From NCBI RefSeq assembly GCF_016900095.1, contig NZ_JACJJP010000002.1, positions 1 through 64,000 on the forward strand: DNA of 64,000 bases, in the 5' to 3' direction. A program made the translations under genes and the position numbers. Shown here piece by piece: positions 1 to 64,000 of the stretch. The notes below the pieces were generated by a model that saw only the letters and a list, made by a program, of their open reading frames with translations, had not been told where the DNA came from and did not search any database. Position 1 is the stretch's first letter. The number at the start of each line of letters is the position of its first letter. The stretch comes from Gemmiger formicilis (GTDB lineage: Bacteria > Bacillota > Clostridia > Oscillospirales > Ruminococcaceae).

Positions 1-135
1 TCAGGTCCCCCAGGACCTGAGTAGGCCGTCCCGGAGGGGTGGCCGCATATGGGTCCAGGGGTGAAACCCCTGGTCGGCGTCCACCGCGTCGAAACGGTGG
101 GACTTTTCGCTTCCTTTTGGTCACAAAAGGAAGGA
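1..135. repeat. Intergenic repeat, family 2 (copy 1)
   Basis: The first ~135 bases match, in inverted orientation and with few differences, the stretch 33800-33937. Both hold a short palindrome (AGGTCCCCCAGGACCT), a GGAGGGGTGGCCGCA block, a CCAGGG/CCCTGG hairpin and a GGCGTCCACCGC block. The element may begin before the window. No protein is evident. A diverged third member is at 44057-44128. Confidence 0.75.
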
Positions 136-200
136 CTGACCGGCAGCCTGCTGTCTGCCATGAAAACAAGAAACATAGAAATTATATTCCGAGCAATCAA

Positions 201-216
201 TGTTCCCCGTGGAACA
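201..216. promoter_or_regulatory. parS-like site 1
   Basis: TGTTCCCCGTGGAACA differs at one central base from the perfect palindrome TGTTCCACGTGGAACA, a recognised variant of the Firmicute parS consensus. It lies 217 bases before parA. ParB is expected to load here for origin segregation. The same 16-mer recurs at 262-277, which makes chance unlikely. Confidence 0.8.
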
Positions 217-261
217 TCCCCCACCTCCCCAAATACAAAAATCAAAAAAATCCGGTCAAAA

Positions 262-277
262 TGTTCCCCGTGGAACA
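262..277. promoter_or_regulatory. parS-like site 2
   Basis: This is an identical copy of the 16-mer at 201-216, 45 bases downstream, in an AT-rich stretch upstream of parA. Paired parS sites next to parAB are usual near bacterial origins. It may also allow ParB to repress its own operon. Confidence 0.8.
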
Positions 278-335
278 TTTTGGGCCCCAAAACACCCCCA
301 AAACCACCCAAAATGCCAAAATTGCCGCCGAAGTC

Positions 336-364
336 TTTCTATTGCATCGCTTCTGTGGTATAAT
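336..364 (+). promoter_or_regulatory. Promoter of parA-parB
   Basis: The -10 element is a perfect TATAAT at 359-364 preceded by TG with one base between (extended -10). The -35 position (336-341, TTTCTA) is poor, as is common with an extended -10. The predicted start leaves a ~60-base leader before the parA ATG. Confidence 0.6.
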
Positions 365-432
365 AAGCCCAAAACGCGCCCCGGCACACCCCGGCAGGCA
401 GTACAACATGATTTTGCAAGGAGGATGTGCCA

Positions 433-1197
433 ATGGCTAAGGTGGTTGCCATCGCAAACCAGAAAGGCGGCGTGGGCAAAACCACGACCTGCGTCAACCT
501 GTCGTCCTGTGTGGCGGCGTTGGGCAAGCGGGTGCTGGTGGTGGACCTGGACCCCCAGGGCAACACCAGTTCCGGGTATGGGGTATCCAAGCATGAGCTG
601 AACTCCAACGTCTATACCTGCCTCATCGACGACGAGGACGTGCGGCAGGCCATCGTCAAGACCAACTACAACGCCGACCTGCTGCCCTCCAACACCCAGC
701 TGGCCGGGGCGGCGGTGGAACTGGTCAACCTGCCCCGTCGGGAAAACCGCCTGCGGGCCGTGCTGGCCCCGGTGGTGCCGGTGTACGATTATATCTTCAT
801 CGACTGCCCGCCCTCCCTGGACCTGCTCACCATCAACGGCCTGTGCGCCTGCGATACCGTCCTCATCCCCATCCAGTGCGAATACTACGCCCTGGAAGGC
901 TTGTCCGAACTGATGAACACCCTGAAAACGGTGCGCAAAAAGTACAACAAGTACCTGGACATCGAAGGTGTGCTCTTCACCATGTACGCCGGACGCCTCA
1001 ACCTGACCATGCAGGTGGTGGCCCAGGTCAAGAAGTATTACGGGGACAAGGTCTACAAGACCGTGGTGCCCCGCACCGTCCGCCTGTCCGAAGCCCCCAG
1101 CTTCGGTATGCCCATCAACTTCTACGAACCCAACGGCAAGGGCAGCGAGGCCTACATGGCCATGGCCCGGGAATTTTTGCAGAACAACGAACGATAA
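433..1197 (+). CDS. parA: Chromosome-partitioning ATPase ParA (Soj)
   Basis: This is a 254-aa ParA/MinD-type ATPase that works with ParB and parS to separate newly replicated origins; in sporulating Firmicutes Soj also controls DnaA. The deviant Walker A motif KGGVGKTT (K11 and K16) is intact, followed by DLDPQGN and the FIDCPPS switch region. There is no N-terminal HTH, which fits the chromosomal short ParA class. The start is ATG 433, seven bases after AAGGAGGA; a GTG at 427 is too close to that site. parB follows after 12 bases and the two are almost certainly cotranscribed. Confidence 0.95.
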   Translation: MAKVVAIANQKGGVGKTTTCVNLSSCVAALGKRVLVVDLDPQGNTSSGYGVSKHELNSNVYTCLIDDEDVRQAIVKTNYNADLLPSNTQLAGAAVELVNLPRRENRLRAVLAPVVPVYDYIFIDCPPSLDLLTINGLCACDTVLIPIQCEYYALEGLSELMNTLKTVRKKYNKYLDIEGVLFTMYAGRLNLTMQVVAQVKKYYGDKVYKTVVPRTVRLSEAPSFGMPINFYEPNGKGSEAYMAMAREFLQNNER

Positions 1198-1209
1198 GGG
1201 GGATGGACC

Positions 1210-2091
1210 TTGGCCAAGAAGAAGATCGGCGGGTTGGGCCGCGGGCTGGACAGCCTGTTTGCCGACCTGCCCGAAGAAGAAAGCTCCGACGGGATCTCCA
1301 CCCTGCCGGTGCGGGAGATCGAGCCCGACCCCGACCAGCCCCGCAAAAATTTTAATGAGGAAGCCCTTTCGGCCCTGGCCCAGTCCATCACCGAAAACGG
1401 TCTGCTCCAGCCCATCGCGGTGCGGCCCAAAAAGGCCGGCCCCGGCTACACCATCATCGCCGGCGAGCGCCGCTGGCGGGCCGCCCGCATCGCCGGGCTG
1501 GACGAAGTGCCGGTCATCGTCAAGAACGTCACCGACGAACAGGCCGCCGCCCTGGCCCTGATTGAAAACCTCCAGCGGGAGGACCTGGACCCCATCGAGG
1601 TGGCCGAAGGCTGCCGCCGTCTCATCGACCAGTACGGCCTGACCCAGGAACAGGCCGCCATGCGCCTGGGCAAAAGCCGCAGCGCCATCACCAACACCCT
1701 GCGTCTGCTGGGCCTGCCCGACGACGTGCGGGATGCGGTGCGCGCCGGCGCTATCACCACCGGCCACGCCAAAGCCCTGCTGGGCCTGCCCAACGCCGAT
1801 ATGATGTCCGCCGCCGCCAAGCAGGTGGTGGAAAAGAACCTGAACGTGCGCCAGACCGAAGCGCTGTGCCGCAAGCTGGCCAAGCCCCCCAAGGAACCCA
1901 AACCGGTGGATGCCTTCATCCGGCCGGTGCTGGCCACCGAGGTGGAAGCCGCCTTGAAGGAAGTCACCGGCAGCGAAGTCCATGTGGACTACAAGAACGG
2001 CAAGGGCAGCCTGCGCATCGACTTTTATTCCGACGAACAGCTGCGCCGCTATGCCGACCTGCTGGGCCATTATAACCCCGAGCAATCCTAA
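1210..2091 (+). CDS. parB: Chromosome-partitioning protein ParB (Spo0J)
   Basis: This 293-aa protein is the parS-binding CTP-dependent clamp of the ParABS system. It opens with the basic KKKIGGLGRGLDSLF segment that stimulates ParA ATPase. The CTP-binding GERRWRA motif is near residue 80, followed by ENLQRED, an HTH (LGKSRSAITNTLRLL) near residue 155, and a C-terminal dimer domain. The start is TTG at 1210, six bases after a GGGGGA ribosome site. It pairs with the two parS-like sites upstream of parA. Confidence 0.95.
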   Translation: MAKKKIGGLGRGLDSLFADLPEEESSDGISTLPVREIEPDPDQPRKNFNEEALSALAQSITENGLLQPIAVRPKKAGPGYTIIAGERRWRAARIAGLDEVPVIVKNVTDEQAAALALIENLQREDLDPIEVAEGCRRLIDQYGLTQEQAAMRLGKSRSAITNTLRLLGLPDDVRDAVRAGAITTGHAKALLGLPNADMMSAAAKQVVEKNLNVRQTEALCRKLAKPPKEPKPVDAFIRPVLATEVEAALKEVTGSEVHVDYKNGKGSLRIDFYSDEQLRRYADLLGHYNPEQS

Positions 2092-2134
2092 ACCGTCTCA
2101 CCGCCAATACAAAACATAGAGGAGAGAAAGCATC

Positions 2135-3445
2135 ATGTTAGACATCCGTTTTGTGCGCGAGCACCCCGACGAAGTCAAGGAAAACATCAAGAAGAAGTTC
2201 CAGGACCAGAAGCTGCCCCTGGTGGACGAGGTCATCGCCCTGGACGCCGAGTACCGTGCCGCCATCAGCGAGGCCGACAGCCTGCGTGCCAACCGCAACA
2301 AGCTGTCCAAGCAGATCGGCATGCTCATGGGCCAGGCCAAGAAGGACCCCTCCAAGGCCGCTGAGGCCGAGGCCGTGAAGGCCCAGGTCACCGCCCAGGC
2401 CGACCGTCTGAAGGAACTGGAAGCCAAGGAAGCCGACCTGCAGGTCAAGATCCGGGACATCATGTACACCATTCCCCAGATGGTGGACCCCAGCGTGCCC
2501 GTCGGCCCGGACGACAGCTGCAACGTGGAAGTGCAGCGCTTCGGCGAGTGCACCGTGCCCGACTATCCCATCCCCTACCATGTGGATATCATGGAAAGCT
2601 TTGACGGCATCGACCTGGATGCCGCCGGCCGCGTTTCCGGCAACGGCTTCTACTACCTGCTGGGCGACATCGCCCGCCTGCATGAGGCTGTGCTGGCCTA
2701 CGCCCGCGACTTCATGATCGACAAGGGCTTCACCTATGTGATTCCGCCCTTCATGATCCATGGCAACGTGGTGCAGGGCGTCATGTCCTTCCCCGAGATG
2801 GATGCCATGATGTACAAGATCGAGGGCGAGGACCTGTACCTGATCGGCACCAGCGAGCACAGCATGATCGGCCGGTTCATCGACCAGGTCATCGACGGCA
2901 CCAAGCTGCCCCTGACCCTGACCAGCTATTCTCCCTGCTTCCGCAAGGAGAAGGGCGCCCACGGCATCGAGGAGCGCGGCGTCTACCGCATCCACCAGTT
3001 CGAAAAGCAGGAGATGATCGTGGTCTGCAAGCCAGAGGACAGCATGGTCTGGTACGACAAGCTGTGGCATAACTCGGTGGAGCTGTTCCGCAACCTGGAA
3101 ATCCCCGTCCGTCAGCTGGACTGCTGCACCGGCGACCTGGCCGACCTGAAGGTCAAGAGCTGCGACATCGAGGCCTGGAGCCCCCGTCAGCAGAAGTTCT
3201 TCGAGGTGTGCAGCTGCTCCAACCTGGGCGATGCCCAGGCCCGCCGCCTGCGCATCCGCTACAAGGACGAAAACGGCAAGACCCAGCTGGCCCATACCCT
3301 GAACAACACCTGTGTGGCCCCGCCGCGTATGCTCATCGCCTTCCTGGAAAACCACTACCAGGCCGACGGCACCGTGACCATCCCCGAAGTGCTGCGCCCC
3401 TACATGGGCGGCAAGGCCCTGCTGGTGCCCACCAACAAGAAGTAA
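2135..3445 (+). CDS. serS: Seryl-tRNA synthetase
   Basis: This class II synthetase of 436 aa charges tRNA-Ser. An N-terminal antiparallel coiled coil (about residues 30-105) binds the tRNA long arm. Motif 2 is clear at about 269-292 (FRKEKGAHG ... YRIHQFEK). Motif 3 is unusual: the typical glycine-rich stretch before the invariant Arg is replaced by LNNTCVAPPRMLIAFLE, keeping the Arg. This looks like a divergent bacterial SerRS rather than a broken one, because the frame and length are normal. AGAGGAGA precedes the ATG. serS lies 43 bases after parB, a common Firmicute neighbourhood near the origin, and may share its transcript. Confidence 0.93.
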   Translation: MLDIRFVREHPDEVKENIKKKFQDQKLPLVDEVIALDAEYRAAISEADSLRANRNKLSKQIGMLMGQAKKDPSKAAEAEAVKAQVTAQADRLKELEAKEADLQVKIRDIMYTIPQMVDPSVPVGPDDSCNVEVQRFGECTVPDYPIPYHVDIMESFDGIDLDAAGRVSGNGFYYLLGDIARLHEAVLAYARDFMIDKGFTYVIPPFMIHGNVVQGVMSFPEMDAMMYKIEGEDLYLIGTSEHSMIGRFIDQVIDGTKLPLTLTSYSPCFRKEKGAHGIEERGVYRIHQFEKQEMIVVCKPEDSMVWYDKLWHNSVELFRNLEIPVRQLDCCTGDLADLKVKSCDIEAWSPRQQKFFEVCSCSNLGDAQARRLRIRYKDENGKTQLAHTLNNTCVAPPRMLIAFLENHYQADGTVTIPEVLRPYMGGKALLVPTNKK

Positions 3446-3483
3446 GTATGCCTTTGCTGCTGGTTTTCGGCGGCGAAGATGTG

Positions 3484-3515
3484 AGGCAGTCCCGGAAACG
3501 GGGCTGCCTTTTTTT
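3484..3515 (+). terminator. Terminator of parA-parB-serS
   Basis: An 11-bp stem (AGGCAGTCCCG with CGGGGCTGCCT) is followed by seven T residues, 38 bases after the serS stop. It is a canonical Rho-independent terminator. Confidence 0.85.
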
Positions 3516-3583
3516 GATGGTTTTATGGGGGGAGCTTCCCCTGGGGGTGAGAAAAGCGGGACTCGGCCGCTCTTTTCCCCAAA

Positions 3584-3770
3584 GCCTCCCTTGTGTAAGG
3601 GGAGGTGCCGCGCCTTTTTCCTCTAAGCCTCCCCTGTGCAAGGGGAGGTGCCGCGCCGCGGCGGAGGGGTTGTAAAGCCGGCCTTGCAACCCGTTACCGG
3701 GCAATGCCTCATGGCATCCAACCCCTCAGTCGGCCTCGCGGCCGCCAGCTCCCCTTGCACAGGGGAGCCG
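3584..3770. repeat. MITE-like repeat, family 1 (copies A, one partial and one full)
   Basis: A truncated arm (3584-3613) precedes a full ~144-bp copy at 3626-3769. The ends are inverted copies of GCCTCCCCTGTGCAAGGGGAG, itself a small hairpin. Interior blocks include GGCGGAGGGGTTG, CCGTTACCGGGCAAT and CAACCCCTCAGTCGGCCT. Other copies are at 27798, 33970, 34136 and 43830. It has no coding capacity. The rest of the 3516-3850 gap is unremarkable. Confidence 0.8.
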
Positions 3771-3853
3771 GACTCTACCGCCAAAACGCAGACACCTAAA
3801 AATGAGACGAATTCTTGTTTCCAAAATTTGCCTGAAAAAAATTCAAAAAAGGC

Positions 3854-3882
3854 TTGACAAAAAGGGCTTGTTTCCGTATAAT
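3854..3882 (+). promoter_or_regulatory. Consensus promoter of the tRNA unit
   Basis: TTGACA (3854-3859) and TATAAT (3877-3882) are both perfect and separated by exactly 17 bases, 33 bases before the tRNA-Met. This is the strongest sigma-A promoter in the window, fitting a stable RNA unit. Confidence 0.92.
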
Positions 3883-3914
3883 AAACGAGTAACCCCTTCC
3901 GGGGTGGCACATGT

Positions 3915-3991
3915 GGCGGTATAGCTCAGTTGGCTAGAGCATTCGGTTCATACCCGAAGTGTCACCGGTTCAAATCCAGTTACCGCTACCA
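3915..3991 (+). tRNA. tRNA-Met (CAT)
   Basis: A 77-nt cloverleaf folds from GGCGGTA to TACCGCT with the anticodon CAT in loop TTCATAC, the T-loop TTCAAAT and an encoded CCA end. D-arm is GCTC...GAGC. The acceptor has a G1-U72 pair. The absence of a C1-A72-type mismatch and of three G-C pairs in the anticodon stem points to elongator Met rather than initiator; an Ile2 (CAT, lysidine-modified) identity cannot be excluded by eye. Confidence 0.9.
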
Positions 3992-3995
3992 CAAT

Positions 3996-4073
3996 GCAGG
4001 CTTTCGCTAAAATACTTGGGGGCCGGCTGCAGTAGTGGTCGGTAAGTTGCTTGCTGTTTTAGCGAAATCCTGC
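3996..4073 (+). ncRNA. Structured spacer hairpin between two tRNAs
   Basis: Sequence 3996-4012 (GCAGGCTTTCGCTAAAA) pairs with 4057-4073 with one mismatch, giving a 17-bp stem enclosing a 44-base loop that occupies nearly the whole tRNA-Met/tRNA-Glu spacer. No T-run follows, so it is not an obvious terminator. It could be a processing structure or a small RNA; the function is unknown. Confidence 0.45.
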
Positions 4074-4080
4074 GTATTAT

Positions 4081-4155
4081 GGCCCGTTGGTCAAGAGGTT
4101 AAGACACGGCCCTTTCACGGCTGTAACATGGGTTCGATTCCCGTACGGGTCACCA
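4081..4155 (+). tRNA. tRNA-Glu (TTC)
   Basis: A 75-nt cloverleaf runs from GGCCCGT to ACGGGTC with anticodon TTC, T-loop GGTTCGATTCC and an encoded CCA. It is cotranscribed with the upstream tRNA-Met. Its last four bases begin a 48-bp direct repeat shared with 22499, and 21 bases of its T-arm and acceptor recur in inverted orientation at 4222-4242, so this locus is a rearrangement or integration site. Confidence 0.95.
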
Positions 4156-4199
4156 AGGCACCTGCTTCTTAGGAAGCAGGTGCTTTTCTTTATGTACAG
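4152..4199. repeat. 48-bp direct repeat, left copy (possible attachment site)
   Basis: This segment, from the ACCA end of tRNA-Glu through its terminator to TATGTACAG, recurs at 22499-22547 with only one extra T. Together with a 19-bp inverted repeat just inside (4313-4331 and 22437-22455) it brackets an 18.3-kb interval containing the mobile element and the alpha-glucan locus. It may be an att site or a relic of a duplicated tRNA terminator. Confidence 0.6.
4158..4190 (+). terminator. Terminator of the tRNA unit
   Basis: An 11-bp stem GCACCTGCTTC / GAAGCAGGTGC with a TTAG loop is followed by TTTTCTTT, immediately after the tRNA-Glu. The same hairpin recurs at 22505-22535. Confidence 0.9.
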
Positions 4200-4221
4200 C
4201 CCTCGGGTAGGGCACAGACCC

Positions 4222-4242
4222 GGTGACCCGTACGGGAATCGA
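4222..4242 (-). repeat. Inverted fragment of tRNA-Glu 3' end
   Basis: This 21-base stretch is the exact reverse complement of tRNA-Glu positions 4134-4154 (T-arm and acceptor). It is too short to be a tRNA. Two further hairpins follow (4252-4274 and 4275-4299). The segment marks a rearranged junction between the tRNA and the recombinase gene. Confidence 0.7.
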
Positions 4243-4312
4243 AAAGCTCGGGTCCGCCGTTTGCTCCGGCGGACAAAAACGTTCCTGCGGAACGTTTTTA
4301 GAGCGCGGGGGT

Positions 4313-4331
4313 TTTATTTTTTGCGCACCAC
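4313..4331. repeat. 19-bp inverted repeat, left arm
   Basis: TTTATTTTTTGCGCACCAC is the exact reverse complement of 22437-22455. It lies 14 bases from the recombinase stop codon. It could be an end sequence of a mobile segment or a substrate of a past inversion. Confidence 0.6.
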
Positions 4332-4344
4332 TCGTTAAATACCT

Positions 4345-6048
<1,704 letters not shown>

Positions 6049-6164
6049 TCAGGATGTTTGCCTGTTCACAGTATACATCTTTTCAGCGGTATTGTGTAGT
6101 TCTTTTTTACAGTTCCTTCCGTGACGCTGTCCTGTTTATGGTATTTCTTTTTGCTTGTTTCCGG

Positions 6165-6203
6165 TGTATAATGAAAAATCATCCATACCGGAACGGTATA
6201 ATG
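6165..6203 (+). promoter_or_regulatory. Candidate promoter region of the STAND ATPase gene
   Basis: The AT-rich divergent gap 6025-6276 holds two perfect TATAAT hexamers (6167-6172 and 6197-6202), each inside a similar CCGG...GTATAATG context, and several GTATAC half-palindromes. No good -35 lies at 17 bases from either, so the assignment is tentative. Confidence 0.35.
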
Positions 6204-6276
6204 TCAGTATACGGAAGGACTGCGCAAAACACATTGCGCGTAAATTGCAGGAATTTTGAGCACCGGAGGTGAGAGT

Positions 6277-8604
6277 ATGGAACGCGTGGACTTTTGCTCC
6301 TGTATGACGGTTCTGCGCAGATATCTGCAGGAAGATCAGATGGGAAATCAGCTGGATCTGATGTATGCCCTGTTCCGCAGCTTTTTGCAGAGTGAGGAAG
6401 CTGCCAGTTTCGATCTGGATAATGGACAGGTCTGCCGGTGGCTCAATGGCATGGCAAAAGTCAGCCCCAAAATTACAGGGTTTTACCTGACAGGTAAAGA
6501 ATATCTGCTCGCTGCGGACATCCGGGAAGAGATCTTCCCGTATCTTTCCGACCCAGATATGGCGATACAGGAATTTTGTCGCTTGATTCTTCAGGACCCT
6601 TCTGTGTCGGAAAGAAAAAAGCGGGCCCTGCTCGAAGAAAACGGCACCGATCCGGTGCAGCAGGCAAACTTTCTGGCAGATGTTCTCTGCTTTGCCCTAG
6701 GACGTGAGTTTCTCAAACGCGATGCGCGCACCAAGACTTTGCGGGCAGCAGGAAATCTCTCCCCCAGTATTCTGGATTTTATTTTCAGCGCAGACCCGCC
6801 ACGCCCCTGCAGCTATTTTTGTGGGCGAGATGTAGAGATGGAACAGCTCCATGATCTGCTCTCAGAAAACGGAAAGGTGTTTGTGCATGGGATTCCCGGC
6901 ATCGGAAAGAGCGAACTTGCCAAGGCCTACGCCAGCAGGTATCAAAAGGAATACACCAACCTTTTATATATAGCGTACTCGGGAAACCTGGTGCGGGATA
7001 TTTCCGAGATGGATTTTGCCGAGGACCAGCCGGAAGAAAACGAACAGGATCGCTTTCGGCGGCACAACCGCTTCCTGCGAAGCCTGCAAACCGATACGCT
7101 GCTGATCGTGGACAACTTTGATACAGCGCCCGAGGAGGAAGCCTTTTTACCGGTCTTGCTGAAATACCGTTGCCAGATCCTCTTCACAACCCGCTATCGT
7201 CCGCGACATTACACGGCATTGGAGATTACGGAAATTCAGGATGCTGCCATGCTGTTTCAGCTGGCAGAACGTTTCTATCCGGAAGCGGCAGATCATACGG
7301 AAGTCCTGGAACAGATCTTCCGTACGGTGCACGCCCATACTTTGGCCGTGGAACTGGCGGCACGCCTGCTGGGCAAGGGTGTTCTGACGCCGGAAGAGTT
7401 GCTGGAAAAACTGAAAGCCGAAAATGTGGCACTGCAATCTCAGGAAACCATTCACACGAACAAAGACAACCGCCCACAAAAGGCCACCTATTACCAGCAC
7501 ATTCATCTGCTTTTTTCGCTGTACAAATTGAGCGCCCCACAGCAAGCTGTACTGCGCTGCATGGCGCTGGTTCCGCCTCAGGGAATCTCTGTCCGCCGTC
7601 TGGTACAGTGGATGCAACTTTCCAGCAGCAACACCCCGGAAGAACTGGTGGACGCTGGATTTTTGCATCCCCAGCCAGGGTATTGTCTTGTGATGCATCC
7701 TCTGATCCGGGAAATCACTCTGGCCGACGAAAAGCCTTCCGTTACCAACTGCCGTTGCCTTTTGCAGGAAATCCAGAAGCAATGTCTGCTGTTGGGGGTT
7801 TCCATTGACTTCGCGCCGCTTCTGTTCCAGACGGTAGACGGTATCCTGGACCATTGCATCCGGGATGATCCCGAATATTTCCTGCTATGGCTGGAAGATG
7901 TCTTCGGTTATGCGGACAACTACTCCGATGAACCCCGACTTCGCAGAATACTGGAGGAAATCCAAGACATTCTGGAGCGAGGCAAAGTCGGAAAAGCCAA
8001 GGACCATGCCATCCTGTTGGATTATACGGCGGCATTGACCGGCAATTACGACCACCGCTATAGAGAAGCCGCCGAGTTGGATCGGAAAGCACTGGATATT
8101 CTCAACCAGCAGGATTCGCTGAACTCTACAGAACGGCAGCTTTTCTGCAATATTTCCTCCAATCTTTCCCTTTGGTACACCCGCTTGCAGCAGCCACAAC
8201 GAGCCTATGAGCAGATGAAGTTGGGTCTGCAGCTTCTTTCCGAGGGGCAGGTGGAGGTGAGCCGAAACACCATCCCACAGATCCTGAACTTTTCCATCAT
8301 TGCCGCAAATCTGGGACGACCCGAAGAAGGCATTCCGTATTTGCAGATGCTGCGGAAGTTGTATCAGCAACAACAGATGACCGAAGGAAGCGACTATGCG
8401 GAAGTGACCTATCGGCTGGGAACGCTGTATCTGGCCGCTGGTCAGCCGAAGGCAGCCAAAGATTTTTTGGAAGAAGCCTGGCAGATTTTCAAGACCGTAT
8501 ATGCCGACCAACCCAAACTTCTGGAAGAAAAGAAAGCCTTCTACCGCACCTTGCTGCAGATGCTCGGTGCGCAGTTTCTTCCCGATCCACAATCACTCAC
8601 CTGA
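6277..8604 (+). CDS. NB-ARC-type STAND ATPase with C-terminal TPR-like repeats
   Basis: This 775-aa protein has three parts. Residues 1-150 form an N-terminal domain I do not recognise, all-helical in appearance. The NTPase core has Walker A GIPGIGKS (205-212), Walker B LLIVDN (around 275-280) and an ARC-like ILFTTRYR near 305, then a winged-helix-like region to about 480. From about 590 to 770 there are TPR-like helical repeats (YREAAELDRKALDIL ... PEEGIPYLQMLRKLY ... YRLGTLYLAAGQPKAAKDFLEEAW). STAND proteins are signal-sensing switches used in regulation and in anti-phage defence (Avs-like). Here it is the only non-mobility gene between recombinase and mobilization genes. The start is ATG 6277 after GGAGGTGA. 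The function is inferred only: defence or element control. Confidence 0.8.
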   Translation: MERVDFCSCMTVLRRYLQEDQMGNQLDLMYALFRSFLQSEEAASFDLDNGQVCRWLNGMAKVSPKITGFYLTGKEYLLAADIREEIFPYLSDPDMAIQEFCRLILQDPSVSERKKRALLEENGTDPVQQANFLADVLCFALGREFLKRDARTKTLRAAGNLSPSILDFIFSADPPRPCSYFCGRDVEMEQLHDLLSENGKVFVHGIPGIGKSELAKAYASRYQKEYTNLLYIAYSGNLVRDISEMDFAEDQPEENEQDRFRRHNRFLRSLQTDTLLIVDNFDTAPEEEAFLPVLLKYRCQILFTTRYRPRHYTALEITEIQDAAMLFQLAERFYPEAADHTEVLEQIFRTVHAHTLAVELAARLLGKGVLTPEELLEKLKAENVALQSQETIHTNKDNRPQKATYYQHIHLLFSLYKLSAPQQAVLRCMALVPPQGISVRRLVQWMQLSSSNTPEELVDAGFLHPQPGYCLVMHPLIREITLADEKPSVTNCRCLLQEIQKQCLLLGVSIDFAPLLFQTVDGILDHCIRDDPEYFLLWLEDVFGYADNYSDEPRLRRILEEIQDILERGKVGKAKDHAILLDYTAALTGNYDHRYREAAELDRKALDILNQQDSLNSTERQLFCNISSNLSLWYTRLQQPQRAYEQMKLGLQLLSEGQVEVSRNTIPQILNFSIIAANLGRPEEGIPYLQMLRKLYQQQQMTEGSDYAEVTYRLGTLYLAAGQPKAAKDFLEEAWQIFKTVYADQPKLLEEKKAFYRTLLQMLGAQFLPDPQSLT

Positions 8605-8787
8605 AAATTCCAACCGGCCCCTGCGCAGATGCGCGGGGGCCGGTTTTGTTGTATCCTCAATTTGCGCTCAAATTCCGCACAATGAGAAAACACCCCTCTT
8701 TCGTTAGAATGAACCTGTAAACAAAACAGCACCAACGAGTTCGAAATTGGTGCCTGGTTCCAGGGAAAACGAAAGGGGGCTTTTTCT

Positions 8788-9000
8788 ATGGATATCGAAG
8801 CACAGAATCCGGTTCTGAGAAAACCGTACCGCCATACCGTGGGCCGCGCTGTTTTTGAGGTTACGGCCTACGGAAACCCGGCAGGTACGCGAACCGCCCA
8901 CCAGCTGCTGCTTCAAAGGATGGAGCGGCAGTTGGCGAAAAAAGCAAAGGAGGAACAAGCAGATGAAGCAACTGAATCAACTGACTATTGTGGGGATTGA
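8788..9000 (+). CDS. TnpW-like small transposon protein
   Basis: This 70-aa protein reads MDIEAQNPVLRKPYRHTVGR then a beta-rich VGRAVFEVTAYGNP segment and a charged helix ending in lysines. The pattern (a short IGKTTFEV-like strand and a basic helix) resembles TnpW of Tn4451-type elements, whose role is poorly known. AAAGGGGG precedes the ATG. It overlaps the next gene by 38 bases, which suggests translational coupling. The family call rests on visual similarity only. Confidence 0.55.
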   Translation: MDIEAQNPVLRKPYRHTVGRAVFEVTAYGNPAGTRTAHQLLLQRMERQLAKKAKEEQADEATESTDYCGD

Positions 9001-9880
9001 CCAGGGATACGGCAACATGAAAACAGCAAACACCCTTTTTCCCACCGCCATCACCGCTTTTGATACCGCTCCGGTGTTTCAAGGAGATGTACTGGAATAT
9101 GACGGACGTTTTTACCGCGTGGGCGAAGGGCATAAGGGATTTGTGGCAGATAAGTCTTCCGATGAAGATTTTTATCTCCTGACGCTGGCCGCTGTGGCCA
9201 AAGAGTTGGAACTGTATCGACTTTTCACTGCCAACCTTTGTCTGGCCGTGGGATTGCCGCTCAGCTGGGTGGGCAGCCAGCGGGAGAGTTTCCGCCAATA
9301 TCTGTTGCAAAAGCAAGCGGTCACTTTCCGATTGAACGGGCATTTGTTTCAGCTGCGGATCACAGGATGTAAGGTTTATCCCCAAGGGTATGCAGCCGTA
9401 GTTCAGCAGTTGGGTACCTTTGAGGGAGAACACCTGCTTGCGGACATTGGCAATGGAACCATGAATCTTCTGTATTTGCAGGATTCCCAGCCACAGGAAA
9501 GCCGTTGCTGGACTGAAAAAATCGGTGTCAATCAGTGTATGATTCGCGCCAAGGAAACCGTCCTGCGTAAGTTCGGCACCAAAGTCAGTGACCATACCGT
9601 GGAACAGATTTTTCGTACCGGCACCGCCAAGATCGACGCAGCTTACCTTGCCTGTATTCGTGATGTTGCTTCTGCTTATGTGGAGGAACTCTTTGCCGTA
9701 CTGCGCAGCTATGAATATGATCCGGCAACCGTACAGTTGATCGTTGCCGGTGGCGGCGGACAGCTCATCAAGCATTTTTACTCCTATGACCCGGCGCAGA
9801 TTACTATTTTGGATGACCTTTGCGCCGCCGCCAAGGGCTACGAATATCTGGCATACCGACAGCTTATGCGGGAGGCCTGA
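8963..9880 (+). CDS. ParM/StbA-like actin-type segregation ATPase
   Basis: This 305-aa protein carries actin-fold nucleotide motifs: IDQGYGNMK at the N-terminus (phosphate 1), LLADIGNGTMNL in the middle (phosphate 2) and LIVAGGGGQLI near the C-terminus (adenosine). ParM-type filaments push plasmid copies apart. The ATG at 8963 is led by AAAGGAGG, ruling out an upstream start that would add residues overlapping the previous gene. It is followed after one base by a ParR-like gene. On an integrative element it suggests that the excised circle is segregated or copied. Confidence 0.82.
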   Translation: MKQLNQLTIVGIDQGYGNMKTANTLFPTAITAFDTAPVFQGDVLEYDGRFYRVGEGHKGFVADKSSDEDFYLLTLAAVAKELELYRLFTANLCLAVGLPLSWVGSQRESFRQYLLQKQAVTFRLNGHLFQLRITGCKVYPQGYAAVVQQLGTFEGEHLLADIGNGTMNLLYLQDSQPQESRCWTEKIGVNQCMIRAKETVLRKFGTKVSDHTVEQIFRTGTAKIDAAYLACIRDVASAYVEELFAVLRSYEYDPATVQLIVAGGGGQLIKHFYSYDPAQITILDDLCAAAKGYEYLAYRQLMREA

Positions 9881-9881
9881 G

Positions 9882-10253
9882 ATGGGAGAAATTCGCACAA
9901 CCAATCTCCGCCTCAATCTGGAAAAGCCAATACAGCGGCAGGCATGGGAATATCTGCAAACTATGGATAAAGCGGTATTCAAGTCCTATAGTCAGGCAAT
10001 AGCCACTGCACTGGTGGATTATTTCGACCGGTATTACAAAAAGCAGGAGGACCCCTATCTGGAAACCCGTGCCCGGGAAGAACGGTTTGTCCAGCAGATC
10101 GTAACCGCTGTGGAGCAAGCCATGCGGGACGTACTGCCGCTTTTTCTGGCAGGTTGTCTGGCAGGTATGGGGCAAAGCGCCGGGTCGATTCAGCCGGAAG
10201 CCCCAGATTCAAAAGAGTCGGATTGCGTAAACTGGGATTTTGCGGGAGGTTGA
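9882..10253 (+). CDS. ParR-like partner of the ParM-type ATPase
   Basis: This 123-aa protein begins GEIRTTNLRLNLEKPIQRQAWEYL, a beta strand then helix typical of ribbon-helix-helix DNA binders, followed by KSYSQAIATALVDYFDRYY. It has an acidic, less structured tail. It sits one base after the actin-like gene, the normal parM-parR order, so it is the probable centromere-binding adaptor. GGAGG overlaps the end of the upstream gene. Confidence 0.65.
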   Translation: MGEIRTTNLRLNLEKPIQRQAWEYLQTMDKAVFKSYSQAIATALVDYFDRYYKKQEDPYLETRAREERFVQQIVTAVEQAMRDVLPLFLAGCLAGMGQSAGSIQPEAPDSKESDCVNWDFAGG

Positions 10254-10260
10254 TGGGAAT

Positions 10261-10488
10261 ATGAAAACCTTACAGCAATGCCTGGAGGAGTTGGCAACCG
10301 AACGGCCGTTGCAGCCGGATGAATATCTGGACCCCAAAACCGGGCTGCCCCGCTGCAAACGCTGTCACAGCCCCCGCCGCATCCGGAAATCGCTTTTCGG
10401 CAGGGAACGGCTGCTTCCCATAGCTTGCAAATGTCAGCAAAATGGTGACAGTTCCGGGAAGAAAAACACCAAAAAGCAGGAAAAATGA
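10261..10488 (+). CDS. Zinc-ribbon fragment resembling the N-terminus of a DnaC-type helicase loader
   Basis: This 75-aa protein has a CKRCHSPRRIR ... ACKCQ four-cysteine cluster preceded by DEYLDPKTGLPRC. The pattern resembles the N-terminal zinc ribbon of DnaC/IstB-like ATPases carried by related elements, but no AAA+ domain follows: it stops in a lysine-rich tail. It may be a truncated replication gene or a stand-alone zinc protein. The ATG at 10261 is led by GGGAGG within the ParR-like gene. Confidence 0.5.
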   Translation: MKTLQQCLEELATERPLQPDEYLDPKTGLPRCKRCHSPRRIRKSLFGRERLLPIACKCQQNGDSSGKKNTKKQEK

Positions 10489-10557
10489 TGCTGCATTTTG
10501 CCCTCAAAAAGTCCGTCGACCAATGGGATCAATCTTTGATACCGGAAAGGAGTTTCT

Positions 10558-10764
10558 ATGACTGAAAATGAGAAAAAAGTGGTACAGGCCAGGCATCGTT
10601 TGGAGGCTGCACAAGCCAGGAACCGCCAGAGAGAACGAAAGGAGCGAACACGACGATTGATCCAGGAAGGAGCCATTCTGGAAAGTTTACTGCCGGAAAT
10701 CCGCGACGTGCCTCTGTGTGATCTGCCCGCAAGATTGCAGGTTGGATTGCGCAACGATCCGTAA
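10558..10764 (+). CDS. DUF3847-like mobilization accessory protein
   Basis: This 68-aa, highly basic protein is a single helical coiled coil (MTENEKKVVQARHRLEAAQARNRQ ...) followed by RTRRLIQEGAILESLLPE, a signature seen in the small DUF3847 proteins encoded just before MobA/MobL relaxases. A role as a MobC-like accessory at oriT is inferred from its position directly before oriT and the relaxase. GAAAGGAG precedes the ATG. Confidence 0.6.
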   Translation: MTENEKKVVQARHRLEAAQARNRQRERKERTRRLIQEGAILESLLPEIRDVPLCDLPARLQVGLRNDP

Positions 10765-10782
10765 GGGGAAAACTGTCCCGGA

Positions 10783-10825
10783 AGGGCGCACTTACTCACC
10801 ACCGGCAAAGCCGGCGGTGGTAAGC
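10783..10825 (-). other. oriT: MobQ-type origin of transfer (oriT)
   Basis: The reverse complement of 10783-10794 is TAAGTGCGCCCT, identical to the nic-region core of RSF1010/R1162-type MobQ origins. It is preceded on that strand, as in those origins, by an imperfect inverted repeat (CACCACCGGC / GCCGGCGGTG, 10797-10821). It lies 45 bases before a MobA/MobL relaxase, the enzyme class that cuts such sites. Confidence 0.85.
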
Positions 10826-10869
10826 GCGCCCGCTGCGGCGGGAGGGAAAAACGAAGGAGGTGACACGCC

Positions 10870-12555
10870 GTGGCGATTTACCACCTGGAAGCAAAAATCA
10901 TCAGCCGCGGAGCAGGACGTTCGGCCATTGCCGCTGCGGCTTATCAGAGCGGCGAAAAGCTGTACAATGCATACGACGGCCTGACCCATGACTACCGGAA
11001 AAAAGGAGGTATCCTGCACACCGAGATTTTACTGCCGCCCCAGGCACCCGCTGCCTGGAAGGAACGTCAAATCTTATGGGAAGCAGTAGAGACCGCCGAG
11101 AAAACCCGGGACAGCCGCCTGGCGCGTCAGCTCATCGTTGCCCTGCCGGTGGAACTTGCCCAGGAGGATTGGCTGCGGCTTCTGCGATCCTTTTTGCAAA
11201 AGGAATGTGTCGACCAGGGGATGTGCGCCGATCTGGCGATCCATGATCCGGATGGCCACAACCCTCATGCGCACATCCTGCTCACCATGCGTCCCCTGAA
11301 TACACAAGGGCAATGGCAGGCAAAAACACAAAAAGAATACCTGTGCAGCAAAGCGGGACAGGAACAAGGCTTTACCGCACAGGAATTTCTGCAAGCCAAA
11401 ACGGAAGGCTGGGAAAAACAGTATAAATACAAGAACCCGCAGGGCCGGACAGCGTGGCTGACACCCTCACAGGCCGTCCAAAACCCCGAGTGGGTACGCT
11501 GCTCGAAGCAGCCGAAAGCGGCAAAATTTGGGCGACAAAATCCGCTGTGTGCCCGGTGGAACAGCCAGGAGCAGCTGCTCCAATGGCGATGCGCCTGGGC
11601 AGAGGCCGTCAATCACGCGTTGGAAGAAAAGCAGCAGACAGCCCGTGTTACCCATCTGAGCCATGCGGCACAAGGCATAGCGGAGCAGCCAACCGTTCAT
11701 GAAGGATACCACGCCCGCAAGTTGGAAAAGCAGGGAATCTCTGCGGACCGCTGCGAACTCAATCGGCAGATTCGGGCCGACAATGCGTTGCTGCACACGC
11801 TGAAAGAGCAGTTGGAAAAATGGACGGAATGGGTCGGCCAAGGGGTGGAGAAGATGGCTGCTCTGCTGGAACAGCTGCGCAGCAATCTGATCCTGCTACA
11901 ATACCGGGTCCTTTCCAATGAAGCGCGGACAGATATTTACAAACGGGAGGCGGCCTATATGCGTCCACTCTTGAAAGATGTGGACGATACAAACCGACAG
12001 TTGACGGAGATCCAATTGCAACGCCAAAAGGCACAGGCGGACAAAAAGAGCCTTTCCCCGCTGCAGCTCCGAAAGTACCGCCATTTGTCTGAGCAAATCG
12101 CCGCCCTGACCGAAGAACTGGAAGAACTGCAAAGCCGCCGCCATATGTTGATGGAAAAGCTCTATTGCAAAAAGGATAGCGATGTTACCCGAAGGGAAAA
12201 AGAGCTGGTGCAGCTTACCCTGATGATTGAGCAGTTGGATACGCAACGGAACAGTCTTCAGGAGCAGCTGAAAAAAGATCTGCAACATTTTACAGGTCTT
12301 ATAAATTCCATTCCCGAACCGGACCGGGAAGCCGTTATGGACGAGCGGGTAAGACTTCGCAAACAGATTACGCGGGAACTCTATCATTCTTTGCAAGCAA
12401 AGGAGCTGGAATTCAATTTTTCCCGGGCTGCCAATGCCGAAAGAAAAATCGATGATTTCACGGGAGAAACCGGTCAGATGCAAAAGATATTGCTTCGGAA
12501 GCGCAAAAAGCAAACTTCAAGGCAAGGCAGAAATTCGGAAGAGCGAGCCCTTTGA
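10870..12555 (+). CDS. MobA/MobL family relaxase (MobQ)
   Basis: This 561-aa protein nicks oriT and pilots the strand during conjugative mobilization. The N-terminal domain shows MAIYHLEAKIISRGAGRSAIAAAAYQSGEKL with the catalytic Tyr in AAYQSG, then the metal-binding HNPHAHILLTMR motif (about 135-145). Residues from about 270 to the end are a long coiled coil. It is shorter than relaxase-primase fusions and has no helicase domain. The start is GTG 10870 after GAAGGAGGTGA. No conjugation machinery is in the window, so the element must use a helper. Confidence 0.92.
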   Translation: MAIYHLEAKIISRGAGRSAIAAAAYQSGEKLYNAYDGLTHDYRKKGGILHTEILLPPQAPAAWKERQILWEAVETAEKTRDSRLARQLIVALPVELAQEDWLRLLRSFLQKECVDQGMCADLAIHDPDGHNPHAHILLTMRPLNTQGQWQAKTQKEYLCSKAGQEQGFTAQEFLQAKTEGWEKQYKYKNPQGRTAWLTPSQAVQNPEWVRCSKQPKAAKFGRQNPLCARWNSQEQLLQWRCAWAEAVNHALEEKQQTARVTHLSHAAQGIAEQPTVHEGYHARKLEKQGISADRCELNRQIRADNALLHTLKEQLEKWTEWVGQGVEKMAALLEQLRSNLILLQYRVLSNEARTDIYKREAAYMRPLLKDVDDTNRQLTEIQLQRQKAQADKKSLSPLQLRKYRHLSEQIAALTEELEELQSRRHMLMEKLYCKKDSDVTRREKELVQLTLMIEQLDTQRNSLQEQLKKDLQHFTGLINSIPEPDREAVMDERVRLRKQITRELYHSLQAKELEFNFSRAANAERKIDDFTGETGQMQKILLRKRKKQTSRQGRNSEERAL

Positions 12556-12780
12556 ACAGAGTTTACTTTATCTGAAGCAATTCTCGATTCCGCAATTGTT
12601 TTAAACTCAGCCGGAAAACGCAAAAGTCGAAGCAAACCCAACACATTAGCCGCACCGGAAGATCCCATCCCGGCTACCCTGCCGCAGGGAATCTTAACGA
12701 CGGCGCCGGAGCCGCCCGCAGCGGATTTTTCCGGCATCGGGAGGAACCGGTCTTACCGCCTGGTTTGCCGGATCACGGTA
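12556..12780. other. Gap after the relaxase, no gene seen
   Basis: These 225 bases hold no supported ORF, RNA or repeat. GC rises across it from element-like to chromosome-like, so the right limit of the mobilizable module probably lies here or nearby. Confidence 0.5.
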
Positions 12781-12824
12781 AAAATAAAGTGCCTGCTGCC
12801 TGTCATGTGCAGGCAGCAAGCACC
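12781..12824 (-). terminator. Terminator of the malQ operon
   Basis: On the minus strand a stem of TGCTGCCTG / CAGGCAGCA extended by outer pairs is followed by TTTATTTTTA, 29 bases after the malQ stop. It is a Rho-independent terminator. Confidence 0.8.
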
Positions 12825-12852
12825 TTTCGTTGCTTGAATCGCTTTTGGAAAT

Positions 12853-14334
12853 TCAGGGATTCATTCGTCCGTAAAGTTCCATCTGGTGGCGGACTTTGGC
12901 GGCCAGAGCGTCGTCAAAGACGCCGGGCAGCGCCCGCCAGCACCAGTTGCCGCCCAAAGTGGAGGGCGTGTTCATCCGGGCTTCGTGCCCCAGCCCCAGC
13001 AGGTCCTGAGCCTGTACAATAGCCAGATCGGCCACGCTGGCCCAGGCCGCACGCATCATGCCCCAGTGGTAACCTTCTTCCCGGGTCAGTTGCAGATAGT
13101 CCAGGGCGTGGGCAATGTCGGGGGCGGGGGCAGTCTCAAACCAGCCGTTCACCGGCTCGTTGTCGTGGGTGCCGGTGTAGACCACACAGTGCCGGGGATA
13201 GGTGTGGGGCAGGTAGTCCCCGCCGTCCCGGCTGTCAAAAGCAAATTCCAGCACCTTCATGCCGGGATAGCCGCTTTCCCGCAGAAGCTGACGCACATCG
13301 TCGGTGAGAAAGCCCAGGTCCTCAGCCAGGATGTCCCGCTTGCCCAGGGCCTTTTCCACAGCCTTGAACAGTTCGATGCCCGGTCCCGGACGCCAGTGTC
13401 CGCCGCAGGCGTCGGTCTGTCCGTAGGGGATGGCATAGTACCCCGCAAAGCCCCGGAAATGGTCGATACGCAGCACATCGTAGGTGCTGCACAGCACCCG
13501 GAACCGCCGCACCCACCAGGCATAGCCGTCGCGGGCCATTGCGTCCCAGTCGTACAGCGGGTTGCCCCACAGCTGCCCCGTGGCGGAAAATCCGTCCGGC
13601 GGGCAGCCAGCCACCTCGGTGGGCAGCAGGTTCTCGTCCAGCTGGAAGGCTTCCGGGGTGCTCCACACATCCACGCTGTCGGCGGACACATAGATGGGCA
13701 GGTCCCCGATGATGCGGATGCCCCGGTCGTTGGCGTAGCGCTTCAGCGCCCGCCACTGGGCAAAGAACAGGTACTGCACCGCCTGCCAGAAGCGGATGGC
13801 TCCGGCACAGCGGATGCGGGCGGCGGCCAGGGCGGCAGGCTCCCGGTGGCGCAGCGCCGGTTCCCATTCGCTCCAGGCACGGCCGCCGTGTTCGTCCTTC
13901 AGCGCCATGAACAGCGCGTAGTCCGGCAGCCAGAAAGCATTGTCCCGGCAAAAATCGGTGTAGGCCGCGGGCGAGTCTTGCAGCAGCCGGTCACAGGCCT
14001 TGCGCAGCACCGCCCACCGCTTTTGGTAGAGCGCACCGTAATTCACACGGTCGGGGGTGCTCTCCCAGTCGATAGACCGGTATTCCTCGGACCGCAGCAG
14101 GCCGTCGGCGGCCAGTGCGTCCAGATCGATGAGATAGGGATTGCCCGCAAAAGTCGAAAAGGACTGATAGGGGCTGTCCCCGTAGCTGGTGGGGCAGATG
14201 GGCAGCAGCTGCCAGTAGCGCTGCCCCGCTGCCGCCAGAAAATCCACAAATGCCCTTGCCGCCGCGCCCATCGTGCCGATGCCATAGGGCGATGGCAGAC
14301 TGGACAGATGCATCAATACACCGCTTGCGCGCAT
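12853..14334 (-). CDS. malQ: 4-alpha-glucanotransferase (amylomaltase, GH77)
   Basis: This 493-aa enzyme transfers alpha-1,4-glucan segments between maltodextrins, releasing glucose and building chains that phosphorylase can use. GH77 hallmarks are visible: SSLPSPYGIGTMG at the N-terminus, GDSPYQSFSTFAGNPYLIDL, the nucleophile region VLRIDHFRGF, the acid/base AEDLG and the CVVYTGTHDNEP motif. The length is usual for bacteria. The ATG at 14334 is seven bases after AGGAGG; an upstream TTG overlaps that site. It is last in the operon, 18 bases after the LacI-type gene. Confidence 0.94.
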   Translation of the reverse strand: MRASGVLMHLSSLPSPYGIGTMGAAARAFVDFLAAAGQRYWQLLPICPTSYGDSPYQSFSTFAGNPYLIDLDALAADGLLRSEEYRSIDWESTPDRVNYGALYQKRWAVLRKACDRLLQDSPAAYTDFCRDNAFWLPDYALFMALKDEHGGRAWSEWEPALRHREPAALAAARIRCAGAIRFWQAVQYLFFAQWRALKRYANDRGIRIIGDLPIYVSADSVDVWSTPEAFQLDENLLPTEVAGCPPDGFSATGQLWGNPLYDWDAMARDGYAWWVRRFRVLCSTYDVLRIDHFRGFAGYYAIPYGQTDACGGHWRPGPGIELFKAVEKALGKRDILAEDLGFLTDDVRQLLRESGYPGMKVLEFAFDSRDGGDYLPHTYPRHCVVYTGTHDNEPVNGWFETAPAPDIAHALDYLQLTREEGYHWGMMRAAWASVADLAIVQAQDLLGLGHEARMNTPSTLGGNWCWRALPGVFDDALAAKVRHQMELYGRMNP

Positions 14335-14352
14335 GGGCAAACCTCCTTTCGG

Positions 14353-15378
14353 TCAATGGATTTTGTTGGGATCGGGCAGACGCTGTATGCTCTCGCCCTC
14401 GATTAGTTCGTAGGGCACCAGTTCGTGCACGGCATCGCAGCCCTCCTCGATGCAGCGGATCAGGATGGACACGCCGCACCCGGCCATCCGTTCGGCGGGC
14501 TGGCGGATCGTCGTGAGCCGCGGGGAAAGATAATCCGCCAGCTCGATGCCGTCGAAACCGCACACCGACACATCCTCGGGGACCCGCAGTCCGCGGTCCC
14601 GCAGCGCGCGGATGGCGCCGATGGCCATGATGTCACTGAAGGCAAACACGGCGGTCAGCCCCGGCAGATTGTCCAGCAATTGTTCCATGGCGTGGTAGCC
14701 GCCGACCAGCGTGTAGCGGGCCTCGATATACTGCCCGGCGGGGTCAAAGGAAAGTCCCCGGCGGGAAAACTCGCTCAGACAGCCGCTCAGGCGGGCGGAA
14801 CTGGGCTGGGAGGAAGTCAGGTCGCCGCCGATAAAGGCGATGCGCCGATGGCCGTTGTCCAGCAGATGCCCCACCATCCGAACCGCAGCCGCCACGTCGT
14901 CCACGCTGACGCTGGACAGGTTGGGGATGGCCGCGGTGGCGGCAGTGTTGGTCATCAGCAGGCAGGGCACGCCTAGGTCGGCCAGATCGGGGCCGAAATG
15001 GTTGCGGTCAGAACCCAGGAAAATCACACCGTAGGGCTTGCGCTCCCGGCAGACGCAACGCGCCTGTTCCACTTCGTTGTCATTTTCGTCGATATAGAAG
15101 ACCATGCTGCTGTATCCAGCGGCACTGCATTCAGCCTGCATTTTTTCCAGCACCGAGGCAAACAGCATGTTGTGCGTGCCTTTTACGATCATGGCAATGC
15201 CCTGATTCGCCTGCTGCTTGAGATGTTTGGCGTTGGCGTTGGGCTGGAAGTGGTATTTCTCGATCACTTCCAGAATGCGCGCTCTCGCAGCGTCGCTGAC
15301 GTTCGGGTTGTGGTTGATGACGCGGGAGACAGTTCCCACCGCATACCCGGACTCACGGGCAATGTCTTTGATCGTCAT
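14353..15378 (-). CDS. LacI-family transcriptional regulator
   Basis: This 341-aa repressor has the N-terminal HTH and hinge (MTIKDIARESGYAVGTVSRVINHNPNVSDAARARI, recognition helix VGTVSRVI) and a periplasmic-binding-protein sugar domain. It probably senses a maltodextrin and controls this operon. A matching operator (TTGGTAACGTTTCCAA) lies at the binding-protein promoter at 18623-18638. It is embedded in the operon, between the permease and malQ, so it is likely autoregulated. Confidence 0.9.
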   Translation of the reverse strand: MTIKDIARESGYAVGTVSRVINHNPNVSDAARARILEVIEKYHFQPNANAKHLKQQANQGIAMIVKGTHNMLFASVLEKMQAECSAAGYSSMVFYIDENDNEVEQARCVCRERKPYGVIFLGSDRNHFGPDLADLGVPCLLMTNTAATAAIPNLSSVSVDDVAAAVRMVGHLLDNGHRRIAFIGGDLTSSQPSSARLSGCLSEFSRRGLSFDPAGQYIEARYTLVGGYHAMEQLLDNLPGLTAVFAFSDIMAIGAIRALRDRGLRVPEDVSVCGFDGIELADYLSPRLTTIRQPAERMAGCGVSILIRCIEEGCDAVHELVPYELIEGESIQRLPDPNKIH

Positions 15379-15416
15379 AGTATGCCTCTTTTTCTGATGC
15401 GGAATCTAGTCTTTGC

Positions 15417-16265
15417 TCAGCCCTTGACGGCGCCGGCTACGACGCCTTCGATGATATACTTCTGGCAGATCAGGTAGAGGATGACAACCGGCAAGACGGT
15501 CAGCATAATGCAGGCCATCATGGGGCCCATCTCTACTTTGCCGTAGCTGCCGCGGAAATACTGGATCGCCATGGGGATGGTCCGGTAACTCTTGATGTCC
15601 AGCACCAGCGTGGGCAGCAGATAGTCGTTCCATACCCACATGGTTTCCAGAATGGCGGTGGAGATCATGGTGGGCTTCAGGATGGGGCAGACCACCCGGA
15701 AGAAGATCTGCAGCGGATTGCAGCCGTCGATCATCGCGGCTTCCTCAATTTCCACCGGCATAGATTTCATGAAGCCGGTAAACATGAACACCGCCAGCCC
15801 GGCGCCGAAGCCCAGATAGATGATGCAGATGTTGTAGGGGTTGTTGAGCTTGAGGGTATCGGCGGTCTTGGCCAGGGTGAACATGACCATCTGGAAGGGC
15901 ACCACCATGCTGAAGACGCACAGGTAGTACATGCCGGTGGACAGTTTGCCGTGCACCCGGGTGATATACCACGCGCACATGGAGCAGCATAGCAGGATCA
16001 GCACGACCGAGGACACCGAGATAAATAAACTATACCAGAAAGACTTGAGAAAGTCCATTGAGGTAATGCCGTAAATGTAGTTGTGCAGCCCCACAAAGCT
16101 CTCGGCGGTGGGCAGTTCAAAGACGCGGGTGGTGGTGATACTGCGCTCCTGTTTGAAGGAGTTGAGCAAAATCAGCACAATGGGGTAGATGTAGGCCAGG
16201 CACAGCAGCGACAAAACCACCGAGATGACGGTGTTGACGCGCCTGGTTGTTTTAGAATTCTGCAT
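15417..16265 (-). CDS. ABC sugar permease (MalG-like)
   Basis: This 282-aa inner-membrane permease has six predicted helices and the EAA loop PVEIEEAAMIDGCNPLQIFFRVVCPILKPT, which docks the ATPase, ending with the typical IIEGVVAGAVKG. The start ATG at 16265 overlaps the upstream permease stop by one base (TAATG). With the second permease and the binding protein it forms a carbohydrate uptake (CUT1) importer for an alpha-glucan, judging from the malQ and phosphorylase neighbours. Confidence 0.92.
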   Translation of the reverse strand: MQNSKTTRRVNTVISVVLSLLCLAYIYPIVLILLNSFKQERSITTTRVFELPTAESFVGLHNYIYGITSMDFLKSFWYSLFISVSSVVLILLCCSMCAWYITRVHGKLSTGMYYLCVFSMVVPFQMVMFTLAKTADTLKLNNPYNICIIYLGFGAGLAVFMFTGFMKSMPVEIEEAAMIDGCNPLQIFFRVVCPILKPTMISTAILETMWVWNDYLLPTLVLDIKSYRTIPMAIQYFRGSYGKVEMGPMMACIMLTVLPVVILYLICQKYIIEGVVAGAVKG

Positions 16266-17131
16266 TACTGCTGCACCTCCTTGGAGCGGGTCAGCCGCAG
16301 CTGGACCAGGGCGATGACCACCACCGCCAGGAAGAAGACGACGGCCTTGGCCTGGCCGATGCCCTTCCACTGGGCACCGCTGCGGGCATAGAAGGTATCG
16401 TAGATGTTGTAGGCCAGCATCTGGGTGGCCTTGGCGGGTTCGCCGCCGGTCAGCGAGAGGTTCTGGTCGAAGAGTTTGAAGGAGTTGGTCAGCGTCAGGA
16501 AGGTGCAGATGGTGATGCTGGGCATGACCATGGGGATCTTGACCCGGAACAGCACCTGGCGGGCGGTGGCGCCGTCGATGCGGGCGGCCTCGATGAGGTC
16601 GGGGGGCACGTTCTGCAGCCCGGCGATGTAGATAATCATCATGTAGCCGATCTGCTGCCAGCACATGAGGATGATCAGGCCCCAGAAGCCGTAGGTGGCG
16701 TTGAGCTGCAGCAGCGGCTTTTCCAGCAGGGTGAGCACGCCGTTGAGCAGGGTGTTCCAGATATAGCCCAGCACCACGCCGCCGATGAGGTTGGGCATGA
16801 AGTAGACGGTGCGGAAGACATTGGTGCCCTTCACATGGCGGGTGAGCAGCAGCGCCAGCAGAAAGCCCAGCACATTGATGAGCACGGTGGCCACGATGGT
16901 GAAGGCTGCCGTGAACCAGAAGGCGTGGAGGAAGGTGGTGTCGGCCCAGATCTTGATGTAGTTCTGGATGCCCACAAAGGTCACGTTCTTGACGGTGGTG
17001 AACTGGCAGAAGGACAGCCCGATGCCCCAGAGGAAGGGCCAGATGAACCCGATGATGAAGGCCAGCAGGGTGGGCAGCACAAAGACCGGCCAGTATTTTT
17101 TGATGGCTTTTTCCATAATGATGTTCCCCAT
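16265..17131 (-). CDS. ABC sugar permease (MalF-like)
   Basis: This 288-aa permease has six helices and the EAA loop PPDLIEAARIDGATARQVLFRVKIPMVMP. It is the heterodimer partner of the next permease. Start is drawn at ATG 17131; ATG 17116 (MEKAIKKYW) has a better-spaced GGGGA and may be the real one. No ATPase gene is in this operon, as is common for CUT1 systems served by a shared MsmX-type ATPase. Confidence 0.92.
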   Translation of the reverse strand: MGNIIMEKAIKKYWPVFVLPTLLAFIIGFIWPFLWGIGLSFCQFTTVKNVTFVGIQNYIKIWADTTFLHAFWFTAAFTIVATVLINVLGFLLALLLTRHVKGTNVFRTVYFMPNLIGGVVLGYIWNTLLNGVLTLLEKPLLQLNATYGFWGLIILMCWQQIGYMMIIYIAGLQNVPPDLIEAARIDGATARQVLFRVKIPMVMPSITICTFLTLTNSFKLFDQNLSLTGGEPAKATQMLAYNIYDTFYARSGAQWKGIGQAKAVVFFLAVVVIALVQLRLTRSKEVQQ

Positions 17132-17138
17132 AAAGAAA

Positions 17139-17174
17139 CGGGAAGGGTGGGCGCTGTATCGCCCGCCCTTCCCG
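17139..17174 (-). promoter_or_regulatory. Hairpin between binding-protein and permease genes
   Basis: A 15-bp stem (CGGGAAGGGTGGGCG pairing with CGCCCGCCCTTCCCG, one G-U) fills the 77-base gap. There is a weak T-rich tail on the minus strand (TTTCTTTA). It probably stabilises or partly terminates the message so that binding protein exceeds permease, as in malE-malF. Confidence 0.6.
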
Positions 17175-17208
17175 CAAGGTTACGCGTATTCCGTCACAGA
17201 CGGTGGTA

Positions 17209-18555
17209 TCAGCCCGCGTTCAGCGCGGCCTCGGTGGCCCAGCCGTCCACAAAAGCGGTGACCACATCGTCCCAGGTGCCGGTGCCGGCCGCGTAGGCGG
17301 TCAGAGCGGAGCCCAGGTTGTTCTTCCAGTTTTCGGAAGGCATGGTGGTGAAGTTCCAGGACACAGGCACCTTGCCCGCTGCGGTCATTTCCTGGTCTTC
17401 CTTCACGAAGAGGTTGGTGGATTCCTGAGCGCCCTTGAAGGGGATGACAAAGCCCATGTCGTCGGCCATGGCCTTGGTGCCTTCCTCCGAGGTGACGCAC
17501 CAGTAGATGAAGTCCAGGGTAGCCTGGATGTCTTCTTCGGGGGCTTCCTTGTTGACGCACCAGTAGTTCTCGGTGCCGGTGCACAGGCCCTGGTTGGCTT
17601 CGTCGCCCACGCCGATGTAGATGGGGATCATGGCCAGGTCGTCATCGGTGAAGGTGCCGTCCTGGGTCAGGTTGACGTACTCCCAGGAACCGTTCTGGTA
17701 GAAGACGGCCTCGTTGGCCAGGAACTCGTTGCGGCTGTCGTCGGCGGTCTTGCCGGCCAGCTCGGTGGGCGCGCAGGTGGAGTTGTTGATGTACAGATCA
17801 AAGATGTTCTTGTAGTTGTCCAGGTAGGTGCCCTTGATGGCGTCGGTGGAGTTGATGCCCTCGTCCTTGTACTCAAAGTAGATGGGCAGGTTGGCCAGGT
17901 GGGTCTTGTAGCGCCAGTCGGAGGAAGAATCCATGCCGGCAGAGGTGAAGGCCGCGAAGCCCAGCTCATCCTTGCGGGCGGTGATGTCCTCGGCCACCTT
18001 CTTCAGGTCGGCAAAGCTCTTGATGTCGTCGATGGTGTAGCCCGCCTTTTCCAGCAGGGTCTTGTTGGTGATCAGACCGTAGGACTCGATGACGTAGCCG
18101 ACGCCCAGCGTGGCGTCCCCGTCTTTCAGGGCGTAGGTGTCGCTGGTCAGCTCCCCAAGGATGGGGGTGCCGGTCAGGTCGTAGCAGTAGTCCTTCCAGT
18201 TGGCCAGGCCGATGGGGCCGTTGACCTGGAACAGGGTGGGCGCGTCGCTCTTGGCCATCTCGCTCATCAGGGTGGTCTCGTACTCACCGGAAGCGGCGGT
18301 GACCACCGTGACCGGCACGCCGGTCTGCTCGGTGTAGACGGCGGCCAGGTCCTGCCACTGCTGATCCTGCTCAGGCTTGAAGTTCAGGTAGTAAACCTTG
18401 CCCGCGGCGGTGGGAGCGGCTTCGCTGGTGGCGGCGGAATCCCCGGCGGCGTCAGTGGATGCGGCAGTGCTGTTGCCCGAAGAGCTGCAACCGGCCAGAA
18501 GGGCAGCCGTCATCGTACCGGCGAGACCCAGCGCGAGCATTTTTTTGAATTTCAT
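17209..18555 (-). CDS. Sugar ABC transporter substrate-binding lipoprotein
   Basis: This 448-aa lipoprotein has a signal peptide with lipobox LLAGC (Cys 22-23), a Ser/Ala/Thr linker to about residue 50, and a type 1 solute-binding fold (YYLNFKPEQDQQWQDLAAVY ... ending WDDVVTAFVDGWATEAA). It captures the sugar for the two downstream permeases. The promoter and a LacI-type operator lie directly upstream, and AGGAGG precedes the ATG. Substrate as maltodextrin is inferred from malQ, glgP and the LacI gene. Confidence 0.9.
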   Translation of the reverse strand: MKFKKMLALGLAGTMTAALLAGCSSSGNSTAASTDAAGDSAATSEAAPTAAGKVYYLNFKPEQDQQWQDLAAVYTEQTGVPVTVVTAASGEYETTLMSEMAKSDAPTLFQVNGPIGLANWKDYCYDLTGTPILGELTSDTYALKDGDATLGVGYVIESYGLITNKTLLEKAGYTIDDIKSFADLKKVAEDITARKDELGFAAFTSAGMDSSSDWRYKTHLANLPIYFEYKDEGINSTDAIKGTYLDNYKNIFDLYINNSTCAPTELAGKTADDSRNEFLANEAVFYQNGSWEYVNLTQDGTFTDDDLAMIPIYIGVGDEANQGLCTGTENYWCVNKEAPEEDIQATLDFIYWCVTSEEGTKAMADDMGFVIPFKGAQESTNLFVKEDQEMTAAGKVPVSWNFTTMPSENWKNNLGSALTAYAAGTGTWDDVVTAFVDGWATEAALNAG

Positions 18556-18622
18556 GGTATTTTCCTCCTTGAATAAAATAAAAATGTGTCATGGTTCGGA
18601 AAAACGGATGAGCGGTTCTGGA

Positions 18623-18638
18623 TTGGTAACGTTTCCAA
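18623..18638 (-). promoter_or_regulatory. LacI/CcpA-type operator
   Basis: TTGGTAACGTTTCCAA is a near-perfect palindrome with the central CG typical of LacI-family operators. On the minus strand TGGAAACGTTACCA also fits the relaxed cre consensus TGNAANCGNNNNCA. It starts 15 bases after the -10 of the binding-protein promoter, where bound protein would block transcription. Confidence 0.7.
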
Positions 18639-18653
18639 CCCTTCGATGTTTTT

Positions 18654-18682
18654 ATAATACACCGGTTGTGCTAAAAATTCAA
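18654..18682 (-). promoter_or_regulatory. Promoter of the alpha-glucan ABC operon
   Basis: On the minus strand TTGAAT (18677-18682) and TATTAT (18654-18659) are spaced by 17 bases, about 100 bases before the binding-protein ATG. The operator above overlaps the expected start region. Confidence 0.75.
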
Positions 18683-18794
18683 TACTTTTTCGTTTTTTTT
18701 TCAATATTTGTTCATAATAGACAAAAAAAGCGCCGTCCGATTTGTGCAGGAGTTTTTTTGAGAGGATCGCCCTTTCCTCGCTTTTCTTACCCCA

Positions 18795-21059
18795 TTACGC
18801 TTTTGCAAGGTGCCAGATATCACGATTGTATTCGGCGATGGTGCGGTCGCTGGAGAACAGGCCCGCCTTTGCAATATTGACCACACATTTTTTGGCCCAA
18901 GCTTCGGGATTGCACCCATAGTCCGCCAGTGCCTGCCCTTTTCGTACCACGTAGCTGTTAAAGTCCGGCAATGTCTGGAACCAATCCTTCTGGATCAGTT
19001 CGTCACGCAAACGGGTCAGATTTTCCTCCCGGCCGGCTTTCAGCATAAGCGGATCGGTCAGGAAGTCGATAGCTCGCTTGATGTTGGCATCCGCATGATA
19101 CCACTCGGCGGCACAATAATCCTGCTGCGCATAGTGGCGGATGACCTGCTCCGCCGTCTGGCCGAAGACATAGATGTTCTCCGATCCGACCTGGCGGAAA
19201 ATCTCCACATTGGCGCCATCCATCGTGCCAAGCGTCACGGCGCCATTGAGCATGAACTTCATGTTCCCCGTTCCGGACGCTTCCTTGGACGCCAGGCTGA
19301 TCTGTTCAGAAAGATCGCAGGCAGGGATGAGTTTTTCGGCCGCTGTCACATTGTAGTTTTCAATAAACACGACCTGAAGCCAGCGGGAGACTTCCGGGTC
19401 CGCCGCAATGACCTTGGAAAGGGTCAGCAGCGCATGGATGATATCCTTGGCGATGATATAGGCCGGCGCGGCTTTCGCCCCGAAGATGCTCACCAGCGGC
19501 ACCGGAGGCAGATGGCCGGCCTTAATCTCGTGGTACTGGTGAATCAGATACAGCAGATTCAGCTGCTGGCGCTTGTATTCATGGAGCCGCTTGGATTGAA
19601 TATCGAACATCGCGGCAGGGTTCACTTCCACCCCCTGCACACGCTTCAGCCATTCGGCAAGAGTCACCTTGTTCTGTGCTTTAACATCGGCAAATTCTTT
19701 CCGTGCCGCCGGGTCATCGGCAAGGGGCAGCAAGGCTTCCAGCTCATCGGCATTTTTATAAAATCCCGTACCGATGTGGCTTTTGATTCTCTCCGTCAGG
19801 GCCGGATTGCATTCCAGCAGCCAGCGGCGGAACGTGATGCCGTTGGTCTTGTTATTGAATTTTTCGGGATAGAGGGTATAAAAGCCGTGCAGTTCCGTCG
19901 TTTTCAGAATCTCGGTGTGCAGCTCCGCCACGCCGTTGGTGGAATGGGTAAAGTGAATATCCATATGCGCCATATGGACACGATCTTCGGCATCAATGAT
20001 AGCAAGGCTCTCGTCCTGGGTGCGGGTACGGGCCAGGGCATCCAGCTTTTCAATGATGGGCATGATCTGCGGCACGACCGCCTCCAGATAACTGCGCGGC
20101 CACTTTTCCAGCGCTTCCGCCAGAATGGTGTGGTTGGTATAGGCGCAGGTTTTGGTCACGATCTCCACAGCCTCGTCAAATTCCACACCCTTTTCGCCCA
20201 GCAGACGGATCAGTTCCGGGATCACCATGCTGGGGTGGGTATCGTTGATCTGGATGGCCGCATAGTCCGCCAGGTCATGGTAGTTGCATCCGCGGGTCGC
20301 GCATTCCTGCAGGATCAACTGTGCTCCGGCAGAAACCATCAGATACTGCTGATAGACCCGCAGGCGGCGGCCCGCCTCGTCGGAATCGTCCGGATATAGG
20401 AACAGCGTCAGGTTTTTGTCGATATCCGTTTTGTCAAAGACGATCCCGTCGTGGACAATCCCCTCCTCCACCGTATCCAGGTCGAAGAGATTGAGCGTAT
20501 TGGTGCGGCCCTCAAAACCGGTTACAGCCAGCCGGTACAGACGCGCCTGAAAGGTTTTGCCCGCCAGCATGACCGGGTACGTGGTTTCGGTGCGCTGCGC
20601 CCAGCTTTGTTCCGTCAGCCAGGGGTCCGGCAGCTCCGTCTGCACACCCTCTTTCAGCGACTGGCGGAACAGGCCGAAGTGATACCGCAGGCCGATGCCA
20701 TCCCCCGGAAGGCGCAGCGTTGCCAGCGAATCCAGGAAGCAGGCCGCCAGACGTCCCAGGCCGCCGTTGCCAAGGGAAGGCTCCGGTTCGACCTCCTCGA
20801 TTTCGCTCAGGCTTTTGCCGGCAGCCGCCAATGTGTCCCGTACGGCATCATACAGCCCCAGGTTGATCAGGTTGTTCGACAGCAATTTGCCGATCAAAAA
20901 TTCTGCGCTGATGTAATACAGCTTCCGGCCCGTCACAGGCGTAACGCGCTGGGCACTTTCGCGCTGTACCAGCGTCATCAGCGCCAGATACACCTCCTGA
21001 TTGGAACAGGCACTCAGCTCTTTGCCTGTCAGTTCGGCCAGCGTTTGCTTCATATCCAT
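18795..21059 (-). CDS. glgP: Glycogen/maltodextrin phosphorylase
   Basis: This 754-aa GT35 enzyme releases glucose-1-phosphate from alpha-1,4-glucan ends with inorganic phosphate. [20 protein letters not shown] (about 95-115) and the PLP-lysine region [28 protein letters not shown] are intact, with [16 protein letters not shown] and the C-terminal YNRDIWHL also typical. It is somewhat shorter than the 790-800 aa MalP enzymes. GGAGG precedes the ATG. With MalQ and the importer it completes a maltodextrin breakdown path. Its GC is slightly below that of the neighbouring transporter genes. Confidence 0.95.
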
Positions 21060-21128
21060 TCTGTTTTCCTCCGTTCACAATTTTTATAACGTGCAGGAGC
21101 GCCGCTCCCTTTCCTTAAGCCAACTATA

Positions 21129-21157
21129 TCACACAAAACTAGCAAAATCTTGTGTGA
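21129..21157. promoter_or_regulatory. Inverted repeat in the glgP/araC-type divergent region
   Basis: TCACACAA (21129-21136) and TTGTGTGA (21150-21157) form a perfect 8-bp inverted repeat with a 13-base spacer between the two divergent genes. The right arm overlaps the -35 of the AraC-type gene. It is a candidate operator for that regulator or another factor. Confidence 0.55.
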
Positions 21158-21179
21158 AGCAAGCATATTATGGTACAAT
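21150..21179 (+). promoter_or_regulatory. Promoter of the AraC-type gene
   Basis: TTGTGT (21150-21155) and TACAAT (21174-21179) are spaced by 18 bases. Transcription would begin near 21186, so translation should start at ATG 21207 rather than at the upstream in-frame GTG at 21150. Confidence 0.6.
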
Positions 21180-21206
21180 ACTATCAAACGAAGGGGATGT
21201 GCTTGC

Positions 21207-22067
21207 ATGGTCACGGATATTGCATTAAAAGAAACAAAAAAGCACGGGGCGTTACGTTTTCCGTTCAACATTTACCCGTGCACGATTCCGAAGGATTTTC
21301 CCGAAGTGGCGCTGCACTGGCAAAGCAGTATGGAACTGGTGTTCATCAAAAAAGGCAGCGGCATTGTGCAGGTCGGGGGACGTGCCTTGCCTGCACAGGC
21401 GGGAGAAGTCTTTGTTTTTACGCCGGGGACCCTTCATGCCTTGTTCCAGTCCCCCGGCATTGTGATGGAATACGAAAATATTATTTTTGATCTTGCGCTG
21501 TTGGGCGGGGCGGACGACCTGTGCGACGAGCGCTACCTTTTGCCATTGCAAAGCGGACGCCTGGCCCTGCCGGTTCATCTGACCCCGGAACTTTCCTATT
21601 ACACCGAGGCGCTGGTGTGCCTGCACGATGCAGAGGAAGCCAACCGCACACGACTGTTCGGCTACGAGTTGGTGATCAAGGGTGCTTTGCTGCGTTTGCT
21701 GGGCCTGCTGACGCAAAAAGACGGGAAGCTGTTGTCGTCCGAGAACGCCGACACCCAGCGAATGAAGACGGTACTGCAGCTGATTGCCGATCATTATACG
21801 GAAGAGTTGTCCGTAAGTTCCGCGGCCGAAGTCTGCGGGTACAGCACCAGCCACTTCATGCGCTGGTTCAAGCGGATGACCGGGCAGCATTTTACCGCGT
21901 TTTTGAACTGTTACCGGCTGAATATTGCCTGCATCGCCTTGCGTTCCGGCAACGACACCATCCTGGCGGTGGCGGAACAGGCAGGCTTCAGAAACCTGTC
22001 CTATTTCAACCGCCTCTTCAAAAGCCATTACGGCATTACCCCACAGATGTATCGCAAAAGGGAATAA
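21207..22067 (+). CDS. AraC-family transcriptional regulator
   Basis: This 286-aa protein has an N-terminal cupin-like sugar-sensing domain (HWQSSMELVFIKKGSGIVQVGG ... AGEVFVFTPGTLHALF) and a C-terminal double HTH (VSSAAEVCGYSTSHFMRWFKRMTGQHF ... ILAVAEQAGFRNLSYFNRLFKSHYGITPQMYRK). It is divergent from glgP and probably regulates it. The ATG at 21207 follows AAGGGGA. Confidence 0.9.
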   Translation: MVTDIALKETKKHGALRFPFNIYPCTIPKDFPEVALHWQSSMELVFIKKGSGIVQVGGRALPAQAGEVFVFTPGTLHALFQSPGIVMEYENIIFDLALLGGADDLCDERYLLPLQSGRLALPVHLTPELSYYTEALVCLHDAEEANRTRLFGYELVIKGALLRLLGLLTQKDGKLLSSENADTQRMKTVLQLIADHYTEELSVSSAAEVCGYSTSHFMRWFKRMTGQHFTAFLNCYRLNIACIALRSGNDTILAVAEQAGFRNLSYFNRLFKSHYGITPQMYRKRE

Positions 22068-22160
22068 AGTCCCCTTGCACGGTCACGCCGATGCATAGGC
22101 GGCTTGTGCCGCTCCGTAAGAGTTTGTAAAATCCATTGCAGCCAAGCGGCCTGGCCGTTG

Positions 22161-22300
22161 GAAAGAGACATATTGACATCTCCACGTCGTGTGGCCTAAA
22201 CTATCTACGTCTTTGTTATTCCTCATTTCAAAGACAACCTCCCTGTTTTTGGAATGTGGTTGGCAAACCCACATCCTATTCTACAGGGAGGTTCTCTTTT
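22161..22300 (-). pseudogene. Remnant of an IS200-type insertion sequence (tnpA 5' end)
   Basis: From ATG 22226 the minus strand reads MRNNKDVDSLGHTTWRCQY, which resembles the start of IS200/IS605 TnpA (SLAHTTWNCKYH...), then loses the match after about 20 residues. Directly upstream is a perfect 11-bp inverted repeat (22236-22246 and 22283-22293) of the kind that folds at IS200 left ends and masks tnpA translation. The rest of the element is missing. Confidence 0.5.
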
Positions 22301-22324
22301 GTCTATGGCTAAAGCCGTTTTATT

Positions 22325-22350
22325 CCACCAGCGGAGCTGGTGGTTTTTTG
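22325..22350 (+). terminator. Hairpin with T-run after the AraC gene / IS relic
   Basis: CCACCAGC-GGA-GCTGGTGG is followed by TTTTTT. It could end the AraC-type transcript or be the transcription-shielding terminator that IS200 elements carry at their left end. Apart from the IS relic and the repeats listed, the gap 22068-22594 shows no gene. Confidence 0.6.
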
Positions 22351-22436
22351 CGCTTAAGCACTCAAAAAAGGGCGAGCCTATCGAATAGATAGTCTCGCCT
22401 TCTTTAGTACAAACATCGGAATCACTGTTCACGTTT

Positions 22437-22455
22437 GTGGTGCGCAAAAAATAAA
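22437..22455. repeat. 19-bp inverted repeat, right arm
   Basis: GTGGTGCGCAAAAAATAAA is the exact reverse complement of 4313-4331. It lies 43 bases inside the right copy of the 48-bp direct repeat. Confidence 0.6.
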
Positions 22456-22498
22456 CCTCCCGGGAGATTCCTCGTGCGGGCAGAGCCTGAAAACTATG

Positions 22499-22547
22499 AC
22501 CAAGGCACCTGCTTCTTAGGAAGCAGGTGCTTTTCTTTTATGTACAG
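22499..22547. repeat. 48-bp direct repeat, right copy (possible attachment site)
   Basis: This segment repeats tRNA-Glu's ACCA end plus its terminator and TATGTACAG (4152-4199), with one extra T. No tRNA body precedes it: the match begins only at ACCA. This is what an att remnant after site-specific integration, or a decayed second tRNA locus, would look like. Confidence 0.6.
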
Positions 22548-22555
22548 GCAAAAAG

Positions 22556-22591
22556 GAGGCGGGCCGGGAAGGGGACTTCCCGGCCCGCTGG
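22556..22591 (-). terminator. Terminator of the restriction-modification gene
   Basis: On the minus strand a 13-bp GC-rich stem (GCGGGCCGGGAAG / CTTCCCGGCCCGC) is followed by CTCCTTTTTG just after the stop codon of the upstream gene. Confidence 0.7.
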
Positions 22592-22594
22592 GTG

Positions 22595-25432
22595 TCAGGC
22601 TTTCTTTTTAGTGTCCAGTTCGGCCACCTTTTGTTGGTAGAGCTTCATCAGCTCGGCCACACAGGCGCTTTCGCTTGAAAAAGCAGGGTGCGCCGAAGTA
22701 ATTCCATATGCAGCTAAAACAGCTTTATCGTTTTTTTGATGCGCCTTTAGCAATTCTGGATATAAAAACATGTTTTCACCGTAAAGATCTGCTAATGAAC
22801 ATTCTGGATATAGGGCTCTTGCATCTATGATTGCTTTGGCCGTTTGTTCTATTTTTTCTTTTGCTTCTTTTGTAGGAGAAGGCCATGGGAATGTATTATA
22901 AACAAGCTCTTTTGAATAATTATATCCGTCACCTAAGCGTCCGCCGACTACACGTAACCAAGCCATATGAATATTTGATTCCAAGATACCGAAATGGTAA
23001 AGTGTTGCGTTTGCGACAATAAATAATTTGTTGCTGGCAATTATATTCTTATGGAAAAAGCCCATTGGAACATATTTTCTTTTTGAGGTAGAAACTTCAG
23101 GGATGGCAAGATAATCTGTTTCGGGCTGAGCAAGCTGTGCAAAGCGAGCCGGGATTTTCGCGTACTGATTGGTAGTTTTTGCTCTGCTGCTCAATCGAAA
23201 TTCTTGTACCTTTTTTACTCTGTCAATAAGGAAGGGGCTTTTGGCGATAATTTGTGGTGGTGCATCTTTTAACCAAAGACAATAACGATGGGTTCCTTTC
23301 ATCAATTCAAGAGAACCAATATACGGCAAAATCCACTTTTCAATAGCGGGCTCCTTTTTTATGGCAGCGTCTCTTTCTTCGCATGAAAGAATCAGATTAC
23401 CACCATCCCGTGGCTGGTTTCCGAAGGCTATAGGCAATGAAATAAAGAGCGGTTTTTTTGCTGGCTTAACGATGATAGATGGTGCCAAAAGTAGGTATGG
23501 GCTTATATTGGGACCGGTTTTGAATGTGCCGTTAATGAACAGTTTTTTCATGGGATTAGCATATTGCTGCATGGAAAAGCTGATAATTGTTACAAAAACT
23601 TGAGCTGTTTTTTGAGATTCACTTTCCCACTTGAAAGGGGTATAGGCAAAATTGATGGAAACACCCATGTCTTTGATTAAGGTGTTCCAAAGAGGATAGA
23701 CTTGTTCACCTTGGCAAATACTGCTTGTAGAGACAAATCCTATATTTATATTTGTGCCCTTTATATATCGCGTCGCAACAAAATACCAAGCGGCAACGTA
23801 ATCAAGGTCTTTGCTAAAATTTTTATACTTATCTGGATTCTCGGAGTTTGTTTCAACGATGTTAATAATATCAGCTTTTTGGCTTTTGGACATTGTCCGT
23901 GCGCCGTTAAACGGCGGATTCCCCATAATATAATTCAGCCGGGTCTTGGGCACCACCTCTTCCCAGTTGATCCGCAGGGCATTGCCCTCCACAATATAGG
24001 CGTTGGTTTTCAGGGGCAGAAAATCCAGCGGCACCAGCAGGATCTTTTCGGTCTCCTTCATCATCTGGCTTTCGGCAATCCAAAGGGCCGTCTTGGCAAC
24101 CGTCACCGCAAAGTCGTTGATCTCAATGCCGTAAAACTGGGAAATGGAAATCTGGATGGGGCTTTCGCTGGCGGAATACATGGTCACCTGGCCGTGGGCC
24201 AGTTCCAGCAATACCCGATTTTCCAGCCGCCGCAAACTCAAGTAGGTCTCTGTCAGAAAGTTGCCCGACCCGCAAGCCGGATCCAGAAAAGTCAGGGACG
24301 CCAGCTTGCGCTGGTAGGCTTTCAGCTTTGCCGTCTTGGTGCGCTCCACCGCTATGGCGCAAATCTCATCCAGTTCCCCTTTCAGCTCATCCAGAAACAA
24401 GGGGTCAATGACCTTGTGGATGTTCTCGATGCTGGTATAATGCATGCCGCCGCTGCGGCGGGTATCGGGGTTTAAGGTACTCTCGAACACGGCGCCGAAG
24501 ATGGTGGGGCTGATCTCCGACCAGTTGAAGTCCTCGCTGGCTTTGGCCAGCAGCAGATCCCTGATCTCATCGGTAAAAGGCGGAATCTCAATATCCTCAT
24601 CCGAAAACAGACCGCCGTTCACATAGGGGAAGGCCGCCAGCTCCGGGTTGTCGTCCTTCAAGTAGGGGTCCCGGTCCTCCGGCTTGGTGTCCAGCACCCG
24701 GAACAGCTCCACCAGCCCTTTGCGCATGCTGCGGGTGTCCATGGCGGAAAGATAGTCGTGGAACATGCCGTGGTGCCCGAAAATCCCCGCATCCTCTGCA
24801 TACAGACAAAATACCAGGCGCACACACAGTTTATTCAGGCTTTTCTGTGCCCGTTCGCTGTCCGGGTCGGCGTACTGCTTGAAAAAGGCATCGTACAGCA
24901 GCCCCACCATCTCACCGGCGGCAATGGACACTTCCATTTCCCGCTTCAGATGCTCGTTGCCGGATTCCACCAGAAACTGCAGGCGGTAAGCTTCGGTTTC
25001 CAGTTTTTCCAGTTCGATGACTTCCGGCTCTCCCTGGGGACGTTCCATGTCGTACACATAAAAGGTACTGAAATTGCAGGTGATGACCCACCGGGGATGC
25101 CGGGACACGGGCAGTTCGGTGATATACCGCTTGGCCTGCTGGAAGGGGGTCAGATAACTGCCGTCGGACTGGCGGATGCCCTTCTTCAAATCTTTGTCCA
25201 GGGCTTTCTGCTCGATCAGAACCCGGGTGGCGGGAATGTACCCGTCTATGAAGCTGGTGTGGTCCAGATGAACCTGGTCTTCAAATTCAATAAACTGTTC
25301 TGGGTGCTCCACCCCATACACATCCCGGAGCAAAGAAAGCCAGAATTTCTGACTTTGTCCTTTTTCGTAGCCCTTGCCCTTCCAGTATTCGGCAAACTCT
25401 TTTGCGGCTTTCTGCTGCTGCGTTTCGGTCAT
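22595..25432 (-). CDS. MmeI-like (type IIL) restriction-modification enzyme
   Basis: This 945-aa protein combines nuclease, adenine methyltransferase and specificity domain. The N-terminus has a PD-(D/E)xK-type motif (D63 with E74-Q75-K76 in IPATRVLIEQK), followed by a helical connector, SAM motif I LDPACGSGNFL (near 380) and catalytic NPPF (near 502). A TRD region and a C-terminal helix follow. All motifs look intact, so it may cut and protect alone. ATG 25432 is favoured (GAGGTG seven bases before); an upstream ATG adds six residues. The part after NPPF (about 22680-23920) is strikingly AT-rich while both ends are GC-rich, so the specificity half was probably swapped in by recombination. 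Confidence 0.88.
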   Translation of the reverse strand: MTETQQQKAAKEFAEYWKGKGYEKGQSQKFWLSLLRDVYGVEHPEQFIEFEDQVHLDHTSFIDGYIPATRVLIEQKALDKDLKKGIRQSDGSYLTPFQQAKRYITELPVSRHPRWVITCNFSTFYVYDMERPQGEPEVIELEKLETEAYRLQFLVESGNEHLKREMEVSIAAGEMVGLLYDAFFKQYADPDSERAQKSLNKLCVRLVFCLYAEDAGIFGHHGMFHDYLSAMDTRSMRKGLVELFRVLDTKPEDRDPYLKDDNPELAAFPYVNGGLFSDEDIEIPPFTDEIRDLLLAKASEDFNWSEISPTIFGAVFESTLNPDTRRSGGMHYTSIENIHKVIDPLFLDELKGELDEICAIAVERTKTAKLKAYQRKLASLTFLDPACGSGNFLTETYLSLRRLENRVLLELAHGQVTMYSASESPIQISISQFYGIEINDFAVTVAKTALWIAESQMMKETEKILLVPLDFLPLKTNAYIVEGNALRINWEEVVPKTRLNYIMGNPPFNGARTMSKSQKADIINIVETNSENPDKYKNFSKDLDYVAAWYFVATRYIKGTNINIGFVSTSSICQGEQVYPLWNTLIKDMGVSINFAYTPFKWESESQKTAQVFVTIISFSMQQYANPMKKLFINGTFKTGPNISPYLLLAPSIIVKPAKKPLFISLPIAFGNQPRDGGNLILSCEERDAAIKKEPAIEKWILPYIGSLELMKGTHRYCLWLKDAPPQIIAKSPFLIDRVKKVQEFRLSSRAKTTNQYAKIPARFAQLAQPETDYLAIPEVSTSKRKYVPMGFFHKNIIASNKLFIVANATLYHFGILESNIHMAWLRVVGGRLGDGYNYSKELVYNTFPWPSPTKEAKEKIEQTAKAIIDARALYPECSLADLYGENMFLYPELLKAHQKNDKAVLAAYGITSAHPAFSSESACVAELMKLYQQKVAELDTKKKA

Positions 25433-25515
25433 GTTTTCACACCTCGCCATAGAGAGATCTTATGTACCATCATAACATAAAGCCCCGGGCACGGCAATCG
25501 CCTGCCGGGACAAAA

Positions 25516-25552
25516 CAAAAGGCGGAAGGTTGTACACCTTCCGCCTTTTGTC
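25516..25552 (-). terminator. Terminator of the YczE-like gene
   Basis: AAAAGGCGGAAGG and CCTTCCGCCTTTT form a 13-bp stem with a 7-base loop and T-runs on both strands. It lies about 30 bases after the stop of the minus-strand gene and could act in both directions. Confidence 0.8.
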
Positions 25553-25580
25553 TGTTCTCTGATTGCAGGGGCCCCGGATC

Positions 25581-26246
25581 TCACGCCCTCACCGGTGCCA
25601 GGCCGGCGGCGGATTGCAGGGGATGCTTGCACAGGGCGTTGAACACCGCAATGGAGCGGCCCACCCCCACCATGGACAGGATGGTGCCCAGGCCGATGCC
25701 CAGCAGCGCATCGCCGAAGGCAAAGCCGATGAGCAGGGAAGCGGAGACGCAGCCGATGTCAAAGCAGTTCTTGCAGAAACCCAGCTCCTTGCCGAACCGC
25801 TGGGCCAGGCTGTTCACAATGCCGTCGCCGGGGTTGGGCACCAGCTGCATGTCCACCGTCATGGCGGCGCCCACCCCGGTCAGGATGATGGCCACCACCA
25901 GCAGGGAGATGTCCGCAGGTAGAAACCCGCTCTTATAGGGAATCATGGCCTTGAAGACATTCAAAAATCGGGTAAACACCAGGCTCATCACAAGCTGCAG
26001 CAGGTCCACCCAGGTGCGGTTCTTGCCCTTGACCACAAACTGGGCCGCCACCAGCACACAGTAGGCCACCAGGGTCAGGTTGCCGAAGTTCAGCCCTGTC
26101 CCTTCGCTGATGGTGAAGGGGATGGACACAATGGCCGAAGCGCCCAGCCCGGTCAGGGTGTTCAGGGTCAGGCCCAGGGCCAGCAGCAACATGCCCAGCA
26201 GATACAACACAAAACGGGTCACCAATTTTTGATTGTCTTTTTCCAT
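25581..26246 (-). CDS. YczE/YitT-type membrane protein
   Basis: This 221-aa integral membrane protein has five to six predicted helices and the family-like segment LGLTLNTLTGLGASAIVSIPFTISEGTGLNFGN, then VDMQLVPNPGDGIVNSLAQRFGKELGFCKN. The function is unknown; relatives are annotated YczE/YyaS/YitT or DUF6198. ATG 26246 follows GAAAGGA. It sits 37 bases after the MATE gene and is probably cotranscribed with it. Confidence 0.75.
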   Translation of the reverse strand: MEKDNQKLVTRFVLYLLGMLLLALGLTLNTLTGLGASAIVSIPFTISEGTGLNFGNLTLVAYCVLVAAQFVVKGKNRTWVDLLQLVMSLVFTRFLNVFKAMIPYKSGFLPADISLLVVAIILTGVGAAMTVDMQLVPNPGDGIVNSLAQRFGKELGFCKNCFDIGCVSASLLIGFAFGDALLGIGLGTILSMVGVGRSIAVFNALCKHPLQSAAGLAPVRA

Positions 26247-26283
26247 GTAGATTTCCTTTCTGTATAGTCTGAAAAAACGGGGA

Positions 26284-27657
26284 TCAGCTGCCCAGGTCGT
26301 CCGGCATTTCCCGCAATACCAGGAAAAACCGCACCACAAAGGGCAGCGAGACAAAAAAGGCCAGCACATCCGCCACCGGCTGGCCCATCTCCACGCCGGT
26401 CATGCCCAGCAGGGTGCTCAGAATCAGCAGGGCCGGAATGAACAACAGACCGCTGCGCAGGCTGGAAAGCAGGGTGGCGGTGCGGTTCTGGCCGATGCTC
26501 TGGAACAGCATGTTGGAACACACGGTCAGCGGCTGGAAGAACAGCCCCACCAGCTGCATGGACAGCGCCACCGATCCGATGGCCACCACATCGGGGGCGG
26601 GCTGGAACAGGGCAATGAGTTCCGGGCAGAAGAAGAATCCCGCCGCCGCGATGGAGCCCATGAGCACCTCCGACACCAGGAAGGTGAACAGGAACGCCTG
26701 CTTGACCCGGCTGTACCGCCTGGCACCGTAGTTGAAGGCGCTGACCGGCTGGAAGCCCTGGCCGATGCCCAGCCCGAAGGAGAAGATGAACTGGGCAATG
26801 CGGTTGACGATGCTCATGGCGGCCACGGCGGCGTCACCGTACAGCCGGGCCTGGCCGTTGAGCATCATGGTGGACACGCTGCCCAGACCCTGGCGCATCA
26901 GGCTGGGCAGGCCGGTGCGGCAGATCATCAGTACGTCACCCGGGTCCCGGGTCATGTTGCGGGGGGCAATCTTGCTCTGGGTGTGCCCGGCCAGGAACAT
27001 GTAGAACAGCAGCCCGAAGCTGATGAGCTGGCTCACGCCGGTGGAGATGCCGGCCCCCAGCACCCCCAGGCCGAACCCTTCCATGAGGATCCAGTCCCCG
27101 AAGATGTTCAGGATGCCGCCGGAAGTCAGCCCCACCATGGCAAAGGCGGCCTGGCCTTCGTACCGCAGAATGTTGTTCAGCACGCAGCTGGACGCCATGA
27201 ACGGCGCCCCCAGCAGGATGAACAGGGCGTACTGCCGGGCGTAGGGCAGGATGGTGTCGGTGGAGCCCAGCAGCCGCAGCAGCGGGTCCATGAAGACAAG
27301 CCCGCCCACCGTGATGCACAGCCCCGCCCCGAAGGAGCAGAAAAAGCTGGTGGTGGCAAAGCGGGAAGCGCTGTCCACATCCCTGGCGCCCAGACGGCGG
27401 CTGATGATGGACCCGGCGCCGTGGCCGAACATGAACCCGAAAGCCTGGATGATGGCCATCAGCCCGAAGACGATGCCCACCGCGCCGGACGCGCTGATGC
27501 CCACCCGGCCCACAAACCAGGTATCGGCCATGTTGTAGATGTTGGTGACCAACATGCTGATGGTGGTGGGGATACCCAGCTGAATGACCAGTTTCGGGAT
27601 GGGGGTTTTGGTCATCTTGTCAAACTGAGCGCTCTGGGAAAGCTGTGTGGTCTGCAT
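26284..27657 (-). CDS. MATE-family multidrug/cation exporter
   Basis: This 457-aa protein has twelve predicted helices and typical MATE segments: IPTTISMLVTNIYNMADTWFVGRVG at helix 1, GSIISRRLGARD, and IGQGFQPVSAFNYGARRYSRVKQAF after helix 7. It exchanges cationic compounds against Na+ or H+. Its start at ATG 27657 is preceded by AGAAAGGGA. A HxlR-type regulator lies just upstream beyond a repeat and may control it. Confidence 0.92.
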   Translation of the reverse strand: MQTTQLSQSAQFDKMTKTPIPKLVIQLGIPTTISMLVTNIYNMADTWFVGRVGISASGAVGIVFGLMAIIQAFGFMFGHGAGSIISRRLGARDVDSASRFATTSFFCSFGAGLCITVGGLVFMDPLLRLLGSTDTILPYARQYALFILLGAPFMASSCVLNNILRYEGQAAFAMVGLTSGGILNIFGDWILMEGFGLGVLGAGISTGVSQLISFGLLFYMFLAGHTQSKIAPRNMTRDPGDVLMICRTGLPSLMRQGLGSVSTMMLNGQARLYGDAAVAAMSIVNRIAQFIFSFGLGIGQGFQPVSAFNYGARRYSRVKQAFLFTFLVSEVLMGSIAAAGFFFCPELIALFQPAPDVVAIGSVALSMQLVGLFFQPLTVCSNMLFQSIGQNRTATLLSSLRSGLLFIPALLILSTLLGMTGVEMGQPVADVLAFFVSLPFVVRFFLVLREMPDDLGS

Positions 27658-27797
27658 GGCAAGTCCCTTTCTGCCGCAAGGCACAAAAAAAGAGCGTGCC
27701 GGCCGCGGCAAACCCGCAGTCCGGCACAAATCGTGTCTATCTTTCAGTATACCACCGGTTGGGGGTGGATGCAAGGCGGGATACTAATAGGGAAAAG

Positions 27798-27937
27798 GCT
27801 CCCCTGTGCAAGGGGAGCTGGCGCCGAAGGCGACGGAGGGGTTGTGGACCCGAAGGGCATTGCCTGTGAACGGGACATCCGGCAGCCTTGCCAACCCCTC
27901 CGGGGCTGCGCCCCACCTCCCCTTACACAGGGGAGGC
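27798..27937. repeat. MITE-like repeat, family 1 (copy B)
   Basis: This 140-bp copy has ends GGCTCCCCTGTGCAAGGGGAG and CTCCCCTTACACAGGGGAGGC and the interior blocks GACGGAGGGGTTG and CCAACCCCTCCGGGGCTGCG. It fills the gap between the MATE gene and the HxlR gene. Confidence 0.8.
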
Positions 27938-27963
27938 ATCCGGCAGGGGTGCCCCCGCCCCAT

Positions 27964-28344
27964 TCATTCCATTTCCTCCTTTTTCTCCCCGCACACGCAA
28001 TCTCCGAACCGCTTGATATACGCCTGGATGTCATCAAAAATGGGCATCAGGGCTTCGCCGTGTTCGGTCAGGCTGTACTCCACCCGGGGCGGCACCTCCC
28101 CGTAATCATGGCGGGAAATCAGCCCGTCCGCCGCCAGCTCCTTCAGCTGGTTGCTCAGCATCTTGTGGGTCACCCCGCCCAGCAGATTGCGCAGCTCCCC
28201 GTAGCGCAGGGTGCCGTGGGCCCCCACCATGAACAGAATCCGCATCTTCCACTTTCCGCTGATCTGCTCCATCACCTGTTCCATCTTGTCACAGCCTACG
28301 TCCGCATAACGGCAGTTGCATCCCGGTCCCGGTCTCATGGTCAT
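27964..28344 (-). CDS. HxlR-family transcriptional regulator
   Basis: This protein of 124-126 aa is a winged-helix regulator with the HxlR pattern ISGKWKMRILFMV, LRYGELRNLLGGVTHKMLSNQLKELAADGLISR and PPRVEYSLTEHGEAL. The N-terminus carries Cys residues (CNCRYADVGCD) and the C-terminus CVCG, so a redox- or electrophile-sensing role is possible. ATG 28338 is better spaced from AAGGAG than ATG 28344. It is divergent from the aminopeptidase. Confidence 0.9.
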   Translation of the reverse strand: MTMRPGPGCNCRYADVGCDKMEQVMEQISGKWKMRILFMVGAHGTLRYGELRNLLGGVTHKMLSNQLKELAADGLISRHDYGEVPPRVEYSLTEHGEALMPIFDDIQAYIKRFGDCVCGEKKEEME

Positions 28345-28382
28345 ACTCTCCTTTTGGATAGCGGTATCTTTTAAGTGCGTAC

Positions 28383-28397
28383 TTGCCTTTTTGGCAA
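28383..28397. promoter_or_regulatory. Palindrome in the HxlR/aminopeptidase divergent region
   Basis: TTGCCTTTTTGGCAA is a perfect inverted repeat about 40 bases before the HxlR start. On the minus strand it contains a TTGCCA that lies 17 bases from TTAAAA, so the palindrome overlaps the likely HxlR promoter. It is a candidate autoregulatory operator. Confidence 0.45.
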
Positions 28398-28431
28398 ATC
28401 AGGATAGAATAAGAATACCACCAAAATTCTG

Positions 28432-28460
28432 TTGCCGCAAGCCCGGGGCTGCGGTACAAT
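28432..28460 (+). promoter_or_regulatory. Promoter of the aminopeptidase operon
   Basis: TTGCCG and TACAAT with a 17-base spacer, 65 bases before the ATG, give a clear sigma-A promoter for the aminopeptidase-gluQ-copA-acyP run. Confidence 0.7.
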
Positions 28461-28525
28461 AAAAGCATGCCCTGCCTGCTTTTTCGGGCCGGGTAAACCT
28501 TATATAAAAGAAGGAACACACAACC

Positions 28526-29836
28526 ATGCAGCTGCAACAACTTTTTGATTTTCTGCACGCGGGGGTCACCCCCTTCCACGCCGTGGCCCACGCCGCGTCC
28601 CTGCTGGACGCCGCCGGCTTCACCCGCCTGGAAGAGGCCGATTACTGGAACCTGGAACCCGGCCGCGGCTACTATACCACCCGCAACAACTCCTCCATCA
28701 TCGCCTGGCGGGTGCCCGACCACGCCATCGGCGGCTGGCGCGTCACCGCCAGCCACAGCGATTCCCCCACCTGGCGCATCAAGAACACCGCCGTCACCTC
28801 GGCGGGCTGCACCCGCCTGAACGTGGAAGGCTACGGCGGCATGAACATGGCCACCTGGCTGGACCGCCCCCTGTCCATTGCGGGCCGGGTGCTGGTGCGC
28901 ACCGAAGACGGCCTGGAATCCCGGCTGGTGGATCTGGACCGGGACCTGGTGGTGATTCCCTCCCTGGCCATCCACATGGACCGCACCGTCAACGACGGCC
29001 ACAAGTACAACCCCCAGGTGGACATGCAGCCGCTGTACGGCCCCGAGGGCTGCCGTCCGCTGCCCGCCCTGCTGGCCGAGGCCCTGGGCGTGGCCGAGGA
29101 AGAGATGGTGGACTATGACCTGACCCTGTACACCCGGCAGGTGCCCACCGCCATCGGCCCGGCAGGGGAATACTTCATGGCCCCCCGCATCGACGACCTG
29201 GAATGCGCCGCCACCACTCTGTTCGGCTTCCTTTCCGCCGCCGATGCCACCGACAGCGCCTGCGCCCCGGTCTGGGCCATGTTCGACAACGAGGAAGTGG
29301 GCAGCGGCACCCGGCAGGGGGCGGCCAGCGTTTTCCTGCGGGATGTGCTGGACCGCATCTATGACGCGGTGCCCCACAGCGCCCAGGGCATGCAGCGGGC
29401 GCTGGCCAACAGCTTTGTGCTCAGCGCCGACAACGCCCACGCCACCCATCCCAACTTTGCGGACAAGGCCGACCCCGCCAACCCGGTGCGGCTGGGCGGC
29501 GGTCTGGTGCTGAAGATCAACGCCAGCCAGAAATACACCACCAACGCCCTGTCCGGGGCGGTGGTCAAGGAGATCTGCCGCCTGGCCGATGTAAAAGTGC
29601 AGCAGTTCGCCAACCGGGCGGACCTGCCCGGCGGTTCCACCCTGGGCAATTTGCAGAGCCACACCCTGCCGGTGCCCATGGCGGACATCGGTCTGGCCCA
29701 GCTGGGCATGCACAGCGCGGTGGAGACCGCCGCCGTGTCCGACGCCGACGCCATGGTGCGGGCGGTGGATGCCTTCTACCGCACCCACCTGCGCTGCCTG
29801 GGCGACGGCCGGTACACCCTGGAGGCCGCCCAATGA
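28526..29836 (+). CDS. apeB: M18-family aminopeptidase
   Basis: This 436-aa zinc aminopeptidase removes N-terminal, often acidic, residues from peptides in the cytoplasm. Metal-ligand motifs are visible: ASHSDSP (His), RIDDLECA (Asp), DNEEVGSGT (Glu pair) and LSADNAHATHPN; a final MHSAVE supplies the last His. The length is typical. AAGGAA precedes the ATG. Its stop overlaps the gluQ start (ATGA), which indicates cotranslation. Confidence 0.93.
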   Translation: MQLQQLFDFLHAGVTPFHAVAHAASLLDAAGFTRLEEADYWNLEPGRGYYTTRNNSSIIAWRVPDHAIGGWRVTASHSDSPTWRIKNTAVTSAGCTRLNVEGYGGMNMATWLDRPLSIAGRVLVRTEDGLESRLVDLDRDLVVIPSLAIHMDRTVNDGHKYNPQVDMQPLYGPEGCRPLPALLAEALGVAEEEMVDYDLTLYTRQVPTAIGPAGEYFMAPRIDDLECAATTLFGFLSAADATDSACAPVWAMFDNEEVGSGTRQGAASVFLRDVLDRIYDAVPHSAQGMQRALANSFVLSADNAHATHPNFADKADPANPVRLGGGLVLKINASQKYTTNALSGAVVKEICRLADVKVQQFANRADLPGGSTLGNLQSHTLPVPMADIGLAQLGMHSAVETAAVSDADAMVRAVDAFYRTHLRCLGDGRYTLEAAQ

Positions 29837-30771
29837 CCGTAGGCCGGTACGCACCCAGCCCCAGCGGCCGGATGCACCTGGGCAACCTGTGCTGCTGTCT
29901 GCTGGCCTGGCTCTCCGCCAAGAGCAAGGGGGGCAAGGTGGTGCTGCGCATCGAGGACCTGGACCAGGCCCGCTGCCCCCGCAAATTTGCGGAGCTGCTG
30001 CAGCAGGATCTGGACTGGCTGGGTCTTTCCGCCGACGAGGGCGGGGACAAGGGCGGCCCGGACGGCCCCTACTACCAGAGCGAGCGCAGCGGAATCTATC
30101 AACAATTTTATGACATCCTGTGGAAAAAGGGGCTGGTCTATCCCTGCTTTTGCAGCCGCAGCCAGCTCCACGCCGCCGACGCCCCCCACCGCAGCGACGG
30201 CCAGGTGGTCTACGCCGGCACCTGCCGGCACCTGACCCCCGAAGAGGTGGCGGAAAAATCCCGCCGCCGTCCCCCCGCCTGGCGGGTCCGGGTGCCGGAG
30301 GAGACCATCGGCTTCACCGACGGCCACCTGGGCTATTACGAGGAAAACCTGGCCCGGGACTGCGGGGACTTCTACCTGCGCCGGGCGGACGGGGTGTTTG
30401 CCTACCAGCTGGCGGTGGTGGTGGATGATGCCCTCATGGGTGTCACCGAGGTGGTGCGGGGGGCGGACCTGCTCTCCAGCACGCCGCGGCAGCTGTGGCT
30501 TTACCGCACCCTGGGCCTGCAAGCCCCGGAATTTACCCACATGCCTTTGCTGCTGGCCCCGGACGGCCGGCGGCTGTCCAAGCGGGACGGGGACGAAAGC
30601 CTGGAACATCTGCAGGCGAAATACACCCCCGAAGAGATCATCGGGCGGCTGGCCTACGCCTGTGGATTGCAGAAGGCCCCCGACCCCCGCACCCCCGCCG
30701 AGCTGGCGGAGAATTTTTCCTGGGAAAAGGTGCCCCGGCGGGACATTGTCCTGCCCGAAGGGCTGTTTTGA
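29833..30771 (+). CDS. gluQ: Glutamyl-Q tRNA(Asp) synthetase
   Basis: This 312-aa protein is a truncated GluRS-like enzyme that attaches glutamate to queuosine in the tRNA-Asp anticodon. The catalytic core shows YAPSPSGRMHLGN (HIGH-like) and RRLSKRDGD (KMSKS-like), with a CFCS ... YAGTC zinc site, and no anticodon-binding domain, which separates it from GluRS. It overlaps the aminopeptidase stop by four bases. Confidence 0.92.
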   Translation: MTVGRYAPSPSGRMHLGNLCCCLLAWLSAKSKGGKVVLRIEDLDQARCPRKFAELLQQDLDWLGLSADEGGDKGGPDGPYYQSERSGIYQQFYDILWKKGLVYPCFCSRSQLHAADAPHRSDGQVVYAGTCRHLTPEEVAEKSRRRPPAWRVRVPEETIGFTDGHLGYYEENLARDCGDFYLRRADGVFAYQLAVVVDDALMGVTEVVRGADLLSSTPRQLWLYRTLGLQAPEFTHMPLLLAPDGRRLSKRDGDESLEHLQAKYTPEEIIGRLAYACGLQKAPDPRTPAELAENFSWEKVPRRDIVLPEGLF

Positions 30772-30813
30772 TGAACGCGGTGAGGAGCACCGCAACGGAA
30801 AGGAAGTGTACGT

Positions 30814-33399
30814 ATGCAGCGGTTTGAAGTGACCGGCATGAGCTGCGCCGCCTGCAGCGCTCATGTGGAAAAGGCGGTGGCCGCGGTGCCCGGGGTATCC
30901 GGGGTGGCGGTAAGCCTGCTGACCAACAGCATGCAGGTGGAGTACGAGGGCGACCCCGTACCCGATGATGTGATTGCGGCGGTGGAGGCGGCGGGCTACG
31001 GCGCCGCCGTGGCCGAGGAATCCGACCTGGCCGACGGCCTGGAGGATACCGAGACCCCCAAAATGCGCCGCCGTCTGATTTACAGTCTGTGTTTCCTGGT
31101 ACCGCTGATGTACCTGAGCATGGGCCATATGGTGGGCCTGCCCCTGCCGCCCTTCCTGGAAGGGGACGGTGCGGGGGCCATCCTCTTCGGCGTCTGCCAG
31201 CTGGCCCTGACCCTGCCGGTGTGCTGGATCAACCGGGCCTTCTTCATCAGCGGCTGGAAAGGGGTGCGCAGCCTGTCCCCGGGCATGGACACCCTGGTGG
31301 CCATGGGCGCCGGGGCGGCGCTGGTCTACGGCGTCTTCGCCATCATTATGATGGGCGCGGGCCTGGCCGCAGGCAACCCGGACCAGGTCATGCAGTTCCG
31401 CCACGACCTGTATTTTGAATCCGCCGCCATGATCCTGACCCTGATCACGGTGGGCAAGATGTTGGAAGCCTACTCCAAGGGCAAGACCACCAGCGCGCTG
31501 AAAAGCCTGATGCAGCTGGCGCCTCCCACCGCCCATCTGCTGCGGGAGGACGGGGAGTTCACCGTGCCTGTGGAACAGGTGCGGGTGGGGGACCTCTTCC
31601 TGGTGCGTCCCGGCGAAAGCATCCCGGTGGACGGGGTTGTGGAGCAGGGCCAGTCCAGCGTGAACGAGGCCGCCCTCACCGGCGAGAGCATGCCGGTGGA
31701 CAAGAACCCCGGCAGCCCGGTGAGCGCCGCCACCATCAACCAGAACGGCGCCCTGACCTGCCGGGCCACCCGGGTGGGGCAGGACACCACCCTCAGCCAG
31801 GTCATCCGGCTGGTGGCGGACGCCGCCTCCACCAAGGCACCCCTGGCCCGCACCGCCGACAAGGTGGCCGGCATCTTTGTGCCCACGGTCATCGGCATTG
31901 CGGCGGTGACCCTGGTCATCTGGCTGCTCATTGGCAAACCCTTTGACTTTGCCCTGGCCCGGGGCATCAGCGTGCTGGTCATCAGCTGCCCCTGCGCCCT
32001 GGGCCTGGCCACCCCTGTGGCCGTCATGGTGGGCTCCGGGGTGGGGGCCCGCAGCGGTATCCTCTTCAAGACCGCCGCCAGCCTGGAAGCCACCGGTTAC
32101 ACCGACACCGTGGTGCTGGACAAGACCGGCACCGTGACCACCGGCGAACCCACGGTGGTGGAGATCGTGGGCACCCGCCAGGTGCCCCAGAAGTTCCTGC
32201 TGGGCATGGCCGCCGCCCTGGAAAGCCAGAGCGAGCATCCCCTGGCCAAGGCGGTGCTGGCCTGCGCCAAGGAAAACGGTGTGCGCCCCTCCATGGTCAA
32301 GGATGTGCAGGCGGTGCCGGGCAAGGGCCTGGTGGGCAAGATGGCCGGCAAGGTCATGGCCGGCGGCAACGAGGCGTTCATCCGCAGCCAGGCCGACGTG
32401 CCCGACGACCTGCTGGAAGCGGGCGCCCGGCTGGCAGAGCAGGGGGCCACACCCCTCTACTTCTCTCTGGACGGCCATGCCGCCGGGGTCATCGGGGTGG
32501 CGGATTCGGTCAAGCCCAGCAGCAAGCAGGCCATTGCCGAACTGCGGGCCCTGGGCCTGCACGTGGTGCTGCTCACCGGTGACAACGCCCGGACCGCCGC
32601 CTACATTGCCCAGCAGGTGGGCCTGGCGGAAGACGACGTGGTGGCCGGGGTGCTGCCCGCAGGCAAGGAAGCGGAAGTCCGCCGCCTGCAGGCGGAAGGC
32701 CGGGTGGCCATGGTGGGCGACGGCATCAACGACGCCCCTGCCCTGACCCGGGCGGACACCGGCATTGCCATCGGCGCCGGGGCGGACGTGGCCCTGGACG
32801 CCGCCGACGTGGTGCTGGTGCGCAGCGACCCGGCGGACGTGGCCGCGGCGGTGCGCCTGTCCCGCAAGGTGGTCACCAACATCCACGAAAACCTGTTCTG
32901 GGCCTTCTTCTACAACGCCATCTGCATTCCGCTGGCGGCGGGCGTGCTCTACCCGCTGGGCATCCTGCTCAACCCCATGATCGCCGCCGCCGCCATGAGC
33001 CTGTCCAGCGTCTGTGTGGTGACCAACGCCCTGCGGCTGAACACCGTTGACCCCCACAATTCCACCCACGACGCCCCGCCCAAGCGCAAGGCGCCGCCCC
33101 GGGAGGAACTGCCCGAACCCAAAGCCTGCCCGGTGGCCTGCCCGGTTGCCGCGGCGGATTCCACAACCATGAAAGGAGAACCTACCATGAAAAAGACCAT
33201 TCATATTGAAGGCATGATGTGTGCCCACTGCGAAGCCACCGTCAAGAAGGCGCTGGAAGCCCTGGACGGGGTACAGAACGCCGAAGTCAGCCATGAGGCC
33301 GGTACCGCCGTGGTGACCCTGAACGGGGATGTGGCCGACGACGCCCTGCGGGACGCCGTGCAGGCCAAGGACTACAAGGTTACCGGGATCGAGGGATGA
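30814..33399 (+). CDS. copA: Copper-exporting P-type ATPase with fused C-terminal CopZ-like domain
   Basis: This 861-aa P1B-type ATPase pumps Cu(I) out of the cell. It has an N-terminal HMA domain (GMSCAAC, Cys 11 and 14), eight predicted helices, the CPC metal motif (392-394), the phosphorylated Asp in DKTGT (436), and GDGINDAP. After the last helix a proline-rich linker leads without a stop into a second HMA domain (GMMCAHC) that looks like a full CopZ chaperone. Inside the linker AAAGGAG lies eight bases before ATG 33187, so a free 70-aa chaperone could also be made. AAAGGAAG precedes ATG 30814. acyP overlaps the end. Confidence 0.93.
33172..33399 (+). CDS. copZ: Probable internal translation start giving a free CopZ-like chaperone
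   Basis: An SD sequence AAAGGAG (33172-33178) and ATG (33187) lie inside copA, in frame. The product would be 70 aa: one HMA domain with [15 protein letters not shown] and the usual beta-alpha-beta pattern. A free Cu(I) chaperone delivers copper to the pump. In other bacteria copA yields a chaperone through frameshifting; here an internal start is the simplest reading. Actual use is inferred. Confidence 0.55.
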
Positions 33400-33677
33400 G
33401 CGCCCCCGAGCGCCGTCACTGGCGGTTCACCGGCAGCGTGCAGGGGGTGGGGTTCCGCTACCGTGCCCAGTATGCGGCGTCGCTGCTGGGGCTGACCGGC
33501 TGGGTGGTGAACAACTGGGACGGCAGCGTGGAGCTGGAAGCCCAGGGCGACCCCGCCGTGCTGGATAAGCTGGTACCCACCCTGACTTCCACCAGCAAGT
33601 GGATCATGATCGAGAACATGACCTGCCGCACCGTCCCCCTGGAGGAAAACGAACGGGGGTTCCGCGTGCGGGGCTGA
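33396..33677 (+). CDS. acyP: Acylphosphatase
   Basis: This 93-aa enzyme hydrolyses acyl phosphates. The signature [15 protein letters not shown] with the catalytic Arg and the [17 protein letters not shown] motif with the catalytic Asn are both intact. It starts at ATG 33396, overlapping the copA stop (ATGA). The normal C-terminal Y/F-containing strand is present ([10 protein letters not shown]). Confidence 0.93.
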
Positions 33678-33693
33678 GCCCAACATACAAAAT

Positions 33694-33744
33694 AACCCCC
33701 GGGACGTTCCCTTGTCTGGAAGGGACTGTCCCGGGGGTTTTATT
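33694..33744 (+). terminator. Terminator after acyP
   Basis: AACCCCCGGGAC...GTCCCGGGGGTT with an inner GTTCCC/GGGAC stem is followed by TTATT. It ends the aminopeptidase-to-acyP operon. Confidence 0.85.
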
Positions 33745-33799
33745 GCTTTTGGCTGTTTGATGTTGTGGCTGCTTGGCAGACGGCTGCCAGCCGGAGTGT

Positions 33800-33937
33800 T
33801 GTCGCTTTTTGCCGCCAAAAAGCGACGGAAAAACCGCCACCGTTTCGAGGCGGTGGACGCCGACCAGGGTTTTCAACCCTGGACCCGTGTGCGGCCACCC
33901 CTCCGGGACGGCCTACTCAGGTCCTGGGGGACCTGAG
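33800..33937. repeat. Intergenic repeat, family 2 (copy 2)
   Basis: The reverse complement of this 138-bp stretch matches 1-135 closely. Its own hairpins (CTTTTTGCCGCCAAAAAG, CCAGGGTTTTCAACCCTGG, AGGTCCTGGGGGACCT) are evident. It lies in the gene-poor interval 33745-34716. Confidence 0.8.
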
Positions 33938-33969
33938 CAAGGAAAATTTTTGAAATGCCGCTTCCGGAA

Positions 33970-34209
33970 AGCCTCCCCTGTGTAAGGGGAGGTGCCGCGC
34001 AGCGGCGGTGGGGTTGGAAAACCTGCGGCATTTCCCGTTACCGGTCAACACCCCCAAGCTCACAACCCCTCAGTCAGCCTACGGCTGCCAGCTCCCCTTG
34101 CACAGGGGAGCCAATTTCGGCTCGTCCGGAAAGCCTCCCCTGTGTAAGGGGAGGTGCCGCGCAGCGGCGGTGGGGTTGGCAAGTCTGCGCTATATCCCAT
34201 TACCGGGCA
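33970..34209. repeat. MITE-like repeat, family 1 (copies C and D)
   Basis: A full copy (33970-34112) is followed after about 20 bases by a truncated left half (34136-34209), both starting AAAGCCTCCCCTGTGTAAGGGGAGGTGCCGCGC. The tandem arrangement parallels the partial-plus-full pairs at 3584 and 43830. Confidence 0.8.
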
Positions 34210-34212
34210 AAA

Positions 34213-34250
34213 AGTTACCCCCACCTGCTTGCGGTAACAGGTGGGGGCTT
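34213..34250 (+). terminator. Terminator-like hairpin
   Basis: CCCCCACCTG and CAGGTGGGGG form a 10-bp stem with a 10-base loop. The following bases (CTTTGGGG) are only weakly T-rich, so activity is uncertain. Confidence 0.35.
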
Positions 34251-34280
34251 TGGGGTATCGTTTTGGTGTGAGGAGGAATC

Positions 34281-34364
34281 ATGTTCCAGGGTAACGGTTG
34301 CGGCTCCGTTCCCTGTGCTAATACAATACCCAATACTTGCGAAAAATCTATTATCTTCCTGTGA
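34281..34364 (+). CDS. Possible 27-codon small ORF with strong ribosome site
   Basis: ATG 34281 is three bases after GAGGAGG-type sequence (GTGAGGAGGAATC) and opens a 27-aa ORF beginning MFQGNGCGSVPC with three cysteines and a hydrophobic end. The SD is unusually strong for an intergenic region. There is no recognisable family and no clear promoter, so it may be chance. The AT-rich remainder to 34690 has an inverted repeat TTCCACAAT / ATTGTGGAA (34563-34590) and no other gene. Confidence 0.25.
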   Translation: MFQGNGCGSVPCANTIPNTCEKSIIFL

Positions 34365-34698
34365 ACTTTCTGTTAATTTCGCAGGAAACACGCGTTTTTG
34401 TAAAAATACTCGGTGTAACGTATAAATATACCCGCAAAAAATAGACGTTTCGGCCGTTTTTGTACAAAAATCAGGAGCCGTTCCAGAAGAATTTTTCGCA
34501 AAAGTTGTAAATTTTCCCGGGGGGCAGGCAAAAAGCCGGTCCCGCCCGGCAAGCACCCCACATTCCACAATAGCCCCTAAAATTGTGGAAAACTTTCCCC
34601 GCCGGTCGCCGGGCAGCGGGGGAGAGTCCCCCGCCGCCAGACAAAAGGACAAACAAAGGGGTGAAGAAAGGGGCAAACAAAAGGCCGACCAAAAGGGC

Positions 34699-34726
34699 AA
34701 AACAAAAAAGGCGGTGTCACACCGCC
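34699..34726 (-). terminator. Terminator of the darA-birA operon
   Basis: On the minus strand GGCGGTG-TGA-CACCGCC overlaps the birA stop codon and is followed by TTTTTTGTTTT. Confidence 0.85.
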
Positions 34727-35475
34727 CCGTAAATGCCCCGCACGCTCACCTCGCCGGTGAACACATGCACATCGCCGCCCCCGTCGTCTTCCACCACCAG
34801 GCGGCCTTGCTCGTCAATGTCCACGGCGGTGCCGCTGCCGCCCTCAAAGGTCACATGCCGGCCCAGGTTCACGCACAAAGCCTTGTACTCCTCCCGGCAG
34901 GCGGCAAAGCCCTCCCGCTCAAAGGCGTAGAGCTCTCTGTCAAACCCGAAAGCCGTCAGGTCCCGGGCCAGGGCGTCGGCGTCCTCGGGCAGATGCACAG
35001 CCGCCCCCTGCAGGGCCAGGCTGGTGCCGTGGGGCAGACCCGCGGCGTCAAAATAGCTCTGGGGCTGGGCCAGGTTGAACCCGATGCCCGAAAGCGCGGT
35101 CACCTTGGGGCCCTGGACCACCGTTTCGCACAGGATTCCCACGATCTTCTTGCCGTTGAGCAGCAGATCGTTGGGCCACTTGATGCGGCAGTCCACCCCG
35201 TATTGGCGGCGCAGCGCCCGGGCGGCCGCCAGGCTGGAATACAGCGACAGCGCCGCCGTGTCCGCCAGGGGAATCTGCAGGACGGCGGTGTAATACAGCG
35301 CCTGGCCGTTGGCGTTCACCCATTGGCGGCCCAGCCGTCCCCGGCCCGCCGTCTGGCTGGTGGTGTACACCGCCCCCACCGGGCCGAATCTGTCCAGATG
35401 GGCCTTGGCCCAGGTGTTGGTGCTGTCGGTTTCCTCCAGCCGGATCAGGGTATTGGGTTCGCTTGTCTCTTTCAT
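34717..35475 (-). CDS. birA: Biotin-[acetyl-CoA-carboxylase] ligase, monofunctional
   Basis: This 252-aa enzyme activates biotin with ATP and attaches it to carboxyl carrier proteins. TDSTNTWAKAH, the biotin-binding loop TAGRGRLGRQW, KWPNDLLLNGKKIVGILCE and the SH3-like C-terminus (GTAVDIDEQGRLVVEDDGG) are visible. There is no N-terminal HTH, so it is not a repressor (group I BirA). It overlaps the phosphodiesterase gene by four bases and ends the leftward operon. Confidence 0.93.
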   Translation of the reverse strand: MKETSEPNTLIRLEETDSTNTWAKAHLDRFGPVGAVYTTSQTAGRGRLGRQWVNANGQALYYTAVLQIPLADTAALSLYSSLAAARALRRQYGVDCRIKWPNDLLLNGKKIVGILCETVVQGPKVTALSGIGFNLAQPQSYFDAAGLPHGTSLALQGAAVHLPEDADALARDLTAFGFDRELYAFEREGFAACREEYKALCVNLGRHVTFEGGSGTAVDIDEQGRLVVEDDGGGDVHVFTGEVSVRGIYGAV

Positions 35476-35972
35476 AAGTCCTGGGGCACCTGCTTCCAGC
35501 CGAAGGCACAGCGGCCGTCGGTGATGGTGATGACCCCGTAGCTGCCCAGGTCCCGCAGACTGCCCGGGTTGAACAGCGCCGGGGTGGTCAGGGTGGCGGC
35601 CCGCAGGGTCTTGTAGTGGGTGTGGCCGAAGAGCGCCACGTCGGCGCCCCGGGCTCCGGCGGCTTCCTGCAGCTGCTCAAAGCCGGATTTCACCCCGTAA
35701 TGGTGGCCGTGGGTGTAGAAAAACAGCACCCCGCCGAAGGGCGCCAGCCCTTCCGCCGGGTCCTGGGCGCCGAAATCGCAGTTGCCCCGCACCCGGTAGA
35801 TGGGGTAGGGGGGCTGCATCCGGTTTTGCAGGATGGCCTGGTCCAGGTCGTACAATCCGTCGCCCAGAAAGAACAGGGCGTCGGACTGTTCGTGGCGCAG
35901 GATCCAGCGCAGCCGGGTCAGGCGCCCGTGGGTGTCGCTGACAACCAGGATGGTCGATACGTCTTCCGCCAT
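35472..35972 (-). CDS. YfcE/MJ0936-type metallophosphoesterase
   Basis: This 166-aa calcineurin-like phosphoesterase shows the metal-binding set SDTHGR, FLGDGLYD, VRGNCDFG, THGHHYG and FGHTHYK. Relatives hydrolyse phosphodiesters in vitro; the physiological substrate is unknown. It is in the leftward operon, 44 bases after rsmI and overlapping birA. Confidence 0.9.
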   Translation of the reverse strand: MAEDVSTILVVSDTHGRLTRLRWILRHEQSDALFFLGDGLYDLDQAILQNRMQPPYPIYRVRGNCDFGAQDPAEGLAPFGGVLFFYTHGHHYGVKSGFEQLQEAAGARGADVALFGHTHYKTLRAATLTTPALFNPGSLRDLGSYGVITITDGRCAFGWKQVPQDL

Positions 35973-36016
35973 GGGGAAAACCTCTTTCTTTCAAGGATTC
36001 TCGGCGGGCAAGAGCT

Positions 36017-36853
36017 TCACTCTCCCCGCACCAGCTGCCGGTAGATCTCCCCCTTGGAATAGGGGGTACCCGCCGCGGCCTGTTTCGCCGCCGCCGAAGG
36101 CGGCATGCCGCCCTCCATCAGGGTGCGGGCCGCGGCCACGGCGTCCTCCAGGGTGGGGGTGTCCGCCGCCTCGGCGGGCGCTTCCGCCCCCGCCAGCACC
36201 AGCACATACTCCCCCCGGGGCTCGGTCTCGGCGTACAGCGCCGCCGCTTCGCCCAGGGTGGTCTTGTTGATCTCCTCGTGCAGCTTGGTCAGCTCCCGGC
36301 ACAGGGTCACCGATCGGTCCGGCCCGCAGGTTTTGATCAGGTCGTCCAGGGTGGTGCGCAGCTTGTGGGGCGCTTCATAGAGAAGGATGGTCCGGGTTTC
36401 GGCTTTCAATGCATCCAGCCGTTCCCGGCGCTCCTTTTTGGGCACCGGCAGAAAGCCCTCAAAGACAAACCGGGCGGTTTTCTGCCCGGACACCGCCAGG
36501 GCGGTGACGCAGGCCGAAGCCCCCGGCACAGGCACCACATGGATGCCCCGGGCCAGGGCCTCGGTGACGATCTGTTCCCCCGGGTCGCTGATGCAGGGCA
36601 TACCCGCATCCGAGCACAAGGCGCAGCTTTCGCCGGCCTCGATGCGCTCCAGAATGGCCGCCCCGTGGTGCAGAGCGTGTTCATAATAGCTGACCATGGG
36701 TTTCTTCAGCCCCAGATGGTTCAGCAGTTTCAGGGTCACGCGGGTGTCCTCCGCCGCCACGAAATCCGCCGCGCCGAAGGTGGCCGCCACCCGGGGCGGC
36801 ATGTCGTCCAGGTTGCCGATGGGGGTGGCCACAATGTACAGGGTCCCGGCCAT
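36017..36853 (-). CDS. rsmI: 16S rRNA (cytidine1402-2'-O)-methyltransferase
   Basis: This 278-aa SAM-dependent enzyme modifies C1402 of 16S rRNA. The tetrapyrrole-methylase fold motifs are clear: LYIVATPIGNLDDM, AAEDTRVTLKLLNHL, SDAGMPCISDPG and VVPVPGASACVTALAVSG. The start is ATG 36853, three bases after the yaaT stop; the yaaT-rsmI order is the same as in Bacillus near the origin. Confidence 0.95.
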   Translation of the reverse strand: MAGTLYIVATPIGNLDDMPPRVAATFGAADFVAAEDTRVTLKLLNHLGLKKPMVSYYEHALHHGAAILERIEAGESCALCSDAGMPCISDPGEQIVTEALARGIHVVPVPGASACVTALAVSGQKTARFVFEGFLPVPKKERRERLDALKAETRTILLYEAPHKLRTTLDDLIKTCGPDRSVTLCRELTKLHEEINKTTLGEAAALYAETEPRGEYVLVLAGAEAPAEAADTPTLEDAVAAARTLMEGGMPPSAAAKQAAAGTPYSKGEIYRQLVRGE

Positions 36854-36856
36854 GGG

Positions 36857-37696
36857 TCAGTCCTCCTTGTCCGGCTTTACCGGGACACGGCGTCCCCCGC
36901 GCAGATACTCGCACTCCGACCGCTTGTAGGTCTTGGGGGTCAGGCTCTCCACGCAGCGCACCTTCAGGGTGCCGGAGATGACATTCACCTCGGTGACGGT
37001 GCCTTCCCCGTCGGGGGTGCGCACCACGCTGCCCACCTGGGGGGTGATGCTGTTCAGATATTCGTAGCTCTTCTGCTCATAGGCCAGGCAGCACATCAGC
37101 CGCCCGCAGGCGCCGCTGATCTTGGCCGGGTTCAGGGAAAGCCCCTGCTCCTTGGCCATCTTGATGGACACGGGCTGGAAGTTCTTCAGGAACCGGCTGC
37201 AGCAGAAAGGCTGCCCGCAGACGCCCAGGCCCCCCAGCATCTTGCTTTCGTCCCGCACGCCGATCTGGCGCAGCTCGATGCGGGTGTGGAACTGGGAAGC
37301 CAGGTCCTTGACCAGCTCCCGGAAATCCACCCGGTTGTCGGCGGTGAAGTAGAAGACCAGCTTGTTGCGGTCCAGGGTGTACTCGGCGTCGATGAGCTTC
37401 ATCTGCAGCTTGTGGGCGGCGATGCGCTGCTCGCAGATGGCAAAGGCCTTGCGCTCGTCGGTGCGGTTCTGGCGCATACGGCGGATGTCCATGCCGTCGG
37501 CCATGCGCTGTACCGGCTTGATCTCCCGGGAAAAACCGGTGTCCGGCAGGTCGTGACAACCCCGGACCACCTCGCCGCATTCCACCCCGCGGGCGGTTTC
37601 CACAATGACGAAGTCGCCGGTCTCCACAACCAGGCTGCCGGGATCGAAGTAGTAGGACCGGCCGCTTTCCTTGAATTTGACAGAGATGACTTTCAT
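36857..37696 (-). CDS. yaaT: PSP1-domain protein YaaT (RicT)
   Basis: This 279-aa protein belongs to the PSP1/YaaT family, part of the Y-complex that promotes RNase Y function, competence and Spo0A phosphorylation in Bacillus. Residues CGQPFCC and CGRLMCC (with further Cys) are the conserved cluster that binds 4Fe-4S. The start is ATG 37696, 18 bases after holB. The partners YlbF and YmcA are not in the window. Confidence 0.92.
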   Translation of the reverse strand: MKVISVKFKESGRSYYFDPGSLVVETGDFVIVETARGVECGEVVRGCHDLPDTGFSREIKPVQRMADGMDIRRMRQNRTDERKAFAICEQRIAAHKLQMKLIDAEYTLDRNKLVFYFTADNRVDFRELVKDLASQFHTRIELRQIGVRDESKMLGGLGVCGQPFCCSRFLKNFQPVSIKMAKEQGLSLNPAKISGACGRLMCCLAYEQKSYEYLNSITPQVGSVVRTPDGEGTVTEVNVISGTLKVRCVESLTPKTYKRSECEYLRGGRRVPVKPDKED

Positions 37697-37714
37697 GCTT
37701 GTATTCCTTTGGTT

Positions 37715-38650
37715 TTATGGGTCTTGGGCGGTGGCCGCGGCTGCCAGCAGGGTCAGGGTCAGGCGCAGGTTGGCGTTGCCGGCCATGGCCTTCATGGCGT
37801 CCCCGGCTGCCCGGGCCAGCCGGGCGGCGGCAGGGGCCGAAAGCCCGTCGAACCCCGGGCGGCGCAAAGCGGCGCTGGCCGCAATGCGGGTCTGGGCCAG
37901 CAGGCGGGCGGCGCCTTCCTTGTCCTTCTCATACTTGGCCAGCAAAGCGGCGGCCCGGTAGGTGTCCCGCACTTCGGCCTGGCGGCACAGGTCCCGGGCG
38001 GCGGCCCGGGCGGCTTTCACCGCCGGGTCCCGCATGACGGCCAGGGCCGAACCGATGTGCCCCTCATACAAAAAGGCCAGGTCCGCCGCCTGGCGGTCGT
38101 CCAGGTCGGGCAGAGCCGCCCGCAAAGCGGCGGCGCACTCGGCTTCGGGCACCGGGGCCACGGTGTAGGCGGCGCACCGGCTGCGGATGGTGGGCAGCAC
38201 CGCCGCCGCACTGGAAGCCGTCAGCAGGAACACCACCCCTTCGGGGGGCTCCTCCATGATCTTCAGCATGGCGTTGGCCGAAGCCCCGTTCAGGTTCTGG
38301 GCACCGTAAATGAACAGCACCCGCCCCGCCGCGTCGGCGGACAGGGCGCTGTGCTGGATCTTCTCCCGGGCGTCCCGGATGCGTTCCACCTTGATCTGGC
38401 CGGACGCACCTTCCCCCCGGATGGTGATACATTCGCTGTCCTCCCCGCGCAGCACCGCCTCGGCGTGGGGGCCGCCGGCAGGGTAGAGGTAATCCGCCCC
38501 CAGGCAGCGCGCGGCAAAGCCCGCCCCGCAGCCCGGTTCCCCGATGAGCAGAATGCTGTGGGGCAGCCGGCCGGAGCGCAGCGCCGCGGCCAGATCCTGT
38601 TTCAGGGCATGGTTGCCGGCAAGGCGGTCCAGCATGCCGGTGGAGCTCAC
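37715..38650 (-). CDS. holB: DNA polymerase III delta-prime subunit
   Basis: This 311-aa clamp-loader subunit has the AAA+ fold with a degenerate P-loop (LLIGEPGCGAGFAA, lacking the Lys) which suggests it does not bind ATP productively, as known for delta-prime. NGASANAMLKIMEEPPEGVVFLLTASSAAAVLPTIRSR is the typical sensor region. It starts at GTG 38650, overlapping darA by four bases, and precedes yaaT, the conserved Firmicute order. Confidence 0.9.
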   Translation of the reverse strand: MSSTGMLDRLAGNHALKQDLAAALRSGRLPHSILLIGEPGCGAGFAARCLGADYLYPAGGPHAEAVLRGEDSECITIRGEGASGQIKVERIRDAREKIQHSALSADAAGRVLFIYGAQNLNGASANAMLKIMEEPPEGVVFLLTASSAAAVLPTIRSRCAAYTVAPVPEAECAAALRAALPDLDDRQAADLAFLYEGHIGSALAVMRDPAVKAARAAARDLCRQAEVRDTYRAAALLAKYEKDKEGAARLLAQTRIAASAALRRPGFDGLSAPAAARLARAAGDAMKAMAGNANLRLTLTLLAAAATAQDP

Positions 38651-38970
38651 AGCTTTTCGAAGCGCTCCACGTTGGTCACAAAGACGGTGGCGCCGCCTAC
38701 GGTGACCTCAATGGGCATGGCGCTCTCCATGCCCAGGCCGATGGAGGCCGCACCGGGCACGATCTCGGTGCGCTGCTTGCAGCACTTGGAGATGCAGGCG
38801 ATGCAGTCGTCCACACGCTCGTCCTCGGTGCCGATGAGCAGGGTCATGTTGCCCGCCATCAGGAAGCCGCCGGTGGTGGCCAGGCGGGTGACATAGAACT
38901 TGTTGCGCACCAGTTCGGAGCAGACTGCTTTGGAATCTTCCTTGTTGACAATGGCAGTGACGAGTTTCAT
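38647..38970 (-). CDS. darA: Cyclic-di-AMP receptor DarA (YaaQ, PII-like)
   Basis: This 107-aa protein has the PII-like signature MKLVTAIVNKEDSKAVCSELVRNKFYVTRLATTGGFLMAGNMTLLIGTEDERV. DarA/PstA binds c-di-AMP in Firmicutes; its targets are little known. GGAGGG precedes the ATG. The gene lies between the rhomboid-like gene and holB, and tmk, its usual upstream neighbour, is missing here. Confidence 0.93.
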   Translation of the reverse strand: MKLVTAIVNKEDSKAVCSELVRNKFYVTRLATTGGFLMAGNMTLLIGTEDERVDDCIACISKCCKQRTEIVPGAASIGLGMESAMPIEVTVGGATVFVTNVERFEKL

Positions 38971-39011
38971 ATAGAATCCCTCCTTACAGGATCATTCACA
39001 CAGAATCGGGT

Positions 39012-39659
39012 TTATTTCCAGCGGTTTTCCCAGTCTTTGCGGCGCTTGTAGCCCACGATGGTGTCCCGGCACCAGTTCCACAGCTCCTTGCCGAAGAAGA
39101 GCAGAAAGCCCGCCAGGCCGAACAGCAGGGTGATGCGGTTGGAAAAGCCGCTGAACAGGAAATTCAGCGCCCAGAAGGCCGCCGCGGCCCAGCCCAGCCA
39201 TTTGACCTTCACCGGCAGGAAGAAGAACAGCAGCACCCGCTGTTCCGGCCACATCCAGGCATAGGCGAAGAAGAGGCTGAGGAAGAGCCCGGACGCCGAG
39301 CCGAACCCGGTGATCAGGCAGCTGAGAATGGCCCCCAGCATGCCGGCGAGCCAGTAGACGGTAAAACGGAAATCGCCCCAGGCGCGGGTGAGGGAATTGC
39401 CCACCCACCAATAGAAGTACAGTTCCACCAAAAGCCAGAAGGGGGACGTGTACAGACCGGGCACGAAGACAAAGCTGACCAGCCGCCAGATCTGCCCGTG
39501 GAACAGCCCGGCGCGGGTGAGCAGCAGGGCCTGGAGCAGACGGCTGTTGATGAACATGATGATGACCCAGGCAATGATCTGGCCCACCAGCACACCGTTG
39601 AGCAGGTTGGGGATGCCGAACTTGCCGTAGCGGCGTTCAAGCCTGTCCAGCCAATTCAT
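39012..39659 (-). CDS. Rhomboid-like membrane protein, possibly catalytically inactive
   Basis: This 215-aa protein has about six predicted helices. The segment LLTRAGLFHGQIWRLVSFVFVPG is the L1 loop region of rhomboids, and GFGSASGLFLS resembles the catalytic GxSG motif. The His expected in the last catalytic helix (HxxGxxxG) is not seen; the corresponding stretch is NRITLLFGLAG. It could be an inactive pseudoprotease or a distant homologue. AAGGAGG precedes the ATG. It is first in the leftward operon. Confidence 0.7.
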   Translation of the reverse strand: MNWLDRLERRYGKFGIPNLLNGVLVGQIIAWVIIMFINSRLLQALLLTRAGLFHGQIWRLVSFVFVPGLYTSPFWLLVELYFYWWVGNSLTRAWGDFRFTVYWLAGMLGAILSCLITGFGSASGLFLSLFFAYAWMWPEQRVLLFFFLPVKVKWLGWAAAAFWALNFLFSGFSNRITLLFGLAGFLLFFGKELWNWCRDTIVGYKRRKDWENRWK

Positions 39660-39670
39660 GGAAACCTCCT

Positions 39671-40028
39671 TGTGGAAAACCGGGGAATTCCGCCTGGGTA
39701 GGGCGGTCGGTTTATTATGCTATTGTACCATTTCCCCGGGGCAAGTTCAACATTTGTTTGTCGAATTTATCACAGGTGGGATAGGGCCCACACAATCAAA
39801 AGTTGTAGTTTGTGGAAAACAAAGTGGTTTTCCACACTTTCCACAGGGTTTTCAACATTTTCAACGTGAAAAACCGTTATACGCGGTGGAAAACAAAGGC
39901 GGGGATTCATCATTTCGTAATATTCGGCTCCAAAAGGGGCAAGTTTTCCACAAAATCCTCCAAGTTTTCAACTTTTGGCGGAAAACACCGTGTAAAGGCT
40001 GTGCAAAACTCGGGAAAACTGTGGAAAA
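39671..40028. other. oriC: DnaA-box cluster, candidate chromosomal origin (oriC)
   Basis: Five exact TTTTCCACA boxes occur at 39671-39679, 39811-39819, 39828-39836, 39944-39952 and 40020-40028 in both orientations, with near matches at 39837, 39895 and 40000. The stretch is AT-rich against its surroundings and contains no gene, and lies between divergent promoters. The leftward holB-yaaT-rsmI genes, origin-proximal in other Firmicutes, run away from it. dnaA and dnaN are not adjacent, so a DnaA-controlled or cryptic site remains possible. Confidence 0.55.
39722..39750 (-). promoter_or_regulatory. Promoter of the rhomboid-darA-birA operon
   Basis: On the minus strand TTGAAC (39745-39750) and TACAAT (39722-39727) are spaced by 17 bases, with TG before the -10. 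A DnaA box (39671-39679) lies in the leader. Confidence 0.75.
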
Positions 40029-40063
40029 CCCATTTCCGCCCCGGAAAGTCGTGCCAGTTACCC

Positions 40064-40093
40064 TTGACTAACACCCCGGGGGCATGGTATGGT
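40064..40093 (+). promoter_or_regulatory. Promoter of mntP
   Basis: TTGACT (40064-40069) and TATGGT (40088-40093) are spaced by 18 bases, with transcription beginning about at the 5' end of the riboswitch. Confidence 0.65.
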
Positions 40094-40101
40094 ACTGCTT
40101 G

Positions 40102-40188
40102 CATAAGGGAGTAGCTGGCGCGGCGTGCCGCGTGATAGGGCCAACATACTGGGGCGACCCTGGCTTTAGATGAAACAGCGAGACTTAT
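40102..40188 (+). promoter_or_regulatory. yybP-ykoY manganese riboswitch 1 (upstream of mntP)
   Basis: The hallmarks are the GGGAGTAG segment after the 5' P1 strand (ATAAG), a central hairpin (GGCGCGGCGTGCC), and the closing CAGCGAGACTTAT. P1 is ATAAG/CTTAT. The 3' strand AGACTTATC can instead pair with GATAGGTCT (40214-40222) to make a hairpin followed by CTTTTTTTT, a terminator. Mn(II) binding should stabilise P1, prevent the terminator and switch mntP on. Confidence 0.88.
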
Positions 40189-40230
40189 CTTTTGCCTTGC
40201 ACGGCAGGGCGGGATAGGTCTCTTTTTTTT
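40181..40230 (+). terminator. Riboswitch-controlled terminator before mntP
   Basis: AGACTTATC pairs with GATAGGTCT (one G-U) around a small inner GCC...GGC hairpin and is followed by CTTTTTTTTA. It is mutually exclusive with P1 of the riboswitch. Confidence 0.75.
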
Positions 40231-40270
40231 ATCCCGCCCGCCCATCAAACAACGGGAGAGTGGTTCATCC

Positions 40271-40837
40271 ATGTCATTGGCGGATCTGTTCATCATTGCC
40301 GTGGGCCTGTCCATGGACGCCTTCGCGGTGTCCATCTGCAAGGGCCTTTCGGTGCGCAAACTGCAGCTGCGCCACGCGCTGATCTGCGGCGTGTGGTTCG
40401 GGGCGTTCCAGGCGCTCATGCCCCTGCTGGGATACTGGCTGGGGTCGGGGGTTGCCGGCATCATCGGCAGCTTCGGGCACTGGGTGGCCTTCGCCCTGCT
40501 GGCGCTCATCGGCGCCAACATGGTGCGGGAGAGCTTCGGCGACGAGGAGGAGGAAGTCACCCCCGACTTTTCCCCCAAGGCCATGCTGCCCCTGGCGGTG
40601 GCCACCTCCATCGACGCTTTGGCCGTGGGGGTCAGCTTTGCGGCCACCGGCACCGACATTGTGGCGGCAGTGAGCTTCATCGGCGTCACCACCTTCCTGC
40701 TGTCCGCCCTGGGCGTCAAGATCGGCAACCTTTTCGGCACCCGGTACAAGGCCGCGGCCGAGCGGGCCGGCGGCATCGTGCTCATCCTGATGGGGCTGAA
40801 AATCCTGCTGGAAGGACTGGGCATCCTGACCCTGTAA
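40271..40837 (+). CDS. mntP: Manganese efflux pump MntP
   Basis: This 188-aa membrane protein has six predicted helices in two repeats. Conserved metal-binding residues are in GLSMDAFAVSICKGL (helix 1) and ATSIDALAVGVSFA (helix 4). It expels Mn(II). The upstream Mn riboswitch confirms the ligand. It lies before a second riboswitch and a P-type ATPase, forming a manganese-export module. Confidence 0.95.
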   Translation: MSLADLFIIAVGLSMDAFAVSICKGLSVRKLQLRHALICGVWFGAFQALMPLLGYWLGSGVAGIIGSFGHWVAFALLALIGANMVRESFGDEEEEVTPDFSPKAMLPLAVATSIDALAVGVSFAATGTDIVAAVSFIGVTTFLLSALGVKIGNLFGTRYKAAAERAGGIVLILMGLKILLEGLGILTL

Positions 40838-40848
40838 GCAATTCCTAC

Positions 40849-40961
40849 GTTTGAGGGAGTAGTTCCGCACCCTGCGGGGTGTGCGGCGGCATCGTCACCC
40901 CGGCGTTTCGGCGCCCGGTGCCGCCTTTGAGGGTACAATCCGCAAAGAATGAGACTCATAC
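40849..40961 (+). promoter_or_regulatory. yybP-ykoY manganese riboswitch 2 (upstream of the P-type ATPase)
   Basis: It begins twelve bases after the mntP stop: GTTTGAGGGAGTAG, a GC-rich hairpin (CCGCACCC...GGGTGTGCGG), a second hairpin region, then AATGAGACTCATAC. P1 is GTTTGAG/CTCATAC with one mismatch. The 3' strand can instead form a long hairpin with GTATGGGTCT. Two separate copies in consecutive genes imply independent Mn control of each. Confidence 0.85.
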
Positions 40962-41003
40962 GCCAAAGACTTGCCAAAAGTCCTTGGTGTATGGGTCTTA
41001 TTT
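40952..41003 (+). terminator. Riboswitch-controlled terminator before the P-type ATPase
   Basis: AGACTCATAC (40952-40961) pairs with GTATGGGTCT (40989-40998), with inner GCCAA/TTGGT pairing, and is followed by TATTTATAT. It competes with P1 of riboswitch 2. Confidence 0.65.
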
Positions 41004-41069
41004 ATATATAATAGGTAGAGAGGGACGGCGGGGCCTTTTCCCCGCCCGCAATCGAAAGGAGTTCCGAGC

Positions 41070-43718
<2,649 letters not shown>

Positions 43719-43756
43719 CCCTTTTCGGGTGATCTTGTCCGCATAAATCTGCATAA

Positions 43757-43812
43757 AAAAACCACCGCCTTTTGCCGGGAGTTGTGCCCGGCGGGGGGCG
43801 GTGGTTTTGTTT
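43757..43812 (+). terminator. Terminator after the P-type ATPase
   Basis: AAAACCACCGCC...GGCGGTGGTTTTGTTTTG forms a long stem with an inner GCCGGG/CCCGGC hairpin, A-rich before and T-rich after, so it could work on both strands. Confidence 0.85.
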
Positions 43813-43829
43813 TGAATGGCGCTTCCGGA

Positions 43830-44019
43830 AGGCCTCCCCTGTGCAAGGGGGGCCGCGCAGCCGCCTCTTCCTCCAGGCCTCCCCTGTGTAAGGGGAGGTG
43901 CCGCGCAGCGGCGGAGGGGTTGTAAACCCTGCCAGATTTCCCGTTACCGGGCAATATCCTCAAGTCTCCAACCCCTCAGTCGGCCTTCCGGCCGCCAGCT
44001 CCCCTTACACAGGGGAGCC
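43830..44019. repeat. MITE-like repeat, family 1 (copies E and F)
   Basis: A truncated arm (43830-43860) precedes a full ~143-bp copy (43877-44019) with the ends GGCCTCCCCTGTGTAAGGGGAG and CTCCCCTTACACAGGGGAGCC. This is the third partial-plus-full pair in the window. Confidence 0.8.
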
Positions 44020-44056
44020 TTCAGCAGCTGCTGCCGGGCAATGGTATAAAAACCAT

Positions 44057-44128
44057 TCCTTGTTCACCGGCCCCCAGGCCGGTGAACAGGCCGTCGTAAG
44101 GTGGCCGCACACCCCGGGTCCAGGGCCG
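44057..44128. repeat. Intergenic repeat, family 2 (diverged copy)
   Basis: A hairpin TTCACCGGCCCCCAGGCCGGTGAA, then AGGCCGTC, GGTGGCCGCAC and CCGGGTCCAGGG in the same order as in 1-60 identify a shortened, diverged member of family 2. Confidence 0.6.
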
Positions 44129-44153
44129 CCCGCCGCCCTCCCAAACAAAACAA

Positions 44154-44197
44154 AAAGACCGGCCTTTTCCCCTCATACGGGAAAAAGCCGGTCCTGT
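44154..44197 (-). terminator. Terminator of the BTAD regulator gene
   Basis: GACCGGC...GCCGGTC with an inner TTTTCCC...GGGAAAA stem lies 20 bases after the stop of the minus-strand gene, with a TTTTGTTTTG tail on that strand. Confidence 0.75.
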
Positions 44198-44216
44198 TGT
44201 TTATTCTGAAAAAACC

Positions 44217-45428
44217 TCACACAATGGGATCAGGAATGCCGATGGTCACCTGCATGCGCAGGTTCTGGCTCAGTCCGCTCTTTTCGTAGCGGCTCAGCAG
44301 CCGGTCCCGCACGACCTTGTAGTCGTCGGTGTCCTTCACCGAAAGCATCAGCACATACTGGTTGCGGCTGTACCGGGCAAACACATCGCCCTTGCGCAGC
44401 ATGTTCTTGATGAGCTCTTTTACCGCCAGCATCACCCGGATCATCTCCTGCTTGGGCACTTCCAGGGGCACCAGGGTCACCAGCAGCAGGATCACGTCTT
44501 CGGAATTGCGGGTGGCGCTGCGCACCACCATGTGGTACATGTGCTTGAACACCTCATAGGGGCAGAAATACGCCCCCCGGATGGGCCGGTCGTCCCGGGT
44601 GATCTCGTCCAGATCCTTCTGGATGTGGCGGATGTCCTCCATGGGCAGGTTGGCGCCCTCGGCGGCCCAGCGGTAGATCTCCCGCACCGATTCGGGCAGG
44701 GGTTCCCCCACCTCGTCCAAAAACATGTTGGCCACCACCGGATAGTAGCTCAGCACCGCGGCCTTCATGTCCATCTTGCGCAAGGCGGTGAAATACCGCA
44801 GATACAGGTCCTCGCTCAAAGGTTCCAGCAGCAGCGCCCGGGAACACAGGTTCATGACCTCCTCTGCGCCGGTGCGGTCGCTGCCGGTCAGCAGCAGGTC
44901 GCTCAGATGCAGCACCATGCTCAGGTACCGCTGGCGCAGGGTGCTGGCCCGGGCCATCAGCCAGTACCGGTCGCTGAGGGCGGGCAGAAAATCCCCCGCA
45001 TACAAAGCCAGCGCCGCCCGGCAGCAGCGCACCACCGTTTCGGTGGGGGTGCCGGGGGTCTGCATGGCGGTTTCGTACAGTTCGTTGAACCGGTCAATGT
45101 CCAGCTCCACCGGCACATCGGGGTTCCAGGCATACTGGCGCTCCCGGGTGATGATGCAGTCCTGGCTCAGACCGGCCTTGGTCAGCAGCCGACGCAGCGA
45201 GTAGGCCGCGTTTTTCAGGGCACCGGCCGGATTTTCCACCTCATCATCGCCCCACAGTGCCTCCATGATCTGCTCATTGGACACCTGTACCCCGATATTC
45301 AGCAAAAGATACACCAGCAGTTCGATGGGCTTGTTCACGCGGCCGCCCTTTTCCACCAGGCACTGGTCCCCTACGCGGATCTGCAGCCCGCCGAACATCT
45401 TGGCCTGCAATGTCTTGGTTTCTTGCAT
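44217..45428 (-). CDS. BTAD/SARP-type transcriptional regulator
   Basis: This 403-aa protein has an OmpR-like winged helix (VNKPIELLVYLLLNIGVQVSNEQIMEALWGDDEVENPAGALKNAAYSLRRLL), a bacterial transcriptional activation domain (about 120-260, RRYLSMVLHLSDLLL-like helices) and a C-terminal ~130-aa region whose pattern (VFARYSRNQYVLML, then KVVRDRLLSRYEKS) recalls a degenerate GGDEF/cyclase fold. ATG 45428 follows AGGAGG; upstream in-frame codons lack a ribosome site. It is divergent from the LytTR-GHKL pair. Its target is unknown. Confidence 0.8.
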   Translation of the reverse strand: MQETKTLQAKMFGGLQIRVGDQCLVEKGGRVNKPIELLVYLLLNIGVQVSNEQIMEALWGDDEVENPAGALKNAAYSLRRLLTKAGLSQDCIITRERQYAWNPDVPVELDIDRFNELYETAMQTPGTPTETVVRCCRAALALYAGDFLPALSDRYWLMARASTLRQRYLSMVLHLSDLLLTGSDRTGAEEVMNLCSRALLLEPLSEDLYLRYFTALRKMDMKAAVLSYYPVVANMFLDEVGEPLPESVREIYRWAAEGANLPMEDIRHIQKDLDEITRDDRPIRGAYFCPYEVFKHMYHMVVRSATRNSEDVILLLVTLVPLEVPKQEMIRVMLAVKELIKNMLRKGDVFARYSRNQYVLMLSVKDTDDYKVVRDRLLSRYEKSGLSQNLRMQVTIGIPDPIV

Positions 45429-45741
45429 GGGAGGTTCCTCCTTGTTGAAGAGCCGGGGGATGCGGCGCCGCTGCGGCGCCGTGGATGCAGGGCCCGCAGA
45501 ACCCCCAAAGGGGTAAAAACGGGCCTGGATGATCCTCTTAATTGTAACACGCGTACAGGGGAAAAGCAAGACCCCATATCTGGCCCCCAAAGGGGTACAA
45601 AAGCCATAAAAACAACAAAAAAATGGCATGAATGTGTTCGTTTTGCCGAACACATCCGGCGGCTTGGGGCGGGCAAAACCCAAAGACTGTATGTTATAAT
45701 ATAACGGATTGTTTGGCGGGTACGGCCGCCCGGCATCCCGG

Positions 45742-45770
45742 TTGCCGCAGCGCGCATTTTGTGTTATGAT
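45742..45770 (+). promoter_or_regulatory. Promoter of the LytTR-GHKL operon
   Basis: TTGCCG (45742-45747) and TATGAT (45765-45770) have a 17-base spacer; transcription would start near 45777, before GTG 45823. A further TATAAT at 45695-45700 lacks a good -35. Confidence 0.65.
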
Positions 45771-45822
45771 TAAAGGTAAGAATCAAAGAAATTTCCAAAC
45801 CCGGCTGCAAAGGAGGAAGCCC

Positions 45823-46530
45823 GTGCTGCGGATCGCCATTGTGGAAGATGAGGCGTCGTGCGCCGAACAGCTGAAGGAATATATTGAACGCTACGGCCGG
45901 GAAAACGACCGTACCTTTGAAGTGCTGCGCTTTGCCGACGGCAGCGAGATTCTGCAGGACTACCAGCCCCGGTACGACATCATCCTGCTGGACATCGAGA
46001 TGCCCAAGGTCACCGGCATGGACGCGGCCAAAGCCATCCGGGAACAGGACGACAACGTGGTATTGATGTTTATCACCAATATGGCCCAGTATGCCATCCG
46101 GGGGTATTCGGTGGGGGCGCTGGACTTTGTCATGAAACCGGTGAGCTACTACACCTTCCAGCTCAAGTTCGGCCGGGCCATCCAGCGGGTGGTCAAGCGC
46201 CGCAACGAGGAAATCCTGCTCACCCTGCCCGACCGCATCCAGCGGGTGGGGGTGCGCAGCATCTACTATGTGGAGGTGCAGGACCACATGCTGCACTACC
46301 ACACCGAACAGGGGGAATATGTGCTGCGGGGCACCCTGCAGAACGCCGAAAAACAGCTGGCCCCCTACAATTTTGCCAAGTGCAACCACTGGTACATCGT
46401 CAACCTGATGTACGTGGAACAGGTGCGCAAGGACAAGGTGGTGGTGGCCGGCCATGAGCTGGACATCAGCCGCCGGGCCCGGGGCGCCTTCCTCAACGCC
46501 CTCACCGATTACATGGGAGGCAGCAGCTGA
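45823..46530 (+). CDS. LytTR-family response regulator
   Basis: This 235-aa protein has a receiver domain (EDEASCAEQL, phospho-acceptor D57 in ILLDIEMPK, K near 107) and a C-terminal LytTR DNA-binding domain (IYYVEVQDHMLHYHTEQGEYVLRG ... FAKCNHWYIVNLMYVEQV). The start is GTG 45823 after AAAGGAGG; an upstream in-frame ATG lies before the promoter. It is paired with the next histidine kinase, as in AgrA/AgrC-type systems, but no peptide-signal gene is seen. Confidence 0.92.
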   Translation: MLRIAIVEDEASCAEQLKEYIERYGRENDRTFEVLRFADGSEILQDYQPRYDIILLDIEMPKVTGMDAAKAIREQDDNVVLMFITNMAQYAIRGYSVGALDFVMKPVSYYTFQLKFGRAIQRVVKRRNEEILLTLPDRIQRVGVRSIYYVEVQDHMLHYHTEQGEYVLRGTLQNAEKQLAPYNFAKCNHWYIVNLMYVEQVRKDKVVVAGHELDISRRARGAFLNALTDYMGGSS

Positions 46531-47843
46531 TGGGCGGGGCCCTGCTGCTGGTGGAATCGGTGGCGGTGGTGTTCATGCACGGGCTGTGCGCCGCGCTGTA
46601 CACCCGGCCTTTGCGCCACCGCGGCCGGTACCCCCTGCGCCTGGCCCTCTGCCTGGCGGCGGGGGTGGTGCTGGGCTTCGCCTACTGGTACTCCGGTTAC
46701 GCCGCCGCCCACCTGCAATGGTGGCAGCTGCTGGTGGTGTTTGTGTATGTGGCGGCCATGGCCCTGCTGCTGTGCGACCAGTCGGTGTTCGGCAGCCTGT
46801 ACTGCGCCACCTGGATGATGATGGCCCAGCAGTTTTTTGTGCAGATCTTCAACACCTGGTTCACCTGGATGAACGTCCGCCACGGCCGCGCCCCCCTGCC
46901 CTGGCTGTGCGTGGTGCCCTTTGCGGGGGTGTGCTGTACCCTGGTCTACCTGTTTGTGGTGCGGGGCATGACGGCGGACGGCCGGTTCCAGGTGGGACCC
47001 CGCCAGACCATCTCCGCCCTGATGCTCTTTGTGGTCTTTGAGTTCCTCACCGCCTCGGTGGTGGTGGATTTCCACATCGTGTCCCTGCGGGGCAACTGGG
47101 TGGTCATCCTCATGTGTGAATTCTACTGCCTGACCATCCTGTTTCTGCAGAACGCCCTGTTCAAAAAAAGCGCCATCCAGCATGATCTGGACGCCCTGGA
47201 CATCCTGTGGCACCGCCAGAAGGAACAGTATCTGCTGGCCCGCAAGAACATCACCCTGATCAACCGCCGCTGCCACGACCTGAAGGTGCAGATCTACGCG
47301 TTGCGGGACATGGCCGACGGCACCGAGCGCCGCCGCTACCTGGACGAGATCGACAATTCCATCGGCATCTACGATTCCATTGTCAAGACGGGCAGCGAGG
47401 TGCTGGACACCATCCTCACCGAAAAGAGCCTGCTGTGCCGGGACAAGGACATCCACATCCAGTGTGTGGCCGACGGCAGCCGCATGGGCTTTATGGACCC
47501 GGCGGATACCTACACCATCTTCGGCAACGCCCTGGACAACGCCATCGAGGCGGTGCAGCAGTTTGCCGACAAGGAAAAACGCCAGATCGACGTGCTGGTG
47601 CATGTGAAACAGCAGTTTCTGGTCATCAGTATCACCAACCCCCTGGGGGCGCAGCCGGTGTTCCGCAACGGCCTGCCCGTCACCACCAAGACCGGCGGCG
47701 ACTACCACGGCTTCGGTCTGCGGGGTGTGCAGCGCACCGTCAAAAAGTACGACGGCCACCTCACCGTCAGCACCGAAAACGACTGCTTTGCCCTCAAGAT
47801 TCTCATTCCCTTGCCCCAGACCCAGCAGGCCGTTCCCACATAA
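46530..47843 (+). CDS. GHKL-type sensor histidine kinase
   Basis: This 437-aa membrane kinase has about six to seven N-terminal helices (1-210), a coiled linker, the phospho-acceptor His249 in NRRCHDLKVQI, and a GHKL ATPase domain with the N-box GNALDNAIEAV (N333) and GFGLRGVQRTVKKYDG. It overlaps the LytTR gene by one base (TGATG) and is its probable partner. The membrane domain suggests sensing of an extracellular, perhaps peptide, ligand. Confidence 0.9.
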   Translation: MGGALLLVESVAVVFMHGLCAALYTRPLRHRGRYPLRLALCLAAGVVLGFAYWYSGYAAAHLQWWQLLVVFVYVAAMALLLCDQSVFGSLYCATWMMMAQQFFVQIFNTWFTWMNVRHGRAPLPWLCVVPFAGVCCTLVYLFVVRGMTADGRFQVGPRQTISALMLFVVFEFLTASVVVDFHIVSLRGNWVVILMCEFYCLTILFLQNALFKKSAIQHDLDALDILWHRQKEQYLLARKNITLINRRCHDLKVQIYALRDMADGTERRRYLDEIDNSIGIYDSIVKTGSEVLDTILTEKSLLCRDKDIHIQCVADGSRMGFMDPADTYTIFGNALDNAIEAVQQFADKEKRQIDVLVHVKQQFLVISITNPLGAQPVFRNGLPVTTKTGGDYHGFGLRGVQRTVKKYDGHLTVSTENDCFALKILIPLPQTQQAVPT

Positions 47844-47853
47844 AACCAACCCA

Positions 47854-47882
47854 AGACCTCCGCATGGCGGAGGTCTTTTTTG
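47854..47882 (+). terminator. Terminator of the LytTR-GHKL operon
   Basis: AGACCTCCGC-ATG-GCGGAGGTCT is followed by TTTTTT, 10 bases after the kinase stop. Confidence 0.92.
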
Positions 47883-47933
47883 CTTTGTGCAAGCTATCCA
47901 AAAAAGATCGTTTAATACATAACAAGTTGACGA

Positions 47934-47952
47934 AACCATTTTCCAGATGGTT
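47934..47952. promoter_or_regulatory. Inverted repeat upstream of the beta-glycoside operon
   Basis: AACCAT and ATGGTT flank TTTCCAG, about 30 bases before the -35 of the GH2 promoter. Its position suits an activator site; the regulator is not in the window. Confidence 0.35.
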
Positions 47953-47981
47953 CACAAAAACGACCACTTCCGCCAAACCGG

Positions 47982-48010
47982 TTGTGAAATAATCATGAAT
48001 AAGATATGAT
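47982..48010 (+). promoter_or_regulatory. Promoter of the GH2 gene
   Basis: TTGTGA (47982-47987) and TATGAT (48005-48010) with a 17-base spacer lie 60 bases before the ATG. Confidence 0.75.
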
Positions 48011-48069
48011 GAAATCATTAAATAATAATCCATAAATGGGCTCCCTGCCCGGAAAGAGGTTGTGAATTG

Positions 48070-50004
48070 ATGAGAAGAAGCCTTGTTCTGGACCAAGCCT
48101 GGCGCTTTTCCCAGCCCGGCCAGCCGGATGCTGTTGTGACCCTGCCCCACACCTGGAACAACATCGACGGCCAGGACGGCGGCAACGACTACAAGCGCTG
48201 CGCCTGCACCTACCGGACCACCTTCGACGCTCCGGCCTATGACGCCGCCGCCGAGTGTGTCTACCTCCAGTTCGAAGGCGTCAACGCTTCGGCCCGCATC
48301 AGCCTGAACGGCTCCGAAGTCTGCCGCCACGACGGCGGGTATTCCACCTTCCGGGCCGACATCACCTCCCTGCTCAAAGCCACCGACAACGAACTCACCG
48401 TCGTCGTGGACAACACCGTCAACGACACCGTCTATCCCCAGAAAGCCGACTTCACCTTCTACGGCGGCATCTACCGGGATGTGAGCTTCGTCATCGTGAA
48501 CAAGGCCCACTTTGACCTGGATCACTTCGGCGGCACCGGCCTCAAGGTCACCCCCAAGCCGGAAAACGGCTACAAGGACGGCAGCGTCCGGGTGGAGACC
48601 TGGCACAACGCCCACGAGGGCGCCGAGATCACCGTGGCCCTGCTGGACGCCCAGGGCAACACCGTGGCCCAGGGCGCCGGCACCGACCAGACCCTGACCA
48701 TCCACGGCGTGCATCTGTGGGACGGCATCGAAAGCCCCTACCTCTACACCGCTGTGGCCACCCTGACTGTCAACGGCACCCCCGTGGACGAGGTGCGCAC
48801 CCGGTTCGGCGTGCGGGACTTCAAGGTGGATGCCAAGACCGGCTTCTGGCTCAACGGCCGGCAGTACCCGCTGCACGGCGTTTCCCGCCACCAGGACCGC
48901 AAGGGCCTGGGCAACGCCATCACCAAGGCCATGCACGACGAGGATATGGCCCTGATCAAGGAGATGGGCTGCAACACCGTCCGCCTGGCCCACTACCAGC
49001 ACGACCAGTACTTCTACAATCTGTGCGATGAGGCCGGCATGGTGGTCTGGGCCGAGATCCCCTACATCTCGGAACACATGAACAATGGCCGGGAAAATAC
49101 CATCAGCCAGATGAACGAGCTGATCATCCAGAACTACAACCATCCCTGCATTGTCTGCTGGGGCGTGTCCAACGAGATTACCATCTCCACCAAGGACAAG
49201 AAGGACATGCTGGACAACCATCATGAACTGAACGACCTGTGCCACCGCATGGACCCCACCCGCCTGACCACCCTGGCCTGCTACGCCATGTGCGGCCCCT
49301 TCAACCCGGTGGCCCACATCACCGACCTGGTCAGCTGGAACCTGTACCTGGGCTGGTACGTGCCGGGGCTCTTCCTCAACGACCTGTGGATGGACTTCTT
49401 CCACCTGGTCTACCCCAACCGGCCCCTGGGCTACAGCGAATACGGCGCCGAGGCCATGCCCAACCTGCACAGCGCCAAGCCCCGCCGCGGTGACCACACC
49501 GAGGACTACCAGGCCAGGTACCACGAGTATATGCTGCGCTGTTTCGACCGCCACAAATGGCTGTGGGCCACCCACGTGTGGAACATGTTCGACTTTGCGG
49601 CGGACGCCCGGGACCAGGGCGGCGAACCCGGCATGAACCACAAGGGTCTGGTGACCTTTGACCGCAAGATCAAGAAGGACAGCTTCTATCTGTATAAAGC
49701 CTGGTGGAGCAAGGACCCCTTTGTGTATATCGCCGGCCGCCGTTACGCCGACCGCACCGAGTCCACCACCACCGTCACCGTCTACACCAACCAGCCCAGC
49801 GTGGCGCTGTATGCCAACGGCAAGAAGGTGGGCGAACAGACCGGCGACAAGGTGTTCCGGTTCAAGCTGCCCCTGCAGGGCGAAGTGGAGCTGAAGGCCG
49901 TGGCCGGTGACTGCATCGACCAGACCACCATCCGCAAGGTGGACACGCCCAACCCCGCCTACAAGCTGCAGAAGGGCAAGAGCCAGAGTGCCAACTGGGT
50001 GTAA
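48070..50004 (+). CDS. GH2 glycoside hydrolase, probable beta-galactosidase
   Basis: This 644-aa GH2 enzyme has sugar-binding (1-150), immunoglobulin-like (about 150-265) and TIM-barrel (about 265-600) domains. The acid/base E369 is in GVSNEI and the nucleophile E457 in GYSEYGAEA. It is short compared with LacZ (about 1020 aa). There is no signal peptide, so it is cytoplasmic and acts on imported sugar. The GPH symporter and GH3 enzyme nearby support beta-galactoside or beta-glucuronide use; the exact sugar cannot be told. GAAAGAGGTTGTGA precedes the ATG, with a TTG one codon earlier also possible. Confidence 0.9.
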   Translation: MRRSLVLDQAWRFSQPGQPDAVVTLPHTWNNIDGQDGGNDYKRCACTYRTTFDAPAYDAAAECVYLQFEGVNASARISLNGSEVCRHDGGYSTFRADITSLLKATDNELTVVVDNTVNDTVYPQKADFTFYGGIYRDVSFVIVNKAHFDLDHFGGTGLKVTPKPENGYKDGSVRVETWHNAHEGAEITVALLDAQGNTVAQGAGTDQTLTIHGVHLWDGIESPYLYTAVATLTVNGTPVDEVRTRFGVRDFKVDAKTGFWLNGRQYPLHGVSRHQDRKGLGNAITKAMHDEDMALIKEMGCNTVRLAHYQHDQYFYNLCDEAGMVVWAEIPYISEHMNNGRENTISQMNELIIQNYNHPCIVCWGVSNEITISTKDKKDMLDNHHELNDLCHRMDPTRLTTLACYAMCGPFNPVAHITDLVSWNLYLGWYVPGLFLNDLWMDFFHLVYPNRPLGYSEYGAEAMPNLHSAKPRRGDHTEDYQARYHEYMLRCFDRHKWLWATHVWNMFDFAADARDQGGEPGMNHKGLVTFDRKIKKDSFYLYKAWWSKDPFVYIAGRRYADRTESTTTVTVYTNQPSVALYANGKKVGEQTGDKVFRFKLPLQGEVELKAVAGDCIDQTTIRKVDTPNPAYKLQKGKSQSANWV

Positions 50005-50207
50005 CACACCCCCAACCAAGGTTTGTCCCTGGGCGGTTCGCTGTTCCAGGGTGAGATAGGGCCCGGGACCGTCCCGTCTGCCGCCGGCCATGCGCGCAGC
50101 CGGCGGCAGACGGCGGAACCGATGCCCCGCACAGCAGGCTGCAGCGCCCGAGCCCCCGCAAGGGTGCCGGGCGCTGCGGCAAGACAAACGGAAGAGAGGA
50201 AAACAAC

Positions 50208-53171
50208 ATGCAGAAAAAGCCCAAAGTTGCGTTGTGGTCCGGTCTGACAGCGGTCAGCGCAGTGCTGACCGCCGCCGCCATGGTGGCTACCTTCGTGGTG
50301 GCCCCCATGTATGAAACCACCATCAACGTCGCCACCAATGCATCCACCTATAAGATCATCAAGGGCGACACCACCGAAGATACCAACTACTTTACCAGCG
50401 ATTTCGCCTCCGACGAGGAGCGCGAGAGCTATGAAGAAGAGCTCTGCGCCACTGTGGAGTCCGAAGGCGCCGCTTTGCTGAAGAATGACAACAGCGCCCT
50501 GCCCCTGGCTTCCGGCGCCAAGGTCAGCCTGTTCGGCCGCGGCTCTGTGGACCTGATGTACGGCGGCACCGGTTCCGGCGCTGTCGACACCTCCTCCGCC
50601 CCGACCCTGAAGGACGCCCTGACCGCAGAGGGCATCCAGGTCAACGAGACCCTGTGGAACTGGTACGACAGTGAGGACATCACCTCCAAGTACAGCCGCG
50701 TCACGCCGGACGCCATTGCCGACGCTCTGGCCGCCAACAGCCAGTACGACGTGAACGAAGCTCCCTGGAGCGAAGTGGAAACTGCCAACTCCTCCAGCTT
50801 TGCTGAGTACGGCGACGCCGCCATCGTGGTCTTCTCCCGCTCCGGCGGCGAAGGCGCCGACCTGCCTTCCGGCGACAACGGCTCCGGCGTGGAATGGACC
50901 GGCACCACCAACTACCTGGAACTGAGCCAGGAAGAAAAGGATATGCTGGCCGGCCTGAAGGCCCTGAAGGACCAGGGCGTGTTCAAGAGCATCGTGGTGC
51001 TGCTGAACACCTCCAACGCCATCGAGCTGGACTTCCTGAATCCCACCATCTGCGGTGTTGACTACGGCATCGACTCCTGCCTGTGGGTGGGCGATGTGGG
51101 CCAGACCGGCGCCAACGGCGTGGGCTGGCTGCTGTCCGGCAGCGTGAACCCCTCCGGCAGCCTGGTGGATACCTTCTGGTATGACAACCTGGCCAACCCG
51201 GCGGTGACCAACTTCTACTCCCGTCCCTACTCCAACAACGCCGACTAAGGCTTTGTGGCCGACGACAAGGACAACGGCAACCAGGGCTACTATGTGGTCT
51301 ACCAGGAAGGCATCTACCTGGGCTACCGCTACGCCGAGACCCGCTATGAGGACGTGGTCATGGGCACCGCCAACGCCGGTGACTTCGACTACGCCAGCGT
51401 GGTGGCCTATCCCTTCGGCTATGGCCTGAGCTACACCACCTTCGCCTACAGCGACTTCTCCGTGGGCGAAAGCGCTGACGGCTTCACCGTCAACGTGACC
51501 GTGACCAACACCGGCAGCGTGGCCGGCAAGAAGACCGTCCAGGTCTACTTCCAGAGCCCCTACACCGACTACGACAAGCAGAACGGCATCGAGAAGGCCA
51601 GCGTGGAGCTGTGCGGCTTTGACAAGACCGACGTGCTGGAACCGGGCGCTTCCGAGACCGTGACCATCAGCATCGACAAGAGCGAACTGCGCACCTACGA
51701 CGCCAACGGCGCCAAGACCTACATCCTGGATGCCGGCGACTACTACTTCACCCTGGGCAACGGTGCCCATGAGGCTGTGAACAACATCCTGGCCGCCAAG
51801 GGCTACACCACCGCCAACGGCATGACCGCCGAGGGCGACGCCACCCTGACCTGGAAGTGGAACAACCCCGCTCTGGACACCACCACCTTCGCCACCAGCG
51901 AATCCACCGGCAATGCCATCACCAACCTGTTTGACGACGCCGACCCCAACAAGGTCAGCTACTCTCCCGGCACCGTGACCTGGCTGAGCCGCTCCGACTG
52001 GACCGGCACCTACCCCACCGGCACCTTTGACTTTGCTCTGAACGACGACCTGGCCGCTGCTCTGGCCAACACCCACTACGACGGCAGCCTGGCCGACAGC
52101 GTGGAAATGCCCACCATGGGCGCCGAAAACGGCCTGACCCTGGCTTCCATGATCGGCAAAGAGTACGATGACCCGCAGTGGGAGACCCTGCTGGATCAGA
52201 TGACCTTTGACGAAATGAACCTGATGATCACCCAGGGCTTCCACAACACCAAGGCCGCGGCTTCCATCGGCAAGACCGCTACCAAGGACGAAAACGGCCC
52301 CCAGGGTCTGACCGCCGCTCTGACCGGCGGCGCCTCCGCTATGTGCTACACCTCCGAGGACGTCATGGCCGCCACCTTCAACCGTGAACTCATCAACGAC
52401 GTGGGCCGCTGCATCGGCGAAGACTGCCTGGCCATGGGTTACTCCGGCCTGTACGGCCCCGGCATCAACATGCACCGCACCCCCTACTCCGGCCGTAACT
52501 TCGAGTACTACTCCGAAGATCCCTTCATCGCCGGCGAGATCTGCGCCGTGGAGGTGCAGGGCATCCAGTCCAAGGGCGTTTACGTCTACCTGAAGCACGT
52601 GGCCCTGAACGACTCCGAATCCAGCCGTATGGGCCTGAACACCTGGGTCAACGAGCAGACCGCCCGTGAGGTCTATCTGGAAGTGGCTGACAAGGCCATC
52701 GTGGACGGCGGCGCCTGGTGCACCATGTCCGGCTTCAACCGCTGGGGCGCTACCTGGTGCGGCAAGTACGAAAACCTGCAGACCGGCTACCTGCGCGGTG
52801 AACTGGGTATGCGCGGCATGTCCATCACCGACTACTCCGGCGGCAGCAAGTACATGGATGCCTGCGACGCTATGATCGCCGGCACCGAGATCTGGGACAG
52901 CCCCACGCCTCTGCACACCGAGATCCTGAACAACTACGAGGATGACGCCTACATCGTCACCGAAATGCGCGACGCCGTGCACCTGATCCTGTACACCGTG
53001 GTGAACTCCAACGCCATGAACGGCTGGTCCAGCTCCGATCGTCTGGAACTGATCACCCCGTGGTGGAAGCTGGCTGCCTGGAGCCTGTGCGGCGTGCTGG
53101 CCCTGCTGACCGTGGTCTGCGTGGTCATGCTGGTCAAGGCCATCAAGAAGAAGAAGGCCGCCAACGCCTGA
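50208..53171 (+). pseudogene. GH3 glycoside hydrolase with reversed domain order, interrupted by one in-frame TAA
   Basis: One frame runs 987 codons with a single TAA at 51246-51248 (codon 347), between YSNNAD and GFVADDKDN; both sides align to one protein. Order: an N-terminal membrane helix (about 8-32), the GH3 C-terminal-type sandwich domain, an Fn3-like domain, then the catalytic barrel with the likely nucleophile D875 in SITDYSGG, and a C-terminal helix with a KKKKAANA tail. Reversed GH3 enzymes are known in Ruminococcus and Butyrivibrio. The second part has no ribosome site at GTG 51255. It is a recent nonsense mutation, a read-through codon (TAC would give Tyr) or a sequence error. 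AGAGAGGAAAAC precedes the ATG. Confidence 0.85.
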
Positions 53172-53247
53172 TGGGCGCCAACCTTTATAAACGACATTCC
53201 CCAGCGGGTCCTTCCATGTGAGGATATACCCGCGACCTGCCCAACAA

Positions 53248-53289
53248 ACGGGAACCCCGCCCCCTGAACAAGGGGCGGGGCTTCCCCGT
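53248..53289 (+). promoter_or_regulatory. Intercistronic hairpin before the GPH symporter
   Basis: CCCCGCCCC / GGGGCGGGG (53255-53280) with outer ACGGGAA/TTCCCCGT pairs lies 75 bases after the GH3 gene. There is no T-run, so it may stabilise mRNA ends or attenuate rather than terminate. Confidence 0.45.
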
Positions 53290-53329
53290 ATTATCGGGCC
53301 TTACCCGCAACTGTAAAGGAGAGGTTTCT

Positions 53330-54916
53330 ATGAGCGAAAACGCCGCCGCCAGCGCACACAACGGCGGGCTGAACCGCGCCAAGATCTATCAGTTGGTGCT
53401 GTTCCCCTTCAACAACGGTGCAACCAACGTCTATTACATCCTCACTTCCGCCTACATCGCCTACTACGGCGGCGTGCTGGGCCTGGCCCTGGTCTTTGCC
53501 AGCACCATGGTCACGGTCATGCGTCTGTTTGACGCTGTCACCGACCCCATCATCGGCGCCCTCATCGACAAGACCAACGGCAAGTTCGGCAAGTTCCGCC
53601 CCTTCATGCTGATCGGCAACATCATCATGATTGTCAGCTCCATCCTGCTGTACTTCTGCACCCAGCTGGTGCCCACCAGCATGATGCCCCTGCGCTATGT
53701 GCTGTATGTGGTGTTCTACGCCATCTACGTCATCGGCTACACCTTCCAGACTTCGGTCACCCGTTCCGGCCAGACCGTTCTGACCAACGACCCCAAGCAG
53801 CGCCCCCTGTTCACCATCTTCAACCTGGTGGCCAGCATGGTGGGCATGGGTGCCATCCAGTTCCTGGCCCCCATCCTGCGTTCCAGCGTGGGTGACTACA
53901 CCACCCAGAACTTCTTCAACGTCATGGTCCCCCTGGCCATGATCATCTCCTTTGCCCTGACCATCCTGGCCATGATCGGCATCTGGGAGAAGGACCGCCC
54001 CGAATACTTCGGCATCGGCGGCGAAACCCAGCAGAAGGTCAAGGTCAGCGAGTACATCGCCCTGATCCGCGCCAACCAGCCCCTGCAGCGGCTGATGGTG
54101 GCCGGCGCCGGCTGCAAGCTGGCCCTGGCCATTGCCACCAACACCGCCGTGCTGTGCATGCTGTACGGCGGCATGATGGGCAACTATGACAGCCTGTACC
54201 TGCCCATGATGGTGCTGGGCTATGTGTTCAGCGCGCCCTTCTTTGTGCTCACCGTGCGCACCAGCCAGAAATACGGCCAGAAAGCCAGCCTGATGCGGTA
54301 TGTGGCTGTGGCCTTTGTGATGTACATGGGCGTGCTGGTGCTGCTGCTGCTCTGGAACCCGGACAACGCAGCCTACAACCTGTCCCTGTTCAGCACCGAG
54401 GGCGGCTTCCACCTGACCCTGAACGTGTACACCGTGCTGTTCATCCTCTTCTTCGGCATCGGCTACGGCGCCTACTACGCCACCGCCGACATGCCCATCC
54501 CCATGGTGGCCGACTGCTCCGACTATGAGACCTACCGTTCCGGCAACTACGTGCCCGGCATCATCGGCACCCTGTTCAGCCTGGTGGACAAGCTGGTCTC
54601 CTCCCTGAGCTCCACCATCGTGGGCCTGGCCGCCGCGGCCATCGGCTTCACCACCACCCTGCCCGGCGGCGATGATCCCTTCCGTCCCGGCATGAACTGG
54701 GTGGTCATCATCCTGTTCTGCATCGTGCCCATGGTCGCCTGGGGCGCCACCCTCATCGCCATGAAGGGCTACAGCCTGACCGGCGACAAGATGAAGGAGA
54801 TCCAGGCCGTCAACGCCGCCCGCCGCGAGCTGGTGGCCGAAGGCAAGACCATCCAGCAGGCCATGGCCGAAGTGACCACCCTGGAACAGGCCAAGGCCAT
54901 CACCGGCGAGGAATAA
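53330..54916 (+). CDS. GPH-family sugar:cation symporter
   Basis: This 528-aa transporter has twelve predicted helices. The GPH signature RLFDAVTDPIIGALIDKTNGKFGKFRPFMLIG (helix 2-3) is clear, as are NDPKQR and the TADMPIPMVADCSDYETYRSGNYVPG motif. These proteins import glycosides (lactose, melibiose, glucuronides, xylosides) with Na+ or H+. The C-terminus carries a soluble helical tail (about 480-528). It is the natural uptake partner of the GH2 enzyme. AAGGAGAG precedes the ATG. Confidence 0.92.
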   Translation: MSENAAASAHNGGLNRAKIYQLVLFPFNNGATNVYYILTSAYIAYYGGVLGLALVFASTMVTVMRLFDAVTDPIIGALIDKTNGKFGKFRPFMLIGNIIMIVSSILLYFCTQLVPTSMMPLRYVLYVVFYAIYVIGYTFQTSVTRSGQTVLTNDPKQRPLFTIFNLVASMVGMGAIQFLAPILRSSVGDYTTQNFFNVMVPLAMIISFALTILAMIGIWEKDRPEYFGIGGETQQKVKVSEYIALIRANQPLQRLMVAGAGCKLALAIATNTAVLCMLYGGMMGNYDSLYLPMMVLGYVFSAPFFVLTVRTSQKYGQKASLMRYVAVAFVMYMGVLVLLLLWNPDNAAYNLSLFSTEGGFHLTLNVYTVLFILFFGIGYGAYYATADMPIPMVADCSDYETYRSGNYVPGIIGTLFSLVDKLVSSLSSTIVGLAAAAIGFTTTLPGGDDPFRPGMNWVVIILFCIVPMVAWGATLIAMKGYSLTGDKMKEIQAVNAARRELVAEGKTIQQAMAEVTTLEQAKAITGEE

Positions 54917-54947
54917 ACCTCCCCCGCCAAACTCTTCGATTCCGTTG

Positions 54948-54979
54948 CCCCGCGTCCTTTCCCGGACGCGGGGTTTTTG
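54948..54979 (+). terminator. Terminator of the beta-glycoside operon
   Basis: CCCCGCGTCC-TTTCCC-GGACGCGGGG is followed by TTTTTG, 31 bases after the GPH stop. Confidence 0.9.
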
Positions 54980-55007
54980 TGTTGGGGGGCAAAAAATCCC
55001 CAGCCCT

Positions 55008-55035
55008 TTGCTTTTGTCTCCGGGTGTGCTACAAT
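55008..55035 (+). promoter_or_regulatory. Promoter of the second MATE gene
   Basis: TTGCTT (55008-55013) and TACAAT (55030-55035) have a 16-base spacer, 63 bases before the ATG. Confidence 0.6.
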
Positions 55036-55097
55036 AAACAATACACGCAGCGGCCGCCCCGGCGGTCGCCTTGATTTTTCGGAAAGAAGGCGCAGTC

Positions 55098-56474
55098 ATG
55101 CCCGCAGCAACCCAGCCCCGCACCATGGCCGAAGGCAGCATCGGCCGCTGGATGCTCAGCCTGGCGGCACCCGCCGTGGTGGCCCAGGTCATCAACCTTT
55201 TGTACAACGTGGTGGACCGCATCTACATCGGCCACATGCCGGGGGTGGGCGCCACCGCCCTGACCGGCGTGGGGCTGTGCATGCCCATCCTCATGCTGGT
55301 CAACGCCTTTGCCATGCTGGCCGGCGCCGGCGGCGCCCCCCGGGCGGCCATCGCCATGGGCCGGGGGGACAACGACGCCGCCGAACGCATCACCGGCAAC
55401 TGCCTCACCGTGCTGCTGGCCATTGCGGTGGCGCTCACCGTGACCTTCTACGCCTTTGCCCCCCAGCTGCTGCGGCTGTTCGGCGCCAGCGACGCCACCC
55501 TGCCCTATGCCCTGAGCTACACCCGCATCTATGTGCTGGGCAGTGTCTTTGTGCTGGTGGTACTGGGCATGAACCCCTTCATCACCACCCAGGGCTTCTC
55601 CAAGTTCAGCATGCTCACCACCGTCATCGGGGCGGTGTGCAACATCGTGCTGGACCCCATCCTGATCTTCGGGCTGGGCATGGGGGTGGCCGGGGCCGCC
55701 GTGGCCACCGTCCTCAGCCAGGGGGTCAGCGCCGTGTGGGTGCTGCTCTTCCTGTGCGGGGAGCGCACCCGCCTGCGGCTGCGCCTGCCCAACCTGCGCC
55801 CCCGGGCCAAGGTGATCCTGCCCTGCCTGGCCCTGGGCGTCTCCTCCTTCGTCATGCTCTCCACCGAAAGCCTGCTCAGCATCAGCTTCAACGCCAGCCT
55901 GTCCCGCTACGGCGGGGATGTGGCCGTGGGTGCCATGACCATCATCACCAGCGTCAGCCAGCTCATCTCCATGCCCAACCAGGGCATCTGCCAGGGCGGC
56001 CAGCCCCTCATCGGCTACAACTTCGGCGCCGGCCGCCCTGACCGGGTCAAAAAAGCCTTCGCCTGCCAGTTCGGCATCTGCGTGGGTTACGCCACCCTGT
56101 TCTGGGCGGCGGTGATGGTCTTCCCCCACCTGTTCGTGAACATCTTCAATTCCGACCCCGAGCTGGTGGAGTATACCGTCTGGGGTATGCGCATCTACAT
56201 GGCGGGCATCTTTGCCAGCGGCTTCCAGACCAGCTGCCAGCAGGCTTTTGTGGCCCTGGGCCAGGCCAAGGTCAGCCTGCTGCTGGCCTGCGAGCGCAAG
56301 CTGATCCTGCTCATCCCCCTGATTTTCATCCTGCCTTACTTCATGCCGGACAACAAGGTGTTTGCGGTGTTCCTGGCCGAGCCGGTGAGCGATATCCTGG
56401 CCGCCGCCACCACCGTCACCGTCTTCATGACCCGGTTCAACAAGATCCTGAAAGCCGGGCCCGGCAAAGCCTGA
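55098..56474 (+). CDS. MATE-family exporter
   Basis: This 458-aa protein has twelve predicted helices, with the typical APAVVAQVINLLYNVVDRIYIGH helix 1 and GICQGGQPLIGYNFGAGRPDRVKKAF after helix 7. It is closer in pattern to the MepA-like group than the MATE at 26284. GGAAAGAAGG precedes ATG 55098; an earlier in-frame codon lies upstream of that site. It is a single-gene unit with its own promoter and terminator. Confidence 0.92.
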   Translation: MPAATQPRTMAEGSIGRWMLSLAAPAVVAQVINLLYNVVDRIYIGHMPGVGATALTGVGLCMPILMLVNAFAMLAGAGGAPRAAIAMGRGDNDAAERITGNCLTVLLAIAVALTVTFYAFAPQLLRLFGASDATLPYALSYTRIYVLGSVFVLVVLGMNPFITTQGFSKFSMLTTVIGAVCNIVLDPILIFGLGMGVAGAAVATVLSQGVSAVWVLLFLCGERTRLRLRLPNLRPRAKVILPCLALGVSSFVMLSTESLLSISFNASLSRYGGDVAVGAMTIITSVSQLISMPNQGICQGGQPLIGYNFGAGRPDRVKKAFACQFGICVGYATLFWAAVMVFPHLFVNIFNSDPELVEYTVWGMRIYMAGIFASGFQTSCQQAFVALGQAKVSLLLACERKLILLIPLIFILPYFMPDNKVFAVFLAEPVSDILAAATTVTVFMTRFNKILKAGPGKA

Positions 56475-56494
56475 GATTTTTGCCCAAAACACAG

Positions 56495-56553
56495 CGCCCC
56501 CACTCCCACAGACCTGTCAGGTTGCACAGGTTTTGGGGCTGGGGGCGTTTTCG
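56495..56553 (+). terminator. Terminator of the second MATE gene
   Basis: CGCCCCCACTCCCA pairs with TGGGGCTGGGGGCG around an inner CCTGT/ACAGG stem and is followed by TTTT. Confidence 0.75.
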
Positions 56554-56575
56554 GCTTTTCAGGACGGGCAAAGTG

Positions 56576-56584
56576 TGGTATACT
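56576..56584 (+). promoter_or_regulatory. Extended -10 promoter of the DUF368 gene
   Basis: TATACT (56579-56584) preceded by TG-G forms an extended -10, about 58 bases before the ATG. The -35 position (CTTTTC) is weak. Confidence 0.5.
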
Positions 56585-56642
56585 GGTCCCACGGACCGGT
56601 TCTGGCCCGGCTTTTTTTCGCAGATACGAAAGGATTTTGTAT

Positions 56643-57488
56643 ATGAAAGAGAATCGTCCCAATGTCCTGCGCCTGGTTCTTCGTCTGCTGCAGGGCATGC
56701 TCATCGGGGTGGGGGCCGTGCTGCCCGGCATCTCCGGCGGGGTGCTCTGTGTGGTGTTCGGCATCTACAAGCCGGTGATGGAACTGCTGGGCGACCCCCT
56801 GCACAAGTTCCGCACCCACGTGCCCAAGCTGCTGCCGGTGATTGCGGGCGCTGCCGTGGGCTTTCTGGGGGTGGCCAAGATTCTGGCCTTCTTCCTGGAA
56901 ACCTACCCCGCCCCCTCGGTCTGCCTCTTCATCGGGCTGATCACCGGCATGCTGCCCTCTCTTTTCCGGGAAGCGGGAGAGCAGGGCCGCCCCAAGGGCT
57001 GCGGCGCGGCCCTGGGCATCGCTTTCGCCCTGATCCTGGGCCTGCTCATCGGGCTGAACCTGTTTTCGGTGGTCATCACCCCCAACTTCGGGTGGTACCT
57101 GTTCTGCGGGTTCTGCCTGGCCCTCAGCGTCATTGCCCCGGGCATGAGCTTCTCCACCCTGCTCATGCCCCTGGGCCTGTACACCCCCTTCGTGGACGGC
57201 CTGGGCAGCCTGAAACTGGGCATCCTCATCCCGGCGGGCATCGGGGCGGTGATCACCGTCATCTGCCTGGCCCGGGCGGTGGATACCCTCTTCGACCGGT
57301 TCTACCCCTATGCCTTCCACGCCATCATCGGGGTGGTGCTGGCTGCCACCCTCATGATCGTGCCCTTCGACAGCTTCACGGTGTCGGCGGCTTCGGCGGT
57401 GGTGAATGTGGTCTGCCTGGCGGTGGGGGTGCTGGCCGCCCTGGCCCTGGACCGGTTCAATTCCCGGGTACCCAAGCAGGACGACTGA
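56643..57488 (+). CDS. DUF368 membrane protein, undecaprenyl-phosphate translocase family (PopT-like)
   Basis: This 281-aa protein has about eight predicted helices and the DUF368 signature GMLIGVGAVLPGISGGVLCVVFGIY, repeated later as LALSVIAPGMSFSTLLMPLGLY. DUF368 proteins have been reported to return undecaprenyl phosphate across the membrane in cell-wall synthesis. AAAGGA precedes ATG 56643. It is followed by a terminator shared with the convergent RpiR gene. Confidence 0.88.
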   Translation: MKENRPNVLRLVLRLLQGMLIGVGAVLPGISGGVLCVVFGIYKPVMELLGDPLHKFRTHVPKLLPVIAGAAVGFLGVAKILAFFLETYPAPSVCLFIGLITGMLPSLFREAGEQGRPKGCGAALGIAFALILGLLIGLNLFSVVITPNFGWYLFCGFCLALSVIAPGMSFSTLLMPLGLYTPFVDGLGSLKLGILIPAGIGAVITVICLARAVDTLFDRFYPYAFHAIIGVVLAATLMIVPFDSFTVSAASAVVNVVCLAVGVLAALALDRFNSRVPKQDD

Positions 57489-57503
57489 GATACACCAAAC
57501 AGC

Positions 57504-57550
57504 AAACGGAGTGTTCCTCCCTTCCGGGGAGAAACACTCCGTTTTTTTTT
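57504..57550. terminator. Bidirectional terminator between DUF368 and RpiR genes
   Basis: AAACGGAGTGTTTC-type arm (57504-57515) pairs with GAAACACTCCGTTT (57531-57543), with T-runs at the right and A-rich bases at the left. It separates the two convergent genes and touches the RpiR stop codon. Confidence 0.85.
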
Positions 57551-58397
57551 ACAGCAGTTTGGGGCCCAGCGCCTTGGAGGTGCGCTGCTTGGCGATGGTG
57601 GTCAGTTCCAGGTTGTCCATGGTAAAGCGAAGCACCAGCACTTCGGCCACATACAGCATGGCGATCTTGGCGGCAATGCTGCCCCCTTCCAGGGGGCTTT
57701 CCTGGGCGCCGCACAGCAGCACCACGTCGGCCAGGGCGGCGCCGGGGGAATCGGCGTAGTGGGTCATCAGGATGATGTGGGCCCCGCAGCTCTTGGCCAG
57801 GCGCAGGGTCTCCAGCATATCCCGGGTGGCGCCGGAGTAGGACACGAACAATACCACGTCTTCGGGCCCCATGAGGCTGGCGGTCAAAGCCTGCATGTGG
57901 CTGTCCCCGGCGGTGTGGAACTTGGTGGTCACGGTGGCAAACCGGGCCCAGATATCGTTGGCCAGCACCTGGCTGCCCCCCTGGCCGCAGCAGTACACCT
58001 GCCGGGCCCGCTGCAGCAGGGTGGCGGCCCGGTCCACGGCGGCGGGGTCCAGGGTATCCCGGGTGCCGGTGATGGCCTCGGTGCTCACCGCCGCCGCATA
58101 GGCGCACAGGCTGGCGGTGTCACTGCCCGGTTCCGGCTTGCCGGCGGCGGTGGGCTCGGCGGCGGCGTTGGCCTGGGCCAGGGCAATCTTCATTTCGTTG
58201 TACCCGTCAAAGCCCAGGGACCGGCAAAACCGGAAGATGGTGGCCTCGGCCACGCCGCAGGCCTTGGCCAGGGAGGAGATCGACAGATACTGTGCTTCCT
58301 CGGGGTGCTGGACCAGGTATTCGGCCACCAGCCGGCCGGACTTGGTCAGATCGTTGTGCTTGTCGCGCAGCAGCTGCCAGAAGCTCTGCTCTTTCAT
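57549..58397 (-). CDS. MurR/RpiR-family regulator of the sialic-acid locus
   Basis: This 282-aa regulator has an N-terminal HTH_6 domain (LVAEYLVQHPEEAQYLSISSLAKACGVAEATIFRFCRSLGFDGYNEMK) and a C-terminal SIS sugar-isomerase-like domain (VYCCGQGGSQVLANDIWARF ... VLFVSYSGATRDMLETLRLAKSCGAHIILMTHY). It lies divergently from the sialic-acid operon and its likely ligand is an amino-sugar phosphate such as ManNAc-6-P. ATG 58397 follows AAAGGA; a longer reading would run upstream through the promoter. Palindromes in both promoters fit autoregulation. Confidence 0.9.
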   Translation of the reverse strand: MKEQSFWQLLRDKHNDLTKSGRLVAEYLVQHPEEAQYLSISSLAKACGVAEATIFRFCRSLGFDGYNEMKIALAQANAAAEPTAAGKPEPGSDTASLCAYAAAVSTEAITGTRDTLDPAAVDRAATLLQRARQVYCCGQGGSQVLANDIWARFATVTTKFHTAGDSHMQALTASLMGPEDVVLFVSYSGATRDMLETLRLAKSCGAHIILMTHYADSPGAALADVVLLCGAQESPLEGGSIAAKIAMLYVAEVLVLRFTMDNLELTTIAKQRTSKALGPKLL

Positions 58398-58463
58398 GCT
58401 GGGATCGTTCCTTTCTGCAGTGGGTTCTGCGGTGGGGACCCGTGAAGGGGCACGGGTCATAAG

Positions 58464-58479
58464 TGAAAAATATTTTCTA
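58464..58479. promoter_or_regulatory. RpiR-type operator 1 (autoregulatory)
   Basis: TGAAAAATATTTTCTA shares 14 of 16 bases with 58905-58920. It lies directly after the -10 of the RpiR promoter, where binding would block transcription. Confidence 0.7.
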
Positions 58480-58484
58480 TATTT

Positions 58485-58513
58485 AGTATAAAAGAAAGTT
58501 TTCTGTTTGGCAA
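58485..58513 (-). promoter_or_regulatory. Promoter of the RpiR gene
   Basis: On the minus strand TTGCCA (58508-58513) and TATACT (58485-58490) are spaced by 17 bases. Confidence 0.75.
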
Positions 58514-58524
58514 GTGCGGCAAGT

Positions 58525-58890
58525 TGCTTAATCTGGCGATTGTGTATTGTATATATTGCCGGAAAATTCCGAAAAAAATGAAAACCTTTCCCGATTTTTC
58601 CACCCCGCATTTCCGGCCCTGCGGGGACAGCGGCCGCCCCGACGGAGAAAAAATCACGGAAAAAGGAAAAACTCTTTCGGGCAGGGCGGGGGAACCGGGG
58701 CGGCCGATCCGGTCAAAAAAGAAAAAATCTTACATTTTACATCCGGGCGCCTTCTGTCCGAAAAAAGGCCCGCCGCAGGGGGGACAGGGGAGAAGTATCG
58801 GAAAAACGGCGCTATTTGAAGAAAAAACGAGACGAAAAGTTCTGCCTTTGTATAAAACGTTGAAAAAACAGGGAAAAGATTGGGCAAAGA
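58525..58890. other. Gap in the divergent RpiR/sialic-acid region, no gene seen
   Basis: This stretch of about 366 bases is A-rich on the plus strand and purine-skewed, with no supported ORF, RNA fold or repeat. It lengthens the divergent control region unusually. Confidence 0.5.
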
Positions 58891-58895
58891 GCACC

Positions 58896-58924
58896 TAGAC
58901 AAAATGAAAATAATTTTCTAAAAT
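58896..58924 (+). promoter_or_regulatory. Promoter of the sialic-acid operon with embedded operator
   Basis: TAGACA (58896-58901) and TAAAAT (58919-58924) are spaced by 17 bases. TGAAAATAATTTTCTA (58905-58920) fills the spacer, so RpiR binding should exclude RNA polymerase. Confidence 0.72.
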
Positions 58925-58987
58925 GAAATCACTGAAAGGGCGCGGACCCAAACGCCCGCAAACGGAACAAACACAAAGGAGAACATT

Positions 58988-60343
58988 ATGAAGAAGCAGC
59001 TTTCCCTGTTGTTGGCGGCCGGTATGGCCGTGAGCGTGCTGGCCGGATGCGGCAGCACTTCCAGCACCACCACGACGGACAGCACCGCCACCGCCGACAC
59101 CGGCGCTTCCAGCTCCGCCGCCACCGGTGAGGCCACCGCCATCACCCTGTGGACCTATCCCATCGGCAGCTTCGGCGATTCCGCCACCGTGGACAGCCTG
59201 ATTGCCAAGTTCAACGAATCCCATCCCGAGATCAGCGTCACGGTGGAGTACCTGGACTACACCAACGGCGACGACCAGGTCACCGCCGCCATCGAGGCGG
59301 GCACCACCCCCGACATCATCATGGAAGGCCCCGAACGTCTGGTTTCCAACTGGGGCGCCAAGGGCAAGATGCTGCCCCTAAACGACCTGTGGACCGACGA
59401 GGCCGTGGCCGACATCTCCGCCACCAGCGAAAACGTGGTCAGCGCCTGCCAGTGGAGCGACGGCAACTACTATGAATACCCCCTGTGCATGACCACCCAC
59501 ACCATGGCCATCAACAAGGAAATGTTTGAGGCCGCCGGCGCTTTGCAGTACATCAACGACGACGGCACCTGGACCACCGAGAACTTTGCAAAGGCCCTCA
59601 AGGCCCTGAAGGATTCCGGCGTCTCCACCACCGCCATCGTCTACTGCGGCGGCCAGGGCGGCGACCAGGGCACCCGCGCTCTGGTGAACAACCTCTACAG
59701 CGGCCAGTTCACCAACGCCGACCACACCGCCTACACCGCCGACAGCGACGCCAACAAGAAGGCGTTGCAGCAGCTGGTGGACTGGGTTGACGAAGGTCTC
59801 ATCACCTACGACGCCGCCGCCCAGGCCAGCGACGAACTGCAGCTGTTCGCCAACGGCAACGTGGCCATGACCCTGTGCTGGAACGCTTCCAACCAGGCCA
59901 ACTATGCCGAGTCCGTCACCTTCACCGCCATGCCGGTGGCCTTCCCCTCCGACGACGGCGTGCCCGAACTGTGCGGCGGCATCTGGGGCTTTGGTCTGTT
60001 CGATAACGGCGACGACGCCAAGGCCGCCGCTTCCAAGGAATTCATCAAGTTCCTGTGCGACGACGCCGAGCAGGGCCCCGAAAGCGTCCGCCTGACCGGT
60101 TTCTTCCCCGTCCGTTCCTCCTTCGGCGATGTGTACGCCGGCACCGAGGATGAAGCCCGCATGGCGCAGTTCGCCAGCTTCATGCAGTATCTGGGCGACT
60201 ACTACAACGTGGCTCCCGGCTGGGCCGAGCAGCGCACCGCCTGGTGGAACATGCTGCAGCAGATCTTCAGCGGCGTGAGCGTGGACGACGCCACCGCCAC
60301 CTACCAGCAGAGCTGCGCCGACGCCATCAGCGCCGCGGCCTGA
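58988..60343 (+). CDS. ABC substrate-binding lipoprotein, probable sialic-acid binding
   Basis: This 451-aa lipoprotein has a signal peptide with lipobox VLAGC (Cys 21), a Ser/Thr-rich linker to about residue 50, and a type 1 binding fold (ITLWTYPIGSFGD ... PDIIMEGPERLVSNWGAKGKMLPL ... AMTLCWNAS). By position with nanA, nanE and a YhcH protein it captures N-acetylneuraminate or a related sugar. AAAGGAGA precedes the ATG. It is first in the operon under the RpiR-controlled promoter. Confidence 0.88.
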   Translation: MKKQLSLLLAAGMAVSVLAGCGSTSSTTTTDSTATADTGASSSAATGEATAITLWTYPIGSFGDSATVDSLIAKFNESHPEISVTVEYLDYTNGDDQVTAAIEAGTTPDIIMEGPERLVSNWGAKGKMLPLNDLWTDEAVADISATSENVVSACQWSDGNYYEYPLCMTTHTMAINKEMFEAAGALQYINDDGTWTTENFAKALKALKDSGVSTTAIVYCGGQGGDQGTRALVNNLYSGQFTNADHTAYTADSDANKKALQQLVDWVDEGLITYDAAAQASDELQLFANGNVAMTLCWNASNQANYAESVTFTAMPVAFPSDDGVPELCGGIWGFGLFDNGDDAKAAASKEFIKFLCDDAEQGPESVRLTGFFPVRSSFGDVYAGTEDEARMAQFASFMQYLGDYYNVAPGWAEQRTAWWNMLQQIFSGVSVDDATATYQQSCADAISAAA

Positions 60344-60423
60344 CAAAACTGATATGCAAGGCGGCATGACCTGCCGCCGGGGACATGCCCCCTCCGGCCG
60401 CTGACAGCCGGCGGGGCCAGCCG

Positions 60424-60468
60424 CCCCCGCTCCATCGGGTCAAACAGGTGGAGCGGGGGTCTTATTTG
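60424..60468 (+). terminator. Partial terminator between binding protein and permeases
   Basis: CCCCCGCTCCA and TGGAGCGGGGG form an 11-bp stem with a 14-base loop and TCTTATTTG tail, in a 178-base gap. It probably lowers permease expression relative to the binding protein rather than ending the operon. Confidence 0.7.
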
Positions 60469-60521
60469 TATCCGGTTCTTTTCCCCCGCGGGGGACCCAT
60501 CTAGTAAAGGAGGGCCTTTGC

Positions 60522-61469
60522 ATGGCTTCCAAAACCAAGGCGGCCGCCGCCGGCGGCGAAACCCTGACCTACAACCAGGGAACCTTCCGCAACTCGGCAC
60601 TGGTGCGGCAGCAGACCCTGGCGGCTTATCTCTTCCTGCTGCCGGCACTCGTCTTCTTTGTCCTGTTCGTGGTGGTGCCCATGGTCATGTGCCTGGTCAC
60701 CAGCTTCCTGGACTACCGCATGGGCAAGCCCCTCACCTTTGTGGGCTTCGCCCAGTACATCAAGATGTTCCGGGACCCCGTTTTCCTCAAGGCCCTGCAG
60801 AACACCTTCATCCTGGTCATCGTGGCCGTGCCCGCCGTCACCGCCTTTTCTTTGTGGGTGGGCTCGGTGGTGTACAAGATGTCCTCCTTCAAGCGCAGCT
60901 TCTACCGGTGTGTGTTCTACCTGCCGGTGGTCACCGGCACCGTGGCCGTGGCCGTGGTGTGGAAGTGGATGTTCAACAAGTACACCGGCCTGATCAACTA
61001 CGTGCTGAACGCCGTGGGCCTGATCAACGAAAACATCAGCTGGCTGGGCGACGCCCGCTTCGCCCTGGGCTGTATCACCCTGATCCTCTTCACCACCTCC
61101 ATCGGCCAGCCCATCGTGCTGTACATCGCGGCCCTGGGCAACGTGGACCCCTCCCTGATCGACGCGGCGGAGGTGGACGGCGCTTCCAACCTGCAGGTCT
61201 TCTGGCACATCAAGTGGCCCCAGATCATGCCCACCACCCTGTACATCCTGGTCATCACCACCATCAACACCTTCCAGTGCTATGCCCTGATCCAGCTGTT
61301 GACCTCCGGCGGTCCCAACCACGCCACCGATACCATCATGTACTACATCTACTACCAGGCCTTCAAGCTGAATGATTACGGCTACGGCAACGCCATGGGC
61401 GTGGTGCTGGCCATCATCATTGCCATCCTCAGCGCCATTCAGTTCAAGTTCGCCGGTTCGTCTGACTAA
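60522..61469 (+). CDS. ABC sugar permease 1 of the sialic-acid importer
   Basis: This 315-aa permease has six predicted helices and the EAA loop DPSLIDAAEVDGASNLQVFWHIKWPQIMPT. An N-terminal extension of about 35 residues precedes helix 1. AAGGAGGG precedes the ATG. It pairs with the next permease; 15 bases separate them. Confidence 0.92.
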   Translation: MASKTKAAAAGGETLTYNQGTFRNSALVRQQTLAAYLFLLPALVFFVLFVVVPMVMCLVTSFLDYRMGKPLTFVGFAQYIKMFRDPVFLKALQNTFILVIVAVPAVTAFSLWVGSVVYKMSSFKRSFYRCVFYLPVVTGTVAVAVVWKWMFNKYTGLINYVLNAVGLINENISWLGDARFALGCITLILFTTSIGQPIVLYIAALGNVDPSLIDAAEVDGASNLQVFWHIKWPQIMPTTLYILVITTINTFQCYALIQLLTSGGPNHATDTIMYYIYYQAFKLNDYGYGNAMGVVLAIIIAILSAIQFKFAGSSD

Positions 61470-61484
61470 AAGGAGGGTCACACT

Positions 61485-62324
61485 ATGGAATCCAGCGTCA
61501 AAAGCAAAGCCCTGACCCCCGGCAAGGTCCTGACCAACGTTGTTCTGGTGCTGCTGGCGGTGTTCTTCATCTTCCCGCTGTACTGGATCGTCACCGGTTC
61601 CTTCAAGGACCGCATTGCGGTCAACGCCAGCCCGCCGGTGTGGTTCCCCACCGAACCCACCCTGGACAACTACATCCGCCTGTTTGACAACCCCGCCCTG
61701 CGCTGGCTGGGCAACACCGTCTTCATGGCGGTGGTGGCCATGGCCCTGACCTGCATCACCGCCGCCATGGCGGGCTACGTGCTGGCCAAAAAGCGCTTTC
61801 CCGGCCGCAAGCTCATCTTCAGCATCATGATCTGCGCCATGGCCCTGCCCAAGCAGGTCATCCTCATCCCTTTGCTGAAAGAGATGAGCTTCCTGGGCCT
61901 GCACGACAGCCTGTGGGCGGTCATCTTCCCCACGGTGGGCTGGCCCTTCGGCATCTTCCTCATGAAGCAGTTCAGCGAGACCATCCCCGGTGAGATGATC
62001 GAAGCCGCCCGCATCGACGGCGCCGGCGAGGTGCGCACCTTCACCGACGTGGTGCTGCCCATGGTCACCCCGGGCATCGGCGCGCTGGCCATCTTCACCT
62101 TCATCAACAGCTGGAACGACTACTTCCTGCAGTTGATCATGCTGAACTCCAGCAACAACCTGACCATTTCCCTGGGCATTGCCAAGATCCAGGCGGAAAT
62201 GTCCAACGACTTCGGCCTGATCATGGCGGGCGCCGCCCTGGCCGCCATTCCCATCATCGCCGTGTTCCTGGCCTTCCAGAAGTACTTCACCCAGGGCATC
62301 GCCATGGGTGCCGTCAAGGGCTGA
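61485..62324 (+). CDS. ABC sugar permease 2 of the sialic-acid importer
   Basis: This 279-aa permease has six predicted helices and the EAA loop PGEMIEAARIDGAGEVRTFTDVVLPMVTP, ending YFTQGIAMGAVKG. AAGGAGGG precedes the ATG. No ATP-binding gene follows, so a shared ATPase must drive the importer. Confidence 0.92.
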   Translation: MESSVKSKALTPGKVLTNVVLVLLAVFFIFPLYWIVTGSFKDRIAVNASPPVWFPTEPTLDNYIRLFDNPALRWLGNTVFMAVVAMALTCITAAMAGYVLAKKRFPGRKLIFSIMICAMALPKQVILIPLLKEMSFLGLHDSLWAVIFPTVGWPFGIFLMKQFSETIPGEMIEAARIDGAGEVRTFTDVVLPMVTPGIGALAIFTFINSWNDYFLQLIMLNSSNNLTISLGIAKIQAEMSNDFGLIMAGAALAAIPIIAVFLAFQKYFTQGIAMGAVKG

Positions 62325-62348
62325 TACTGTATAAGGAGTGTTTGAACG

Positions 62349-63278
62349 ATGAAAGACATCACCAGATACCGCGGCGTCATTCCGGCGTTCTATGCCTGCT
62401 ACGCGCCGGACGGCTCCATCTCCACCGACGGAGTCCGCGCCCTGACCCGCCACCTCATCGGCAAAGGGGTGAAAGGGGTGTATGTGGGCGGTTCCTCCGG
62501 CGAGTGCATCTACCAGCATGTAGAGGAGCGCAAGGCCGTGCTGGAAGCGGTCATGGAGGAAGCCGCCGGCAAGATCACCGTCATTGCCCATGTGGCCTGC
62601 AACAACACCGCCGATTCCGCCGAGCTGGCCGCCCATGCGGAAAGCTGCGGCGTGGACGCCATTGCGGCCATTCCGCCCATCTACTTCCACCTGCCGCCCT
62701 ACGCCATCGCCGCCTACTGGAACGCCATGAGCGCCGCGGCCCCCCACACCGAATTCGTCATCTACAACATCCCCCAGCTGGCGGGCACCGGCCTGACCAT
62801 GCCCCTGCTGGAAGAGATGCTCAAGAACCCCAACGTCATCGCGGTGAAGAACTCCTCCATGCCCACCCAGGACATCCAGATGTTCAAGGACGCGGGCATC
62901 GCCGCCCGGGGTGCCGACGGCTTTGCGGTCTTCAACGGCCCCGATGAGCAGTTTGTCTCGGGGCTGGCCATGGGCGCGGACGGCGGCATCGGCGGCACCT
63001 ACGCCGTCATGCCGGAACTCTTCCTGAAAATGTACGAGCTGGTCAAGGCCGGGGAGATCCCCGCCGCCCGCACCATCCAGTATCAGGCCGACCGCATCAT
63101 CTACAAGATGTGCGAGGCCAAGGGCAACCTGTACGCCGTGCAGAAGGAAATTCTGCGCCGCCAGTACGGCCTGGAGCTGGGCGGGGTGCGCGCACCCCTG
63201 CCCAACCTGGAACCCGGGGACGAGGCTGTCGTCGCCAAGGCCCAGGCCATGATCGAAGCCGCCGTAAAGGCGCTGTAA
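62349..63278 (+). CDS. nanA: N-acetylneuraminate lyase-type aldolase
   Basis: This 309-aa DHDPS/NAL-superfamily enzyme splits N-acetylneuraminate into N-acetylmannosamine and pyruvate. The pyruvate-binding GGSSGE (47-52), Tyr139 in YNIP and the Schiff-base Lys167 in IAVKNSS are present. The motif set alone fits several members of the superfamily; the operon with YhcH and NanE decides for NanA. AAGGAG precedes the ATG. Confidence 0.9.
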   Translation: MKDITRYRGVIPAFYACYAPDGSISTDGVRALTRHLIGKGVKGVYVGGSSGECIYQHVEERKAVLEAVMEEAAGKITVIAHVACNNTADSAELAAHAESCGVDAIAAIPPIYFHLPPYAIAAYWNAMSAAAPHTEFVIYNIPQLAGTGLTMPLLEEMLKNPNVIAVKNSSMPTQDIQMFKDAGIAARGADGFAVFNGPDEQFVSGLAMGADGGIGGTYAVMPELFLKMYELVKAGEIPAARTIQYQADRIIYKMCEAKGNLYAVQKEILRRQYGLELGGVRAPLPNLEPGDEAVVAKAQAMIEAAVKAL

Positions 63279-63312
63279 CGCCCGGCGGACCTTTGCCGAA
63301 AGGAGCTGTGCC

Positions 63313-63771
63313 ATGATCACCGATACCCTTGCCAACCTGGCCCGGTACCGCGGGCTGCACAAGAACCTGGACACCGCCATCGCCTGGCTTGCCGGACACG
63401 ATGTGACGGCGCTGCCCCTGGGGCGCACCGTCATCGACGGGGAGGCGGTCTTTGTCAACGTGATGGAGGCCGAGCTGCGGGACGCCGAGGGCGCCGCCTT
63501 CGAGTATCACCGCCGCTACGCCGACCTGCAGATTGATCTGACCGGGGCCGAGCGGTGGGACTGGGCCGCCGCGGGCACCCCGCTGGTATCCCACGCCCCC
63601 TACGACCCGGACAGCGATGCGGGCCTGGGCGCCGGGCCGGAACAGGCCACCGGCATGCTGGGAGAAGGGCGGTTTGCCCTCTTCCTGCCTGGGGAACCCC
63701 ACAAGCCCAGCTGCCACTGCGGGGTGTGCACCCATCTGCGCAAGGCCGTGGTCAAGATCGAGATGGGTTGA
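63313..63771 (+). CDS. YhcH/YjgK/YiaL-family protein (NanQ-like anomerase)
   Basis: This 152-aa cupin-like protein has YHRRYADLQIDLTGAE and LFLPGEPHKPSC, with metal-ligand His and Glu residues typical of the family. Members in sialic-acid operons (NanQ) speed anomer conversion of the sugar so that NanA can use it. AAAGGAG precedes the ATG. It lies between nanA and nanE. Confidence 0.88.
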   Translation: MITDTLANLARYRGLHKNLDTAIAWLAGHDVTALPLGRTVIDGEAVFVNVMEAELRDAEGAAFEYHRRYADLQIDLTGAERWDWAAAGTPLVSHAPYDPDSDAGLGAGPEQATGMLGEGRFALFLPGEPHKPSCHCGVCTHLRKAVVKIEMG

Positions 63772-63780
63772 AAGGACGCT

Positions 63781-64000
63781 ATGATGGAAAAAGAACAACT
63801 GTTCAGACAGATCGAACACGGGCTCATCGTCTCCTGCCAGGCGCTGGAGAACGAGCCCCTGTACACCCCCGAAGGGGGGATCATGCCCCTGATGGCCAAA
63901 GCCGCCGCCATGAGCGGGGCGGTGGGCATCCGGGCCAACACGGTGCGGGACATCACCCAGATCAAGGCGGTGGTGGACCTGCCGGTCATCGGCATCATCA
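63781..64000 (+). CDS. nanE: N-acetylmannosamine-6-phosphate 2-epimerase, partial
   Basis: Only the first 73 codons are in the window. The reading [30 protein letters not shown] then [24 protein letters not shown] is characteristic of NanE, which converts ManNAc-6-P to GlcNAc-6-P. The gene continues past 64000. A kinase gene (nanK) is expected beyond. GAAAGGA precedes the ATG. Confidence 0.9.

Follow-up and report, generated by a model that had tools for sequence, protein, structure and literature searches.

A mobile element of Gemmiger formicilis encodes a STAND ATPase that is probably the master switch for its own excision and mobilization. We predict that this protein, found in the 64,000-nucleotide stretch of contig NZ_JACJJP010000002.1 that we analysed (the window), is an AfsR/MalT-like activator that acts at two arrays of direct repeats, one directed at the recombinase gene and the other at the mobilization genes.

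The element and its STAND protein

A 98.6% identical copy of the element sits at a different chromosomal site in a second genome (G034, locus L041), and comparison of the two sets the ends at 4306 and 12589. With its own recombinase and relaxase and its different chromosomal sites, the element is, judged from sequence, integrative and mobilizable. Its features in the window are as follows.

4306-12589, no strand: whole element, about 8.28 kb, present as the 98.6% identical block in G034 (L041)
4345-6024, minus strand: large serine recombinase (Pfam Resolvase, Recombinase, Zn_ribbon_recom and DUF4368)
6277-8604, plus strand: STAND ATPase, with an N-terminal domain (about residues 1-150), an NB-ARC-type NOD from about residue 179 and a TPR-like C-terminus
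8612-8645, plus strand: terminator-like hairpin of 15 pairs after the STAND gene
8788-9000, plus strand: TnpW-like small protein of 70 aa, the peptide matching that of L226
8963-9880, plus strand: ParM/actin-like protein (ALP_N)
9891-10253, plus strand: small protein after parM in the ParR position, named by position only and with an uncertain start
10240-10488, plus strand: remnant, N-terminus of a DnaC-like helicase loader, matching L033, L037 and L038
10558-10764, plus strand: DUF3847-like small protein (38.9 bits, cut-off 40)
10870-12555, plus strand: MobQ/MobA_MobL relaxase (Pfam and NCBIfam)

The TnpW-like peptide of the window itself gave no TnpW match; for its L079 counterpart the TnpW score was 18.9 bits, where the cut-off is 25. 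The product of 9891-10253 has matches after parM in L034, L039, L273-L276, L278 and L279, and after the STAND gene in L033. The RepA_N gene of related elements was not noticed in the window beside the truncated DnaC-like N-terminus (10240-10488).

The element also occurs in a further genome, G004 (L040), where its right-hand flank is that of the window. This copy has an insertion between the recombinase and STAND genes with a 15-bp junction overlap (window 6162-6176) and is without the segment corresponding to window 9010-9676, inside parM. It also has about 409 bp extra between the element end and the right flank (window 12589 versus L040:7013-7422), so the right flank of the window may carry a small deletion. 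The 3.26-Mb genome of the window holds a single STAND match, and near-identical copies occur in two of the same-genus genomes searched.

The STAND open reading frame (6277-8601 plus stop) translates into 775 aa with zero internal stops and, since homologues exist, is not a chance reading frame. An earlier note, made from the sequence alone, had described such a protein with an NTPase core and TPR-like repeats lying between the recombinase and the mobilization genes, and all of this was borne out. The core motifs GIPGIGKS (Walker A), LLIVDN (Walker B) and ILFTTR are present; G205, G208, I209, G210, K211, S212, E213, T304 and R306 are invariant in a 13-row alignment, and D279/N280 reach at least 90% conservation. 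Over residues 179-308, Pfam AAA_16 scored above its cut-off, with NB-ARC (22.3 bits versus 23.5) and nSTAND1 below theirs. The repeats were recovered as TPR_12 at residues 670-739, and the gene does lie between the minus-strand serine recombinase gene and the parM/MobQ genes.

AlphaFold modelled the full-length protein with a mean pLDDT of 83.8. The best PDB match of this model was PH0952 (6mfv), a STAND-TPR protein (E 7.7e-11); its helical C-terminus matches TPR structures, and the MalT structure 8bob was a weaker match. Thus, with a P-loop NOD, NB-ARC-type architecture and C-terminal sensor repeats, the window protein is a STAND NTPase. Comparison with NCBIfam gave 90.3 bits for the FxSxx-COOH system TPR protein (FxsT, NF040586), which needs at least 300, and 20.3 bits for DS8_antiphage, against a cut-off of 790.

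Homologues sharing the N-terminal domain are uncommon. At E 0.001, N-terminal profile A2 matched in 8 of 391 class genomes (own genome and weak matches included) and in one of 398 phylum genomes, the window's own; profile A4 matched in 12 of 282 family genomes, again with the own genome and weak matches included. We compared 23 other loci that share this domain. L009, L040 and L041 carry copies of one and the same element and were left out of the count, and two more were dropped: L081, where the match (E 7e-4) lies in what by eye is an apparent host gene, and L280, where tblastn gave no STAND match. Queries were the recombinase, integrase, ParM, the ParR-position protein, relaxase, MobC, RepA, DnaC, TnpW and DUF3847. 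At least one of these mobile-element proteins was matched in 22 of the 23 loci, L036 being the exception with none.

In L076, L078 and L079 the recombinase and STAND genes diverge, and small ORFs and then MobQ follow STAND; L077 has this order with additional genes. In L080 the partners of STAND are a Tn916-type Xis and Int. A distant version is present on plasmid pRUMAL02, together with recombinases, MobC, relaxase and ParM, and stops interrupt the STAND gene in L037. The earlier note had called the protein the sole cargo of its element, a wording left unsupported because homologues recur with mobile-element genes; STAND looks like part of the element backbone instead.

In L077 (4047-8779), extra genes lie at the 3′ end of the STAND gene with a duplicated STAND C-terminal tail beyond them, and the same tail copy is found at the contig start in L226 (181-369). 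Cargo genes may insert at the 3′ end of STAND and restore that end in doing so.

Repeat arrays and their spacing to promoters

Common to the STAND upstream regions are three direct ATTGA repeats with an 11-bp period. Read towards the genes that they would control, both arrays of an element have the form TCAAT-N6-TCAAT-N6-TCAAT. In the window these are:

6206-6211, minus strand: −10-like box TATACT, 21 nt from array 1, towards the recombinase
6233-6259, minus strand: array 1 (TCAAA/GCAAT/GCAAT, three mismatches to three TCAAT), between STAND and the recombinase
8657-8683, plus strand: array 2 (TCAAT/TCAAA/ACAAT), upstream of the tnpW-like, parM and mob genes
8705-8710, plus strand: −10-like box TAGAAT, 21 nt from array 2

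Array 1 points away from STAND and array 2 into the tnpW-like/parM/mob genes; across loci, the second array lies upstream of rep/par/mob genes. The distance from array 1 to the recombinase is about 160-210 bp in the window and in L076-L079, and the array is directed at Xis/Int in L080 and at small ORFs in L035-L038. In the array 1 leader, near the recombinase start, there is an inverted repeat in L076 (9459-9540), L077 (11193-11296) and L078 (2655-2736), possibly a second, RNA-level control.

The spacing to the −10 box is nearly constant. Of 21 arrays (near-duplicates L037 array 1 and L064 array 1 omitted), 19 are followed by a TAnnnT hexamer whose start is exactly 21 nt beyond the last TCAAT, against 34 of 1197 background positions (2.8%); in the remaining two (L063 and L080) it stands at 22 by eye. 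The binomial probability is about 1e-27, which, as the loci are related, says only that the spacing is not accidental; distance figures in these calculations were entered by hand. The −10 boxes of the 19 arrays match TATAAT at 4.8 of 6 positions on average. Their best −35 candidates match at 2.7 of 6 versus 2.5 for random sequence, none above chance, and the array promoters therefore look weak without help. The same promoter scan found no promoter-like site aimed at STAND in the window.

We called an array at a score of at least 13 of 15 against the consensus. Consensus arrays were present in 17 of 24 STAND loci, a count that includes near-duplicate pairs and related, hence not independent, loci. 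None was found in 23 control loci, which are shorter (3-5 kb) and in which the protein match stops short of the N-terminal domain. A score of 13 also arises by chance, as seen from extra matches in L037 and L276 and from 2 matches in 9 reversed loci.

Searches with the exact composite pattern were more specific, giving 11 matches in 8 of 394 order genomes and none with a reversed-pattern control. Eight of these, in 6 genomes, belong to elements of this STAND family; two of them (G239 and G076) lie at contig ends, with the typical neighbours present and STAND not in view. The other three, in 2 genomes, are tandem repeats. With up to three mismatches, the window's own genome contains array 2 (two mismatches), array 1 (three) and one unrelated site (three).

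Viral contigs gave 18 stretches with the composite pattern. L131, L160, L205 and L206 share an L062-type upstream region, with STAND in view in two of them; L179 has a distant recombinase match only, and the other 13 match no query protein. L205 contains array 1 without STAND in the locus, and a STAND copy lies elsewhere on the same contig; by eye, its array 1 region (2754-2807) adjoins AbiE-like and McrBC-like genes. A motif-free array rule was discarded as stand-alone evidence: it was too unspecific, with 34 matches forward versus 18 reversed, the repeats themselves persisting in reversed sequence.

Once the arrays had been described, the family search supplied nine more loci, of which eight contain a STAND match. 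A consensus array with a −10 box at +21 is present in three of the eight (L272, L276 and, twice, L274). The L276 array lies upstream of parM only, with none adjoining STAND and a further weak match without a −10 box. The array pair of L277 is a variant with GCAA cores. Triple repeats of other sequence occur with an 11-bp period upstream of parM in L279 and L034, and between STAND and parM in L278 and L039, their register to the −10 box being partly chosen by eye. L275 has a degenerate array only, by eye, and no array was found in L273. Over the 24 STAND loci this makes 17 with consensus arrays, one with the GCAA variant, four with other sequences, one degenerate and one with none, the last six leaning on judgement by eye. 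In L273 (11643) and L275 (14096), the integrase gene is directly followed by triple 11-bp repeats (TTTACGACT-like), possibly arm-type sites to which the integrase binds.

The two arrays of one element are more alike than arrays of different elements (22.1 versus 19.3 of 27 positions; permutation P 0.0005 for 9 elements, 0.003 without L277). This comparison omits the L037 and L078 pairs and array 1 of L037 and L064, and array 2 of L277 was registered by eye. The most diverged N-terminal domains go with diverged arrays. Such joint divergence would fit a binder encoded by the element.

Candidate binder and proposed mode of action

The gene content of array-bearing loci, compared without determining element ends, varies widely. 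Int is the only query match in L080, where an array is present without a large serine recombinase, ParM, ParR, Mob, Rep, DnaC, TnpW or DUF3847. L037 and L038 have arrays with only RepA and DnaC among query matches, and L062-L064 and L272 have arrays with a serine recombinase as the only one. L076, L078 and L079 have both arrays with the recombinase, MobQ, TnpW and DUF3847, and no ParM, ParR, RepA or DnaC; L036 has both arrays and none of the element genes sought. STAND is the only tested gene product common to the array-bearing element types compared. Since the other genes differ among these loci, STAND is by elimination the candidate binder, and we infer from this distribution that it binds the arrays.

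The N-terminal domain would be expected to make the contact. Among 13 N-termini, including that of the window, we found no significant Pfam family, no Pfam HTH match, and no OmpR-type DNA-binding plus BTA domain of the kind that defines AfsR/SARP proteins. An AlphaFold model of residues 1-174 (pLDDT 85.6) gave no significant fold match in Foldseek pdb, VIA-align or viral searches, and a PDB profile search with the N-terminus gave nothing significant; clamp-loader matches of the model (Z about 4) were weak and were taken as helical look-alikes. Residues 50-58 read GQVCRWLNG, an HTH-like stretch in which RW-NG resembles the recognition helix of Cro/C1 regulators. HTH_3 aligned weakly with the N-terminal profile (hhalign, P 0.012 for one comparison); the score was 15.2, and the highest-scoring of 38 windows taken along the protein reached 14.2. 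This match lends weak support to an XRE-type HTH, which the GQVCRWLNG stretch had suggested. The evidence points to a predicted DNA-binding role, not that of a toxic effector.

The earlier note had proposed an undescribed effector at the N-terminus. That the domain matches no significant Pfam family agrees with "undescribed", but the effector itself was set aside: no known effector domain was found there, and the 1-174 model had no significant structural counterpart. The note had also held that a DNA-binding N-terminus in ordinary chromosomal regulators would count against its proposal. That objection applies in part: DNA binding is what the evidence favours, but the homologues look like regulators of mobile elements, not ordinary chromosomal ones.

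In the mechanism that we propose, the TPR sensor and the NOD would keep STAND inactive at rest. ATP binding and oligomerisation would follow a cue, which may be stress or a helper conjugative element. The N-terminal domains would then settle on the three successive 11-bp repeats of an array, with protomers lined up along the same DNA face, one for each turn of the helix. Bound just upstream of promoters with a −10 box and no evident −35, STAND would recruit RNA polymerase. Array 1 would turn on the recombinase and so excision, and array 2 the tnpW-like, parM, (rep) and mob genes for maintenance and mobilization. We infer accompanying properties to match, namely that STAND activates rather than represses the array promoters and that it oligomerises on DNA. 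As array 1 lies within the STAND upstream region, autoregulation is likely.

STAND could instead be a predicted repressor that silences the recombinase and mob genes until an inducer releases it, which we consider rather unlikely. A protein bound to the arrays, which adjoin the −35 region, could keep polymerase out, and in L035 and L272 array 1 has a promoter-like site on one side and the STAND start codon on the other. Against repression, the promoters have no −35 above chance and look weak unaided, and the fixed spacing recalls activator boxes such as those reported for AfsR in the parts of that study available (PMC10936776). A precedent for repression is IME8 of Lysinibacillus, whose self-encoded reg operon raises excision when deleted, according to the available portion of the paper (PMC13239906).

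It is quite unlikely that another factor (a ParR-like protein, TnpW, the recombinase or a host protein) binds the arrays and that STAND is merely nearby. ParM/ParR centromeres, too, typically contain repeats with an 11-bp period, and array 2 is often upstream of parM, yet both arrays occur in L076, L078 and L079 without a ParM or ParR match, and the L080 array occurs without a match to ParM, ParR, TnpW or a serine recombinase. With a host factor one would expect sites elsewhere in the genome, yet the own genome has three matches only, two of them in the element. As for the element carrying an Avs-like anti-phage sensor as defence cargo, STAND NTPases do include anti-phage sensors, and Avs3 and AVAST5 structures are among the matches of the full-length model. 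PADLOC matches of the STAND proteins, however, were weak: the window protein reached a best E of 4.7e-4, over its ATPase region only, and matches of the other members were weak too; no known effector domain was found at the N-terminus, and STAND recurs beside recombinase/par/rep/mob genes with operator-like arrays. We therefore dropped defence as the main reading and regard it as very unlikely. The earlier note had left open "a defence or an element-control switch"; operator-like arrays and linkage to recombinase, rep, par and mob genes speak for control, and the weak PADLOC result does not speak for defence.

Relation to known regulators and significance

The proposed activation by STAND has parallels in several systems. 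MalT, the STAND transcription activator whose structure was the weaker match above, binds DNA through a C-terminal LuxR-type HTH, and Pfam found no such domain in the full window protein. The DUF4368-bearing large serine recombinase and the TnpW-like small protein (TnpW match below cut-off) are features shared with the Tn4451/TnpX group of mobilizable elements; Tn4451 elements are not known to encode a STAND regulator.

The nearest mechanism, we propose from this comparison, is that of AfsR, a large SARP of Streptomyces. As described in the accessible parts of one study, AfsR has an N-terminal DNA-binding domain followed by NOD and TPR, which inhibit it until ATP binds, and its target promoters combine a poor −35 with 11-bp direct repeats set at constant spacing to the −10 box (PMC10936776). 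The window protein has only a candidate DNA-binding domain. AfsR uses two repeats 8 bp from the −10 box, whereas the arrays here have three at 21 nt, and it targets secondary metabolism, whereas the proposed targets of STAND are mobile-element genes. Because no SARP domain was found, STAND is AfsR-like in logic but not a member of that family. PH0952 of Pyrococcus horikoshii also combines a predicted N-terminal DNA-binding domain with a NOD and a TPR sensor; its N-terminal domain is described as ArsR-like, and the accessible part of its description mentions no targets or mobile-element linkage (PMC6468293).

Among mobilizable islands, SetCD and AcaCD are, in the portion of the source available, master activators of excision and transfer genes (PMC5704250). 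They come from a helper element, whereas the candidate STAND activator comes from the mobilizable element itself. IME8 of Lysinibacillus sphaericus is closer in that it is a mobilizable element with a self-encoded regulator, the HTH protein Reg16 of its integration/excision operon; the terms NB-ARC and tetratricopeptide are absent from the main text, and no STAND regulator or repeat array is described in the part available (PMC13239906). Among the paper listings searched, with most subscription journals outside coverage, no description of such a STAND-switched system appeared.

A bolder reading, which we put forward tentatively as doubtful, is that this NLR-like STAND/TPR family is a master switch of mobilizable elements, with a new type of N-terminal DNA-binding domain, three-repeat operators that differ between elements in step with it, and TPRs that would sense the arrival of a helper conjugative element or a phage, timing excision and mobilization to an available ride. 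The excision timing of Firmicutes integrative mobilizable elements is poorly known, and the best characterised mobilizable-island cases depend on helper-element activators, as far as the consulted portion of the source goes (PMC5704250). If our prediction is true, these elements encode a STAND switch of their own, and its operators can be predicted at the promoters for recombinase and mobilization genes. Such a switch would tie the architecture of innate-immune sensors to the control of DNA mobility.
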